From contig BGKB01000034.1 in the NCBI GenBank assembly GCA_003116975.1, positions 428,307 through 492,306 of the forward strand: a DNA stretch of 64,000 bases. Reading direction: 5' to 3'. The translations under genes were made by a program, and so were the position numbers. How positions within the stretch are numbered: the first letter of the stretch is position 1; the number at the start of each line of letters is the position of its first letter. A model generated the notes under the pieces. That model did not search any database. It worked only from the letters and a program-made list of their open reading frames with translations, and was not told where the DNA came from. The stretch is from Aurantiochytrium sp. KH105. Its lineage: Eukaryota > Sar > Bigyra > Thraustochytrida > Thraustochytriidae. This document shows positions 1-64,000 of the stretch, piece after piece.

Positions 1-172
1 GGGGCGGGCGGGCCCGCTGTTACCGCGCGGGGCCGCGGTGGGACGCGCGGTTTGCGCGACTTGCGCGGGCGGGGGGCGCACTTGCAGCGGCGCGGATACT
101 CGTGTTGCGGCGCGCGGCGCAGCCTCGGTTTTCCGGCCGGCGGCGGGAAGCCGGGCGGGGGCGGCGCATGGC

Positions 173-253
173 ATAGCGCACTTGCGGGGCGCGCATAGCC
201 GACTTGCGGACGCGGCGCGCGCAAGTGCGGAATGCGCGGCGCAAGTGCGCTAT
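173..253. promoter_or_regulatory. Cluster of four ATAGCGCACTTGCG-type elements
   Basis: Copies on the + strand are at 173-186 (ATAGCGCACTTGCG) and 195-208 (ATAGCCGACTTGCG), starting exactly 22 bp apart. Two more copies lie on the opposite strand at 220-233 (one substitution class different) and 240-253 (identical to the first). The pairs therefore face each other. The same element occurs as three copies with 22-bp spacing near 28354-28411, in the 5' flank of another RNA-binding gene. Function is inferred; a transcription-factor binding array is the simplest reading. Confidence 0.55.
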
Positions 254-315
254 GGCGGCGACCCATTCCGGCTGCGATTCCATCCATACTGGGAAAAGAG
301 AGGGCGCGAAAGAAG

Positions 316-317
<2 letters not shown>

Positions 318-353
<36 letters not shown>

Positions 354-355
354 AA
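318..355. repeat. (GAAA)n microsatellite
   Basis: About nine perfect tandem GAAA units in the upstream flank of the CELF-like gene. Confidence 0.95.
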
Positions 356-560
356 CCAAGCAAGCAGGAAAGCAGGAAAAGCAAACACGCAGAGCCGCCC
401 CGTGCAGCGCCGACGCGGGAGCGCAGCGCGGGCCGGGAGAGGCCGGCAGACCGCCGCCGCGCAGCCAGCGTCTCGGGCGCGCAGACGCGGAGGCAGCGAG
501 GCATCGCAGACGCCCGGGCAGCCAGACGTACGTCCATCCAGACGACATCCAGGCGACATT

Positions 561-584
561 CATCCATCCATCCATCCATCCATC
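561..584. repeat. (CATC)n microsatellite
   Basis: Six tandem CATC units. The same motif recurs at 17929-17951 in another intergenic region. Confidence 0.95.
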
Positions 585-921
585 TCATCTCGCGCGGTCG
601 TCGCGGAGCCGAGGCGGCGCGCGGCGCGGCGCGCGGGCGGGCAGGCAGGCCAGGCCGTGGCGCGCGCGAGCAGCAGCGGCGGCGCGAGGGCCCGGCGCCG
701 AGGCGCGAGCCCCGGCAAGCGAGGCGCCGCAGAGGCAGTTTTTCCCGCGCCAAGGCCAGCCGCCGAGCCGCGAAGCGCCGCGCGCGAAGCGCGAGCGCGC
801 GAGGCCGCGCGGCAGGGCGCCGCGCCCGACGGAGTCCGGGCGCGCGCTCGCGCCGCCCCCCTCCCCCCCTCGCCTCCTCGCGCCGCTCGAAGAAGCGGCC
901 GGGGCCGAGGCGGACGGGCCT

Positions 922-944
922 GCGAGCGAGCGAGCGAGCGAGCG
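922..944. repeat. (GAGC)n microsatellite
   Basis: Tandem GAGC units. The same unit recurs near 7527-7559, 18410-18434 and 46400, always in gene 5' flanks. Confidence 0.9.
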
Positions 945-1134
945 GGCTGTAGCTGCTGAGCTCGGGGCCAGATACTGTGACAACCCAGGCGAGACCAGAC
1001 TGCCGAGGAGCGCGCGAGCGAGCGCTTGCGGAGCGACTTTAGGCTCGAGGAAGAGACACGGCATCTGTGTGTGTGTGTTTGTGCGTCGTTCGTGAAGATC
1101 GCGAGCGAGGAAAAGGAAAAAGGTGTCCGTGCGC

Positions 1135-3183
1135 ATGGCGACGAGCAACGGCGCGACGGAGGCAGAGCACCAGAGCCCGCCTTCGTCGCCGAGGTCAGCG
1201 CCGCTGGAGAGGATCGTGGGCGACGACCTGGGCGTGCTGGAAATGGCCGCACGCGCGCGCGACGACCAAATGAGCGACGACTTTGGCGTGCTCAAGCTCA
1301 TCGACGAGTCACAGGATATTAACAACGTCGCAACCGGCTCGCCCGAAGAAGTTCGCACGGCGCTCTCGACCCCCCTCATGTCGGGTGGCGCTGCAGAAGG
1401 CGAGGCCAAGGGCGGCGACGACGAACGGCACTCCACATCGGTGGTGCACAGCGGCTTTGCCGACCTTGACCCCGTGGGATCCTCGCGGAGCGTCAGCGGC
1501 TCCCCCGTATCCTCGGTCAACTGGGACGCGCCTCTCACCGGCGGCAGCGTCAACTCGATGCTCCACGAAGTCACTTCGCCGCTTGGTTTTAGCAACCCGT
1601 TTTCACCCGAAGAAATTCCCAAAGGCCCACGCGGAGGCGCCGAGGCGCGCAAATCTCGCCGCTGGACCGTCAACGTCCCGTCCCTGTCCCATTTTGGAGA
1701 GGGGGGCGTCGGCACCGAAGGGGGCCAGGAGAACATTTTCAGCAACATTCATCTCCCACCCGTAGGAGAAACCGGGGCCTCCCTTGGAGACCAGGACGCT
1801 AACGCCCGGCTGCCGCAGGCAGGCGCGGGTTCGGGCTTGACGGGATACAACCCTTCCGTGCTCGCCTTTCTCGATCCAGAGACGCAGCTGGAGCTCAACG
1901 ACCTCGTTCTCGAGGAGGCGCGTCTTCGTAACCAGCTGCATGCGATCTTAGAACGCAAGCGCGATCTTCTCGAGGCTGCTGGTGTGCAGGCCAACGGCGC
2001 GGACGTCTTGGGTCCTCCGCCGCCGCCGCCGCCGGATCTCAGCCCTCCTTCGAGCCCGAGCCCCGGCCCGCTCGCGGGCAACCACGCGCCGCGGCAAGTC
2101 CCTCCTCGCGCTCAACAGCAGCAGCAGCAGCAGCAGCAGCAAACAATGCGCCGCTTCTCGGCCTACGACGCAAGTCCTGCGGGCTGGGCACCGCCGCCGG
2201 GCCATTTCGCACAGGGCGCAGGCTCGCCCGCTTCGCTTCGCAAATCCAACAGCGACGAGTCCTCGACGGTTGCGAGCAATGCGGGGGGCGAGGATAATTT
2301 CCCCGTGCCTACCTTGCAGTCTGCCCCCGTGAACGGGTCCTCTTGGGATGGCGGCCGTTCGCGACGGCACACCGTGGGAGGCAACCCTCCTGCGGGCGCG
2401 CCGGGCATGCCGTACTCTGGTTTCTACGCTGGTGGCTTCGACCCTGCAAGCTTGCCCGGGGGCGCGAACGGCAACTACAACAGCAATTTCTACCCTTCGC
2501 CACACGCCATGGCTCTTTTGCAACATCAGCAGCAGCAGCAACAACAACAACAACAGGCCTCGGACTCGTTCTTTTACCAGCAGCAGGCGTCAAGCCCCAG
2601 TCCGGGCCACCGCTCGCACCAGACCTCGGCACGCATGGGTTCTCCTCTGCAGGCTGCCTCGCCGAGCCAGGGCATGGACGCCAAGAACCAGCAGCTTCGC
2701 TCCTCGTCGAGCGCGTCGAACAGCTCCATTTCTCGGCCCAACGCCCCGTCCTCGCCTCCTCCATCGCTACAAGGCCAGCAACAGCAGGGTCAGCAACAGC
2801 AGCGCCAGCCCGGGGCGCATTCGCACCCGCACCCGCATGGCGGGCAGCCTGGAAATGGCCTTCCGTCCGCTTCGAAGCAGGCCACGGGTCCTCCCGGTGC
2901 CAACATTTTCGTGTTCAACTTCCCACGCAGCTTCGAGGACAAGGATCTCGAAGCTGCCTTTGCACCCTTTGGGAACATTCTGTCTGCAACAGTGTTTATC
3001 GACAAGGTCACGGGCAAGTCCAAGTGTTTCGGCTTTGTCTCGTACGATGTGGTGGAAAGCGCCCAGCAGGCTATCGCCACGATGAACGGCGCCGCTCTCG
3101 GCGGCAAGGTCGTCAAGGTCCAAATCAAGCGCGAGCGCAGCGCTCGCAATGACAATCCGCAAGACCACTCCATGGGCTCCTAA
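1135..3183 (+). CDS. CELF/Bruno-like RNA-binding protein with one C-terminal RRM
   Basis: 682 aa. The first ATG of the frame is at 1135; the frame stays open slightly upstream only through a GTG. The C-terminus holds one RRM at about residues 588-664, with RNP2 (IFVFNF) and RNP1 (KCFGFVSY) clearly visible. The RRM resembles the third RRM of animal CELF/CUGBP and Bruno proteins (shared FGNILSATVFIDKVTGKSK-type strand), which binds GU/U-rich RNA in splicing and translation control. The first ~585 residues are low complexity: a proline run near 293-299, glutamine runs near 328-337 and 464-475, and Ser/Pro/Asn-rich sequence. A short helical segment (ELNDLVLEEARLRNQL) lies near 245. No RRM1 or RRM2 is present, so this is CELF-like by RRM similarity only. 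The poly-Q regions suggest condensate-type assembly, by inference. Confidence 0.85.
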   Translation: MATSNGATEAEHQSPPSSPRSAPLERIVGDDLGVLEMAARARDDQMSDDFGVLKLIDESQDINNVATGSPEEVRTALSTPLMSGGAAEGEAKGGDDERHSTSVVHSGFADLDPVGSSRSVSGSPVSSVNWDAPLTGGSVNSMLHEVTSPLGFSNPFSPEEIPKGPRGGAEARKSRRWTVNVPSLSHFGEGGVGTEGGQENIFSNIHLPPVGETGASLGDQDANARLPQAGAGSGLTGYNPSVLAFLDPETQLELNDLVLEEARLRNQLHAILERKRDLLEAAGVQANGADVLGPPPPPPPDLSPPSSPSPGPLAGNHAPRQVPPRAQQQQQQQQQQTMRRFSAYDASPAGWAPPPGHFAQGAGSPASLRKSNSDESSTVASNAGGEDNFPVPTLQSAPVNGSSWDGGRSRRHTVGGNPPAGAPGMPYSGFYAGGFDPASLPGGANGNYNSNFYPSPHAMALLQHQQQQQQQQQQASDSFFYQQQASSPSPGHRSHQTSARMGSPLQAASPSQGMDAKNQQLRSSSSASNSSISRPNAPSSPPPSLQGQQQQGQQQQRQPGAHSHPHPHGGQPGNGLPSASKQATGPPGANIFVFNFPRSFEDKDLEAAFAPFGNILSATVFIDKVTGKSKCFGFVSYDVVESAQQAIATMNGAALGGKVVKVQIKRERSARNDNPQDHSMGS

Positions 3184-3948
3184 TGATACCAGGTGCGCAA
3201 GCGGCAAAGGCCGGACCAGGCGAGGCAAGGATCAAGGGAGAAAAAGTCTTGGAGGGACGGCATACCGCGAGAGGCGGCGTGTGTCCCTTTGCTTTCCCCC
3301 TCTCACTTTGTCTGCAATTCTCCCTCTCTCTCTTTTTCTCTTTTTCCTCACGACTATTTGACTGAACATGGAGTCATCCTGGAGAGAGAGAGTAAGAGAG
3401 AGAGCGTGAAAATCGTTTGTTTATTCAGCCATCCGTCTATTCATCTCATTTTCTTCCCGCACCGTCTGCCCTTTGCGGGCGGTGGTGCAAGGCAACGTGT
3501 CTTTATGTGTATGCCATGCACGTCCGGAGCTGATAATGAGGCCAGAGGGCGCGATGGGGCCGAGATTCGTCCTTTCTCCTCGCCCCTTGCCTTTTCTGTA
3601 CCTGCATCTCGTTATCCTCTGCTCCCGTTCAAGTTTTCGACAAACCCCACCCCCCTACTTACCTACCTTATGATCAACCTTGTGTCTGCTTCCGATCGAA
3701 CTATCAATCAATCTATTCCCTTCGCTGACCGTAACCTTTTTCCAAATATTTCATCCTTTTGTGCTGCTTACTAGTCCTTGCGAACGAGAGATACGCATAG
3801 AAAGAGAGAGAGAGAAATGGTCCAAACTCGATTAGCAGTCATTCAGGCAGGCAGGCAGGCTAATCAAATGGCTGAGTGCCCTCGTTGTCTTGTGCTGCTG
3901 TGAAAAAATCAGCACAAACGAGCAAAGCTGCGCTTCCATCGAGACTTC
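3184..3948. other. Convergent 3' intergenic region
   Basis: This 765-bp stretch lies between two convergent genes and probably holds both 3' UTRs. It is pyrimidine-rich and lower in GC than the genes. It has CT runs near 3310-3350, a GAGA run near 3381-3410 and a (GGCA)n run near 3844-3860. No gene is seen. Confidence 0.6.
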
Positions 3949-6012
3949 TTATGCAGACTCTTCGCAAGCCTCGGTCGGATCAACGCCAAGCTTTGCTTCC
4001 CTCTCACGTTGAGTTTCCTCCATGATCTCACGAAGCATCTCCTCCTCGAGCGCTTGGCGCTCGTCCTTGATACCATGCTCCAGGAGCCATCGTTCCGCAT
4101 CGAGAGCTGCCATGGCTCCCGTGCCGGCTGATGTGATGGCCTGACGGTAGACTGCGTCAGCAACATCACCAGCCGCGAAGACACCTTGCACCGAGGTGCG
4201 CGTCGAAGGCCCCGGCACCTCAAGATATCCCTGGTCATTCATCGTGAGCTGACCGCGGAATGGCCATGTGTTGGGCGTGTGGCCAATCGCGACAAAGGCG
4301 CCGCTCACAGAAAGCGTCATCTCCTCGCCAGAGTCGGTCTTGCGCAGCTTGACCGCCGTGAGGAGCTCAATGTCCTCCGTCGTGTCAGCGCCCTGCGCGT
4401 TCATGTGCGGGTCCTTGTCGGCCTCCTCCGGTGTCTCCGTGTGGCCGATAAAGTCTACGATTGTAGTGTTCCAGAGAACCTCAATCTTGGGATGCTCCAT
4501 GACGCGTTGCGCGAGAATGAGCGACGCCTTGCTAAAGGTGTCTCGTCGGTGCACGATCGTCACCTTGGAGCACATGGTCGCCAAGTGCAGTGCCTCCTCC
4601 ATGGCAGTGTCGCCACCACCGACCACCACAACCTCTTGATCACGATACAAGTAGCCATCGCACGTAGCACACGCCGACACGCCGCCACCCTTGAACTTTT
4701 CCTCTGACTCGAGGCCGAGCCACTTGGACGCGGCGCCTGTTGCTACCACAACAGTGTGCGTCGAAATGCTGGACGAGTTCAAGCGCAGTACGTGGGGCTG
4801 GCCCGTCGTGGCGCTGAGCTCCACGCCGGAGACCATTTCGTCGCTAAAGACCGCACCGTAGCGCGCTGCCTGCTTTTGCATCTCGTACACTACGGCCGGT
4901 CCAGTAATGTCGATCGCGAGGCCTGGATAGTTTTCCACGAGCACACCCTTGCCGCAGAGCTGGCCATCATTCGGCGGACCGACCACGACAGGCCGCAGAC
5001 CGGCTCGCGCAGCGTATACGGCAGCACTAAGACCCGCGGGGCCGGCACCGATGATGACCACGCGTTCCGCAAGACCATCCGGGTCCGGCGTGTACATGTT
5101 GAATGTTGGCGTATCTTCGCCGTCATCTTCTTCGTCCTCGTCCTCGCTGCCATTCTCTTCCATTTGCGCCTCGAGTTCGGCCTTGCGCTTCTCGAGCTCG
5201 GCCTCAAGGGCATCCATGCTGGCAAGATGGAGGTTCGGCTTGAGCGGCTCGTCTTTGGCTCGTCGTGACGAAGTCGACGATGCCGGCGGGGGCGTCGTTT
5301 GCTGTTGCTGCTGCTGCTTTGCGCCCTGTTTCGGGTCCTCGGCGCTTTGCGGCGCGTCCGGGTCGTAGCGCAGCGTAGTCTCCGGGGCGACGCCGTACTT
5401 TTTCTTGAGCGCCTTGGCCAAGTTGCGGTGGCCCTTGCCGCCCTCTTCGCCGCCGGCCTTCTTCATGACCTTGTCGAGATTCTCGTCGGTTGCTTTGTCG
5501 GGAGCGTGTTCCTTGTAAAAGCTTTCTAGTGCCTCGCGCGTGATTTTCACGTTGTTTGCCTTGAAGTCGCTTGCGAGTCGGCTGGCCCACGCTTGCAGCT
5601 GCTGCAGGTCGCCTCCGGAAAACTGGTGCTGCTTCTTGCCGTTTTGGTAGAACTGAAACGTTGGCATGCTCCGAATCCGCTGCTGCGAGCTCGTCTCACG
5701 GTTCCCGTTCACGTCAACTTTGGCAAAGACAACCTTGTCGCGGTACTGCTTGGCCAGGTTCTTGTAATGCGGCGCGATTTGCCTGCACGGCCCGCACCCA
5801 TCGCTGTAGTAGTCGATGATGACGCCCAGTCCCGTCACATCGCGATGGTAGTTGAGCAGCCGCGTGAATTCCTTTTGCGTCCGCAAGTTGCGCACCAGCG
5901 GTCGAGCTCCTGTCGCGCCGAGGACCGCGGTCGTCAGCGTCAGGACAGCCACGAAAGCCCTCGCGAGGGCGCCTTTCGACGCGTACGAGGCGGAGGTGGT
6001 GGTCGTCGCCAT
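3949..6012 (-). CDS. Secretory thioredoxin-thioredoxin reductase fusion (Trx-NTR order)
   Basis: 687 aa from the ATG at 6012. A hydrophobic N-terminus (about residues 14-36) looks like a signal peptide or signal anchor. A thioredoxin domain (about 40-140) carries the active site C73-G-P-C76. A charged helical linker (about 155-215, ending in a KALKKKYG-type motif common in protist proteins) and a poly-Q/acidic linker follow. The rest (about 313-670) is a low-molecular-weight NADPH-thioredoxin reductase: FAD motif GAGPAG, redox centre C448-A-T-C451 followed by DG, NADPH motif GGGDTA with HRRDTF, and the C-terminal FAAGDV motif. Family knowledge: NTR passes electrons from NADPH through FAD to thioredoxin. 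The known plant NTRC and mycobacterial fusions place NTR first; here Trx comes first. The signal peptide implies ER, secretory or plastid-type routing. Confidence 0.93.
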   Translation of the reverse strand: MATTTTSASYASKGALARAFVAVLTLTTAVLGATGARPLVRNLRTQKEFTRLLNYHRDVTGLGVIIDYYSDGCGPCRQIAPHYKNLAKQYRDKVVFAKVDVNGNRETSSQQRIRSMPTFQFYQNGKKQHQFSGGDLQQLQAWASRLASDFKANNVKITREALESFYKEHAPDKATDENLDKVMKKAGGEEGGKGHRNLAKALKKKYGVAPETTLRYDPDAPQSAEDPKQGAKQQQQQQTTPPPASSTSSRRAKDEPLKPNLHLASMDALEAELEKRKAELEAQMEENGSEDEDEEDDGEDTPTFNMYTPDPDGLAERVVIIGAGPAGLSAAVYAARAGLRPVVVGPPNDGQLCGKGVLVENYPGLAIDITGPAVVYEMQKQAARYGAVFSDEMVSGVELSATTGQPHVLRLNSSSISTHTVVVATGAASKWLGLESEEKFKGGGVSACATCDGYLYRDQEVVVVGGGDTAMEEALHLATMCSKVTIVHRRDTFSKASLILAQRVMEHPKIEVLWNTTIVDFIGHTETPEEADKDPHMNAQGADTTEDIELLTAVKLRKTDSGEEMTLSVSGAFVAIGHTPNTWPFRGQLTMNDQGYLEVPGPSTRTSVQGVFAAGDVADAVYRQAITSAGTGAMAALDAERWLLEHGIKDERQALEEEMLREIMEETQREREAKLGVDPTEACEESA

Positions 6013-7698
6013 GGTTTGTCTCGTCACGCGACTCTCCCCCGCTCTCCCTCGATCACGAAAGGGGTCTCGCTCCCTTCGGAAACGGAGGTCTTCTCGCGCG
6101 ACGCGCGCCGCACGCACCCCGCCCCGCTCGCCCAGCGCGTCAGCCGTCTCCGGCGCGGAGACCTCGCCCGACCTCCCGAGCCGCTCGCGCGCCAAGCGGT
6201 TCTGCGCCACGCTGTTCGTTCGACTCGACGTTGGCGCCGCCCCGAAGAGACCTATCGCGCTTAGGTCCCTTTCTCCCTTCCGAGCCCCTGCGCAACGCAC
6301 TTTCGGGCGAGCGCTCTCCCGGCCATCGCGGACGCAGGCCCGAGCGCAGAGCGAGCGGCGCAGACCGGCGCAGACGTCTCTGTGCGCGCGCGCGGCGGCC
6401 GGCAGACGAGCGACCTTGTCCTCGTCGAGGTCCGCCGCCGAGTTTTTTGCGGAGGCGAAACGAGCCAGCAAGATCCGGCGAGCCATCTCTGGCATCTCGT
6501 CGCATCTCATCTCGTCACACCTCATCATATCTCATCTCATCTCATCTCATCTCTGCGGCTCTTCGAGCTGGCTGGCCTCGGGAGAACGAACACGCCGCTC
6601 GCCCGCTCGATCGTCCGCGCGTCCGTGACGACAGACGCGGAGACCGAGGCCCTCTGGCACGCGCGCGGGCGAGGGATGCGAGCCCGATAAAGGTCGCGCG
6701 CCGCGCTCGGTCGGGTCTGGCTGGCTGGCCAGGCGGCGATGCCGCGGCAGCTCGAGCCTGGCGCCGCCTCGCAGCTGCAGCTGCAGCTCGCTCGCTCGCT
6801 CGCTCGCGCCGTGCGCCCGTGCCGCGCGGCAGCGGGCGCGAGCGTCGGGGAGCACGGGCCTCCATCTTGGATCAGAATCTTTCGCCCTGCATCGTGCGTC
6901 GAAAAGCCTCCGGACACCATGCGTCTGTCCGTCTGAGCGTCTGGTCTGTGCATGTCTGACATGGCATGTCGAGCGTGTCGGCTGCCGAAGCTACCAGGTT
7001 GTTCGTACACGAGCCCGTGGCGAGCGCCCGAGGTCGCGCCAAGGTCGGCTCGCGTGCTCGCTCGGCGGCTGGCTCGCTTGGTCGGCGCCTCGCCTCGCCG
7101 CGGTCCCTCCCGAGGAGCACGTTTCTTCTCTTACTCATGTTACTCTTCCATTTCACTTCGCACACAGCGCATCTTTCCCCCATTTCCCTTCGTCGAGCCT
7201 CCGCCAGCTCGTCCCCGCCTTCCCGGACGCGCGGGACAGGAGCAACACTTGAGGGGCCGCGCCGCGCCAAAAGCGCGATCACGGAGCCGGATGCGGTGTC
7301 CGCAGCAGCGCAGGAGCGCGGGCGGGCGGTGGTCGCTTGCTCGCGAGGGCGGGCCTCTTGCCCCGGCCACTTGCGGGCCCGGCTCGGCCAGTGTGCGCCT
7401 CTGAGACCTCTTCTCTTCGTCTCGGGATGGCCGGCGTGGCGATGCTGGGCGGGCGGGCGACAGTGCAAGCAAACCCGAAAACTGCGGCGGGGACCCACAT
7501 ACGATACATACCTCCACGTCGGCCGGGCGAGCGAGCGAGCGAGCGAGCGAGCGAGCGAAGCAAAGTCGGAACGCGGGGAGGAGGAGAGGGCGGCGACACC
7601 GGGAGAGAGCTCGTAGGCAGGCAGGTGGACGGACGGCAAGACCCTCAGGAACTTGACGACGACAACGACGACGACGACGGCCAGCTTGCGAGGAAAAG
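6013..7698. other. Divergent promoter region with repeats
   Basis: 1.7 kb between two divergent starts. It contains a (CATCT)n-like run at about 6490-6552, a CAGCTGCAGCTGCAG block near 6770-6787 next to GCTC repeats, a (GAGC)n tract at 7527-7559 and a GACGACAAC run near 7655-7680. No open frame here has a recognisable domain. Nothing further is seen. Confidence 0.6.
7527..7559. repeat. (GAGC)n microsatellite
   Basis: About eight tandem GAGC units, 140 bp upstream of the secreted repeat-protein gene. Confidence 0.95.
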
Positions 7699-9480
7699 AT
7701 GCGAACGGCGTGCGTGGTCGGCGGAGTGCTGCTTGCGCTCGCCTTGGGGAGCGAGGTGGCGAACGCCGTAAGCCCCACGCTCCAGTTCGACGCAGGCACA
7801 AGTGCACCGTACTACTGTACTGATGATGAAGGTGCGTATTTATCGGGGGTTTTCACCGCCGCAGAGGGGCGCTCCGAGCAAGAAGGCCTCGAAGTATGCC
7901 TCGAATTGTTCGGATCCGCGGTGATCAAGTACAGCTATGAATCCATCTCGGAAGAGTTCTCGTGCTACCTTGACACTTCCGGTGATCTGATTGTCCTGCC
8001 AGAGGGCTGGACATACTTCAATGGACCCGACGAACGAGATTATATCGCAGACGCCGATGCAAGCCAAATCTCAACCTGCTACGACTTCTATGCTCTCCCG
8101 ACCCCGGAACCAACATCTTCTGGCGTGGTGGCTCCGGCATACGATGCAGGAAGAACTTATCTAGGTTTCTGCACGAATGAGGAGGGCACGGTCTTGCGTG
8201 GAATCTATACCTCGACAAACGGAAAATCGGAGCAGGAAGGCCTTGACACGTGCTTTGACGTTTTTGGGGACATTGTCATTGGGTACAGCTACGAGGCCGC
8301 CACGGACGAGTTTTCCTGCTACTTTGACTCGGTGGATGTGCCATCCATCCCAGACGGCTGGGAATACTTTGGGGATCCAGACGCGAGAGCTCCCGTTGCA
8401 GGCGGCTCCGGAACCCCGGATTCGGTTTGCTACGACTTTCTTGCGGACCCGACTCCCCAACCAACGCCATCGGGAACGCAGGTCCCAAGATATGACGCTG
8501 GTGAGATCTATGCAGGGTTCTGCGTTGACAGAGATGGCCTCGTTCTTTCTGGATACTTTACGGGCACGGACGGAAAGACAGAACAAGAAGGTCTTGACAC
8601 GTGCTTTGCGACATTTGGGGAAAGTGTGGTAGTCGGATACAGCTTCGAGGAACCATTGCAAGAGTTCACGTGCTACTTTGACAGCGCATCTTTACCTCCA
8701 TTGCCAAGCGGCTGGTCGTCCTTCGGAAGCTTGGATGCAAGGGCTCCCGTCGTAGGTGGCGATGGCAGCGCCAATTCTGTGTGCTACAACTTTCTCCTCG
8801 GCGTGACGCCGAGTCCCACTCCATTTCCTGACAGTGAGTGCTCAGCGCATGTTGTGGCTGCCGTGGACCGTACCTACGCGACTGATTTCCCCAAACCTGC
8901 AATTGAGAGCGTGAAAGAGGCCTACGACTTTGTTGAAGCAGTCGCTGAACGCCTCCCGCTCAGCAGCTCGCTGCCTTTCGGCCTGCTCGATCTCGACCGA
9001 ACCTCCACGAGTTGGCGTCTCGCAATTGACGCGGAAGACGCCACGGATAGTACTCTTGTTGCAACGACCATCGCGGAGGCCCGAGACGGCCTCGGCGCGG
9101 GCTCGCGGGCCTACGGTACAAAGTTTCCTCCCGTTTTCAAGGGCATTGCCAGCAAGCTCGCCTCTCTTGACGACGCGCCTGGGTTTATTCTCCTCGTCAG
9201 CGACGGCATCCTGCTCAAACCAGACAACTGGCCAATCTATGCTCGTCTCAAGAACAAGCTGACCAGTGACTACGGAACAAGCGCGCCCACCTTCTTGTGT
9301 TTCCGCACGGAGGGCGCGATCAATACCAAGTTCTTCGATTCTGTTTGCGACGAAACATTTTACCCTGGCATGGATAACAAAACCCTCGCCGAAATCGCGA
9401 CAGACATCACTGAGCAGATTTGCACTTCCCCTCTGTCGGAAATCCAGAGCTCTTCTGTGAGGCCCAGGGGACGACGCTAG
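7699..9480 (+). CDS. Secreted protein with three cysteine-containing repeats and a vWA-like C-terminal domain
   Basis: 593 aa. Residues 1-23 are a typical signal peptide ending AlaXAla-like before VSPT. Three tandem repeats of 117-118 residues begin at about 30, 148 and 265. Each has a YDAG-type start, a conserved GFC, the block KSEQEGLDTCF (or close variant), EFSCYFDS, a WxxFG turn and a C-terminal VCYDF, and each ends in a Pro/Thr linker such as TPQPTPSG. Four conserved cysteines per repeat suggest disulfides. The C-terminal ~210 residues (from about 380) look like a von Willebrand A fold: VAAVDRTYAT could be a degenerate MIDAS (DxSxS), followed by GFILLVSDG. No TM anchor is evident. Likely a surface or extracellular adhesive protein; the repeat family itself is not one I recognise. 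Confidence 0.8.
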   Translation: MRTACVVGGVLLALALGSEVANAVSPTLQFDAGTSAPYYCTDDEGAYLSGVFTAAEGRSEQEGLEVCLELFGSAVIKYSYESISEEFSCYLDTSGDLIVLPEGWTYFNGPDERDYIADADASQISTCYDFYALPTPEPTSSGVVAPAYDAGRTYLGFCTNEEGTVLRGIYTSTNGKSEQEGLDTCFDVFGDIVIGYSYEAATDEFSCYFDSVDVPSIPDGWEYFGDPDARAPVAGGSGTPDSVCYDFLADPTPQPTPSGTQVPRYDAGEIYAGFCVDRDGLVLSGYFTGTDGKTEQEGLDTCFATFGESVVVGYSFEEPLQEFTCYFDSASLPPLPSGWSSFGSLDARAPVVGGDGSANSVCYNFLLGVTPSPTPFPDSECSAHVVAAVDRTYATDFPKPAIESVKEAYDFVEAVAERLPLSSSLPFGLLDLDRTSTSWRLAIDAEDATDSTLVATTIAEARDGLGAGSRAYGTKFPPVFKGIASKLASLDDAPGFILLVSDGILLKPDNWPIYARLKNKLTSDYGTSAPTFLCFRTEGAINTKFFDSVCDETFYPGMDNKTLAEIATDITEQICTSPLSEIQSSSVRPRGRR

Positions 9481-10387
9481 CCGAGCACGGACGATATTAA
9501 AGTCCGTAGCCGATTCTTTCCTTCTCAAAATACTTGGTAAAGCGAGTCACCATATTTCTCAGTGACGATCAATGTGGGACGACCGTCATGATCTGGCTGT
9601 CATCTCTCGTCCCCTCGATCACAAAGCTCGCCTGCTGTGGTGCTAGTAATCATCAATTATTTCGTTCTCCATCCAAGCTTTGGAATGAATCTCAACGCGA
9701 ATGCAAATACGAGTGCGTGCAGACAATCAGCATGCATGCATCCTCCTCGTGATGAGCTGGACGGTCGATCGACTGGCTCCATGTACGTGCGCCTTGGGCC
9801 CATGTCCCACTCCTACTCACCTGGTACAAGCGAGCGTTCACATTCCGCGCCCAAGTCGAGCCGAGCTAGGCCTACTGCCAAATCCTTCCTGTTCACGCGC
9901 ACAGACAGCCACTGCAAAGTGCTCGGCGGCAGCCTCAGGAAACTGTCCCCACTCGCTTCCTCAGTCCGCGTCCCAAGCTGGACGATCACTCGTCGCAAAG
10001 CATACAAACAAATCAGTAACTCCAACATCGGCGCCGCGTGCCCTCGCTTCTCCGCCGGGCAGAGCCAACGACGGACGGCTGCAGCCTTTATCCGGTGACC
10101 GGCAGCGGGTCGACTCGGCGCGGCTGAGAACTATGGTCGCGAGGAGCTCGACGAGAGTACGTGGCGGAAATGATAAGAGTAGCAGTAGAAGTGGCGGTAG
10201 AAGGAGCAAGGCCGGCGGCGCGTCTGGCTCTCAACGCATATATTGGCGCCGCGACGCCGAGGAGAAAGCCGCGCAGGCCGCGACGGAAGAGCTGCAGAGC
10301 CGCAGAGAGGCCGCCGCGAGCGAAGACGAGGGCGGCGAGGGCCCGTCCCGGCGAGAGTGCGTCGGAGCCGAGGCTGCGCGAGCGAAA
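9481..10387. other. Intergenic region upstream of the MGQNTSK protein
   Basis: 907 bp between two + strand genes. The frame of the next gene is open through this region and contains an earlier ATG at 10133, but the sequence there reads as low-complexity Arg/Ser/Ala. I treat it as 5' UTR and promoter. No other gene is seen. Confidence 0.5.
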
Positions 10388-11236
10388 ATGGGGCAGAATA
10401 CGAGCAAGGAGGGCGAGGACCAGGAGGCGCTGGCAGAGCAGTGCTTCCACCGCAAAGCCTCCTTTGTGGAGGCCATTATGGCGCTCGTGGGTCTCGGCGG
10501 AGGGAGACTCACTCGCGCCGACAGCAATGAGACCTTGCACATGGAGTCGGACGAGTCTGACGATGACAGTGTTGGCCGCTCGCGACGTGGATCTGGCGCA
10601 GTTGCTGCAGGAGTTGCAAAGGCGTCCGCCTCGCCTCATGTCCGACGACGCTCCAGCATGAACACACGCCCAAGCCCCCCTTATAATGCTCCCAAGAATG
10701 CCGACGCTGCCATCTCCGACATCAAGAGACCCAGTCTTGCATCCATCGGCAGCGGCATCTCGCAGAGAAGGTCAAGTGTAAGCGAGCTCTTGGATGTCGA
10801 GAGAAAGGAGGATGAGGAGGACCTCGAGCTCCTTTCGCACCTGCAGACCAACTCCGAGTACAGCGATGAAACAACAGAGACCTACCTGACGGAGGATCAA
10901 GAGCTCCTTCTTTTGCGACGTGCTGCTGACGCTTGGGAGAAGAAGGACATCTCCGCCATCACCGATTGCGAGTCGGAAATCCGCGTCAAGTTGCTGGATC
11001 CGAAAAAGGACTCGCGAGAGGCGCTCGAAAATGAGGTTATGCTGCTGCGCCAGCAGCTCGAGTCCAAAAACTCCGAGATGATGCGACTCAAGTCCAGCAG
11101 CGTCTCGGGTGTCTCCACTTCGGAACTCTACTTGATCGATTCCATGTCGACCACTTCGGATAATTTTTCAGAATCCGACGCATTCTCTTCCGTGTCGGGC
11201 GCTTTCTCTTCTGTGTCCGGAGCTGGCTACCTTTGA
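10388..11236 (+). CDS. Putative N-myristoylated acidic/Ser-rich protein of unknown function
   Basis: 282 aa from the ATG at 10388, chosen because it gives MGQNTSKE, a good N-myristoylation sequence (Gly2, Ser/Thr at 6), and because the upstream in-frame extension is low complexity. An early helical segment (FVEAIMALVGLGGG) is followed by acidic and Ser-rich disordered sequence with several RRxS sites (RRGSG, RRRSS, RRSS) that look like basophilic kinase sites. A predicted coiled-coil stretch (REALENEVMLLRQQLESKN) lies near 210-240. The C-terminus has two FSSVSG repeats. No known domain is recognised. It is convergent with the next gene, which also begins with a myristoylation-type N-terminus. 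A longer form from 10133 cannot be excluded. Confidence 0.65.
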   Translation: MGQNTSKEGEDQEALAEQCFHRKASFVEAIMALVGLGGGRLTRADSNETLHMESDESDDDSVGRSRRGSGAVAAGVAKASASPHVRRRSSMNTRPSPPYNAPKNADAAISDIKRPSLASIGSGISQRRSSVSELLDVERKEDEEDLELLSHLQTNSEYSDETTETYLTEDQELLLLRRAADAWEKKDISAITDCESEIRVKLLDPKKDSREALENEVMLLRQQLESKNSEMMRLKSSSVSGVSTSELYLIDSMSTTSDNFSESDAFSSVSGAFSSVSGAGYL

Positions 11237-11359
11237 CTGGGGTGGGCTGACCCTACCTCTTCTCCGCCACGCCCCGTGACCTATTCCTGACACTGACGCG
11301 CTCGGTCAATCACACACAAATTCTCCCGCCCCGTACTCTTTCAACCCCTCCCACCCCCG

Positions 11360-11380
11360 CCCCCCCCCCCTTTTTTTTTT
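11360..11380. repeat. C11-T10 homopolymer junction
   Basis: Eleven C followed by ten T in the convergent 3' intergenic region (11237-11533). Homopolymers of this length are also prone to sequencing error. Confidence 0.9.
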
Positions 11381-11533
11381 GCCTTGACCTTCGTTTGCTC
11401 GTCGGCTTCTTTTATCTATAGCCTCGACACGTGCGCTCGCGGTCCAACGCTGACTCGAATCCATCCATGTAGAAAAACTATCTGATAATTCTTTTCTCTT
11501 CTCTTGACTTGCTTTACTTGCTTCACTTGCTTA

Positions 11534-13358
11534 CTATTTTGGACTTCGCATTGCGTCCCGCTCCATCTTCTTGCGCTTGAGCGCCTCGCGCTGCATTTTC
11601 CGTTTTGCCTCTTTGGCATGTTGAAGTTGTGCCGTCTTTTGCTCGTACTCCGCCTTGAGCTTGCGCAAGAGCGTCTGCTGCTCCTCCATCTCTGTTGAAG
11701 CAGCCGTGTCGCCGAGTCGCGCCTTTGCCTCAAGCTCACGCTGTCGAGCCTCGGCAGACTTGGTTTCAGCCTCGATGGCGCTCCGCTGCTCCCGCAGGAT
11801 ATCATTCGTGATCTGCACTGACGATGCCTGGCCGGATGCAGCAACGTCGAGAAGAACTGCCTTGAAAAAGGACTCAAACTCCTCCCATTCAAGCGCTTCG
11901 CTCTTGTTCGCGTCCTTTTCGACAAAGAGTTGCTCAAAGTTGTCGTGCGGGATCTGCAGGTCCGACAACAGAGCTCCCAGCTCTGATCTGTCAATACTGC
12001 TCGAGTGGTTCTTGTCGTAGTGCTGGAAAATCTCCAGAATCTCTCCATCAAGTTCTTCCTCCGACTTGGAAAGCGTCTTTCGCCCCTCCTCGACATGAGA
12101 CTTGTGTGTGAGTAATATGTTGCGGCACATGCGGCAGCTCACCAAGTACGAAGCTCGCTGCACGCTCGAAATTGTCTGGCACATGTGACACTGTACCGCA
12201 ATGTACGAACCAGCCACCTTCCGGCAGGTCCCGTCCGGCATTTGCTCAATAACCTCGCCCGAGGGCGACGTCTGGATCTTCTTGCCATCTGGCAGTACTT
12301 CAATACGGCTTCCCTGTGCTCATCAAGAAAAGGAGAGTCGTATCGTGCGAGCAATGTCTCGTTAGCATTCGTTTTTCGCGCGCGCGCACAAAATACCAAA
12401 GCATGCAAATCGCTCGTAGTGAATGCTCGGTGAGGTGAAGAATCGAAACAAAGAAAACTTACGTCGGCTCGTGTTTGCACCTTGCGCCCTGTAGAGCCCC
12501 ACGTCTCGATCGTGGTTCCATTCGGATTGCGTTGGATACGGTATTGGTCTTTGCCCGGATACTTGACGATGCGCACGCCGGCCGCGTCGGTGTCAATCTT
12601 CGTGCCATCAGGAAATACGCAGATTTTCGAGCCGTCGCTCTCGTTGATTTGCGTCGTAGTTCCGTCAATATCTTTGATGATGCGCACTTTGTTCTGTTGG
12701 AGGTCACGAAAGTATGGCAAAGGCCAGAAAGGAAAGAATTGGTTAGAAAACGCCGCGCCTGAATAAGGAGCAACTTGAGAACACTTACCGATGGATTGTA
12801 CTGCTCGACAATACCGTCTTTGGTTACAGAGATTGTGGTGCCGTCCGGATTGACCTGATACTTGGAGCCATCCGGGCGTTTGGTGATAATCTTCCCATCT
12901 TCTGTGCGTGTGATGCGCGTGTTGTCTGGAAGCGTTTCTTGTTCGCGACCCGTGGGGTGGACTTGCTTTTTCCTCCCGTCCGGCCAGGAGTGAATGATGA
13001 CACCGTCCGTGTCCTCTTGTCTCCGGTAGCCATCCTCGCGCATAAAGATGACAGTGCCATCTTCGAGCTCGCTGCGACTCTCGGGGAGGTTTGAGCCCTT
13101 ATCCTCGAAAATTCCTGCGGCTTGATCAGCAGCCTCGCCGACCATGCGCGTAAGAATACCATCGACATCGCGCAACCAAGAGCGCAGCCGGATTACCTCG
13201 GCATGGTGATCCTCTACATCCTTTGCATTGGGGTCGAGGCTTTTCTCATGACGAAGTTCTGCCAAGAGTTTCACACGCATCACGTCTGTAGGCGAAGGTG
13301 ATGCGCATCGCAGACCCTCTTGGCCGCTCTGGCCGAGGATCGACGACCCTGCGCCCAT
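11534..13358 (-). CDS. G-box (CENP-J/TCP10-type) protein with Cys-pair and EF-hand modules; three exons
   Basis: The proposed 526-aa protein joins exons 13358-12789, 12693-12463 and 12313-11534, all in phase 0, across two GT-AG introns. The start ATG at 13358 gives MGAGSSIL, a myristoylation-type N-terminus. Residues ~95-300 are a run of short PDG-type beta repeats (for example DGSKYQVNPDGTTI and FPDGTKIDTD), the pattern of the T-complex 10/CENP-J C-terminal G-box, which forms an extended single-layer beta sheet in centriole proteins. The splice joins restore this repeat without a break, which supports the gene model. Next come two cysteine pairs (CHMC...CRMC, LSD1-finger-like), two EF-hand-like loops (DKNHSSSIDRSE and DANKSEALEWEE) and a long basic coiled coil to the end. 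The role could be cytoskeletal or basal-body scaffolding with Ca2+ input; this is inference. Confidence 0.75.
12314..12462 (-). other. Intron 2 of the G-box gene (149 bp)
   Basis: On the minus strand the donor is GTAAGT at 12462 and the acceptor is CAG ending at 12314. Splicing is phase 0 and joins VQTRAD to GSRIEVLPDG, continuing the G-box repeat. Unspliced reading runs into non-repeat sequence. Confidence 0.8.
12694..12788 (-). other. Intron 1 of the G-box gene (95 bp)
   Basis: On the minus strand the donor is GTAAGT at 12788 and the acceptor is CAG ending at 12694. Splicing is phase 0 and joins VEQYNPS to NKVRIIKDIDG, keeping the repeat in register. Confidence 0.8.
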
Positions 13359-14436
13359 CGCGGTTGCTCTCGCTACGCGCGCGTTGCTCTCGGTCTCCCC
13401 TCTCGACACGAAAGCTTATTTGCAATTGCTCGTGGCGTGTCGTTCTTTCCCTGCTTTTTCCTTCTCCCACGGTGTCAAATTTGAGAGAAGGGTGCAGCAG
13501 TAGCTCCGCGCCGCGGAATGTAAAGTGCGTTACCTCGAGACACGTGCGAGCAAGCCACTTTTCCTTTCAATAAGCCTAGCTGAGGCCTATGACGAAGTAG
13601 GGCCCATTCACTTGCTCCCTGCAAATGCATGCCTCGGTATCATGCGAGCCAACCGCCCATCGATCTGTCAAGGACTCACAATTCAACGTGCCAAGACTAT
13701 CGCTTAGTGACTTTTTCTGCGTCGCAACGTAGCGACACCGCTGCGGCCGCGGCACCACCCGTGACGAGGCTGAGCGACTCGCGACGACGCTCTGCGCAGA
13801 GCGCAAAAAAAAAATCGTAACGGATAGGTGTTAGTGAGCCGACAGTCATGGTGTGCTGGACTTTTGCGCCTTGACTTGATCTTCCACGATCGAGGCGAAG
13901 TTAACAAGAAGACGCTAGGGCAAGCTACTAGGATGAGCGGATACTTTCGACCACCCTTGAAAGACAGGCTGTCGGCCGAGGCATTGTTTTGGGGTTGCTG
14001 AATACATGTGCCCGAACCGTTGGCCAAAAAAATCGGCTCGCCGCTTGTCCGAGCACGATCAGCCAGGAATCCAATCAACCGAGTTCTCTCTTTGCTGGCT
14101 GATTGCTCGCATTACCAAGACGAAAAATGGTGTTCAGAGTGAGAGATTTAGGGGACCATGTCGTAGCAGAGAGCCTGAGTTGAAGAAGATAAGAAGAAAG
14201 ACGATGAGAAAGTAGAAGTAGAAGAAAAAAAAGCAATGTGTCATGGTTACCTTTCATCACGAGGATAGGTGAACTTTCGGCTGGGTAAAAGCGTCTCTTC
14301 GGTGGAGTATTGGAGACATCCGTCACCACGCTCCTTGCGACGCACGGCTTAGACCCAAGAGACTGCCAATATCGGAAGGCCGGCGGGCCATAGCACGCAT
14401 GCGAGTCTCGTTTGCAAGGTCGCAGTAGAGCAAAAG
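13359..14436. other. Divergent promoter region
   Basis: About 1.1 kb of lower-GC sequence between the divergent G-box and acidic-protein genes. It includes an A10 run near 13805 and AAG-rich sequence at 14178-14235. No gene or RNA gene is recognised. Confidence 0.5.
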
Positions 14437-17400
14437 ATGGCCGGGCGCCAAGAGCGCAGGAGAACTTCAGTCAGCATCATTGTGACACAGAGCACCGATC
14501 GCACGTCCTTCGAGATTTGCGAGGATCATGATGACGCAACAAATGAGGAAACGAACTCCCCTGAGAGCATTTCGAATTCGCCCGATAAAGTCTCTGCTGA
14601 GAGCGACTGGTCGCTTACTCACTCTGCGCTCTGGGCCGAGAGAATGCGAAAGTTGACACAACAGCGTGCGACGCTAGATAATCAAATGTCTGTGATGCAT
14701 CATAGTTCTTCTGACCTTGGCGACCTACATGTCAAGAAGGTTGGACAAGAGGACGGCAATGACGATGGTGATGACGACGACGACGAGGAGGAGGACGACG
14801 ATGACGATGATGATGATGATGATGATATTTTCGATGAGAGAGAAGAAAGAGAAGACGCCAATGTAAATGCAAAATCTTGCCATGAAAATTTGCTGCTTGC
14901 GTCGTCGAGACAAGAAAAGGCAGCTCGGCGTTCGACTGCACACATGTTTGTCGAGCAGCGTGCTGGTCAGAGCAAGCTTCTTCGCATGCACCCAAGTGTG
15001 GTCGCGGCCATCAATGACCTCTGGATGCTCGAAGATATCCAAGCTGATCTTGATGAGAGCAAAATGCTGGGCAAAGACGTCTACGTCTCCCTCCTCATCA
15101 AGTTTCAATACCTCATTGTTCCACCCCCGCTCAAAGCCAGCAAAGCTCTGCAAAATGCCGAAGTGGACTGGTATAATGATTCCCGACGGCATGGGGGTCA
15201 TCCAAGTGGGCGGATGGCTCGCATCATGTTTGAAGACGCCATGTTCGAAATCGCTGATACATGGTCCTCCGATGCCGATGCTCACGAGTACGTGCAAATC
15301 CTGAAACAACTCCTCCTTGGGGTTTCGACGGGTGACGAAGATGGGGAGACGCAGGGCGAGGGTGATGATGATGATGATTCAGGCAGCGCCAATGAGAACT
15401 CAAGTGAGTACGAGTCTTCCGATTTCGAAGAAGAGCCAGAATTCGGGTCAGCTCCTGCATCCCAATTGCCTGAGAAGAACCAACACGAACGTCAGGAGCA
15501 GAACCAGCACGGTCCCGATGTTCGTGCTGAAAGCAATGTGCAAGAGAAGACGCATCCTGGACAGCAAGTTCTTTCAGCAACCGAACTGTCGAGGACGAAG
15601 AAAGACGATTTCTCGCAAGTCGAGGGCGACCATGTCCGGCACGATGCTCCTTCATCAATTGAACCCGATCATGTTCTGCAAAATAATTTACAGTCTGCTC
15701 TTGCAGTGAAGCCTGATAGCTTGCAGCGAGACAACGTCGACGTTGAGCAAAAGACACATGCAAAGGTCGAAGGTTTACAGTGTGACGAGCAAAGCTCGCC
15801 CTTGACGGAGCAGTCAGAGAAGCAGACAAGTTGTGAAACTCAAGCAATAGTCTTTGAATCCCATCAGGAAACAGCATCCAACGTTGTCAATACGAGAATA
15901 AGAAGGAGAGCGTCTGAAAGAAGCGAGGAGACGGAGGAGCAGAGTCATCAAAGAGAGGCGGCGCCCCAGACACATGACAACGAGCTTCGCGAGCAAGATC
16001 AAACGCTGAGGAAAACGGCGATGACGAAAGACTACTCGCAAAGTGGTCGTTCCGACAAGAAACGCCATGATCAAAATCCTGATGCACAGCAGCATCTCTG
16101 GTCCGAAAATGCTAATGTAGAAATGTTCTCTGCGACCTCCATGCCTCATGCCGCAGCGCGCAATAGTGAGGAAACCGGGCCTGTCAGCGACGCTGCCAAG
16201 AACGCGAAGGACTCCGTTTCCGTTTCAACTTGCACTCACGAGACGATGACAACGATGAGTGCCGAGTGCAAGCCAGATACGGTATTGTCGTCCAAACATG
16301 CAGACGGGATCGACGTGTCACCAACAGCTCGTGCGTTAGTCCCAGCTTTTGCAGATACCGAGAAGGCGAAAGGCAAGAAACGCAGGCACGGACGCAAGGC
16401 CAAAAGGGCAAAGTCGAGAGTGAAAAGTAAGGTACAGCATCGACGTCTCATCAAAAGCAACAAGAAGATCAAATACAATCCAATTTTCGCGACGATGGCG
16501 CAGCGCAAGTTTGAAGGTTTCAAGACCTTGTTGGACACGAGACACAAGACCAAGAAATCATCCCTGCTCACACGAGCGCACGCACATGCCGCGATTGGCA
16601 GGCTTTATCAGGCCAAATATGAGTCAGATCTTAAAAGTCGAAGTAAAGGGCTGCAGTTGACCCGCTTTGACAAATTCGTTCTCGAACAGCACATCATGCA
16701 ATTTGGTTCGCGCAAGATGGCAAAGCGTAATCTCAAGCGCCTATTCAATACTGTGCGGTATCACGCCGACCAAGGAGACGCCATCATGAGGATGTTCGCC
16801 ATTCTATGTGGCGTAGACATCGCACTATCTCGACACGACGTCAGCTTAACAACGTATGACCCGCATCTAGCATCTGACTACTACCTACCTACACTGGTGC
16901 GGATCCTGGACGGAGACTCAAAGGTGGCACAAGTTTTCGTACAGGGCAAGACGGTCGGCAAACAGTCTGCGAACAAGTCGTCAGCACTTGGATCCAATCA
17001 TGGACTCGAGACGCAAGAATGCCTTTTGACGCTTTCTCTCACCTTTCAGCTCACTACAGCTGACGTCTGCCGGCACACGCCTCCCGAGTCGTCGGCCCTT
17101 GTTGAGCTGATTCATGATCTGCACAAAATTCGAGGACGGCGCGATGGTGATGGGGTGGGCGGAAGCTTTGCAAGATCGCAGCGGACTCGGCAGGGCCGCA
17201 AGGTCATGATGCGCATGAGCGGCCCTGTTCTGGACGCGCTGGGCCAGCGCGGCCTATCGACGAGTCTGGACCAGAACCTTCTCGTAGACGTCCACGAGGC
17301 GATGCTTCTCGCGCTGCCGGTGTGGGTCGCAGATCGGAAGTGGTCGACGCTGTGTCATTTCGTGTTGGCTGGAAAGACCATTGCACGATGGTTCAAGCTT

Positions 17401-17763
17401 GCGAAGATGCGCGTGCCCAGGCACATTTCTCTATTGAGTCAGACCCAGCTCAGAGGCTCGCGCATCGCGTACGACAGCTTTTCAGCGGTGGTGACAATCA
17501 AGTCAAGCGTGGCGATCATCGAAGGCCTTTCTGGCGAGGACATTTGGGGCTACCTTGCCTCGAGGTCTCGGCGCGCTTCGAGCGAGTCCGCTTCAACCGC
17601 ACGCGACGAGAGACAACCGCCTTCTTCAACTCCTTCGGCGGCGCTGCCCCCTGGTCGAGTTTTCGTAGACTCGCCGCGCACGCCCCGTGCGGTGCTCGCC
17701 GAGGCTCGCAAACTGGACGCCGCTCTCAACGCGCCCCCTTCTCCCAGCCGGCCGCTCGACTGA
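14437..17763 (+). CDS. Large acidic/basic hydrophilic protein, unknown
   Basis: 1108 aa, ATG at 14437. Residues ~105-140 are almost pure Asp/Glu. Residues ~290-620 are Gln/Glu/Ser-rich and disordered, and a Lys/Arg-rich stretch at ~645-675 (KAKGKKRRHGRKAKRAKSR) is a probable nuclear-localisation or nucleic-acid-binding patch. Ordered parts are residues ~175-285 (LWMLEDIQADLDESKMLGK) and ~690-1050, which include LTRFDKFVLEQHIMQFGSRK and RNLKRLFNTVRYHADQG. The second block recalls a helical motif seen in other protist cytoskeletal or EF-hand proteins (short F..F-Y..KYG..K..A...L..L), but the match is weak. Codon use and GC are lower than in neighbours such as RPL10A. I do not recognise the family. 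Confidence 0.7.
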   Translation: MAGRQERRRTSVSIIVTQSTDRTSFEICEDHDDATNEETNSPESISNSPDKVSAESDWSLTHSALWAERMRKLTQQRATLDNQMSVMHHSSSDLGDLHVKKVGQEDGNDDGDDDDDEEEDDDDDDDDDDDIFDEREEREDANVNAKSCHENLLLASSRQEKAARRSTAHMFVEQRAGQSKLLRMHPSVVAAINDLWMLEDIQADLDESKMLGKDVYVSLLIKFQYLIVPPPLKASKALQNAEVDWYNDSRRHGGHPSGRMARIMFEDAMFEIADTWSSDADAHEYVQILKQLLLGVSTGDEDGETQGEGDDDDDSGSANENSSEYESSDFEEEPEFGSAPASQLPEKNQHERQEQNQHGPDVRAESNVQEKTHPGQQVLSATELSRTKKDDFSQVEGDHVRHDAPSSIEPDHVLQNNLQSALAVKPDSLQRDNVDVEQKTHAKVEGLQCDEQSSPLTEQSEKQTSCETQAIVFESHQETASNVVNTRIRRRASERSEETEEQSHQREAAPQTHDNELREQDQTLRKTAMTKDYSQSGRSDKKRHDQNPDAQQHLWSENANVEMFSATSMPHAAARNSEETGPVSDAAKNAKDSVSVSTCTHETMTTMSAECKPDTVLSSKHADGIDVSPTARALVPAFADTEKAKGKKRRHGRKAKRAKSRVKSKVQHRRLIKSNKKIKYNPIFATMAQRKFEGFKTLLDTRHKTKKSSLLTRAHAHAAIGRLYQAKYESDLKSRSKGLQLTRFDKFVLEQHIMQFGSRKMAKRNLKRLFNTVRYHADQGDAIMRMFAILCGVDIALSRHDVSLTTYDPHLASDYYLPTLVRILDGDSKVAQVFVQGKTVGKQSANKSSALGSNHGLETQECLLTLSLTFQLTTADVCRHTPPESSALVELIHDLHKIRGRRDGDGVGGSFARSQRTRQGRKVMMRMSGPVLDALGQRGLSTSLDQNLLVDVHEAMLLALPVWVADRKWSTLCHFVLAGKTIARWFKLAKMRVPRHISLLSQTQLRGSRIAYDSFSAVVTIKSSVAIIEGLSGEDIWGYLASRSRRASSESASTARDERQPPSSTPSAALPPGRVFVDSPRTPRAVLAEARKLDAALNAPPSPSRPLD
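14764..14829. repeat. GAC/GAT/GAG trinucleotide tract in coding sequence
   Basis: This imperfect trinucleotide run encodes an uninterrupted Asp/Glu stretch in the acidic protein. Mixed codons (GAC, GAT, GAG) suggest selection for acidity and not only recent slippage. Confidence 0.9.
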
Positions 17764-19073
17764 CCGACGACTGACCGGCTGACTGACTGACTGACGACCT
17801 GTAAGCTAAAGAACCTCACTGACTGACTGTGAGAGGACAAAGTCCTCCAAAAGCTCCCCACCTGTCCTCCCCAAAGCGCGCCGCGCCCCGCCCCAGCCCC
17901 TGCCCTGCTCTGCCGCGCCATCCACCACCATCCATCCATCCATCCATCCACCCCCCATACGCGCCGCTGCGAGCAAGAGCCACCGGACCAGGTCGCGAGA
18001 GACCTTGCTCGGCACACACACCCTCTTTCCCTTTCCCTCTTATCACAGTGAACGCGGTGCACGCGCTGCCGCCGCCGCTGCACGCGCTGCCGCTGCCGCT
18101 GCACGCGCCGCGCCGCCGCCTGGACGCGCCGCGCCGCCTCCGCTGCTGCGCAGCGCGGGCGGGCGGGGCGTCCGCTCTGCCCTGGCCCGGCCTGGCCTGG
18201 CTGCGCGCGGCCCCGAGCCCGCGGCGCGGGTCTCCGGAATCGAGCGGCGGCGGTCTGCGAGCGGCGGCGGCATGTCAGTCTCTCTGTCTCTCTGTCTGTC
18301 TGTCGCAGAGACTCGTCACGACCGGCGGCCGCGCCTCGCCTGCGAGCGGAGCGAACGCGGAGCCGCTGCGGCAGGGCAGCCGCAGGGCCGCGCGAGCTCG
18401 GCAGGAGAGCGAGCGAGCGAGCGAGCGAGCGAGCAGGCCAGGTCGCGGGCGCGAGCCGCAGGAAAGACAGGTCCTCTTCTTCGCCAATTTACGACGCCAA
18501 TTAGCCCAGTCGGCACTTTACAACGAGCGGCCTTGCGAGCCAGAGCCGCGACCACGCCCCGCTGCGCAGCCGCGCAGACCTCGAACGCGGACGAGCGTCG
18601 GCGCGCCGCCGCCGCCGGCAGAGCAGAGCAGAGCGGAGCGGAGCGGAGCAGGCGCCCGCAGCGCGGGCAGCGCGGGCCGGCCGCGCGGCGCCATCGCCGT
18701 CATCAGCGCGGCGCAGGAGCTCGAGCACGACCGCGCGCAGGAGGGGCGCAACGGCGACGAGGAGGACCTGGCCGGCGGCGGCGCGAGCGACGTCCGCCGC
18801 GGGAGAACGCGCGGCCTCGCGCGGTCGGCCGGCCGGCCGGCCTGCTGATCGGTGGAGCGCCTTGAGCGCGCGGCAGCAGCGCGGACCGCAAGAGCGGAAA
18901 CGACGCGTTCGCCCGGGAAGGTATAACGCAGCTTGCCGAAGTCCGTGGGGTACTACTGCCAGCGCAAATTAGGCGAACGAACCCTGGGAGATCGCAGAGA
19001 AAGATCAAGGTTGCGGGCTGCACTGCCTGCGCCAGAGCAAGAGAGCAAGAGAGCAAGAGAGCAGAGCGCCCCG
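17764..19073. other. GC-rich intergenic region with microsatellites
   Basis: 1.3 kb between two + strand genes. It holds a (CTGA)n run right after the upstream stop (17762-17795), (CATC)n at 17929-17951, CCGCTGCACGCG repeats near 18068-18110, CTGT/CTCT repeats near 18275-18305 and (GAGC)n at 18410-18434. Open frames on both strands are Ala/Arg-rich and carry no domain. Probably promoter and UTR sequence. Confidence 0.55.
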
Positions 19074-21062
19074 ATGGAAGGCTTTCTCGGCGTGCCCAAG
19101 TCGGGCCGATGGAAAGATGGCCACGAGCGATACTTTGTGGTGGACTTGAAGCGCAAAGCCGTCTGCTCCGGAAAAGATGCCGCCGCGGCTCATGAGGCTT
19201 CGGCCAAGAAGCTCCCGGCGTCCAACTTTACCGCTGCGCAGATGACGGGCGTCACCGCCGGCGAGTTTCGCATCCTCACCAAACGCAACACCTATTTGTT
19301 CCGGGCCAAGAGCGCGCGCGAGGCTCGCAAATGGGTCGCGGCCGTCGAAGACCTCATGGAGTACGTGGGAGGCGCTGCAGCGAGGCACGTGGCGAAATCC
19401 AAGCATCGCATGAAAACGTCCTCGGGAGGGACCAAGTCCTCGACCGCGGAGCGCCTGGGACTCGTTGCGGTGGGAAGCGTCTTTACGCTTGTCGCAGTCT
19501 TTCTCGTGGCCCTCACGTCGGCCATTGCCCCCAAGCATCAACAAACTCCAGTCTATCGGCATCTCGACGCACCGCCAGCACCGCCAGTGGAGCCAGCGGC
19601 CTGGACCGCCAGCTTTCCAGAGAGCGACTTGCTCACAATGCGCGATGTGCAAGACACGCAGACGGAGTACGAGCAAGCTCAAGGAGTAGCAGACATGGAC
19701 GACGTCTCGCTTCCTCCAGCAGTCTACGAGGCCAACCAAGGCAAAGGGTCTTCGGTCCTTGCTCTTGCGCTTGTCGCAATCATTGTAGTGGCAGCGAGCG
19801 TCGTGTATGGTGACCGTAAACGACTCGGCCGACTGCTGGACAGTGAACGCCGACGCATCCGCAAAGCCATCGCTCAGTCTTTGCGCGAAACGTCAAGATC
19901 GGTGCGCAAGCCGTTTGAAGATCTTGCAGACTGGATGAACAACATCGTCTCCAAGGTCACAGGATTCTTTTCGTTCGGAGAAAGCAGTGGAAGTGGCGGC
20001 AAGGGAAATAAAGGCTCTGATTCCCGTGGACGTCACAGGTCGCGATCAGCCCGTTCGCCCCCGCCGATCTTGATTCCCGAACGCGCGCTGGGAAGTGAAC
20101 AGCGCAAAGCCCTGGAACGTCAGCTTGAGAGCTCTCGAAGCCTTGGATCCGTGTCTTCTTATTCGTCACGAGACACCCAGGGATCCTCGCAGCGCCGTCG
20201 AAGCCATCGCAGGGACCCAAAGCCGCTCTCCAGGGACGGCGACGCGTCCGTTGCGCTATCGGCAATGTTTGCGGCTCGCGCCGGACCCCCGCCTCCGCCC
20301 TCGTCTCGCGCAATCAGAGCTTTCGACGCACAAGATGAGATACCGACCATGCAAGAGGAAAGAGAACAACTAGAAGACGAAGATGAAGTGGAAGAGGCCA
20401 AAGCAGACGAGGAGGAAGAGGACGGTAGCATGGAGTCATCCAAATCATCCAAGAGTCAACGCTCCAAAGGCAAAGGAAACAAGAAAAAGCAAAAAAAGGA
20501 CAAGAAGAAGAAGAAGAAGAACAACCACAAAGAGCTGACAAAGGATGCCAAGCAGGGCCGAAAGAAGGGCAAGTTGTGGTTAGGATCGTCGCTCTCTAGC
20601 ATGATGGCCGTGGCCCCCGCCCGTCGCCCATCAAAGCGCAGGTCGATCGAGCGAGATGCATCGTCCAATTTCGAAGAAGACAATAACGACGACGAAGAGG
20701 TTGCGCCCGAGGACCTTGGAGAGTCCGCGGGTAGCTCTCCTGCCGAACGCATGCGCGCTGCTGGACCGAAATACGCCAAGTACGCAAGGATGCTCAGCAA
20801 TGGTGTCCCCGAAGGCGCCGTGCGCCAAGCTCTCGTTCGCGATAACATCAGCGCACCTCGCGGGATTTTTGAGGACGAGTCTGTTGTGTACTCGCGCTCG
20901 AACGCAAACCAGTCCCGAAAGAAGCTGCCCAAGGCGAAGAAGTCTTCGACGGCTGAGCCTCCCGCGAAACGAAGGTCTCTACGCCGGGAACCAAGCGTCA
21001 TCGACGAATTGCGCGAGCGACAAAGGAAGCTTGGTATTTTTGCTTCCGATGATGACGAGTAA
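19074..21062 (+). CDS. PH-domain protein with two transmembrane segments
   Basis: 662 aa. The start is the first ATG (19074); the frame is open upstream only through a TTG. Residues 1-97 form a PH domain (GFLGVPKSGRWKDGHERYF and the closing helix SAREARKWVAAVEDLM), giving phosphoinositide or protein binding. TM1 is at ~128-153 (VFTLVAVFLVALTS) and TM2 at ~228-247 (VLALALVAIIVVAASVVYG), with a ~75-residue loop between. After TM2 there is an Arg-rich helix, then Ser-rich, acidic and Lys-rich (KKKQKKDKKKKKKN) disordered sequence. Near 565-591 the segment YAKYARMLSNGVPEGAVRQA resembles the short MLKMGVPxxAV motif found in the CCDC53 (WASHC3) family and many protist proteins; this match is tentative. 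Likely tethers a membrane to cytosolic partners. Confidence 0.75.
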   Translation: MEGFLGVPKSGRWKDGHERYFVVDLKRKAVCSGKDAAAAHEASAKKLPASNFTAAQMTGVTAGEFRILTKRNTYLFRAKSAREARKWVAAVEDLMEYVGGAAARHVAKSKHRMKTSSGGTKSSTAERLGLVAVGSVFTLVAVFLVALTSAIAPKHQQTPVYRHLDAPPAPPVEPAAWTASFPESDLLTMRDVQDTQTEYEQAQGVADMDDVSLPPAVYEANQGKGSSVLALALVAIIVVAASVVYGDRKRLGRLLDSERRRIRKAIAQSLRETSRSVRKPFEDLADWMNNIVSKVTGFFSFGESSGSGGKGNKGSDSRGRHRSRSARSPPPILIPERALGSEQRKALERQLESSRSLGSVSSYSSRDTQGSSQRRRSHRRDPKPLSRDGDASVALSAMFAARAGPPPPPSSRAIRAFDAQDEIPTMQEEREQLEDEDEVEEAKADEEEEDGSMESSKSSKSQRSKGKGNKKKQKKDKKKKKKNNHKELTKDAKQGRKKGKLWLGSSLSSMMAVAPARRPSKRRSIERDASSNFEEDNNDDEEVAPEDLGESAGSSPAERMRAAGPKYAKYARMLSNGVPEGAVRQALVRDNISAPRGIFEDESVVYSRSNANQSRKKLPKAKKSSTAEPPAKRRSLRREPSVIDELRERQRKLGIFASDDDE

Positions 21063-21175
21063 GCAAGTTTGTAGGAACGCGAAGTCTTGCCCATTGCGGC
21101 GCTCAAAGAGAGTTGTCAATCTCTTCTCTCTTTTGGATGCGCGCATCACCATTTTCCTTTTGGCAACGTAAATGA

Positions 21176-24100
21176 TCATTGAATATTGTTATAATCTACA
21201 AAAGGTGACTCAACGTTGCAGACGCGCATCGGCGCCTGTATATCTTGAGGCTTGACAGTGACTGTGGCTGCCACCCCATTGCGGGAGGGTGTCTGCGCGG
21301 ACTGACAGTGAGAACCAGTACCGCGCTCTGACTCGCTTAACATCGCCTGCAGAGCGCAATTTCGCAGCTGCTTTTGCTCGGCAAGATCGCAAACCATGTC
21401 GGCCAGCTGCCGCGAAACCGGGTCTCCCTTCAAGAAGCTAGCACTGCTTTCGTAAAGCTCGGATAGCTTGCGATGAAGCGCGTGAGTCGCGGAAGACAGC
21501 CCGAGACATTCGCCTTCAAATGCGTCGGTCAATGCGGCTGTCAGGCTCGATTCGCTCACTAGCTGCTCGGGAGACGCAAAGATGCGCTCACGATTGGTCT
21601 TTGCAAAGAGAGCTCCCTCGAGAGATTGCTGCGGCCCCGGTTGGGCCTGGGCCCGTGCAGACGCTCGTGAGAGCCTTCGGCCCAAACTAGGGCTCACCGT
21701 TCCCGCTCCCGTCGTGAGGCCGACTGAAGAGTTCGCAGTAGCGCCCAAGCTTCCGTGGCGCACAAGGTTTGCAATCTGACATGCCTGGAGATCAGAAGCT
21801 AGCTGCAAGAGCGTATCGAGGTCATCGGAAAGAGCTTGCGATGAAGAATTCGAGACAGGCAAGGATGGCCTTTGCCAGTCGTCCATAAGGTCCACAAGAA
21901 TCTCTTCCTGCTCCTGCAGAGTCTCTTGCTGCTCCAAGAGGAGTTCGGCCTGCTCGTCCAAGGCGGCGATCTCGGCAGTCAATTTCTCTCCGCGTTGTTC
22001 TGTCCACCGCAAAGACTCTTTGAATCGTTGGCGAGTGACCTCTCCATTCGCGTGACGATAAGCCTTCAAGGTTGTCCCCTTATTTAGCATGTTGGTTCTT
22101 GCCAACGCACGCAATACGAGCTGGCGCTGGGTAACTTCTTCAACGCGTCTGTCTAGATCAGATTTGGCTTCTTCCACAGTGCGCAAAAGGCCCCGCAACT
22201 TGATCCAGACTACATCTTCGGCAGACGATGTTTCTGCCTGTGCCGCTCCTAAATCCATGGCACGCTCCACATCCTGAATGTAGGTCTGGTACATTTGCAC
22301 ATGCATATCAAGAACCTCACCCAGCTTATTCTGCCTGGCAAGCTCTTCGCTCGCTTCATCTGTCTCGACATAGTAGGGTATGTTTGAGCGTGCAACCGCG
22401 GCTTCGTCTTCGACTGCAAGTAGCCATCGATCCAGTCTCGTATTCCAGAATGTCTCCGCGTCTGCGCTGTCGCGACGAGCGTCTTCGCCAGTGGCGGCGC
22501 TATCCAGATTTTGGTCCGCGGGACTGCGTGCAGCGCGTGAATTTTCTTCGCGACGAGTCGGCCGAAAGTCTAGACACTTGATTGGGAGAAAAGATGTGGC
22601 TTGCGCAGAGGCTAGCATGCCCGAATGGCTAGATTCAGAGGCGTAGAGGGCTTTGCAGTGATCCATATGCTTCATGGAGTGTGGAAATGTTGCTTCAAGC
22701 ACGGCGTCCTCGTTTCGAAAAGGTTTGGCGCTGCCTCGCAGCACGCGACGTACAAAATTGCTCGTCTCAAAGCCAGTCGCGCCCCAGGCGTAGAGCGCAG
22801 ACTGGCCTTTGTCGTCGAGACAGGCGCAAATACTCGTGTTGGCGCCGCATGCGAGTCGACGTACCTGACTCCTGGCTGCGCCATTTGACACGTCCCCTAC
22901 AGTGACGAGCTTGGGGGTGAATACAAAATCGCCAACATCCGCTCCAAGACCGAGTTGTCCGTGCGAGTTACTGCCCCATGTGTAAAGCTGTGCGCCATTA
23001 AGATCATCCGTGATGGCACAAAAGTGATTTGCGCCTGCGGCCACGCGGACAACCTGCTGATAGCGGGGAAAGACCATGTCGCGAAGGCATTCGATGCGAG
23101 CAGCATCGATTGCATCGGTTCGTTGGTCAAAGAACCATGCTGGAACGTTTGTTCCATCTTCATCGCCTTGGGGATTCACGTCGTCGGTCGTGAAAACGCT
23201 CGCGGGATTCGCACGAAAAGGGTGTTCGTCTTGATTTTCGGGTGTCTCTGCATCGAGCGCACCATGCTCAGGCGGGATCATGACAACTTCTACTCCAGCA
23301 GTCTCTGAACTCTGAGCGGCACTGATGGCAGCACCAGAGCCTCTTACTGGATCCGCGCTGTTGAGAAACCGAAAAGCAGCAGTTGTCTGATGCAGTCTCA
23401 GTCTGGTACGGCCTCTGGGCTCAGTTGCTGTTGCTGTTTCTGTATCTCTGGGGCTTGCTGGCGAGCGCGGCGTGGATGGACTGTGGTCATTTTTGCCTGT
23501 TCTTGGCGAATGGCGATTCCGTAAAGTTCCGAGCCAGCCAAGCCCCCGTTTTCCCGAGACCTCGCCTGATGCGTCAGGGCCTTGGTCTACCTCTTCGACT
23601 GGGTCTGATGCTAACTCCTCCGTCTTTTGCGCAACACTGCTGACGGTGTCAAGAGTGAGCCAGCCCTCCATGAGCATCTCAGGTGGTGGATCGTCTGGTT
23701 CTACTTTTTGGCCGGGAAGAGGTTTTGACCGGTAGACTGGGGCGAGGAGTCGGCCGTCCTCAAGTAGAATGATTGCCCCCGCTTCGCTGCAGGCAATGCT
23801 CCTCACGGGCATGCCCTGAACTTGAAGAGCAGCAAGTTGCGCTTTCGTAGCAGAGAGAGCATTGCCCTGCTCTGGAGTTAGATTTGGGAGAATGCTTGCC
23901 ATGTTCGTCGCGATGCTTTCTGCCATGTTTGAAGCGCTGCTGTCAATCTCGTTGCGATCCATGCTATTGTTACTTGGCGCATTCGTAGCGTCTCCGTCAA
24001 CTCCAGGCCCAGGCCTGTAGCTAGCGAAGGAATCTACAAGTGTGTCAAGCGCTGCAAATCCATTACCATGTTTTGCGAGAAGAGCTTCTCGTGTTCGACG

Positions 24101-24973
24101 CGAAGTAATACTCACGCGCAGATCTTCCCGTTGAAATGCGTCAATCGCGATTTGCTGCCTTGACATAAAACCCGGGTATTTGGTTTCGACCCAGGATGCC
24201 CTTCCAGAGTGCGCTACTTGGGCAAGTGGTGCGCGTGTATTCTCAGAGATCGACTTTCTACCACGGCGAGATAAAAGCTTGGAGGACTTCTTGGCAGCAT
24301 CTTCTCCGGCGCTGGTTGTGCTAGAGCTCCTTTTGCTAATCCTTTGCGCAGCAGCGGTGATGCGTCGCCGAAGGCGCGAGTGAGGTGGTTCAGAAACTTG
24401 AGGTCGCGCAGCCTGCGCAGCATAGTAAAGTTCGACGTCTGCCTCTTCTCTGAGGTTGACCACGTCGGCCGCCATTCCCCAATGCATAACATGAGAACCT
24501 GTTTGGCCTACATGGATGATGCTCGCGTCGTTGTACGCGAAGAGGGCGTCCTGGTCCGTAAAGGAAAAGCCACCATCAAAGGACACGGAAATGGTAAGAT
24601 GGGGAACACTCTGCGGCACCGGAATGGAATGGCAGAGGATCCTTGAAGGACTGTAGCGCAACGGTCGCTGGCGTTTGTCGCCAAAGCTGATCTGCACAAG
24701 GTCAAGGTCTTCCTCGCTAATGTCAGGGAAGCGTCCAACAATGGATACCAACTGGAAACCTAGCCTCGTTCCCGCTTCGGGTTCCACTCCCTCAATAGTC
24801 CATGGCGAGCTCGCAGGAGCAGCCTGGGAGCTCGATGGGAGCAGTGTGATGAATTCGTCAGGGTAGTTATCGATCTCGTCGCTGCCAAAGCCTTTGCTCG
24901 GGTCTGCAAGGCCGCGTCGGAGCCCTGTCACCGCGCACAGCCCGTCGTGGTCAACCAGCGGCAGCATGGCCAT
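21176..24973 (-). CDS. IPT/TIG-like and RCC1-repeat protein
   Basis: 1265 aa, ATG at 24973 (a second ATG follows two codons later). Residues ~55-165 look like an IPT/TIG immunoglobulin-like fold, with VEPEAGTRLGFQLVSIVGRF, a VQISFGD strand and VSFDGGFSFTD, as in the beta-sandwich domains of many protist surface and signalling proteins. Residues ~630-760 hold two RCC1-type blades (AAGANHFCAITDDLNGAQLY, TWGSNSHGQLGLG, LACGANTSICACLDDKGQ, LYAWGATG). Too few blades are obvious for a closed seven-bladed propeller, though short SIACSEAGAIILLEDGRL at ~390-410 may be another. The C-terminal ~400 residues are helical with a Glu/Gln coiled coil (EQAELLLEQQETLQEQEEIL). There is no signal peptide or TM, so it is probably cytosolic. 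Function is unknown. It is convergent with the PH-2TM gene, with only 113 bp between stops. Confidence 0.75.
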   Translation of the reverse strand: MAMLPLVDHDGLCAVTGLRRGLADPSKGFGSDEIDNYPDEFITLLPSSSQAAPASSPWTIEGVEPEAGTRLGFQLVSIVGRFPDISEEDLDLVQISFGDKRQRPLRYSPSRILCHSIPVPQSVPHLTISVSFDGGFSFTDQDALFAYNDASIIHVGQTGSHVMHWGMAADVVNLREEADVELYYAAQAARPQVSEPPHSRLRRRITAAAQRISKRSSSTTSAGEDAAKKSSKLLSRRGRKSISENTRAPLAQVAHSGRASWVETKYPGFMSRQQIAIDAFQREDLRVSITSRRTREALLAKHGNGFAALDTLVDSFASYRPGPGVDGDATNAPSNNSMDRNEIDSSASNMAESIATNMASILPNLTPEQGNALSATKAQLAALQVQGMPVRSIACSEAGAIILLEDGRLLAPVYRSKPLPGQKVEPDDPPPEMLMEGWLTLDTVSSVAQKTEELASDPVEEVDQGPDASGEVSGKRGLGWLGTLRNRHSPRTGKNDHSPSTPRSPASPRDTETATATEPRGRTRLRLHQTTAAFRFLNSADPVRGSGAAISAAQSSETAGVEVVMIPPEHGALDAETPENQDEHPFRANPASVFTTDDVNPQGDEDGTNVPAWFFDQRTDAIDAARIECLRDMVFPRYQQVVRVAAGANHFCAITDDLNGAQLYTWGSNSHGQLGLGADVGDFVFTPKLVTVGDVSNGAARSQVRRLACGANTSICACLDDKGQSALYAWGATGFETSNFVRRVLRGSAKPFRNEDAVLEATFPHSMKHMDHCKALYASESSHSGMLASAQATSFLPIKCLDFRPTRREENSRAARSPADQNLDSAATGEDARRDSADAETFWNTRLDRWLLAVEDEAAVARSNIPYYVETDEASEELARQNKLGEVLDMHVQMYQTYIQDVERAMDLGAAQAETSSAEDVVWIKLRGLLRTVEEAKSDLDRRVEEVTQRQLVLRALARTNMLNKGTTLKAYRHANGEVTRQRFKESLRWTEQRGEKLTAEIAALDEQAELLLEQQETLQEQEEILVDLMDDWQRPSLPVSNSSSQALSDDLDTLLQLASDLQACQIANLVRHGSLGATANSSVGLTTGAGTVSPSLGRRLSRASARAQAQPGPQQSLEGALFAKTNRERIFASPEQLVSESSLTAALTDAFEGECLGLSSATHALHRKLSELYESSASFLKGDPVSRQLADMVCDLAEQKQLRNCALQAMLSESERGTGSHCQSAQTPSRNGVAATVTVKPQDIQAPMRVCNVESPFVDYNNIQ

Positions 24974-25785
24974 GGCCTGCCTGCCGCGGCCTCTTTCCCC
25001 ACGAACTTACTTGAGAGGGCACCTCGCGGTCGTAGAGGCCTGTCGCGCGGGGCTTCTCGCTAGCGAGCTGCGCAGACCTGTCTTCGCGGGCTCTCGCAAG
25101 CCGAGTCTATACGTGTAAACAGCACAGAAAGAGTCTTCGTTTCTCGTCTGCAAGGTTCCAAGGTCTGTCTGGCACAGTTTAAAACGCAGCGACGAAGAGA
25201 AAAGAAAAGGCAAGGGAGTGAGCGGAAAGCACACCGCAATTGGTAACTGACAGTGAATGTCGAGAAGCAACAGCCAAGTAAAACGGAGAGACTTTGGCTC
25301 TCTCTCTCTGTCTCTCTCTTGTTCTCTGAAAGTCTCTCTCTCTCTCTCTCTTTGTGATCTATGTGAGAAGAGGTGAAAGCCATCTGCCACCGTCAAACAG
25401 ATCATTTGATCCATCAGCCAGATTTCCCTCAACTGCTCCTCTCTCTCAAAGTTGAAATCGACCAAGGATTTTGCAAGAGAGGTGTAAGGGGTATACGCAA
25501 AGAGGAGAGAGATAACCAGCAATTCTATTGCCACTTTTAATGCAAGAAAAGCAAATCCCGGCCAGCCAAATGATCTCGCTGGTCAGCCGCTATTCTGCTG
25601 CGTTGAGAAAGGCGTAGAGTCGGATTGCATGAAGAGCAAGGGTTGCGCGTGCACGTGTCGTGTGCGTCACATCGTGCGTTGTTGTTTAGTTGAGAAAGTG
25701 ATAGGTTGAGTGGGGACCCCATTCCTTCGAGAGGAAAAGAGACGAAAGGGGTCGGCGAAGAGTAAAGCTTTGGCGGAAGGTGTGC
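24974..25785. other. Intergenic region with a CT-rich tract
   Basis: 812 bp between two tandem minus-strand genes. It holds (CT)n/(GA)n runs at about 25297-25352. It probably contains the 5' flank of the RCC1-like gene and the 3' UTR of the KH gene. No gene is seen. Confidence 0.55.
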
Positions 25786-27728
25786 TTAAAGCCCCCAGCC
25801 CCCGTTCTGCGCGCCGTTGGTGCTGCCGGTGCCGTTCGCTGCGCCCCCCCAGGCACCGGCGGCGTCCCACGAGTGTGTTGGCGGCTGCCAGGCCTGGCTG
25901 TCGTTGCCGGCGGCCCCCTGCACGGGGTGCGGCTGCGGCGTGGCTCTCGGGGCAACCGGGGCCGGCGGCTTGGGCGCGGCCTGCTGCTGCTGCTGCTGCT
26001 GCTGCTGTGGGGCAGCGGGAGCTTCGGCGACAACGGCGGCGGCGGTGGGCTCCTCCGGCTCGGCCTCGGCGGCGGCTTCAGCCTCGGCGGCAGCCTTGGC
26101 GGCCTCCTCGGCCGCGAGGCGCGCGGCCTCCTCCTCGCGGAGCTTGGCCTTGGCCAACATCTCCTCGTGGCGACGGATCGTCTCTTCGATCTCGGCCTTG
26201 GCGGCCTCGACGCCCTCGGGCGGGCCGACCACGTAGCAGTACGTAGAGCGCTTGATGTTGATGGTCACACCATGCTCCTCCTGGAGACGGGCGATGTTGG
26301 AGCCGCCGCCGCCGATGATGCGGCCAGTGGCGCCACCGAGATCCGTCTCGAACATGGTCTGGCCTTCGGGGACCTTGGGAGGGCCGATCTCGGCTTGGAT
26401 GACCTCCTCGACCATCTGCTTTGCCTTGGCGACCTGGTCCGAGGTGCCCTTGATGACGACGGCAGAGTCGGAGAGCTCAACGCGGGCGCGAGACTTTTCG
26501 CGGATGCCGTTGATGGTGGCGCCGCCGGCGCCGAGCACAGCCTTGAAGAGGTTCTGGCCCGAAAGAGGCACGGTAGCCTCGTTGCTGTGGTCGCCAATGA
26601 GCTTGTTGATGGCATTGACACCGGCCTCGACCTCAGACGTGCTGCCGGAGACGGTCACGGAGGACTGGCCGCCGTCGCTGAGGTCGATCTTGATGCGGGC
26701 GCCAGTCTCCTTCTCGAGGCGCTGCACGTTGGCACCGCCCTGGCCAATGACGAGGCGCGCGTCCTGGTTGGGCATCTGCAGCTTCTTGGTGGCCTCGGGA
26801 GGCGGGCCGCGGTGCTCGACGAAGAGGCGCACGAGCTGAGCTGCGCGAGCGACCTGATCCGGGGTGCCGGTGACGCTGACGACGCCAATGTCCGCGTCGA
26901 TGTCGAGGGAGGCGCCAGACTCGGTCTGGATCGCGCGCACGTTGGAACCCTGCTTGCCGATGACGCAAGGAATGTCGCGGAGGGCCAGGTCGATGGTCTC
27001 GACAGCCGTGGAGTTGAGAATGGAAGAGATCATCTCGCGGGCCTTTTGCACCGCGGGGACCTCTCCGCTGATCTCAATGACGCTCGAGCCGCGCTCGAGG
27101 TCGAGACGCGCGCCGCTGGCCTCCTGGATCTCGCGGATCTTGGCAAAGACGAGGCCGCGCTTGGCCTCGAGATCCATAAAGTCCTTCTTCTGGTTAGCGA
27201 GGAGGTCCGTGACAAAGTCCTGGGCAGATTTGACCTGATCCTTGGTGCCGCTGATGGTGCAGGTGTTCGTGGCCCTGTCGAGGTCAATCTTGGCGCCGCT
27301 GGACTCCTGGAGAGCTTGGATCGTCTGGCCGCCAGGGCCGATGAGCTTGGGCGCGTACTCGCCGATGTCGATGTCAACGGAGACCTTGCCTTCATCAACC
27401 TCGACGGGGGTTTCGGCGGCAGCGGCGGCAGCAACGGCAGGCTTCTTCTTGTTGTTGCGCTCCACCTTGGACCAGCCCTCGCCCAATGTCTCGTCCACGG
27501 CCTCCTCGGCGGCCTGCTCGGCGGCCTGGGCAAGGTCCTCCACGACGGGGGNTGGGCAAGCTCGTCCACGACGGGGGGCTGCGTGCCGTTCGACGTGGCG
27601 GTAGAAGCCTGGGCGCCGTTCGACTCAGCGTTGGTGGGGGTGGTCGTCGACTTGTTCTTGTTCTTCTTCTTCTTGCTGTTCTTGGACTTCTTGGTGCCCG
27701 CCGTGCCGTTGGTCTCGGGCTCGGCCTT

Positions 27729-27759
<31 letters not shown>

Positions 27760-28142
27760 GGCTCCTCGACCTTGGCCTTGGGTGCCGAGGCCTTGGCAGG
27801 CGCTGCCGCTTTCTCCTTGGCGGGCTCCTGCTTTTTGGGGGCGGCCTTGCTGCCGTTGGCCTCCGTCGCCGCCGGCGCGGGCTCCGTCTTGGCGGGCTCC
27901 GCGGCGGCTGCTGCGGCGGCTGCGACAGTCTTGGTCTTCTTCTTCTTCTTGTTCTTCTTCTTCTTGTTTTTGCTCGCGGTCTCCGCGACGGGCGTCTCGC
28001 CGGCCTCGAGCGGGACCTGCTCCTGCTGCGCCGCGTCTCCGCGCGCGCCGCCGAGCAGCCGCGCGCCCACGAAGAGCGCCACGCCGCCCACGCCCACGGC
28101 CACGGCGGTCGCCACGCTCGGGTCCTGCATGAGCCCCTCCAT
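25786..28142 (-). CDS. Membrane-anchored multi-KH-domain RNA-binding protein (frame broken at an N)
   Basis: Start ATG at 28142, stop at 25786. The frame breaks at 27552, where the sequence has a single N in a run of G. One extra base there restores a single 785-aa frame, so I read this as one gene with an assembly flaw. Residues ~10-31 form a hydrophobic anchor (VATAVAVGVGGVALFVGARLL), followed by a Lys-rich patch (KNKKKKNKKKKK), Ala/Gln-rich linker and Lys/Asn patch. The C-terminal half has six KH modules, five with clear GXXG loops (IGPGGQ, IGKQGS, IGQGGA, LGAGGA, IGGGGS); the second lacks one. This array resembles vigilin/SCP160, which binds polysomal mRNA at the ER, but vigilin has no N-terminal anchor. 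Likely tethers RNA to an organelle or ER membrane. The tail is Gln/Pro/Gly/Trp-rich. Confidence 0.85.
27552..27552. other. Ambiguous base (N) causing an apparent frameshift
   Basis: The N follows five G and precedes TGGGC, within the second copy of a short imperfect direct repeat; the first copy, about 33 bp to the right, reads CACGACGGGGGGCTG. Comparison suggests the N position should hold two bases. Reading frames on either side agree perfectly if one base is added. Confidence 0.85.
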
Positions 28143-28353
28143 CGCGCGCGCCCCGGCCCAAGCCGCAAGCCGCTGCGCCGCAAGCCGCTGCGCCGCCTCG
28201 CTCGCGCCCGCTCGCCGCCCGCCGCCGCCCGCGCGCTCGCCGCTGCTCCCGCCCGCGCCCGCGCTCGCGCTCGCGCTCCTCGCCGCGGTCTCGGGCACGG
28301 CAGCCAAGCTGTCTCTGCCCGCCGCGCCCGCCCGCCCGCCCGCCGCGCGCCGG

Positions 28354-28411
28354 ATAGCGCACTTGCGCCGCCGGGATAGCGCACTTGCGCCGCCGGGATA
28401 GCCTACTTGCG
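28354..28411. promoter_or_regulatory. Three ATAGCGCACTTGCG elements at 22-bp spacing
   Basis: Copies start at 28354, 28376 and 28398, exactly 22 bp apart. The first two are identical; the third is ATAGCCTACTTGCG. They lie about 210-270 bp upstream of the KH-gene ATG (on the minus strand). The same element and spacing occur at 173-208 upstream of the CELF-like gene. The 22-bp period is two helical turns, which would place bound factors on one DNA face; that role is inferred. Confidence 0.6.
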
Positions 28412-28554
28412 CCGCGCGCCAGCTGCTGTTGTCGCTGCTGTGGCCGCTCGCTATCTTTGGCCCGCCGCGGTCTGCGCAACGCGACTTGTCGGAGCCGCAG
28501 CAGCAGCTACAGCTGGCACCGCCGGCACGGAGATGGAGATGCAGATGAATCTGC

Positions 28555-28590
28555 AGCTGGAGCTGGAGCTGGAGCTGGAGCTGGAGCTGG
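28555..28590. repeat. (AGCTGG)n minisatellite
   Basis: About six tandem hexamer units, each containing an AGCT core. Confidence 0.9.
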
Positions 28591-30675
28591 AGATGGAGCT
28601 GCGCTGCGCTGCGCTGGGCTGTGCGGCTGCACCGGCTGCGGCGGCAGCAGCTGCAGCGGCTCGGCCTTGGTCGGGGCGCGGGTGAGTGCGTCAGCAGCCA
28701 GCTGCAGCTGGCGCGGAGTGTGAGTGGGTTGCCACTGCCAAGATGTTAGACGCTCCTCGCTCTCACAGTCATCGCGGGGGAGGAGGGGATTATCGCCACC
28801 CCACCTGTGTAGGCGTAGCAAACATGACGTCAACCACATGAGTCAACGCCTACCTCGCTCCCGGGCATGCATGTCTTCTTCTGGCTCTTTCAACGCAAGA
28901 AACAATGCCGCAATAGGCCTACCGCCCCGGTCATCAATGCTGCAGTTGGCTGATGCTGATGCTGATGCAGGTGGCTGCTGCTGCTGATGCTCTCGCTGCC
29001 GATGCTGACCGACTCCTCCCTTCGCTCTAGCTCGTGCACACACTCTCAAGAACGCAGCACGGCAGGGAGGGCGTGATGGGGATGGCAGGTGGATGGTTGG
29101 ATGGATGGGTGGGGGTGTAGGTATGTGAAACTCCGCTCCCCTCTCCGCGCAGCTGCTGCAGCTGCAGCAACAGCTGGCTGCTGCAGCTGTGCTGTTGCTG
29201 ATGCCGCCATCGGCTCCGCCATGATGCCAGAGTGGCGGCGCCTCGCGCCCACGCAGGACGACCACCAGCTGCCTTCAGCACGTGCGACTGGCTGGACTTG
29301 GTTGAAGGAAGAAAAGAAGACATGGCGCGCGCACACTGTCAGCCTCGCCTTCCTGCCTCGCCCCCTCACAGTTGAAAAGACCTTGCCTGCTTGCTTGCTA
29401 GCTCGCGTGCTTGCGTGCTTGCGGGCTTGCTTGCCAGCTGGCACCGCTTGTGCCGTGCCACGGCGCGATCGAGGCCGGCCTCGCGTGGCCACAGAGCGCT
29501 GGTCGATCGCACCCCGCTGCCGCAACGGCGAAAGCAGCAGCAGCAGTGGCAGCAGCTGCAGCAACAAGAAGATTAATCCGCATGGACGATGGGCGGTAGA
29601 TTCTCTCGTCAGCGTCGCGTCTAGTGACGTGACAGTTATTATTACAGGCTGGATGCGAGCAAGACAAACCAAGGCGAGAAAACCAAGAAAGCTCGCGAGG
29701 CCGGCGAGGCCAGGCTCCTCCGAGGCGGAGATCTGCTGCACTACGAGAGGACCGACCGGGAGCGGTCGACGGAGACCGCGCTTCTCCGCGCAGCCATGGC
29801 AGGCAGCTGCAGCTATAGGTAGGAGCAAGCGGGCAGGCCAACGCGGCCGAGCCGAGGAGAGCGAAGCGAAGGAACAGCGAGGGTTCGCAAACTCCGGCGC
29901 AGAACAGCGCCGAAACCGAAATTACGTTACAAGCGGTTGGAGCCGTTACCTGGCTCGCTCTGTCTGGAGCTCCAGGATGGGACGAGGAACTCGACCAGGA
30001 GTGTCGGGCCGACACGACTCGATGCAGCAGCACTCGCTGCGCAGCGCGAACGTGCCCTCGTGCCCTCTTGCAAGAGCTCACGATAAGCCCAGGACAAAAG
30101 GCCAACTTCTTCGCTTCTCTGCACCTTTCATCATCATGATAACAACGACGGCAACGACGAGCACGACGACGACGACGACGACGACAACGACGATGATGAG
30201 AGGAGGAGGGAGGAGGAGGAAGACAGCGACAGCGACGATGAGAGGCAGCTCCGATGCGAGGCCACGAGCTCGAGCGTGTGCGTCTTTGGCCTTCCGTGTC
30301 GTTAGCTTGTCCTAATCAGCGGGATTTTTTTTTCCCACGGCATGCTTAGCTGGAGGCCAGCCACACCAACAACAGCAACGACTGACGATGCGAGGCCGCG
30401 GTTAGGCTTCCGAGACCGCTTGCGCGAAGGCGAGGCGAGCGTGAGCGGGCTGGCCCTGCGCGGCCCACCCTGGCTCGAATCGACCGCTCGAGACACCCCC
30501 ACCCCCGCCCACTCGCGCTTTCCCGCGCGGGAAAGGAGACGGGAGAAAAAGAAGAAGAAGAAGAAGAAAAAGGAGAAGAAGAAGTTGAAAAGGGCCAAAG
30601 CGGGCGAAAGCGCAAACAAAGAAACAGACAAACAAACATACAAAGGCCGCACGCCCGCCCGCCTGCCCGCCCGCC

Positions 30676-33528
30676 ATGGAGGCGGCGGCAAGCGACCGCG
30701 CCGACGAGGATCCCAAGCCTGCGGAAGCAGCAGCGGGTCAAGAAGCTCCTGTGCCACCCCCGGCCGAACAGCCGGAATCTCAGCCAGATCTCCAGACGCT
30801 CAAAGTGCTTCGCTTCGAAGAGGACCTTGCCAAGGCGAAGAAAGATGACCACAAAGACGACGAAGACGAGGGGACCACCGAGCACATTCTAGGCGCCAAG
30901 ATCCTTGGCCTGAGTAGGACCACCTCGTCAAGAACAGATCGCTGGATGCTCTTTGAAGCGTACCGCGAGCGCGTGTCCACTGCAGGCAGAGCGCTTGTGC
31001 GCCCCGCCGGCCCGAATGCTATCCTCATTATGCACCAAAGCATCGTCATCGTCTACCAGCTCACGGGACGTCCAAACGCAGCGGCCGATGCGACTTGGGA
31101 CGACGGGCTCGTGCGCCTTCCAGGATTCTTTGTAGAAACGCAGCCTACGCTCATTGCCAACGTACCCAAGCTCTCCTGGCACTTTCCCGTCTCGGGCGAT
31201 ATGGCCCTCGACCTTCAAAACTTGCGCGCTCACGACGATTGGCTCAAGCGTCCTCCAGGGAAATCCAAACCAGAGTCGGTCACGACCTACTTTTACGACT
31301 GCACAAGCAGCGCCGACGGCAACTATGTTGCCACCGTTTCCAGTGCAGGAGACGTCGCCTTGCACCGTGTGCCAGCATTCGGACATGATCCAAAGATGCA
31401 AAGAATCCCATGCGAGATGAACGTCTACCTCAACGAGTCAGATCGCGACAAAGGTGAGCCCGCAACACCGATTAGCAAGCTCTACGTCGCAAGCCTTGCC
31501 TGGCACCCACGCAGACCCGTACTTGCCTGCGGATCTCGCATCAACGCTGGACACATCAGCCTCTGGGGTTTGCATCTCGACGAGAGTCCGGCGCGTGCAG
31601 AGTGTTTGTCGCACTTTTCCTCGCACGAGCTCAAGTATCCGCCTTCCGCGAACGATAAGCAGAAACAGGACGCGCAAAACAATGGCGACAAAAAGCAGGG
31701 CGTCGACAAAACTGGCAACGAGGACGAGAATGGGAAGAGACCGACAAGAGACGACAATAATGACAAGAAACAAACCAGTAACGATCGCAACGGCAACGCG
31801 TCCGGCAAAGCCGAGACTAGCAGCAAGACGAAGAAAAAGGCCGTTAAACCAAAGGCCAAACCAAAGCCAAAAGCAGCAAAGAAGACCAGCTCCCGTGGTA
31901 GGGCGACGAGGCGAGGTACCCGATCCAGGGCCAGGTCCCAATCGATTGAAAATGATGAAGAAGGTGACGATGATAAAGTGATGGTGGACGCAAAGCAAAC
32001 ACAAGTCCCCTCCGCCAGTGCCGCTGGTGAAGCAACGACTGCTGTAGAGGCAGCACCGGAAAAGATCGAGATCACCGAAAGCAGAGAGGCGGCCAGATCT
32101 CGTATGCAATGGATCACGGCCATGGTGTGGTGTCCCTCTCCGGCAAAGGTGGACAGCCTTGTCGTGGGCTACAGCGACGGAAGCATCGCGCTTCTTGGCA
32201 TTCACTTTGAGGCCAATAAACATTCCATTGAAAAAGTCGAGCTCTTACGCATGCTTCGCGGTGCCAGCAGACACATGGCTGTGTCTTCACTACGATTCCG
32301 AGAGCCAGGCCGACTCGTTGCCAGTCTAGGAAACTTGGTCATTTGGTGGAAAAACATTCACTCTTCCGACAACGCGACCAGAGATCAGCATGTCATGATG
32401 ACTACCTCGCACGCCGTTGTCGGGTGCGAGCTCCATCCGACACGCGAGATCGTCGTTTCCGTGGGTCAGACGGGCCAGCTTTTGGCGTGGCGGCCAAATA
32501 CAGACTGGTCGGCCACAGAAGTCTGCAACGAACGCATCTTGCAAGAAAACACCAAACGCGTTGGCGGCTCAGGACTCGCCAATGCTGCAACAGGACTCGC
32601 ATTTTCACCGCATGGCGCTGCGCTCTTGACGCTGCATTTGCAAAAATCCTCTCTCATGGCAAAGTCAAACCGACGCGTCCCAGGCCCGCACACCATTCTC
32701 TCTGCGCACCCTCTTGTGGCAAGTCTCAAGTCCATGATTGACCAATGTGTAGCCGAGGGTCAACCCTACGCTTTACATGACATTGCATGGTGGGCGTCGC
32801 GCACCTCGGCATGTCAGTTTGCCGTCGCGACGCAGTGGCGCGCCCTGGCGCAGGCGAAACACGAAGGAGAGCAAGGTGGCAATACTGTATCGTTCACGTC
32901 CGAAGAGCTCATTATCCTCAGCGCTGTTATCCAGCTAGTGGGTATCTCTTTCTTTCGACCCGAATTCGATCCGACGGAACAGATTCGCCTTCAGCGTATT
33001 CAGGTCATGAGCGCCTGGATTGTCAAGGTCGCCCAAGAAGTGAATGCACGATCGAAGGGGACGAAGTCTAGGCTGCCCGCGTCCGCGTGTGCACGAGCGC
33101 TCGCCTTGCTCGATCTTGCTCGCGAGATGGCCGCCAATGGCATTTCATTCACGCAAGATCAAGTTCAGGCTTTCAACAAAGCTTACGAGGCGCTCGGGGC
33201 CCCTACAGAGCGTTTCGAAAAACGACCTTTGCAGAACGTCGAGCGCGCCCCGGAAGTGCCCTCCGTTCAGTTTTCGCGCTCAACACTTGGTCTCCAGGGC
33301 GACCTTTTGGCGCGCGACATGTATACTTTAGAGGAACTCGACCAGTACGAGGTGCTCGAATGCGATATTTGCGGATCAGCAACGCAGGCCTACATTCGCG
33401 AGGATGAAGACGCAAGCAATGATCCGGCGCCGAGCTCATTCTTCACGCCGCTCCTCCCGCAACAACCAACTTGTCTTTTTTGTGGCGTTGCCCTCTTTCC
33501 GAACTCCCACCTCATCAATGGGCTGTAA
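30676..33528 (+). CDS. WD40-type protein with C-terminal zinc ribbon, possibly TFIIIC 90-kDa subunit
   Basis: 950 aa, ATG at 30676 in a GCCATGG context. Residues ~110-310 and ~475-680 read as WD40-type blades (CTSSADGNYVATVSSAGDVA, LAWHPRRPVLACGS, WCPSPAKVDSLVVGYSDGSI, CELHPTREIVVSVGQTGQLL, LAFSPHGAALLTLHL). They are split by a ~150-residue Lys/Asp/Asn-rich insert (KTKKKAVKPKAKPKPKAAKK). A helical region follows. The C-terminus has a zinc-ribbon-like set C896-x2-C899 and C933-x2-C936. The order (propeller, helical region, zinc ribbon at the extreme end) matches TFIIIC90/GTF3C4, a subunit of the RNA polymerase III factor TFIIIC. Similarity is architectural only. Other nuclear WD40 proteins remain possible. 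Confidence 0.55.
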   Translation: MEAAASDRADEDPKPAEAAAGQEAPVPPPAEQPESQPDLQTLKVLRFEEDLAKAKKDDHKDDEDEGTTEHILGAKILGLSRTTSSRTDRWMLFEAYRERVSTAGRALVRPAGPNAILIMHQSIVIVYQLTGRPNAAADATWDDGLVRLPGFFVETQPTLIANVPKLSWHFPVSGDMALDLQNLRAHDDWLKRPPGKSKPESVTTYFYDCTSSADGNYVATVSSAGDVALHRVPAFGHDPKMQRIPCEMNVYLNESDRDKGEPATPISKLYVASLAWHPRRPVLACGSRINAGHISLWGLHLDESPARAECLSHFSSHELKYPPSANDKQKQDAQNNGDKKQGVDKTGNEDENGKRPTRDDNNDKKQTSNDRNGNASGKAETSSKTKKKAVKPKAKPKPKAAKKTSSRGRATRRGTRSRARSQSIENDEEGDDDKVMVDAKQTQVPSASAAGEATTAVEAAPEKIEITESREAARSRMQWITAMVWCPSPAKVDSLVVGYSDGSIALLGIHFEANKHSIEKVELLRMLRGASRHMAVSSLRFREPGRLVASLGNLVIWWKNIHSSDNATRDQHVMMTTSHAVVGCELHPTREIVVSVGQTGQLLAWRPNTDWSATEVCNERILQENTKRVGGSGLANAATGLAFSPHGAALLTLHLQKSSLMAKSNRRVPGPHTILSAHPLVASLKSMIDQCVAEGQPYALHDIAWWASRTSACQFAVATQWRALAQAKHEGEQGGNTVSFTSEELIILSAVIQLVGISFFRPEFDPTEQIRLQRIQVMSAWIVKVAQEVNARSKGTKSRLPASACARALALLDLAREMAANGISFTQDQVQAFNKAYEALGAPTERFEKRPLQNVERAPEVPSVQFSRSTLGLQGDLLARDMYTLEELDQYEVLECDICGSATQAYIREDEDASNDPAPSSFFTPLLPQQPTCLFCGVALFPNSHLINGL

Positions 33529-33755
33529 AACTTCTTTTCCTCGCGCAAAACGCACCCACGTAACTCCGACGAGGCCTTTTATCATTCAAAAAATTATGTA
33601 TGCTACGTTACTTCGTTCAAGATACAACAACAGAATAAAGAAAAGAGGAGCGAGATCTCGCTTCGTGCAAAGGTTGCGCTTTTGCGGGCGCTGTGTGGTT
33701 GGTCTCTTGCTCTTGATGAGCAAGTGTGACTCACCTAATACGGCGAGAACTCAGA

Positions 33756-35795
33756 CTATGCCTTGCCCGGATCCTCACCATCATCGGTGCCTGCGTGAAC
33801 GTCCTCAAAGGTTTCCGTTTGCGGCGTGCCATCTGGTACGAGAACGGGGATGAGCAAAATCGGCAAAAGACGCATGAGACTTCGCGCCAGGACGAACCAG
33901 TCGAGATTGACAAAATTTGGTCCCGTGACACCCCCAAAGATCCACATGAGACCAACGCCATGATACCTACCGAGCGTGACGCCAAAGTTCGAGAGACCCA
34001 TGTTGAGCGCAAAGAGCGTCGCCTCCACGCCGGGTGGGCACGTTGCTGCCGCAAGGACAAACAGCGGCATAGTGTTGAGACGGCTGATGAGGTCGTTGAG
34101 GATCTCGTCGCCCAGCACAAAAGCCTTGTCTGGAATGCCTAGCGCCAGATTCCAGCGTTGCACAAAGATCAGGTCCAACAAACTTGCAAGCGTGAGCGCA
34201 ATTTGTGTGACGCGCCAAATTCGTTTGTAAGACCACAAGCTCAGGTATTTGTTGTACATTGCCGTTCCAACCACGAAGACCACATAGCCAACGACACTCA
34301 CGAGTGAAAAGAACTCCTCGGAAAAGCAAGGTCGAGGGCAAAAGCTTCCGGGACATTGGTCGGCCTTGTCGTCGCAGTAGCGCTCATCGTGCTTGCTCCA
34401 CAGAAATATGAGTGAGGAGGTCGGTTGCATTGCGCCAGCGAGGAAAATGTACACCGAGGCCTTGGCAAGCCGAAGACTGACTTCCTTTTCGTACCGGTAC
34501 ACAGCCATGGCGATGCTGGCCGTGGTTATAAGGGCAGAAGCAAAGACCGCAACGTAGCCATCGGACTGCTCAGCAATTATGCCCATGGCGATGGAAATGC
34601 CCATGACGATGAAAGAAAGCCTATATACAGGCCCAGCGACCGGATCAACTAAAAAGTGCCGGAGCTTGCCAATGCAGCCATGTTCAACCTGAATTTCGTC
34701 GCCGCGATCGTCTGCGCGCCTCGCCTCGTGGTCAGAGACGCCATCGTCGTTGACATCGGCCACATGTCCGCGAAGGTCAATGTCAACGTCTTGAAGAGCC
34801 TCGGGGTTCGCCGGCACGGTGGTGTATCGAGGCGCAGAAGGCGATGAGCTACCCGAAGCGGCGCGAGGCGCTGTGTTCAAGAGACGAGTCGAGCGCGGCT
34901 GCTCCGTGATCCAATTAAAGAGAGCAGGAATCAACATGGCCACGCTGGTCATGGTCGTAAGTCCAAAGAGTGCACGAGATCCAAAGAGGGCCATGAGAAC
35001 GCCCATGGAAGACGAGGCGGCAATCTTGCCGAGGCCAAAGCTCGCCCAACACAGGGTCTGCAAGTCAGACGCAAAGTTCGGATGTGATCTGCAGCGCTCG
35101 GCCACAGAGGCATCAATCATGACGTCCGGGGAAGCTACAGAGAGGTTACCCAAAAAGAGCATGATTGCTGCAAATCCAACGCCGAGCGGAAAGATCCAGA
35201 GCGCGGACCAGCTCGCGACACCGAGCGCACCAGCGGCGATCACGTACGGATTCCGATGATAGCCGCCAATGGGAAAGGTATCGCTGGCAATGCCGTAGAC
35301 GGACTTGATTTGCCAGGGCACGTTGGCAAAGCCCTGGATAGACTCGATGCGGCTAGCATTGAGCCCAAATCCAGCGGGCGGTTCATCCGAGAGCAAGTAT
35401 CGTCCGCCGAATTCGAAGAAGGCCTCGCCCATGCCCTGGTTCAAGCCGTACACGATGCTCACCATGGCCACGAAGCGCCATCCAAACGCCTCGCTAAGCC
35501 GCCGATAGTAGGCCGCAACGTTGGCCGGCGCCGCGAGAACGTCGCGGGCGAGGGCTCCCGCGCTCAGCTTCTGGGCCGCGCGCTGGCCCGCGCCGCCAGC
35601 CGGGTCCGTCTCCATCTCCATCGGCAGCGGGCCCTCGCGGCCGGCGGCGCTCTCGCTTCTGTGCGGAGGCCCGCCGTTGGCGCCGTCCTCGCCGCGGTCC
35701 TCGTCGAGGAAGGCCTGCTCCGAGCCGCCGGAGTCCGCGCGGCCCAGACCCAGGCCGGGGCGCAGCGGCGCGGAGTCCTCGCGGCCCGCGAGCAT
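33756..35795 (-). CDS. BT1/FBT-family folate-biopterin transporter
   Basis: 679 aa from the ATG at 35795; an earlier in-frame ATG at 35903 would add 36 Arg/Ala/Ser-rich residues and cannot be excluded. After a ~75-residue charged N-terminal tail the protein is a polytopic membrane carrier of about 12 TM helices. The diagnostic FBT region is clear: GMGEAFFEFGGRYLL, then VPWQIKSVYGIASDTFPIGG and YHRNPYVIAAGALG, which match the family pattern of PWxIKPxYGxxSDxxPxxGYRR. The family (in Leishmania BT1, plants, cyanobacteria, apicomplexans and other stramenopiles) moves folates or pterins, as part of the major facilitator superfamily. A cytosolic loop at ~335-390 is charged, and a Cys-rich loop (CDDKADQCPGSFCPRPC) lies near 500. 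Substrate cannot be told from sequence. Confidence 0.9.
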   Translation of the reverse strand: MLAGREDSAPLRPGLGLGRADSGGSEQAFLDEDRGEDGANGGPPHRSESAAGREGPLPMEMETDPAGGAGQRAAQKLSAGALARDVLAAPANVAAYYRRLSEAFGWRFVAMVSIVYGLNQGMGEAFFEFGGRYLLSDEPPAGFGLNASRIESIQGFANVPWQIKSVYGIASDTFPIGGYHRNPYVIAAGALGVASWSALWIFPLGVGFAAIMLFLGNLSVASPDVMIDASVAERCRSHPNFASDLQTLCWASFGLGKIAASSSMGVLMALFGSRALFGLTTMTSVAMLIPALFNWITEQPRSTRLLNTAPRAASGSSSPSAPRYTTVPANPEALQDVDIDLRGHVADVNDDGVSDHEARRADDRGDEIQVEHGCIGKLRHFLVDPVAGPVYRLSFIVMGISIAMGIIAEQSDGYVAVFASALITTASIAMAVYRYEKEVSLRLAKASVYIFLAGAMQPTSSLIFLWSKHDERYCDDKADQCPGSFCPRPCFSEEFFSLVSVVGYVVFVVGTAMYNKYLSLWSYKRIWRVTQIALTLASLLDLIFVQRWNLALGIPDKAFVLGDEILNDLISRLNTMPLFVLAAATCPPGVEATLFALNMGLSNFGVTLGRYHGVGLMWIFGGVTGPNFVNLDWFVLARSLMRLLPILLIPVLVPDGTPQTETFEDVHAGTDDGEDPGKA

Positions 35796-36208
35796 GACCT
35801 GGCCTGGCCGGCCCCGCCCTCCGGGGCTCCTCGCGCGACAGCGAGCCGCGGCAGACGCAGGCAGACGGGCGCGCGAAAGCGAAAAAGGATTCTGCGCGCA
35901 CATCAATCCGAACACGTTAGACTTGAACCCTGCCAGTGCCAGTGACCATGGTGAGTGAGGGGAGGGAGCCAGACGAAGGGATCCACGAGGCAGCGGATGT
36001 GGGGCGTGATGATGATGATGTGATGACGAGGATGATGTGATGATGATGATGATGATGATGACGATGACGAGGATGATCATACTGATCGTGATGACGAGGA
36101 TGAAGATGACGTCGAGGATGAAAATGATGACGAGGATGAAAATGATGACGAGGATGAAGATGATGACGAGGACGAGAATGTCGAGAACTAGCCCAGGCAC
36201 AAACCAGC
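35796..36208. other. Intergenic region with an 18-bp GAT-rich repeat
   Basis: 413 bp upstream of the BT1 gene. The right part (36007-36180) is a GAT/GAC/GAG repeat, described separately. No gene is seen. Confidence 0.6.
36007..36180. repeat. GAT-rich tract with 18-bp units
   Basis: Begins as near-pure (GAT)n, then becomes about four imperfect 18-bp units of the form GATGACGAGGATGAAAAT. It lies between two tandem minus-strand genes. Confidence 0.9.
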
Positions 36209-37984
36209 CTACGTTCTGGCGTCGAGACGCGGGAGATTTGAGCGCGCGTCGGATGTGGAGGAAGAGGCGCCAAAGAGACGCTCGAGCTCCAAGGTGGTCT
36301 GGTGGCGCAACAGCGCCTTCTCGAGGGAGGCGATACGCACGGCGTACCAGGCGCGTTCACGCGAAAAGACGGTCTGGTTCACGTGGCAGAACCTGCGCAA
36401 AGAACGGTACCGCTCGATGCAGCGCACAGAAGTCTTGATGCCAATCGCGTCAAGCAACTTGCGCAGACAAATGGGGCAAATCTGCAAAGGCACAAAGCCC
36501 ATCTCCTCGAGGTGCGCAAAGCCGTTCATGAGACACCCGTGATAAACGCAGTGGTCCATGTCGAAAAGCAGCATGGCGTGATGTGCAAGCCACTTGCAGG
36601 CGCGGCGGAGCAGGAGTGTCTTGCGGGTCTCACGAGAGTCCTGAATGTGCGGATCCCGTGTCGGATTCCGCCGGTACCACGGATCGAGGCGCGAGAGACT
36701 CAAAACGCAGACGCGTTTGCGGTTTGCGTGCTCGCGCATCTCGGGCAGCGTCATGTACGGACTGCCCCTCGTGTACCCCTCGCCTCCAGAGACCTCGTGC
36801 AAGGTAATGCCAATGAGCACAAAGGCGTTCGTGGGCAGCAACTTACGCAAGTACCGCTCAATCTCGGGCAGTTGAATTGGAACACTAGTATTTTTGCAGG
36901 CTTCCTCCGTCTCAAAACCAGTCAGCTTCATGTCCAGCCGCATTCCGCGATCGCGATGCAGCCCTCGTAGCGGAATCGGGGGCAGCGTCGTCACGCGGAT
37001 CCCATGAAAGTACGCACGCGCAAAGTCGGCAAGGCAACGCAGCTCGCAGCCTCCGTTAAAGGGCTCGAGATCGCCAATGGCCACGAGAAAAATGTGGCTG
37101 CGATTACTGCCAAAGGGAATGCGCGGGTCCATCGCCTTCCAATCTTGGTAGCGTTGGCTCCGCGTGCGCGCCTCGGGGCGAAGTCCAATCCAATCGTCCT
37201 TCCATGGCCTTTGAATGGGTCCAAAGAGCCCGCTCTTGTCCAGTCCCGACTGGCAGGCCAGGCGCAAGGGCGGGACGAGGTCAACCACGTCTTCTCCGCT
37301 CGCCTCGCTGCGCTCAGCGCTTCCGGGTAGCGATGGGGCTGGGTCTGGACGGAATTCCTCAATCTCTGGCTCGCCTGAGACGCGATCCTCCTGGAAAATC
37401 TCCTCGTGTCGCGCCTTGACTCGCTGCCGGTCATGCTTGCGCTCTTCACGATGAACCCACTTCATCATGTTGAACTGGAAAGCGGCCACGAAGCCGATCG
37501 GGTTGAGCAGCTTGTACACGTCACGATGACCGGTTCGCAGGTCCACGGTCACATCGTGTTTTTTGTGCTCCACGCCCTTGGAGACGCGACGAACCTTGTT
37601 GTACTCGATGCTCCAGACCTTCTTATCCGTGTTGGCGTCGACAATGTCAATGTGATCGTGAAAGACGACAAACCTTCGCTCCTTCATGTCCCTGTTGCCG
37701 TCTTGCCAGAGATAGCCTGCGCGGTACCCAAAGAAGGCGACGCCTTTGGACCATCGCACATCTTCGTCGTCGGCAAAGTTTCGCCAGGCGGCAACGACAG
37801 CCCGGAGCCGCCCTTGTTCATAGATGCCACCAGGACGGCAAACTTTGTCTACGAAGGCGTATTGTCTGCGAAGTCGGGCTAGCCACACACGCGCCTGACG
37901 CTGTATCTGTCGCGCGCAGTGCACCTTGCGGAGGCGCGCGCGCTTGGTCAAAAGCTTGGCAATGTCCTCGCCGCCGCCCGGCAT
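36209..37984 (-). CDS. IQ-PH-archaemetzincin-like protein with a degenerate active site
   Basis: 591 aa, ATG at 37984. An IQ-like motif (ARQIQRQARVWLARLRR, ~24-40) suggests calmodulin binding. A PH-like domain follows (~75-185: KERRFVVFHDHIDIVDAN ... FQFNMMKWVHREE). The C-terminal half (~300-530) follows the archaemetzincin (AMZ) fold: VCVLSLSRL, then the metal-site region H468-H-A-M-L-L-F-D-M-D-H478-C479, C484-L-M-N-G, and C503-P-I-C506 followed by LRKL. The canonical AMZ motif is HExxHxxGxxHC-x4-CxM...CxxC. Here the catalytic Glu is His, the second zinc His is Leu and the Gly is Asp, while the last His and all four structural Cys remain. So the structural zinc site looks intact and the protease site looks lost. 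Probably a pseudo-enzyme with a binding or scaffold role. Confidence 0.8.
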   Translation of the reverse strand: MPGGGEDIAKLLTKRARLRKVHCARQIQRQARVWLARLRRQYAFVDKVCRPGGIYEQGRLRAVVAAWRNFADDEDVRWSKGVAFFGYRAGYLWQDGNRDMKERRFVVFHDHIDIVDANTDKKVWSIEYNKVRRVSKGVEHKKHDVTVDLRTGHRDVYKLLNPIGFVAAFQFNMMKWVHREERKHDRQRVKARHEEIFQEDRVSGEPEIEEFRPDPAPSLPGSAERSEASGEDVVDLVPPLRLACQSGLDKSGLFGPIQRPWKDDWIGLRPEARTRSQRYQDWKAMDPRIPFGSNRSHIFLVAIGDLEPFNGGCELRCLADFARAYFHGIRVTTLPPIPLRGLHRDRGMRLDMKLTGFETEEACKNTSVPIQLPEIERYLRKLLPTNAFVLIGITLHEVSGGEGYTRGSPYMTLPEMREHANRKRVCVLSLSRLDPWYRRNPTRDPHIQDSRETRKTLLLRRACKWLAHHAMLLFDMDHCVYHGCLMNGFAHLEEMGFVPLQICPICLRKLLDAIGIKTSVRCIERYRSLRRFCHVNQTVFSRERAWYAVRIASLEKALLRHQTTLELERLFGASSSTSDARSNLPRLDART

Positions 37985-38460
37985 TGTCGGACTTGCAGCA
38001 GACTTACAGCTGGCTCGACTTGAGTGAGTCTCGCTCTCTGTCGCAGCCCTGTTGCATCAGCACGGTACCGTCGGGCATGCAGCGCTTGCTCGGTGCCTCC
38101 CTCGGGCGAATCGCTCACACGCTCGCTCGAGCAGTGGCAAGACTCGCCTCGCGCGGCGCGTCCCCCGTTGTCGCGGCGTTCCCAACCCGGTGCGTTCTCG
38201 TCCTCGCTCGCATGGTGTGCACTCACTGGCATTGAGAGCGCTCTCAGGTGCTCATGCTTATACTGTGATTGACTGTGAGTCCGGCGATGGAGAAACGGAT
38301 CCCGCGGAGCAGGTATCGTAGCAAAACACTTCGCGCGCGAGATTTCGGAGCGCAGGCAACGCAGGCAACGCAGGCGACGCAAGGGACGTAGACGCAACAA
38401 AAGACACAGAGAAGACGTAGGGCTCGCAATACGCGCGGGGGAGAAAGAAAGAGAGCGACA
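37985..38460. other. Divergent promoter region
   Basis: 476 bp between divergent starts of the AMZ-like and calmodulin-like genes. It includes a GCAACGCAGGCAACGCAG repeat near 38355-38385. No gene is seen. Confidence 0.6.
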
Positions 38461-38991
38461 ATGGCGGAAACCAAGGGCCCGACGGGTGACGGCGCCAACG
38501 CTGCACCGTCGTCAAAGGCCGCTGTTTTGAGCCCGGAGCAGGTGGAGCACTTTCGTGACGCCTACAACATTTTCGATAAGAATGGAGATGGCGGCGTAGG
38601 CATTACCGAACTCGGACACGTAATGCGGTGTCTCGGTCTCGACCCATCAGACGATGAAGTGAGACGCATGTTTGACGAGGTGGACGTCGATGGGTCGGGA
38701 GAAATCAGCTTCGAGGAGTTTCTTGAAATCATGGCCGAGATGTCGGGTGAGAGCAGCACCGAAAAAGAACCCGGACAATCCGAGAATTGGGCAGAGGCAT
38801 TCAAGATTTTTGATCTCGACGGCGATGGCTTTGTCACGGCGGCAGAGCTTGGCAAGGTTCTTGAGAATATGGGCGAGCCGCTCAAGGACTATGAGCTGCA
38901 GGAAATGATTGATGAGGTTGACAAGGATAAGGACGGCAAGCTCAATCTCGAAGAGTTCGTGCACGTTATGGCACACGGTCTCGATGGCTGA
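38461..38991 (+). CDS. Calmodulin-like four-EF-hand protein
   Basis: 176 aa, ATG at 38461. Four EF-hand loops are intact: DKNGDGGVGITE, DVDGSGEISFEE, DLDGDGFVTAAE and DKDKDGKLNLEE, each with acidic or Asn residues at positions 1, 3 and 5 and Glu at 12, so all four should bind Ca2+. The N-terminal 24 residues (MAETKGPTGDGANAAPSSKA) extend beyond calmodulin and are disordered. The linker between lobes (SGESSTEKEPGQSENWAEAF) is longer than in calmodulin. Overall it is closest in type to calmodulin/troponin-C/centrin relatives; it is too divergent to be calmodulin itself. It may act with the IQ-motif protein encoded divergently next door; that link is speculative. Confidence 0.9.
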   Translation: MAETKGPTGDGANAAPSSKAAVLSPEQVEHFRDAYNIFDKNGDGGVGITELGHVMRCLGLDPSDDEVRRMFDEVDVDGSGEISFEEFLEIMAEMSGESSTEKEPGQSENWAEAFKIFDLDGDGFVTAAELGKVLENMGEPLKDYELQEMIDEVDKDKDGKLNLEEFVHVMAHGLDG

Positions 38992-39214
38992 AGAGTCGAT
39001 CGTCCAGATTCGTCGAAGCAACGGTTCTTCTTCTTCGTTCTTCTTCTCTTTTCTTTTCTTATCTTTTCTTATGGGTCGAGTGTACGGCAGCACTCAAGAA
39101 AATTTGGAAGAAGAAATGGAAAAGAAAAGGGGAGAGCGGGTAGGGAAGATGAAAAAAGACACAACATATTATTGAAAGACACATGGAAAAGACACCTGGA
39201 CTAGGCCTAGCTTG

Positions 39215-42200
39215 TCAAAAGCTCGGTGGACGAAAATCAGGGGCTGGCGGGCCAAAACCCGGCGCCCTGCGCGTGGGCGGAGACGATCCAGGCTCTGGAG
39301 CACCCGGAATGGGGATTTTGCCGGATCTGTTCGTCCCTCGCACGGGCTCGGGAATGGGAATAATACCCTGAGACTGCTCGTGTGAAGACACCATGGCCTG
39401 AGAGGTTTTCGCACGGGCAGGCGCGGAGCGCACAACGACGAGTCCCATGCTATGCAGGAACTTGAGATGGCTACGTACCATAGAGAACCAACAATCCACC
39501 TCTGATTCGTAGGCGGCGCCGGCAGCCTGTCTGGCATCCTCCAGAGACACACCATTGCACAGTTCCTCGAGAACCTCTTCCTGCTCCTCGATGAGAAGAC
39601 GGTTCGGCCCGCTCATGAGCGCTACATTCGCAATCCCCAAAAGGGAGGCGACGGCAAGCAGCGCAAACCCAATCTCAAACGTTCCTTCGGCACTGAAGCA
39701 CGTATCGTTGTTACTGTCGAGAAGACCAACAGGGACAACAAAGTCTTGGATGAAGGCATCAATTTTCAGGCAAATGACTTCGGTCACAAAGGGGACAAAA
39801 GTGCCGACGTTGATGGCCGCGAAAATGATCGCGACGGCAAAGACCTCTAGTGTGCAGCAGAACATAAGGCACTCGATGGAGAACCAGATCATGCGGCGCT
39901 CTCGGAGCGTGAGAGGTACCGCATAGCTGACAATGAGCAAGACCTGCTGCAGAATGGGAATAAAGATAATCGCAATGAGGAAAAAGATCTGCACAAAGGC
40001 GCCACCCGCAACCTCAGCCTTGGTCGTACCCTGCGCCTGCAAGGTGCGAATAAAATCTGCAATTGCAAACGACACGCGATCCCTACCGGACTCGATAACA
40101 CCAAGACCCTTGCCGCCAGCGCCGAGATAGGTAAACGTAACTGAAGGAAGAAAAAGAGCGACAATGATGAGCCCGATGCAAGCCATGGCGCTGGCCATAG
40201 CAAACATGTAGGCGGTCCGCCCAAGCTTCATTTGCAGCTGTCGGCCACTTGCGACAACGGGATTGAAGACGTGCTTGTGAAGCTTGTTTTTGCGGCGTAG
40301 AAACTGCACTGCCGGTCGTGGGATACCCGTTCGCTTGGCGCTTGCGCGTGATGGCGAGGTATTGCGTACATGCTCGTGCATGACGAGCAAAGTCGTGCTC
40401 GCGAGGCCTAGGACGCCAAGCAAAAAGCCATGGTAGCCCCAGCCAGGCACAAAGCTGAAACGCGCCGAAGTGCCTGACAGTCCAAAGACGCCGAGGTCGT
40501 CTTCGTCGAGCCGGATGTCAAAGATGACGATGAGAATGAGGATGAGGTACTGGTCGACGAGGACCCACTTTGCAAAGAAGCTGAGCACGTAGAGGAAGCG
40601 ACCGCGCCAGAGATCGCCAAGCACAGACATGGGCGCGAAGAAGCAGAACATGACGAGAATGATTTGTGCGTACGGCCAGATGGCCGAGAAGATGGCGACG
40701 GCCACGCCAAGCATTGGCACACCAATATCAAAGAACTCAGTAATGACGCTGGGCATATTGAGGACGTAAATGCCATCAATGTCCACCTGTGTCTCGCCAC
40801 CGTCTTGGTAGACTCGAACCATCACCTTGGCCATGTCAGTTGCGGCTGAGCTCGCAAAAAGAGCCAAGCTGACGATGGCGAGAACGACCACGCCATAGCG
40901 AAAGCTCAGCGAGGTGGAGCGACGCATGGCCAAAGAGCGCGTTTCCTCTGCACCTTGCGCAAGCCTGGGGCTCTCGAGCTCCTTTGCGCCGACGCGGGCA
41001 GAGCGGCGCTCTCCGCATCCACAGCAGCAACAAATGCCTGCGCAAGACACGGTCAAGATGACCAAGAGGGTCAGCGCAGATCCGGCTGCGCCCGCGTAGG
41101 CGAGGACCGTGTACCCGACGTCGGATGCGGGCTCGAGCTCGGGGCTAGGACGACTCAGAGACGCGTCGCAAAATGACGAGAGGTCCTGCACGGCGTGATT
41201 GAGAGCGATCTCACCCTGTCCGCTCCTGAGCTTGTCCATGGCAAACTGAACCACGATACCCCTACCCGTAAGAATGTCCGAGGCAATGTTTTGCTTCTCA
41301 CTTGGTGTCAGCGAACACTCGAAGCAGTCAAAGGCGACCGCGGAGAAGTTGACTTGAAGATTGCGAAGACCCACGGCGAGATCGTCGCCAAAAAAGTCGA
41401 GCGTGCTCATCAGACAAAAGGGCGACACCACCGATTCGGCTTCGAGAGCGGCAAAGCGCTGCTCGAGAACGTTGAGGTCGGCATCAACAAAGACGGAGAG
41501 ATCCTCGAGCTCGATGCGCACAGTGTCTTCTTCGTCCTCAATCTCGAGGCCCCCGGTGCCGAACATGCGAACGTCGGCCTCGATGGCAACTGGCAAGCCG
41601 CCTCGCCCCAGCGTAAATGCATTGGTGGCTCGGCGCGTGGGCGAGGTGCCAACAGGCTGCATGAAGGCGGCCGAAGTAAAGGTGTTGACATCATAAAAAC
41701 GCAGAGCTGAAACGACAATATTCAACTCGCCCGAGTTGCCAAGGTCCAGGGTCGCGTTGAGAAATTGAGAGCTGTTGAAAGTGATGAGTCCCGGATCTGT
41801 GCTCTGCGTGAGAGCAAGCTCGCGCAGCACTTGGTTAATTCCGGTCGTCGAATCATCGACCATGTGAATCGTCTCGTCGAGCAGATTCACCACTTTGGCG
41901 AAGCTCGGCGAGCCAAAGTCGACGAGCTCCGACGCCGGGATGGAGCTGACAGTGGAGATGCACTCATTTGAGGAAAGCTGTGCAAGTGCTTCGTTGAAGA
42001 TGTCCTCGATCTCGGGTTTGAGACCGCGCGTGAGCGCAGGGAGATCAGAGGCCAGTGTTGGCAAGAGAACGAAGTCGATGAGCTCTTGCAGCGCGGGTTG
42101 GGCCGTTTCGAGGGCTGCGTCTGCAAATCCGCTGAGCGTGACTTGGTCGAGCTCGGACAGGTCGTCGACCTCGGTCGAGGCGACCTCGACGCGAAAGATG

Positions 42201-43573
42201 GAAGGTGCGACGCAGGAAAAGGGGCTGTTGTTCATTTCATTGACAGTGACGTTGTCGGCAAAGTCCTCATCAGCGGCGACCGCCTGGGTCAGATTCACGG
42301 CGAGGTCCGAGAGCGTGAAGGCGAAAAGGTCAACGTTGATGACGAGGGGGGAGGCGGCTTGGACCCGTGACGAGGTCGATGCGGCGCCGGCTGCAACGAC
42401 TTGAATGGCCGCGGCTGCCCCTGCTTCCAAAGTGTCGAGGCGGAAGGAACTCGCAAGCGAGTACGGGCGACCGGCGATCGTATTGAAGGCCTCGAAGACT
42501 GAAAATGTGTTGAGACCGGCGATCTGGATCTCGTCGCCAATGTCGATCGTCCCGTTGAGCAACGCGTTGGGGCCTTGTAGGGAGGCAATCCCACTTGCAT
42601 TGAGGGTGATGGGGCTCTCAGCGTAGTCGTTGATGGCGATATCTGTGCCGTTGCCGGAAGTGGACCCTGCGGACCCAAGGACCCGGTTGGCCACCTGCAA
42701 GGTGAGCTTGGCGATGCTCGCCTGGTTAAAATTGACAATTACGGCCTCTTGGTCCGGTGAGAGCGCGGCCAGGAGTTCTGTCTCTGCAGTGGTTACATCG
42801 GTATTCGTGGGTACCGAGTCGTCGGCGAGGTCGATGAGGTCGGTAAAGAGGTCATCGAGGGCCGCCGAGGCCTCTACAGCAAGGTCGTCGAGGAGGTCAC
42901 ATGCGAGAACATGCCCGAGGACGCCCTGCGCAAGGACCTGGACCACGGTGGTGAGGTCCGAAGACATTGGTGGAGCGCTAAGCACAATGCTGGCGGGCGC
43001 GACGTTGCCATTGAGCGCACAGGTAGCGACCTCGAGGGAGCCTGGGCGATCCGGGTCGACACCGGAGCGACGGCCGGGCACGAGAGGCCACGTGAGGTCG
43101 AGGGCGAGGTCGGCAGCCGTGGCCTCAATGGTAAAGGAGGACGAACCCGACTCCGTCGTGGTCCCGGGCCCGGTGAAGCCGTCATTTACGACGAGGCTAT
43201 CCCAGGTGGCTGTGCCCGTGCATGTAAAGGCGATATCGGGCAGGGTCAGCGAGGTGTCAATTTGCGTCGCAAGAGCGGCGGTGGAGCTGAGCGAGAGCGC
43301 GCCTGCGAACGCCCATTGTGTGCATGTGACAGCTCCGATTGTGAAGTCTCCGCTAACGCCTGCGGCCTCGACGGTGGTCCCTGAGGCGACTTCGAGGTCT
43401 TTGAGCGGTGCTGTGGTTGGGTCTTGGTTTGGGAGCGTCGCGTTCTCCTGCACGAGGACGTCTGCCAGGAAGACGTTGACCTCTGCCCAGTCCGCCTGCG
43501 CCGCGCGTGCCGGGTCCGCGCATAGCGTTGCGACCACAAGGCAGCAGCACGCGAGTGCGAGCGCCCGCGGCAT
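39215..43573 (-). CDS. Large signal-peptide ectodomain fused to a tandem PqiA-like membrane domain
   Basis: 1452 aa, ATG at 43573. Residues 1-24 are a signal peptide (LALACCCLVVATLCADPARA). Residues ~25-815 form an ectodomain rich in beta-strand and amphipathic helix (for example ALQELIDFVLLPTLASDLPA), with paired cysteines and Asn-x-Ser/Thr sites; its character recalls BPI/TULIP lipid-binding proteins but I cannot prove it. From ~819 there are about nine TM helices with a CCCCGCG patch. Two blocks (~894-1020 and ~1121-1260) each have the order of the bacterial PqiA domain: a TM, a short extracytoplasmic segment with ITEF or IADF, two TMs, then a final helix pair (for example WFSIECLMFCCTLEVFAVAI). 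PqiA is the membrane partner in Gram-negative inter-membrane lipid transport. The tail is Pro/Gly-rich and cytosolic. Confidence 0.75.
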   Translation of the reverse strand: MPRALALACCCLVVATLCADPARAAQADWAEVNVFLADVLVQENATLPNQDPTTAPLKDLEVASGTTVEAAGVSGDFTIGAVTCTQWAFAGALSLSSTAALATQIDTSLTLPDIAFTCTGTATWDSLVVNDGFTGPGTTTESGSSSFTIEATAADLALDLTWPLVPGRRSGVDPDRPGSLEVATCALNGNVAPASIVLSAPPMSSDLTTVVQVLAQGVLGHVLACDLLDDLAVEASAALDDLFTDLIDLADDSVPTNTDVTTAETELLAALSPDQEAVIVNFNQASIAKLTLQVANRVLGSAGSTSGNGTDIAINDYAESPITLNASGIASLQGPNALLNGTIDIGDEIQIAGLNTFSVFEAFNTIAGRPYSLASSFRLDTLEAGAAAAIQVVAAGAASTSSRVQAASPLVINVDLFAFTLSDLAVNLTQAVAADEDFADNVTVNEMNNSPFSCVAPSIFRVEVASTEVDDLSELDQVTLSGFADAALETAQPALQELIDFVLLPTLASDLPALTRGLKPEIEDIFNEALAQLSSNECISTVSSIPASELVDFGSPSFAKVVNLLDETIHMVDDSTTGINQVLRELALTQSTDPGLITFNSSQFLNATLDLGNSGELNIVVSALRFYDVNTFTSAAFMQPVGTSPTRRATNAFTLGRGGLPVAIEADVRMFGTGGLEIEDEEDTVRIELEDLSVFVDADLNVLEQRFAALEAESVVSPFCLMSTLDFFGDDLAVGLRNLQVNFSAVAFDCFECSLTPSEKQNIASDILTGRGIVVQFAMDKLRSGQGEIALNHAVQDLSSFCDASLSRPSPELEPASDVGYTVLAYAGAAGSALTLLVILTVSCAGICCCCGCGERRSARVGAKELESPRLAQGAEETRSLAMRRSTSLSFRYGVVVLAIVSLALFASSAATDMAKVMVRVYQDGGETQVDIDGIYVLNMPSVITEFFDIGVPMLGVAVAIFSAIWPYAQIILVMFCFFAPMSVLGDLWRGRFLYVLSFFAKWVLVDQYLILILIVIFDIRLDEDDLGVFGLSGTSARFSFVPGWGYHGFLLGVLGLASTTLLVMHEHVRNTSPSRASAKRTGIPRPAVQFLRRKNKLHKHVFNPVVASGRQLQMKLGRTAYMFAMASAMACIGLIIVALFLPSVTFTYLGAGGKGLGVIESGRDRVSFAIADFIRTLQAQGTTKAEVAGGAFVQIFFLIAIIFIPILQQVLLIVSYAVPLTLRERRMIWFSIECLMFCCTLEVFAVAIIFAAINVGTFVPFVTEVICLKIDAFIQDFVVPVGLLDSNNDTCFSAEGTFEIGFALLAVASLLGIANVALMSGPNRLLIEEQEEVLEELCNGVSLEDARQAAGAAYESEVDCWFSMVRSHLKFLHSMGLVVVRSAPARAKTSQAMVSSHEQSQGIIPIPEPVRGTNRSGKIPIPGAPEPGSSPPTRRAPGFGPPAPDFRPPSF

Positions 43574-46500
43574 GGCGCCTATGCCTGCAAACTCGTCCCA
43601 GATTGACTCACAGCACTGTCGTCAGTGAGCTCAGGTCAGCTCTCGACCCGACGCGCTGCGCTGCGACACGACGCAACGCAACGCGGCCAGCCCGCCAGCC
43701 CGCCAGCGAGCGGGCGGAGGCGCGTCCTCACGTGCCAGCGCCGCGGCGAGCCTCGCCTGCTCGCTCGGGTCGGCGATACGGACTTTGCCTTGCGTTGCTT
43801 TTGCTTTGCGTTGCTTTGCTTTGCTTTTGCTTTGTTTTGCGTGCACGTGCGGCGCAGACCCGCCCCGAGCTGGTCGGGACGCTGCCAAGCGGAGCGAGTT
43901 TCGCCCTGCAGAAATGGCCGGGCCTCAGCGACCGCTGCGCTGCTTCCCCGCGTCGCGGCTCGGCTGTGCCGGCCGCGGTCGCGTCGCCTTCGCGCGCAAG
44001 GTCGCCTGGCCGCGCGTCCCATGGACTCGTACTCACAGTACCTACCTCGCGGTACCAGCGAGCGGTACCCCCGGGTACGTACCGCGGCCCTAAACGATTG
44101 GGAAGAAGCAGGAGGGGAGGAGAGGCGGGAGAGACGTGCGTGCCTGAACAGCTGCGCCACGACGCGCCGCGAAGATGCGCGCGGCGGAGGACGTCCACGT
44201 GCAGCAGGAGGAGGTGCGGGAGGAGATCTGGCGCGCGCATGTGTGCGTGCATGCGTGCATGCATGGTGTACGAAGCGCAAGATTCGCGCTGGCGTGCGGT
44301 GCGGCTGCAGGGCTGGATGTGGATGTGGATGTGGATGTGGATGTGGATGTGGATGTGGATGCGGTTGTGGATGTGGCGGCCACCACACGAAGTGAGCGTA
44401 GGCTCAGGCAGGAGCCATAGCCAGCTGCAGCATGCGGAGGAGCTGCGAGACGCACGGTGGAGTCCGTTTTCTTTGTCGGGAAGATTTTCTGTGGTGATGA
44501 TCATCGAATCTTGACTCCGGCAATGGAAATGTAGGAAAGGAATGCCTTGGCTGATAACGACGCGAGGCGGCGACAATAATTCGTACATACGCGGACATGT
44601 TTCATTCACGAAAGAGATTTGTATTGACGACATCAGCCGCGGCAGGGGAAGTTATGACTCAGGCTGCACGACGTAGACTGGCCAAGACGACGTAGGTAGT
44701 CAATACCAGTCACGCGAGATGAGATGTTAGCGGAAGCGAAGTCAAGGGTAGCTGCTAATAATAAGGAAGGGGTCGTGCAAGTACTTTGCTATTAGCACAC
44801 CACGCTTGCAAAGCCAACTTTGACCGGCTCACGAAAAGGATCCGTGTCGATGGCTTGCTTCTACTATATATTTTAGGCTTCTTTTATTGAAGTGCGCAGA
44901 TTCGAAGCGGACGTCGAGGATGCGAAGATGCGCGTTAAGATGCTCAAGCAGAACTGAGCGAAAAAAAAGTCAACAACGCTGCGTTTGCTGTCTGGCCAGC
45001 ATTGAAGTCTTTTCCAGTTCAAATTGTTGAGTGTTATTATTTCACGCACGTACGAGATCTCAGAGCGCAGATTGTTGCTGCGTCACACTCCAATTATTAC
45101 GTATATTCGTCTTATATTTTCCTGGCTTGCAGAGGTTCGAGCGCATGCTGGCGGCTGAACGAACCCGTGTTGCTTTCGAAGAGCCTCTCTCCTGTAATTG
45201 CGGATAATCTTTGTGCAACTTTATATTTCCAAATCTTGACAACGCAGAGCGTTTGTCAGAGTATAAGCGCGTGTGCCGCAAGATGATTGCTTCCGTTTCG
45301 TCGCCAGAGCGGCTGATGGCTAACAAGGAAGGGGACGATTTATTCGACTTGGTAAGTGTGCCTGCGACGAAGACGGCTTTATCGGAGCAGGTTGACCCTT
45401 AACATGTAGAGCTGGATCGCATGGAATTTTGCTAGAAGAAGTCAGAATGAGGCAGTTCTGAAGTTGTACTCTTGACAACCGCAACGCGGCTGGCAAAGCC
45501 TACATCGTCGTTTGATTCTGCAGCGAGGCTATTCCTTTTCTTTTCTTCTCCAATGCAGGCAAGCGGGCGAGGCGACAAAGCAAGTATCTACGATGCTCAG
45601 CTTCCAGCCCGCCGATGAACTCCATGCGCGCTCCTCAAAGTCTACAGTGGAAGACAAAAAGTCACTTCGTTTGGGCGACCCGAAGGCTGCGCTGTCCAGG
45701 CGACGACCTCCACCTCGTCGCTGACCATCTCCCCACGAGCGCAACTGCCAGCGTAACCGATGCCGAGTCCTCGCAGCCTAGGCCTCGTCCGGGCCCTCTC
45801 CCGTCTCCGGCGTTGGCAGTTCTGGGCGACCGGTTCTGGGATCCAAACGGTCGCCTCCGAGGCAGATAGGATAGCTTTCCATTTCCTCCCTCATCTTCTC
45901 TCCCCTCCCTGGCCTCGCCTTCGTTTCGTCTCGTTTCGCCGTTCCTTGCTTCGTTCCCCGTCCGCGCGTCCGTGCGGCCGTCCTTCGCTCCGGGCGGGCG
46001 GACGGGGCCCAGGCCGTCCGCGCCGCGCCGCGCGTCTCTCCCGGCGCCGTCTCGGCGAGGGCGGAGCGGGTCTGGACCCGCCCTGGCCGTGTCCGTTCGA
46101 CCCCGCTTCCCGCGCGGACAGGCAGGCAGAGGCAGAGAGAGAGGCAGAGAGAGAGACAAGCAGGCAGGCAGGAAGAGAAGACGAGGAAGGGCAGGAAGCA
46201 GCGGCACCAGACGGAGAGAGGCAGATCAGATAGAGGAGATAGATACGCCGCGGTGCCGCGGAGCGCGACGCGCCCGCCGAGCCCGGCCGCGGACACGCGC
46301 GAGTTCCCGGGAGCAGCGGCGTCGGGCCGGCGAGGAGGCAGAGAAGAGAGGCCGAGCGCGCGTTGGGCGAGGCGTCGGCGGCGGCGGGCGGGCGGGCGGG
46401 CGAGCGAGCGAGCGAGGGCGGCCGGCGGGCCCTTGCGATGGCGCGGCGGCCCCTGGCCTGCCAGACCCACTCACTCCGCTGCGCTCCGCTGCGCTCCGCG

Positions 46501-46815
46501 CCGCGCGCACGCCGCCGGCTCGCGCGCGCGCGCCGGCCCGGCCCTTCCGCTCCCCTCGCGCGCCCGGGCGCCGGTCGCGCGTCCCTCGCGGGCGTCGCGG
46601 CGCGGCGACTTGAGCTGCTCGAATCGCGCCGCCTCTGGCGCTCCTCGCGCGCGAGCTTGAGCGCGCGAGCGTGCGCGCGCGCGTGCCCAGGAAGAGCGGG
46701 CGGGCGAGGCTCTCTTCTCTCCGCGCGCCGTGCTAGCTAGCGAGCGAGCGAGCCAGCCAGCCAGCCAGCGTCGCCGGCGAGACGGAGCGAGACGGAGCGG
46801 GGCAGGCGCCGCGGC
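43574..46815. other. Long gene-poor divergent region
   Basis: 3.2 kb. The left part has GCTTTGCGTT repeats (43790-43840) and a (TGGATG)n array. Positions ~44500-45700 are distinctly AT-richer than the genes, with only short open frames and no domain; a decayed gene or element could lie here. The right part (45870-46800) is very GC-rich with (GGCA)n, (GGCG)n and (GAGC)n runs and presumably contains the kinase promoter. No gene or RNA gene is recognised. Confidence 0.5.
44314..44361. repeat. (TGGATG)n minisatellite
   Basis: About eight tandem hexamer units (WMWMWM or DVDVDV in translation). This repeat explains the long open frames around it. Confidence 0.95.
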
Positions 46816-49797
46816 ATGCTGTTCCAGGCGGACCACGTCGTGTCCGAGGTGGAGCACGCCGTGCAGGAGGCCGCCGCCAGAGCCGCGCGCGAGGGCGACC
46901 AAAACCAAGACCAGGAACAGAGCCGCAATCGGGACGACTCCAAAGAGCAACACGATGAACGGCAGCGGCAGGAGCGCGAACAGCAGCGGCGGCTGCGGCA
47001 GCTCGAGTTCGGGCAGTGGCGACGCGGCCTGCTCGTGTCTCTGGCAAGATCCGCGGCGCCCAGAGCGAGCGCTCGCGAACGCAATTCGTCGAGGTTCAAG
47101 AAGAGGGTGCAGAACGCCCGCTGGAGACTTTGGAGCATCGACAAGAGGGAGGCAGAGCGCAGCGGAAGGTCCCAAGCGCCGCTCAGCAGCGCCTGGGGCG
47201 CCGGAGCGCCCAGACTCGCGGCAAACCCGCTCGAGGCCGACTCGTGCAGCAGCAATCCGAACCTGATGATCTGGACGCGAGCAAGACCTCTGCGCCAGCT
47301 TCTGCACCGCGGCCGGGGAAAAGACGATGGCGACGAAAGTGTCCACGGCCACGACCCTGATGGCGACACCGACGATCACGGCGACCACGAGCACGACCTG
47401 GAGGAAGACTTCGGCGACGACGATCATCATCTCAAGGGCGAGAGGGCGGCAGCGGGCGCCGCATTTCTCATTGACAGGCGCAGCATGACTCCCAGTCCGG
47501 CGCCAGGGACAGCGGGAGGGCTCATGTTCGAGCTCGACGAGACCGCTGGGGCTGAAGACCTTGGCGTCAGATCCACGGCAGGCCAAAAGGCAAGCGCCCA
47601 GACCCCCATGCTGGGCGCGAACTTGGATTCCGAAGAAGACCTAAGCTCCTCTGCGTCAGACTCGTCGCTGAGCGCCGGCGAGACAGCCTCGCTGGCCGCG
47701 GCCATCCCGCAGAGGGTGCCCATCGCACGCACACCTCGAGCCATTGTACTCAACACGCAGAACTCGTCCTCTTCCATGGGCAGTGTCACGTCCATGAGCT
47801 CGTACGAGTTCCCACGACGACCTGCCCCATGGCGTGCGCTGCGACCGCTGCGGGAGACGGCTGCTGGCCCCGACAAGCGCTGGCTCGCGCCAACCTCTCT
47901 CCTCGTTGGGGACGCAGCGCATCAACGGGCCGTGCGCAAGCTGCTCGAGGCCTCGCCGTACGTGCTCAAAGCGCATTTCCGAGCCCGTCTCGCGGCCGGC
48001 CGCGGCAGCGCGCGCTGGCACAAGCGCTTCTACGTCCTCACCGAAAACTTTCTCTTCGAGTACGAGTCCCGCAAGGACCCGGTCCCGCTGGCCTGCGTCG
48101 CGTTAGCCGAGCTGGTCACCAGCGTGACGACGGCAGGATCTCTTCTGGTCTCCTTTGAGCGCCCAGCAAAGCCCGCGCTGCCCGAGCATGACCGCACGCC
48201 TGCGTCCATGTTTACTCGCTCGCCCGAGTCCATGGCGGCAGGCATTGAGCGTTTGCGTTGGCAGGAACGCCGCTTCGAGGGTGGCAGTCTCGACGACCCG
48301 GGCAAGGGCGACCCGCAGGAACTCGAGCGCCGTCTCCGAGAGAAGCGCCTCGAGGGCCTGGACAATAGCGCTGGCGAGGGGGGGGCAGACGAGATCAACG
48401 AGGCGTCGTCGACCTTGCCGCCGCCGCCCGTGCTGCAAGCGTCCGTAGCAACGCCGCCCGTGCCTCCGTTGCAAGCGTCTCATTCAGGCGGCGATCTTGC
48501 GGCTGCTGAACAGAGCGTCGTGCGAGGCGCCGATTGTGTGGTGGTGGAGCTGCAGCCGCTGGCGGGCCAGGACGTGCGGGCATGGCGCTCGCAAATCCAG
48601 TTCAACGCCTCGCTGCGTATTGCAGACTTGTACGCCATCAATGTGGATGAACGCCTTGGCGTGGGCCGGTACGCAGAGGTACACGAGTGCACACGCGCCA
48701 CGGATGGACGCCGAAGTGCCGTCAAAGTCGTCAACAAGAGCGACTACTTTGAGTTGGTGGCAATGGGCAAGGAACGCCCAAGCGCTCTTGGAAGAGAAAT
48801 CAGTACGCAGGCTTACTTGGCGGACCGCATGGTTGCCACGGGTCGCGATCTCGGGTGCGCGCCCATTTTGCGTGTCTTTGAAACGCAGAGTCTTTTGGTG
48901 ATTGAGACCGAGCTCATGGACCGTCGCAATTTGCACGAGCTCCTGCGCACGTCAAAAGACCGTCGATTCTCTGAACCAAGGGCTGCAGACGTGGCTATTG
49001 CGCTGCTTCGCATCCTGCAGCAGCTCCAATACTACCGCGTGGCGCACCGGGACATCAAACTGTCGAATGTGACGCTGCTTCGGGGCCGTGGTGACCGCTT
49101 CAGGTACTTGAGTCCCTTTGAACTCCGGTCTGGGCTGCGTCTCATTGACTTCGGTATGGCAACCTATATCGACAGGCAAGGCACGCTTACAGGGCGCTGC
49201 GGAACGCCCGGGTACGTGGCACCCGAAATTCTCGCCTGCAAGTCGGGCGGACGGTATCCGGCCAATGTAGATATCTTTTCGGTCGGGGTTCTCGTCTGCA
49301 CGCTGTTGTGCGGGCGCGAGCCTTTTCAGCGCGGAACCACGCAGGCTACTATGGTCGCCAATCGCAACTGTGAGCTCGATCTTGCAAACGAAGATATGTC
49401 TCGGGATGCCGTAGATTTTCTCACCAAGGTACTCACGCGCGATCCTGCCCGAAGATTGACGCCCGCACAGGCGCTCGCTCACCCTTGGCTTGCCTCGCAA
49501 CCGCGTCCACCGCCCCGCGTTGCGCGAGCGACTCCTTTTAGCAAGTCTGCAGACAGCGGGATCAAGTCTCATGTGCAAGACCAAAATCATGACAAGTCCT
49601 GGATGTATCAAAAGAATTCACCTCGAGACCACAACCACGACAACGGCAACGAAAATGAGGTTGACGAGGACGAGGACGAGGACGAGGCGGGTGCAAAAGA
49701 CCAGGCCGTAGACCCGGAACAATCACAAGGCGTGTCAAAGCCTGCAAACTCTCGCCCGAAGCGCGAGCCGCCCACCCACGAGTGCGTGTCAATGTAA
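46816..49797 (+). CDS. CAMK-like Ser/Thr protein kinase with an interrupted PH domain
   Basis: 993 aa, ATG at 46816. The first ~370 residues are low-complexity and charged. Residues ~379-450 match the first half of a PH domain (WHKRFYVLTENFLFEYESRK). After ~110 residues of charged linker come CVVVELQPLAGQDVRAWRSQ (~575-597), which looks like its closing strands and helix. The kinase domain runs ~607-900: Gly loop GVGRYAEV, Lys in SAVKVVNK, HRDIKLSN catalytic loop, DFG (LIDFGMAT), GTPGYVAPE activation segment and a DIFSVGVLV helix F. All catalytic residues are present, so it should be active. The kinase is of CAMK/PKD style. The tail is Asp/Glu-rich and disordered. The start is plausible but the low-complexity N-terminus makes it uncertain. 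An AATAAA lies at 49798-49803, right after the stop. Confidence 0.85.
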   Translation: MLFQADHVVSEVEHAVQEAAARAAREGDQNQDQEQSRNRDDSKEQHDERQRQEREQQRRLRQLEFGQWRRGLLVSLARSAAPRASARERNSSRFKKRVQNARWRLWSIDKREAERSGRSQAPLSSAWGAGAPRLAANPLEADSCSSNPNLMIWTRARPLRQLLHRGRGKDDGDESVHGHDPDGDTDDHGDHEHDLEEDFGDDDHHLKGERAAAGAAFLIDRRSMTPSPAPGTAGGLMFELDETAGAEDLGVRSTAGQKASAQTPMLGANLDSEEDLSSSASDSSLSAGETASLAAAIPQRVPIARTPRAIVLNTQNSSSSMGSVTSMSSYEFPRRPAPWRALRPLRETAAGPDKRWLAPTSLLVGDAAHQRAVRKLLEASPYVLKAHFRARLAAGRGSARWHKRFYVLTENFLFEYESRKDPVPLACVALAELVTSVTTAGSLLVSFERPAKPALPEHDRTPASMFTRSPESMAAGIERLRWQERRFEGGSLDDPGKGDPQELERRLREKRLEGLDNSAGEGGADEINEASSTLPPPPVLQASVATPPVPPLQASHSGGDLAAAEQSVVRGADCVVVELQPLAGQDVRAWRSQIQFNASLRIADLYAINVDERLGVGRYAEVHECTRATDGRRSAVKVVNKSDYFELVAMGKERPSALGREISTQAYLADRMVATGRDLGCAPILRVFETQSLLVIETELMDRRNLHELLRTSKDRRFSEPRAADVAIALLRILQQLQYYRVAHRDIKLSNVTLLRGRGDRFRYLSPFELRSGLRLIDFGMATYIDRQGTLTGRCGTPGYVAPEILACKSGGRYPANVDIFSVGVLVCTLLCGREPFQRGTTQATMVANRNCELDLANEDMSRDAVDFLTKVLTRDPARRLTPAQALAHPWLASQPRPPPRVARATPFSKSADSGIKSHVQDQNHDKSWMYQKNSPRDHNHDNGNENEVDEDEDEDEAGAKDQAVDPEQSQGVSKPANSRPKREPPTHECVSM

Positions 49798-50262
49798 AAT
49801 AAATATATACTACATCATCATCATCATCATCATTATCATGGCTGACAACACCAAGAGCAAGGCAAGACGTAAGACAGAAAAAGGTCGCTTTTCCAGCCTC
49901 TCATGGTTGGTTTTCGACCTTGCTGCACGGTGGCCGTTTGTCTCGTTCTTCGCCACTGAAAGTTGTTATGACCGACTGCAAGCCGGACTGTCTCCTCTCG
50001 TAGTACGAGAGCTGAGCTCCGCGTCGCAGTTCCGTAACAACGCTCGCGCAACTCGGGCTCAGGCGTGCAGAAGAGCCGCGCGCGAGACCGTGGCGTGCAG
50101 AGCGGACGGGAGAGCAGCTGGCGAGGCCCGCCCCTTGCGTTGGCGCGAGGTGGGCGCGCTTCACTTCTGCTGGACGGAGATCGAGCCGCGAGCCGCGAGC
50201 CGAGAGAGGATAGCGCTGCGCTTCAGGGAAACTTGAAGGAGCGCTGCGAGCGCGCGGAGACG
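49798..50262. other. Intergenic region
   Basis: 465 bp between two + strand genes. It starts with AATAAA and AT-rich sequence and an ATC repeat (49814-49835), then becomes GC-rich toward the next start. No gene is seen. Confidence 0.6.
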
Positions 50263-52053
50263 ATGTCGACCAAGGGCAAGACGAGCGAGCGGCTGTCGAT
50301 GAAAGGACAGATTCACAAAGCGTACAAGGTGATGCTCAAGCTCGTAAACCCCAAGTTCGTCAAGTCGGACCAGAGTATCCCGCTACGCGTGCTGCAAAAT
50401 GCAAAGGGCATCGCTTTCGTGACGCAGATCAAGGCCGGCTTCGTCTGGACCGGATCCGCGGGCAGTGGCATTGTCATTGCTCGGCTCCCAGACGGATCAT
50501 GGTCCGGGCCGTCCTCCTTGGGCACGGTCGGCATGGGCTGGGGTGCCCAGATCGGCGGCAGCGTCACTGACTCGGTGATTATCCTGAACACAACCATGGC
50601 CGTCAAGGCGTTTTCCGGCAAGGGTCAGGTCAAGTTTGGCGGTAATATTTCTGTAGCTGCCGGACCGGTAGGCCGCGAAGGCGACGCTGCCGTCAATGCA
50701 GGTGATGGCGGCATTGCTGCCTGCTACAGCTACAGTCACAGCCGTGGAGCCTTTGCCGGGCTTTCGATGCAGGGATCGATCCTGGTGACACGCAGCTCGG
50801 ACAACAAAAAGTTTTATGGGCGCAAGGTGTCTGCCACCGCAATTCTCAGCGGTGCCGAGACGCCACCGGAGAACGAAGATCTCCGGCTCTTGTACAACAC
50901 GCTGCGCGTCGTCACGCACTCGAAGACGCCAGATTTCGAGTACCGCGATAGCCGCACGGGATCTCTCCAGCAAGAGTTTTCCACGGCCGGCCTTGACGAC
51001 GACCTGCCGCCCTCGCAAGGCGGATATTACGAGGACAGCTCGGCAACCTTGGGGCCCTCCATGGCAGAGTCCAACGCGTCTCTGGGCGCCTACCCTACAG
51101 CCACGTATGCGTCCTCGTATGATGATAATAACGGCGCGACTGCGGCCAAGACGGAGTCGTATTCTTACGCGACACCCTATTCGCCACCGCCGCCGCCGCC
51201 ATCGTCTTCGTCCTCGAGCGGACTCCCGCCAGGATGGCAGGAGGTCAAGACGGACCAGGGTGAGGTGTACTATTGGAATCAATCGCTCAACAAGACTCAG
51301 TGGGAGCGACCCGAGCCGGAGACGCCTGCGCCAGCGCCTGCTGCCTCGCCAGCAGCTGCGCCGCCGACAATGGCCTCGCCGAGTGCGGGCCACGAGCAGC
51401 AGCAGCAGCAGCAGCAGCAGTCGTCATGGGGTGGTCAGCAATCCTCGTGGAATTCCTCTCCGGCGCAATCGCAACAGCAACCGCAACAGCAACCTCAGCC
51501 TTTGTCGTCTTCGACGTGGGGCGGCCAGCAGTCTCCCACGCCCGCTGCAACGTCAACGAGTCCGGCCGGACACCCTAATCTTGCCAGCGAGCTATCAAGC
51601 AGATTGTCGTTGCGCCAAGAAGGCTCCAGCGCGAATGCTCCGTCAAGCTCGCAGGCAACGGGCCCACCGGGCGTCTCTTCGCGTCCAGCTCCTACGCGAC
51701 GGCCGCCGTCTGCGCGGCCGGCGGCCCCACAGCTCGGGTCTGCGCAAAGCACGAGGGACTGGAGCACTACGGCATCCAGTGTTGCCGGACTGGCAAAGCA
51801 GACTTCTGCGTCGGAGCGACCTCTGCCGGCCACGCCTGCCCAGTCCAGTCAGTCCAGTGCAGCCGCGCCTTCGCCGTCGTATACGCTTGAGCAAGTGATG
51901 GGCCGGGAGGTCCCGGATATGGATCCGCGGAGATTGGATGAGTACCTTCGCGACGAGGACTTTCAGCGGGCGTTTGGAATGGGACGAGCTGAGTTTAACG
52001 CTATGCCAAAGTGGAAGCGTGACAATCTGAAAAAGGCCAAGAGTCTGTTTTGA
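50263..52053 (+). CDS. SYLF (Ysc84-like), WW and villin-headpiece protein
   Basis: 596 aa from the ATG at 50263; the frame is open upstream but Arg-rich and implausible. Residues ~20-230 form the SYLF/Ysc84 domain (IPLRVLQNAKGIAFVTQIKA, WSGPSSLGTVGMGWGAQIGG, GRKVSATAILSG), known from yeast Ysc84 and SH3YL1, which binds phosphoinositides and actin. A WW domain lies at ~321-352 (LPPGWQEV ... YYWNQSLNKTQWERP), expected to bind Pro-rich ligands. A Pro/Gln/Ser linker with a poly-Q run follows. The C-terminal ~58 residues (539-596) are a villin headpiece (DEYLRDEDFQRAFGMGRAEF and the closing PKWKRDNLKKAKSLF), an F-actin binder. Yeast and animal SYLF proteins use SH3 domains or FYVE domains instead. 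This looks like a single-chain membrane-to-actin linker for endocytosis or cortical actin. Confidence 0.93.
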   Translation: MSTKGKTSERLSMKGQIHKAYKVMLKLVNPKFVKSDQSIPLRVLQNAKGIAFVTQIKAGFVWTGSAGSGIVIARLPDGSWSGPSSLGTVGMGWGAQIGGSVTDSVIILNTTMAVKAFSGKGQVKFGGNISVAAGPVGREGDAAVNAGDGGIAACYSYSHSRGAFAGLSMQGSILVTRSSDNKKFYGRKVSATAILSGAETPPENEDLRLLYNTLRVVTHSKTPDFEYRDSRTGSLQQEFSTAGLDDDLPPSQGGYYEDSSATLGPSMAESNASLGAYPTATYASSYDDNNGATAAKTESYSYATPYSPPPPPPSSSSSSGLPPGWQEVKTDQGEVYYWNQSLNKTQWERPEPETPAPAPAASPAAAPPTMASPSAGHEQQQQQQQQSSWGGQQSSWNSSPAQSQQQPQQQPQPLSSSTWGGQQSPTPAATSTSPAGHPNLASELSSRLSLRQEGSSANAPSSSQATGPPGVSSRPAPTRRPPSARPAAPQLGSAQSTRDWSTTASSVAGLAKQTSASERPLPATPAQSSQSSAAAPSPSYTLEQVMGREVPDMDPRRLDEYLRDEDFQRAFGMGRAEFNAMPKWKRDNLKKAKSLF

Positions 52054-52619
52054 CACAATGTTTTTGTTTTCTCTCTCTCACTTTCTCAATTTGACGATCA
52101 GAAAAGGTCTGTTCTCGCATCTTTTTCCCTATTATTTATTACTAGTGCCCTTGTGGAGGCGTGTGGCGTTTTCCTCGTTGCACATCTTGCCGAATGATTC
52201 GACGAAACCTCTTTTGCTCTTGACGGGGACGAAAAAACTCTCGCTTGTCATGGAAGAGATGCTTGCGCAACGAGCGGAAGGGATAATTGCGACGAAATGC
52301 GGCTGAGGACCATAGGTCAAACCATCTCTCCTCTTTTGACGCCGCTTAGCACTCTTCGTCCATGCGCCTATCAAGAGGGAAAAAGAAAGAAAGATAGAAG
52401 ATAGAAAAGCGTTGCGCCTGTTTTACATTTGGGAGCGAAGAAAGCACCTTGAAAGTGAAAGTGATGTACGACGTTCTTCTTGTTGATGCCTTGCTTGCGA
52501 CAAACCACAGGAGAGAAGGGCCACTGCCGCACCTTGTTTCGCGTACTGGAAAAAATATCTATGAATCCTTGGAATGGCGAACAGCAACGACTTGGATCAT
52601 CCGATTCGCTCACATCATA
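52054..52619. other. Convergent 3' intergenic region
   Basis: 566 bp of AT-richer sequence between two convergent genes. Probably both 3' UTRs. No gene is seen. Confidence 0.6.
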
Positions 52620-53856
52620 TCAAACAAGCACATCTAAATTTGCAACCGCAGCATCCAAGTCTGCGTGCGCAGGAAGAAATGCCTCTTCGCCCGCCGGAAT
52701 CGCTCTTGTAACGACGACCTTTAAGAGATCGCCCTCGGCTCCGGAAACAGAGGAGGTGTCGCGAAGGACAGCGCAATTGACGGCGTCTGGGTCCGGATTA
52801 CGGCCAATAAAGCTAACGTGTGGGTCTTTGAAGGGCCAGATCCGGCCCTTTTCGTCGGTGGGATCCACAAAGAGGTCGTCCTGGGGCCCTACGGGCAGAA
52901 TGTGGGGAGCGGCGCCACGTTTATGCAGAAAGATTTCTTGAAGAGCCGACATACCGCGGAGACGCGCCCCGGTGAGGATGCCAAGGACCTGGCCCTGCTC
53001 GAGACGTTCGCGCGCGAAGGCGCCCATGCCACGAGCGTCGTTTCGCGAGGACACGGCAATGGCTAATCGGTCCTGGGCACGCACAACAATGGTCTCGCCG
53101 TTGGCGATGGGCCGCAGCGAGGTGACCATGACGGTATTTTGTACAAAGGGACTGGGCTTGAGCCTGCAGTTCGCGGCGAGGTCGAGGTCGCCGCCCACGG
53201 AGGGCGCAAAGGCCACGGCGGCGCTGAGACGGTCGACGTCGGCCATGGCGGGAGAGCTGAGACAGCAGACGACCTCGTGGGCGGCCAGAGGGCGCGTTGC
53301 GAGGAGCAGAGGTTGTTGCGCCGGGAAGCGCGCGTCGAGACCCGTGGCGATGCGGAGGCCGAGAAAGGCTGCACTGCCGCAGAAGAGCCAGTGGCCGCGT
53401 CCGTAGTCGACAAAGAGCTCCTCGCCGGGCTCGATGGCTCGTTTTGCGCGTACGAGTATCTGGTTTCCCACCTTGCAGAACTTGACGTTGTGTTTCGTGG
53501 CGTCCGTGTGATCATTGATGAACTTGGCCACGGAGCCTTCGGGTCCGGCGGCGTCGATGTGGCGATTGAGCGTGACGGCTTTGAGGTACATGCGGTTGCG
53601 CAGCACCTTGGCTTGGGCGAGGGTGAGTATCCTGCCAGCGTACTCTGCGACGAGCTCGTCGGGGGCAATGGGTTCTGTAGCGAAGAGGCCCTTGCCTGCC
53701 TGGGGCACGCCCGAGTTCCGCACGCTCACCTTGGGGGCTTTGGCGGTGGGCGAGCCGACGGCGGCGGCGCTGCTAAAGGACGTCGAGATGGACGCCAGCA
53801 GGCCGCTCGCCACTGGCGGCGTCTGCGACGGCGCATTTGCCTCGGCGGCCGGCGCA

Positions 53857-53887
<31 letters not shown>

Positions 53888-53939
53888 GCGGGGCCGCGGG
53901 CGGGGCCGCGACGTCTTGTCTCCGCTGCTCGCCGGGCAT
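52620..53939 (-). CDS. SET-domain protein with three SET-like modules
   Basis: 439 aa from the first ATG (53939). After an Ala-rich N-terminus, residues ~72-178 form a SET domain: GKGLFATEPIAPDELVAEYA, FINDH, HNVKF, and RAKRAIEPGEELFVDYG. The NHS-type motif is altered to NDH, while the closing E-L-x-x-D-Y is kept. Two more modules seem to follow. One at ~195-285 ends CRLKPSPFVQNTVMVTSLRP then IANGETIVV. One at ~300-435 begins GMGAFARERLEQGQVLGILTG and ends VSFIGRNPDPDAVNC ... VTRAIPAGEEAF. Both copy the beginning or ending of SET but lack the DY closing residues. SET enzymes methylate lysine using S-adenosylmethionine. Only the first module could be active here. The repeat reading is my inference. 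Confidence 0.75.
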
Positions 53940-54281
53940 GGCGCGGCTGCCAGCGGCGCTGCAAGCTTTGCTGTTGAGTGTTCGTTCTGCTTTCGTCTGC
54001 GCTGCTTTTGCCGAGTTGCTGCGGATCGCAACCGTCGGCCGCTGCACGGTTGGGGAAGGCGAGAGAGTCCAATCATGGAGGGAGCGGCGGTGGCAGCGCG
54101 GCCTTTGAACGCCATCGCCCTTGCCTCGAAGTTGTTGAGGTTTTCATCTCCTGGCTGGCAGACGTCAGACCTGGCAGTGGCTGCTGCAGCTGCTGTGCCG
54201 CCTCCGCTCAGCCCAGCGCAGCGCAGCTGCAGCTCACACCAACAAGTTTCGTTTGATCTTGCTCCTACTGCAGCAGTATAA

Positions 54282-54441
54282 GTAAGAAAGCAAGCAACCA
54301 AGCAAGCAACCAAAGCGCAAACAACCAAAGCGCAAACAACCAAGCATGGCAAGCAAACAACCAAGCATGGCAAGCAAACAACCAAGCAAACAACCAAAGC
54401 GCAAACAACCAAGCAAGCAAGCAAGCAACCAAGCAACCAAG
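54282..54441. repeat. AACCAAGC/AACCAAAGCGCAAAC minisatellite
   Basis: About 160 bp of interleaved short units (CAAGCAAC, CAAAGCGCAAACAAC, CAAGCATGGCAAGCAAACAAC). The longer compound unit CAAGCATGGCAAGCAAACAA occurs twice in tandem. Confidence 0.85.
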
Positions 54442-55270
54442 TTGGACTTGATCTTGAAGTCTTGTCTAGCTCTCTCTGCAGGCTGACTTCTGGCACTGCT
54501 GACTCGGAGCAGGCCAGCAACAGCGGCTGTGCACCGCACTGCACTGCACCCATGCGGAGAGACCATGGGAGCGAGCATGGCTGAATTGACAGTGAACCAG
54601 CCAGCTAGGCACAGCCAGGTGTGCTTGTTGGATGTTGTTGCGCCGCTGCTCGCAGCTACAGACGCTATCCTTCCTCCCTCCCTCGCTCGACCTGCTCAGC
54701 TGGGAACGCGTGCGTTGAGCTTGCTATCTCATCTATCCATGACAGGGGGCGCGTCGCAGTCGCCGCCTCGCTGACGTTCGTTCGAAGTGAAGTGAGGCGA
54801 AGTGAGAGTGCGCGTGTGTTTGTTGTACGTGCGGCGCCTTGCGCGTAGGTCAAGTCATCCGGGCCCCAGCTGCAGCTGCCATGGCTGCTGCTCCTGCTGC
54901 AGCGGCAGCGGTCCAGCACGCAGCAGCCGCAGAGGGCGGCCTGGCGCGGTGCGGCTGCTGCGGCTGCTGCGGCTCGGCTCGAACCGCGGACGAACGCCGC
55001 TGCAGTGCTGTGCAGTCCGGTCCGCCAACTGCAGTGCGGGCTTGCAGCACGTGCCGCTGCTGCTGCTGCTGCTGCTGCTGCCGGTGCCTCCCTCTCTATG
55101 CTGTCCGCTGCCGCCGTCTGCCCTGCCTGCCTGCGCTGCGGCACGCGCGGCAGGGGAGGGCGGCACGCGCGGGAAGGAGGCAGGGAGGCAGAGAGGGAGA
55201 AGCAGAGGCAGGCTCCGAGCAGGCAGGCACAGAGAGAGAGAAGCAGAGGCAGCTGCAGCTGCAGCTGCAG

Positions 55271-55294
55271 ACAGACAGACAGACAGACAGACAG
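55271..55294. repeat. (ACAG)n microsatellite
   Basis: Six tandem ACAG units in the 5' flank of the TKL kinase gene. Confidence 0.95.
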
Positions 55295-55893
55295 CTCGCT
55301 GTAGCTAGGCAGGCGGGCTGGGCCGGGAGCCCAAGCGAGGGCGAGGTGGCAGCTGCAGCGCAGCGCAGCGCAGAGCAGAGCAGCAGCAGCGGCTGCAGCA
55401 GGCGGAGAACGAAACCCACAGTCACGCACTGCACCGCAGAGCAGCTGCAGGCGGAGAACGATATGCACAGTCCAGGCAGCTGAGACTGACTGGCCTGACT
55501 GTAAGTAACTCAGACAGTGAGTGCGAGAGTGCGAGGGCCAGCGTAAGCGGCCAGCCTGCGGAGGACTCGGCAGCCAGCTGCGGTGCGCGGGCGCGTAGGC
55601 CTATACTTACGGGAGAGGCCGGGCCTAAAGCGCGAGTCTGTTCCTGGACAAACAAAGTGAGGAGGGAGGGCCCGAGGGAGGGAGAGCAACGGGGAGGAGA
55701 GGAAAGGACAGGAAAGCAAAGCAAAGGGAAGGGAAGGGAAGGGGAAAAGCAGAGGAAAGGGAGGGGAGAGGGAGAGAGAGACGCAAACCCGGCTCGGCGA
55801 GCTAGCTAGCTAGCTGGCCAGGCCGCGCAGGCAGGCAGGCAGAGGCAGGCGGGCAGCGGCAGGCGGCCGCAGCGAGGCGCGCGCGCGAGGTGG

Positions 55894-58800
55894 ATGCCGC
55901 GGCAGTCGCGGGAGCGGCGGCAGAGCGCGTCGCGGGAACGGCGGCAGAGCGCGTCGCGCGCGGGGCGCTCGGGCGCGCTGGCGGGCGAGGCGAGGCCGAG
56001 CACACTCTCAGTCGCCATGGCGGACGCCGTCCTGGGCCAGCGCCGCGGCAGCGTTAACGTGACCGCGGCGCTGGGCGAAAAGGCGGAGGAGCGCGTGCGC
56101 AAGCTGCGCCGCCAGCTCGACTCGCAAATGTACTCCCGCGAGCCCGTGGATGAGGCCTGGCTCGAAATCGCCCACGCGGACCCTGACTCTGGGGAACTCA
56201 GCGTGCTCAAGTCCGGCAAGAAGCACCGCAAGCTCGTCAGGCGCGTCCACGCGCTCGGCGCCGACGACTCGCCCCGCTTCTTCGTCGGCGTCACGCGCAC
56301 CTCCTCCAAGTCCATTTTATTCCGCACCTTCGTCCTGCGCTGGGTCGGCCTCGAAAACGGCGGCTTCAACTTGCGCCGCCTCGCCTACGGCCTGGCCTTC
56401 CAGAGCATCCAGCGCCAGCTCGCGGAAATCATGTCTGCCGACCTCGTGCTCGACGACGTCACGGACGCCACCGACCTGTCCCGCAAGGCGCTCGCGAGGC
56501 TGCAGGGGCGCCAGCGCCGCATCGACGGCTCCGCTGTCTCCACCATGGGCCGCCTCAACGTCGAGCTCAACGAGCAAGACTTCATCGCGCGCAACCAGGA
56601 CCTCGCCGACACCTTCAATCTCATCCGCCAGGACATGAGCTCAGAAAACTTGACCTGGATGATCATCGGGTATCACCACCCGCGGTCGCGCCGGCGCGGG
56701 TCCACGCTGACGCAGCAGCAGCAGGAGCAGCTCTTGATGCGCCAGCAAGAGGCCTCTGACGAGGACGACGAGGACGAGAGAGACGAGGACCTGTCCGAAG
56801 ACGACGATTTGGAAGACGGCGACAACGGAGGCTACGGTCGGGCAGGACCGGACTCCGGCTACAGCTCGCAGTCCGCGGCAAGCGCGCCCCTGGCGCTGCC
56901 TGTTCTCATTGCCAGCGGCGGAGGCGGCATCGAGGCCTTTGACCCCGAGAGCGGCGGCATCCTCAACACAGTCAACTTTCGCCCCGGCTGGCTCTACTGG
57001 ATCTACGCGCGCGTCGAAGTGGACGCCATCGAGGGCACCGGCCGGTTCCGAGCCGGCAGCCACGCAAACGGGCAAGAGTCCGGGCGGTCCCGCGCCAGAA
57101 GCGACAGCGCCACGGGCGAAGGAAACACCATGGCTCCCGTGGCAGGGGGCTGCAAGTTCCTCCTCATCACCTTTCACGAGGGTGAGGCCAAGCCTGCCAT
57201 GTCGCTGCGTCTGAACGAACACCACAAGTTGATCTCGGATCTCTTCAAGCACCACGTGCACCTCGAGGCCACGAGTCTGGCGGATCTCACCGAGGAGAGC
57301 GTGGCCCACCGACTCCTCGCCACCACGGACGGCAACCGCATCGTCCTGACCGTCAACGTCGGTTCCGGCTCGGGCTCGACCTTGCGGCGCATGGAGGACA
57401 ACGAGTCGATGAGCGCCCCGCTCTTGATCCGAATTAGCCCGCACGCCCCGCTGTCCGAATTAAAGCGTCGTATCGCGAAATCGTACAAATGCTCGCCAGA
57501 CAGCGTCTTGGTCATGCGCGTGACTCGCAAAGCGAATCGTGACGTGATCTCGGCGCTGATCTCGTCGACAGCGCACGCGCGCTCCGAGAGTGACCTCGAC
57601 GAGGCCTTTCGCAAGGCGTCTTCTAACGTCGAGGTGAATCCTTTGGAAGGCGACGCGGAAACACTGACGGACATGGGGCTCGTTTCCGGCGAAGAACTGT
57701 ATGTAAAGCTCATCAAGGAGGGCTCGAAGCGCGACTCGCAGCGCGCAGTCAAGCGTATGGGGGAAATCCCGCTCGTGGATCGGCGCCGTGTGGCTGTTCA
57801 GCAGTTTCTCCAGATGCGGCAACAACGCAGCCGCATGCCCCTGTTCACGTCCATGCGGGACATGGGGTTCGCGAGCGACGACGAGGATGATGACGATGAA
57901 GAAGAAGACGAGGAGGTCGACACCTTTGACACCGAGGAGGACCTCGGTGTCGGTGACGGCGACAGTGACATGCTGGATGCCACGGCTGAAGTGCCGCGTC
58001 CCAGCCGCGGCGAAGATCCTCTCACACGCAGCAGCAGCGTGCGAAAGATGCTCTCACGAGGTACCTCCTTTCTTCGAATGAGCAGCAAGCGACATGCGCA
58101 CCAAAAGCGGGCGTCACGAGGACATGCAGCAGCAACTCATCACCCCGCAGCAGCTGCAGCAGCCGCAGCGGCAGCAGGAGCGGCTCGCGAAAGACCCCGC
58201 CATCCCATGCATGCTGGTATATTGAATGCTGTCCAGCTGAGGAATGTGAGCTCGCCCGCAGAGAGCAATGTGGCAACCGGCAATGGAAGCGACAAGGCTG
58301 CTCTAGAAGACAAGTCGAACAAGAACCTTGAACGTCTCCGAAAGAAGGCAGAGCAGATTGGCGCGTCCTTTATCGACGACGAGGACTTGGTTGTGATGGA
58401 GAATGCTGTGCTGGGCGATGGCCGCACTGCTCGCGTGCTCAAGGGCGTCCTGTTGTGCAAGTTGGACCGAATGAATCCCATCACCCAGGTCGGACGCAAA
58501 AACTCGCGCACCATGAGCTCGAGCAATTGGGCGCAGTTTCGCAAAGAGTCAACAATGGCCAGAGCAGAGGACACGTCCGCTCTTATGGACGCTGCCGCCG
58601 GCCTCAGCTTGGACGACCAGGATGGAGAGTACCTTGCCGTCCCCGTGGCTGTGAAGCGCTTCACGGCGAAGCGCGTCACCGACGAGGTCTACACGGCCTT
58701 TCTGGAGGAGATTACCGTTTTGGGTCGCTTGCAGCACGAATGCATTGTGCAAATCCTCGGTGTTTATATTGACACGACGACGCGTCGCGAAGAAGGGGAC

Positions 58801-59400
58801 GAGAATCGCCCTTTGCTTATGATCTGCTACGAGTACATGCCGCGCGGCAGTCTGGCGTCGCTTCGCAAGACGGACCTGTGGCTGGACCTTCAGTACCCGT
58901 ATAAGATCCTGATGGCCAGGAACGTTGCGCGGGGACTCCGTTATTTGCACGAAGAGTGCGCTCCCCCGGTCGCGCATCGCGATCTCAAGTCCGACAACCT
59001 CCTCGTGGATGAGGATATCTCCATTAAAATTGGGGACTTTGGCAATTCGACGGACATTAAAGGTCCGCTAACTGGCAAGATGGGCACGGCAGGCTGGACA
59101 GCGCCAGAGATTCTGGAGAATGGCGCGTACGACAAAAGGTGCGACATTTTTTCCTTTGGTGTGATACTCTGGGAGTTTGTCACCTCAGAGCCTAATCCTC
59201 TTTGGGGTGTGCCCGAGGATAGGTACCTGTCGGCGCTGCGAAATGAGACTTCCGTCTTTGAGCTTCCTGCAGACATGGACCCGGTCTACGCGAATCTTGT
59301 GAAGAACTGCATGAGCTACGATCCGGAAGATCGCCCGACGGCCTCGGAGATTGTGGAAACTCTCGAACGTGCTTTGCAGCGCGCCTACGACAGCAACTAG
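55894..59400 (+). CDS. TKL protein kinase with ADF-H/coactosin-like and ubiquitin-like domains
   Basis: 1168 aa from 55894, or 1127 aa from the ATG at 56017, which has a better context (GCCATGG) and drops an Arg/Ser repeat; the shorter form may be the real one. Near 85-190 the segment AWLEIAHADPDSGELSVLKS ... RFFVGVTRT ... FVLRWVGLENGGFNLRRLAY resembles an ADF-H domain of coactosin type, an F-actin-binding fold. Acidic linkers follow. Residues ~480-615 look ubiquitin-like (PLLIRISPHAPLSELKRRIA, DMGLVSGEELYVKLI). The kinase (~835-1160) has the Gly loop LGDGRTARV, Lys in PVAVKRF, HRDLKSDN, DFG, GTAGWTAPE and a DIFSFGVILWEF helix F, typical of TKL kinases, and appears active. The architecture suggests a kinase controlled by, or acting on, the actin cortex. 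Confidence 0.85.
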   Translation: MPRQSRERRQSASRERRQSASRAGRSGALAGEARPSTLSVAMADAVLGQRRGSVNVTAALGEKAEERVRKLRRQLDSQMYSREPVDEAWLEIAHADPDSGELSVLKSGKKHRKLVRRVHALGADDSPRFFVGVTRTSSKSILFRTFVLRWVGLENGGFNLRRLAYGLAFQSIQRQLAEIMSADLVLDDVTDATDLSRKALARLQGRQRRIDGSAVSTMGRLNVELNEQDFIARNQDLADTFNLIRQDMSSENLTWMIIGYHHPRSRRRGSTLTQQQQEQLLMRQQEASDEDDEDERDEDLSEDDDLEDGDNGGYGRAGPDSGYSSQSAASAPLALPVLIASGGGGIEAFDPESGGILNTVNFRPGWLYWIYARVEVDAIEGTGRFRAGSHANGQESGRSRARSDSATGEGNTMAPVAGGCKFLLITFHEGEAKPAMSLRLNEHHKLISDLFKHHVHLEATSLADLTEESVAHRLLATTDGNRIVLTVNVGSGSGSTLRRMEDNESMSAPLLIRISPHAPLSELKRRIAKSYKCSPDSVLVMRVTRKANRDVISALISSTAHARSESDLDEAFRKASSNVEVNPLEGDAETLTDMGLVSGEELYVKLIKEGSKRDSQRAVKRMGEIPLVDRRRVAVQQFLQMRQQRSRMPLFTSMRDMGFASDDEDDDDEEEDEEVDTFDTEEDLGVGDGDSDMLDATAEVPRPSRGEDPLTRSSSVRKMLSRGTSFLRMSSKRHAHQKRASRGHAAATHHPAAAAAAAAAAGAARERPRHPMHAGILNAVQLRNVSSPAESNVATGNGSDKAALEDKSNKNLERLRKKAEQIGASFIDDEDLVVMENAVLGDGRTARVLKGVLLCKLDRMNPITQVGRKNSRTMSSSNWAQFRKESTMARAEDTSALMDAAAGLSLDDQDGEYLAVPVAVKRFTAKRVTDEVYTAFLEEITVLGRLQHECIVQILGVYIDTTTRREEGDENRPLLMICYEYMPRGSLASLRKTDLWLDLQYPYKILMARNVARGLRYLHEECAPPVAHRDLKSDNLLVDEDISIKIGDFGNSTDIKGPLTGKMGTAGWTAPEILENGAYDKRCDIFSFGVILWEFVTSEPNPLWGVPEDRYLSALRNETSVFELPADMDPVYANLVKNCMSYDPEDRPTASEIVETLERALQRAYDSN

Positions 59401-60086
59401 CTGTCGAAAACCAAACCAAAGCAAACCAGATGTATCGAGCTGTCACAATAAGATGGCCAGCCACCCACTACAATCTTTTTGAGGAGCAAGATTTGATAAA
59501 TAAGTTTTCCTGTTGTTTTTTATTGAAAACTTGCGAGGTGTATGGTTCCATGATCTCCTCGACATAGCTTGCCTTGCTTTGCCTTTCTTTAGCCTGGCGT
59601 CGGAACGGAGCCCACCCTTTCCAACGTGAGTGAGAACTTCCTTCGAAGAGCGAGACCCGGCCGGAGACTCGGGAAGGAAGGAAGAAAAAAAAAAAAAAAA
59701 AAGGCACCTCCCGGAAAGACCCTGTGTTCCCCTAACCCTACCCTAGTTTCCACTGCTTGCTTCGTGGCGCAGAACGGCAAGGCACGTCGGCACTTCTGGA
59801 ATGGCGGGAGCTTCTGTGAACCCTCGGGGCCGATTGGATGGCTGCTGGCCGTCTGTCTGTCTCTGTCTGTGTGTGTGAGTGTTTGTGGGTGTGACAGTCT
59901 GTGAGTGAATGAATGCCAAGTGGAGTGGTAGGCGCGGCAGCTTAGCCAGCTAGCTAGCCCGGACAGCAAAAGAGTGGCAGCTGTCTCCCAACTCAACGCA
60001 GCCAACCAAGACAAACCAGCAGAGCAGAAGAGCAGCAGCCGTCCGCAGCAGCAGTAGCAGCAGCAGCAAGCCGCGCAACAAGCAAG
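59401..60086. other. Intergenic region upstream of RPL10A
   Basis: 686 bp. It holds an A19 run (59684-59702), a short telomere-like CCCTAACCCTACCCTA segment at about 59729-59745, TGTCTGTCTGTG repeats and a CAGCAGCAG 5' leader just before the RPL10A start. No further gene is seen. Confidence 0.6.
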
Positions 60087-60776
60087 ATGTCGAAGCTCAA
60101 CAAGGAAGTGCTCGACGACGCGCTCGACAAGATCTTCGCGTTCTCGGCCGGTGAGGAGATCACCAAGGATGGCGAGACCCTCCAGGGCAAGAAGCGTAAC
60201 TTCACCGAGACGCTCGAGCTCCAGGTGACCCTCAAGAACTACGACCCCCGCAAGGACAAGCGTTTCGCCGGCTCGTTCAAGCTGCCCACCGTGCCCCGCC
60301 CCAACCTCAAGGTCTGCGTGCTCGGTAACGATGTGCACTGCGAGCAGGCCAAGGACCTCGGCTACGCGCACATGAGCGTCGACGACCTCAAGAAGCTCAA
60401 CAAGAACAAGAAGCTCGTCAAGAAGCTCGCCAAGAAGTACGATGCCTTCGTCGCCTCGCAGGCTCTCATCAAGCAGATCCCCCGTCTGCTCGGCCCCGGT
60501 CTCAACCGTGCCGGCAAGTTCCCCACCGTCGTGGCCCCTTCGGAGAGCCTCGAGGCCAAGGTTAACGAGGTCAAGGCCCAGATCAAGTTCCAGATGAAGA
60601 AGGTGCTCTGCCTTTCCGTCGCCGTCGGCAACGTCGACCTCTCCCGCGAGGAGAACGAGATCAACCTCAAGCTGGCCCTGAACTTTCTCGCCTCGCTCCT
60701 CAAGAAGAGCTGGCAGAACATCAAGGTCGCCTACCTCAAGAGCACCATGGGCCCTGCCTTCCAGATCTACTTTTAA
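60087..60776 (+). CDS. RPL10A: 60S ribosomal protein L10a (uL1)
   Basis: 229 aa, ATG at 60087. Near-identical family blocks are present: [71 protein letters not shown] and [16 protein letters not shown], ending [13 protein letters not shown]. uL1 forms the L1 stalk of the large ribosomal subunit, which gates tRNA exit from the E site, and is cytosolic here because it matches the eukaryotic form. It is about 12 residues longer than the usual 217, mainly through an N-terminal insert ([13 protein letters not shown]). Codon use is strongly biased to C/G-ending codons, as expected for a highly expressed gene, and serves as a reference for native codon use in this genome. Confidence 0.98.
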
Positions 60777-62022
60777 GTCTGCTCGTGGACGTGCTTGCTC
60801 GCGGCTGCGGCTGCGGCTGCGGCCGCTCTTGCGCAGGAGACTTTTTGATAGGAGAATGCCCCCCCCTTTATGTTTGGGAGACCCCAGTTTGACCACGAGG
60901 CTGAGGTGGCGCTGCCGCTATGGATGCGCGCAGTCGTCCGGAGTGGAAGGTGCCCTGGCGCCGTTTCTATTGTCCTCAACACGTCTCTGAAGCTAGCCAC
61001 CAGTCTAGATATCAACGATGGAAGCATATGGAGTGTTGCCTCACAATTTTTATTTCCCTTCGTGGGCTTGTTATCTGTCCTCTTGTTCTGACCAATCCTG
61101 CGACGTACGAGTTCGCTCTGTAGAACCACGTGGTCTGGCAAATAGCGAAGCGAATTTGTCGTAGCCTGATGGTTTGGAGAGCTCCCGAAGAAAAAGTTGG
61201 TTTTAAAAAGTGAGAGAGCATGGGCGAAAGAAAGCAAGCAAAGAGGCTGCTTTAGCCGCGAGGGACTTGATGCGGACGTAAGCCAAGGCCAACCGATCAC
61301 CATTGAAATGAAAAAAGCCACGTCAATGTTCGTTCCTAACCCTCACCAAAATCGATCTGGGCCGAAAGAACGAAAAGAATTTTTTTCCAAATGCCGATCA
61401 TCATCCAGCCACTCATTTTCTCCTTGTCCAATGTAAGCACTCGTAATCTAGTCAATGAATCGCAGCCTAGGCCTACTACCCGGTTTCCAAGCGCTCGATG
61501 TAAAAGATGCCGGAACGGGTTCATGTTTTACTGCCCCCCATGACAAGACTACTTTTTTTACATAGGAAAAAAAGAAAGGGAAAAGAATGAGGAGACGCTA
61601 GGGAGGTTTCTTATCAGAGGAGCTGCCGTCGTAGACGGCCTGTGCCAGCTATGGCCAGTCTCTAAGCGGCGCTAATAGGGACACATTGATTGTGTCCTTT
61701 CGACCTATTTCTTCCAAAATAGATAAAATTGATGGCTGTGGTGAAATTAAGCCATTTCACAACTCAGTAGTTGCGACCCTGGAACAGTCGAGTGTGGGAA
61801 AATATGCCAGAATTCTGGAGCCGTACCTTAGAGGATCTTTCCGCCCTACACACTGTGAATTTTTTCAGAACTGTTGCCTCATATACACTGACACAGCTAT
61901 TCTGGTTTTAGCATGCCACTCATGAATTGGATTCTAGCAGTGAGCTCTGTCCTGTGTGTAGATACAAGACTCTTTCCCGTTGGCGGTTGCGTTGCAAGCA
62001 GCACAAGCAGCAATCTTGCATC
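60777..62022. other. Lower-GC intergenic region
   Basis: 1.25 kb after RPL10A where base composition drops clearly toward AT. It contains a hairpin GGACACA-TTGAT-TGTGTCC at 61679-61697. No gene or RNA gene is recognised. It may be the flank of the degraded locus that follows. Confidence 0.5.
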
Positions 62023-62895
62023 ATGGACGACTTCGCGACGCCTGACATCTTTGCGGAGGCTCTTTGAGAAGACGGCGATGCGGAGATTACCGGAAACGAT
62101 GATAAGACTGCTCGTTTGAAGCACGTTCGTCGCTCCGAACGCGACTTCAAGGAGGCTTGCATCAAGGAGGCGGAGGCGATGCGCGTTGAGAAGGCTCTTC
62201 AACGTTTCTGCACAAACAACGACCGTTCCTGTTTTTTTTGGCCATCGAGACGCGGGAGTCAACCAGAGAAAGACCGATTTATGACCCGAGCAGTCGGCCT
62301 ATGGTGGCCATGGAAGATGTTCGAGGAAATGCAAGGGCGAAGCATCGTATGCCACAAGTGCGAGCGAAGCAGAAGTCGCGCCAAGGGCACATGGTTCCCC
62401 TTGATGAGCTTCGACAGGTCATCTCCTTCTCCTCCACGTAGCTTCTTCGTAGGCGTGAGTACCGCCGTCCTGCTGCCAATTGCAATGCCTCTTTCCAGAA
62501 TCCTGCCTTTCGTGGTTCGTGAAGCAGAGCCCGGAGTTGACCCGTTTTCGCTTCTCCATCATTTTGCGAGATTGGCAATCGAACGAGTCGTGGCGCATTT
62601 CATCCACCCATTATGGGTGACAAACGCGCAAGCCGCGTTTGATTTGCTTCTCGTGGCACACGTGCGTAAGTACGAACGCGTACGGGAAGCATATCTTGTG
62701 CACTGGGTGGCAACCGCGTTACCTCGCGCCTCCAACCGCTTTTCCTACCGAGCCACAGTTCCAGGTCTCTTTGCCTCGTCAACGAGCAGGACAAAGAAGA
62801 TGGATCTTGAGTCTGAATCACACTGGCTACATCATAGAGAACAAGAAGCCGAGAAGATGATCAATCTAGTGGCATGGAAAAACGATTTGCTATAA
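62023..62895 (+). pseudogene. Degraded coding remnant, low GC
   Basis: A frame starts with ATG at 62023 and reads as charged protein (MDDFATPDIFAEAL), meets TGA at 62065-62067, then continues in frame as KHVRRSERDFKEACIKEAEA and so on. At a T8 run (about 62230-62237) the coding-like signal passes to another frame (RERPIYDPSSRPMVAMEDVR), consistent with a one-base loss in the homopolymer, and ends at TAG near 62440. GTGAGT...TTTCCAG (about 62455-62498) could be a small intron. Base composition differs from the genes to the left. It could be the 5' part of the same gene as the protease fragment that follows. Function is unknown. Confidence 0.4.
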
Positions 62896-62899
62896 ATGA

Positions 62900-63900
62900 A
62901 TAGAGGAAAGGAAGAAGGTGAAGGCGATTGCTGTGTCTTTCGGGACTGATGAGAATGGCGAAAATGTCATCCGTCCAAAACGTGTAGTCGAGATTCTCGA
63001 GCAGTGGACCGATGATTTCTTCAGTGACACAGCCTGTCTTGCCTGGATAAAGAACAATGTCGCTTCCTTAGTCAAGAAGCATGACGCGAAAAAATCGAAT
63101 GCTTCAACGAAGAGTAAAGCTAAGGGGCAACAGCCTATCAAGTGTCAATACTACAGACTTCGCATGAGATCATTTCGAAAGGCAGTGGAAACTTATTGGA
63201 AGAAGAGCATGCAAGGAATGACAGTAGTTTTGCTCACCATAAGGCTCGAGACGCAGAGGATGCTGCAGATCTCTGCGCTTCTTGCCGACCCAGAACTTTA
63301 GCGCTGATACGGCCAGACTCCCCCGCATTCAAAAGGTACAGCGGGTACGAATACATTGTTGATTCCACCTCGAGCGATTACGTTCCGGCGGGAATTGATG
63401 GAAGTCCGATTGATGTGACTGGGAAAGCTGAGATTTTCATCAAGCCAGTCCTACACGGAGCCCACTGGGGCCTCATTTATCTTGATCTGAAATCGAAGGC
63501 TCTCTTCGTGTACGACCCGCGGAACGCTCTTGCGTCTCATTCAAACTTCACCAAGAAACTAAGTGACTGCGCCATCAGCCTCGGGAAGGTTGTACTAGGG
63601 CCAGAAGGTGAATCAGTGCTTTGTTATGGCTTCCAAGGTGTGAGTAACAATGTAGACTGCGGTATTTTCGTCATGGGCGTCATCAGTGCGCTTCTTACCC
63701 TTCCTGACGAAGTCGACAAGGCAAATGAGAAAGGGCAGCCGAAATCTGGCCATTCCACGCTCGATAATGTCCGGAGAGGCATCGCTTTGACATTTGCGGA
63801 CATTTTAAATGATGTCTTCAATCTAAAAGAAGCCAAAGTTGCAGAAACACGCGATGTCCTTGTCCAATGCTTCATTCAAGATCAGGGTAATGTACCCTAG
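62900..63900 (+). pseudogene. Ulp1/C48-type cysteine protease fragment, frame broken
   Basis: The first frame (from about 62900, no ATG) reads GENVIRPKRVVEILEQWTDD and stops at 63301. A second frame is open from 63124 to 63900, also with no ATG near its beginning. The change of frame must fall between 63124 and 63299, by an indel or an undetected intron. The second frame carries the Ulp1-like catalytic set: His in GAHWGLIYLDL (codon 63463), Asp in LFVYDP, Gln in GFQGVSNN and Cys in NVDCGIFVMG (codon 63658), with family-like spacing. Ulp1/SENP enzymes cleave SUMO; many C48 copies in eukaryotes are carried by transposons. The low GC, broken frames and lack of a start suggest an element remnant or a poorly assembled gene. 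AATAAA follows at 63963. Confidence 0.6.
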
Positions 63901-64000
63901 CTTTTAGGCCGTTACAGTCGGTTTCACCAGAAGTTAAGCTGTAACCGATATTTAGACCCGTAAATAAACTATTTAATGGTCTAAGGTGACACGACACCGG
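63901..64000. other. Window end, AT-rich 3' flank
   Basis: 100 bp of AT-rich sequence with AATAAA at about 63963. No terminal inverted repeat partner was found within the window by eye. Confidence 0.5.

Follow-up and report, generated by a model that had tools for sequence, protein, structure and literature searches.

The cellular role of archaemetzincins (AMZs, peptidase family M54) is largely unknown. AMZ-tk is described as cleaving casein (PMC4681839) and two archaeal members as inactive on the substrates tried (PMC3427221); from a mutant of the M. kandleri protein, the zinc bound by four cysteines (Cys4) was concluded to be structural (PMC3427221). CarG of Myxococcus xanthus, in which the catalytic Glu is replaced by Gln, is reported to be without protease activity and to have CarD as its partner (PMC3427221, PMC8156234); its motif, HQx2Hx2Ex2HC, keeps the three His and two zinc ions are bound (PMC8156234), and complementation fails when any one of its four cysteines is changed to serine (PMC3427221). 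In human AMZ1, as described in the same source, the third zinc His is replaced and activity has been questioned (PMC3427221). Non-proteolytic archaemetzincins are already known, as exemplified by CarG, and the gene that we describe here in Aurantiochytrium sp. KH105 (gene A) adds another variant. A term search in a review of inactive metallopeptidases returned neither M54, archaemetzincin nor CarG; no fused or protist pseudo-archaemetzincin was found by title in the full-text archaemetzincin literature, which leaves subscription papers mostly outside; no archaemetzincin with pleckstrin and calmodulin was among the best 10 of 1365 literature matches, and no thraustochytrid metzincin was found in the full-text literature.

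The stretch of DNA analysed as a whole (the window, 64,000 nucleotides) corresponds to bases 428307-492306 of contig C34, and the genome searched comprises 76.0 Mb in 367 contigs. Gene A lies at window positions 36209..37984 on the minus strand, where the open reading frame of the initial annotation has 591 codons and runs from 37984 to 36209. That two separate genes had been misread as one was ruled out because a single frame is open throughout, both here and in a second copy on contig C65 (L002). The 591 aa protein (P0001) had been taken for an archaemetzincin deprived of its catalytic Glu and of one zinc His, fused to N-terminal IQ and PH modules. Elsewhere in the window, positions 3949-6528 (minus strand) encode a fusion protein of 859 aa in which a thioredoxin domain (234-314) precedes a pyridine nucleotide-disulphide oxidoreductase domain (489-802), and positions 50065-52053 (plus strand) encode 662 aa with Ysc84 actin regulator, WW and villin headpiece domains.

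Curated family models left gene A below their cut-offs: Pfam PF07998 gave 14.8 bits (E=0.028; cut-off 24.4) and NCBIfam NF033823 gave 22.1 bits (E=1.2e-4; cut-off 145). When PF07998 was run against the whole genome, gene A was absent, nothing was matched at E<=0.001, and the matches at E<=10 were the two copies of a paralogue (gene C) only. Similarity over the AMZ domain, by which M54 is recognised as a sequence family, was nevertheless found by blastp and by our own profiles. For the latter, 80 prokaryotic loci were fetched by one scan of genome_contigs with the pattern K[ET]xxHE[IL]GH; one profile was built from all 80 (with the locus of Paraliomyxa miuraensis, L019, shortened by 180 residues) and the other from 12 long prokaryotic AMZs, and 42 of the 80 loci served as prokaryotic rows in alignment A3 and in the tree. 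The 12-member profile matched residues 256-552 (36329..37219, minus strand) at 70 bits and was itself covered from position 45 to 297 of 302, while 600 shuffles reached 5.9 bits at most; the profile of all 80 loci gave 43 bits for the best domain and 50 for the whole protein (best shuffle 8.2). By blastp, the best relative among the 80 was the myxobacterial L019 (28% over 339 alignment columns, E 2e-20), and a single comparison with one bacterial (Bernardetia) archaemetzincin gave E=3e-11. By the profile match and the L019 alignment, homology extends over the domain as far as its C-terminal helices, beyond the motif alone, and we retain the archaemetzincin identity on the strength of this similarity, even though gene A falls short of the curated cut-offs. 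Long prokaryotic archaemetzincins such as L019 and L009 (Omnitrophota) resemble gene A over the domain, C-terminal helix region included, but they keep HExxH, as the scan required HE[IL]GH, and gene A does not; among the matches listed, no alignment with them starts before residue 220. No viral relative was obtained by tblastn in viral_contigs, using either P0001 or an alignment.

The spacing of HExxHxxGxxHC is respected exactly, as first noted, by residues 468-479 (36548..36583, minus strand), which read HHAMLLFDMDHC, that is H468-H469-A-M-L472-L-F-D475-M-D-H478-C479; H469, L472 and D475 stand in place of Glu, the second His and Gly. The Glu-containing HExxHxxGxxH of active peptidases is absent, HHAMLLFDMDH being found in both copies, and gene A keeps His468 and His478. 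The set that characterises M54 outside the catalytic residues, four structural cysteines and a CxM Met-turn, is complete and comprises C479, C484 (36533..36535), Met486 of the Met-turn, and C503 and C506 in CPIC (residues 503-506; 36467..36478), the last two Cys of the Cys4 site, all on the minus strand; the four cysteines listed at the outset are all there. His478, Cys479, Cys484 and Cys503 occur in P0001 and in 42 of the 42 prokaryotic rows of A3, and Cys506 and Met486 in P0001 and in 41. One has to keep in mind that the 42/42 at Lys464, His468, Glu469, Gly471 and His472 holds by construction, because the scan pattern demanded these residues, whereas His478 and the cysteines were unforced. 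The change from Gly to Asp, initially listed with the substitutions, cannot be read as a sign of lost activity, since this column contains Gly in 29 of the 42 rows, Ser in 8 and Asp in 2. Could gene A still be an enzyme, its metal site rebuilt from His468 and His478 plus His469, Asp475 or Asp477? Two of the three zinc His are kept, and the extra His and Asp lie close by; the general-base Glu is gone, however, and AMZ-tk E183Q is described as having minimal activity (PMC4681839). We hold a rebuilt enzyme to be highly improbable.

The second copy of gene A carries identical motif substitutions. The two coding regions align without a gap; 42 of their differences are synonymous and 10 nonsynonymous, which gives dS 0.109, dN 0.0074 and dN/dS 0.068 (P 4e-18 against neutrality; Nei-Gojobori, without transition correction). 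With stretch boundaries chosen by eye, dN/dS is 0.081 for residues 1-70, 0.069 for 71-185, 0.028 for 186-280 and 0.018 for the AMZ region 281-540, where 1 nonsynonymous difference faces 16 synonymous ones (binomial P 1e-9 against neutrality); in the tail, 541-591, it is 0.34 and the constraint is non-significant (P 0.098). A recently dead gene, or an active site lost through sequencing or assembly error, was rejected because the second copy shares the substitutions and dN/dS is low; both copies come from one assembly of a single genome, but differences of this composition, with no coding indel and a shared motif, leave this explanation next to no credence. The substitutions are conserved in the sole other copy found, and the intact HExxH that would have spoken for decay was seen only in a paralogue; this conservation is that of two copies within one genome, because an orthologue from another species was not found. 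The view of gene A as a pseudo-protease is borne out: the catalytic residues are gone, the state is identical in both copies, purifying selection is strong and the Cys4 set is kept.

The neighbourhood was compared in the same way, over 17 rows, of which 4 had no match and 1 was the opposite strand of a calmodulin-like gene (ratio 1.6, two stops); among the remaining 12 ORFs, which represent the likely coding strand and include one with a stop in its second copy, gene A has the second lowest dN/dS, the lowest (0.048) being that of the calmodulin-like gene. Seven long blocks of alignment link window positions 10272-59874 to a 50 kb piece of contig C65; identity is 93.9-95.8% in five of them and 74-78% in the other two. 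Two copies are also seen for the three M54 genes, for 12 of 16 neighbourhood ORFs, at dS 0.05-0.15, and for many pairs in family searches; this pattern would fit a diploid or hybrid assembly, and the strain is called diploid in PMC5924542. In keeping with a thraustochytrid, the genome has 24 places that match the PUFA synthase model TIGR02813, the best of them, present in two copies, at 930 bits, below the cut-off of 1010; matches also occur in 11 of 14 control genomes, none of them above the cut-off.

The check for a second, intact AMZ gene points to gene C (L005/L006), which occurs in two copies and keeps the catalytic motif HEAMHTLGLDHC. Its last structural Cys is an Asp (CPLD), a feature also seen in L019 (CPVD), another AMZ with an intact motif. 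Gene B (L003, 787-1911; L004, 1360-2487) is a second and more degraded pseudo-archaemetzincin that reads AITFFWAGPAPC by manual spacing, alignment programs placing the gaps differently; so spaced, it has neither the Glu nor any of the three His, but keeps the four Cys. In the tree, genes A, B and C form one group with support 91/84; their branches are long and may attract each other. No further intact orthologue was found in the genome with four other queries, in six-frame searches without introns in which the best candidates were scored; as these searches ignore introns and query L009 recovered gene A only, neither B nor C, a gene that is split or has diverged far could escape them.

Between copies, dN/dS is 0.30 for gene B and 0.30 for gene C (0.19 for the core of C, residues 121-330). 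The difference from gene A is significant over the whole gene for C (Fisher P 0.0013) and for B (0.0039, with rounded counts), and for the AMZ region of A against the core of C (Fisher P 0.029). Judged from these between-copy values, the protein of gene A, dead site included, is preserved more strictly than that of gene C, which keeps the motif. The coexistence of the three genes in one genome, with a motif-bearing gene C, raises the question of whether gene A acts as a decoy or regulator of C, either competing for its substrates or pairing with it, the more so as pseudoenzymes of metallopeptidase families are described as regulators of active relatives (PMC11266112). We consider this unlikely: A shares about 25% identity with C, and C is the one that evolves faster between copies.

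Comparison with CarG is instructive on both sides. Both proteins are archaemetzincins that have lost the catalytic Glu and kept Cys4, and CarG, as described, acts via protein binding; CarG shows an E-to-Q change and three His, whereas gene A shows an E-to-H change, no longer has the second His, exceeds CarG in length and adjoins a calmodulin-like gene. The NCBIfam model of non-proteolytic archaemetzincin-like proteins (NF033824) gave no match to P0001 at E<=1, and of the three zinc His kept by CarG the second is Leu in gene A. Human AMZ1, which we compare by its published description only, differs in another way, gene A keeping the third His and lacking Glu and the second His. That gene A is a transcription co-regulator like CarG would be in line with a similar loss within one family, with the binding of a partner protein by CarG, and with a best blastp relative, among the 80 loci fetched, that is myxobacterial (though L019 keeps HExxH). 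Such a role seems to us very unlikely given the three motif His and two zinc ions of CarG, one of these His being lost in gene A, and the silence of NF033824; the PH-like segment, if real, points to the membrane instead.

In the N-terminal part, Pfam gave no match on residues 1-242 of P0001, neither PH nor IQ. To look for PH, we built a profile from 30 loci of the same genome, of which 1 was dropped as clipped, 23 were kept by a basic-aromatic filter and 13 remained after removal of near copies. It gave 3.6 bits at residues 90-159, a score equalled by 34 of 20000 shuffles; as a control, the PH segment of the protein encoded at window positions 18933-21062 scores 24.7 bits. This control protein (plus strand, 709 aa) has a PH match at 48-142, below the Pfam cut-off (24.9 against 25.1 bits), and one to CCDC53 of the WASH complex (564-637) at the cut-off. 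With hhalign, the comparison to PH gave E 0.004 and a probability of 8.4%; none of 100 shuffles did equally well, and E was 0.046-0.24 for six other stretches of P0001. Of the PH module announced initially, there remains a weak PH-like segment at about residues 87-179 (37448..37726, minus strand) that the shuffles favour and that Pfam and the hhalign probability do not; a PH fold in this region is possible. The IQ module finds no support by profile. The string IQRQARVWLAR, in a basic stretch at residues 24-41 (37862..37915, minus strand), misses the usual Gly; three IQ regular expressions match here, as they do in 12.7%, 3.7% and 0.5% of 5000 shuffles, the 0.5% belonging to an expression tailored to the string, and a profile of 19 of the 20 own-genome motifs fetched (one near copy removed) gave -1.7 bits, with 3328 of 20000 shuffles as good. 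The basic stretch could still be a calmodulin binder.

Directly across an intergenic stretch of 476 bp (37985..38460; copies 95.7% identical over 463 ungapped columns, with 26 gap columns), a gene of 176 residues is divergently transcribed on the plus strand (38461..38991). It shows both calmodulin similarity and four EF hands: PF00036 is found in 4 stretches and PDB calmodulins are matched at E about 1e-38. Its best relative in the genome is 50% identical (C73/C18). Near full-length calmodulin-like matches in short open frames amount to eight gene pairs, this one included, intron-containing genes escaping such a count, and EF-hand proteins of any kind are found in 69 places. Taking about 11,850 genes per set, strain CCAP_4062/3 being given 11,853 coding sequences in a published description, the chance of such a neighbour is around 0.1%, a rough and post hoc figure that rises if any EF-hand protein counts. 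The head-to-head arrangement is identical in both copies, which are not independent species. The divergent gene hints at a calmodulin link of gene A.

The loss of the cutting residues, the strong preservation and the head-to-head calmodulin-like gene lead us to regard gene A as probably a binding protein, not an enzyme; that it is a catalytically dead archaemetzincin kept as a binding module is the reading we favour, with reasonable though far from full confidence, on sequence comparisons. The AMZ fold would remain intact, held by the Cys4 zinc, and the cleft of the former active site would take up a peptide or protein and leave it uncut. Positioning, perhaps on a membrane with phosphoinositides, would fall to the N-terminal part, in which a linker follows the PH-like segment, and the divergently encoded calmodulin-like protein could be its Ca2+ sensor partner, via the basic N-terminal stretch. 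Gene A may be a membrane scaffold, as suggested initially. Going one step further, and with considerable doubt, one may imagine that a protease scaffold has become the effector in a Ca2+ pathway: a membrane-placed pseudo-archaemetzincin and its own calmodulin-like sensor would share a bidirectional promoter, gene A being one of two AMZs disarmed, possibly independently, in this genome.

Two of the three M54 members found in this genome lack residues of the catalytic site, and the dead gene A is more constrained than the motif-intact gene C. The constraint on gene A and these catalytic losses suggest that the conserved work of the family can be binding instead of cutting, and the head-to-head calmodulin-like gene provides a concrete candidate partner for gene A.
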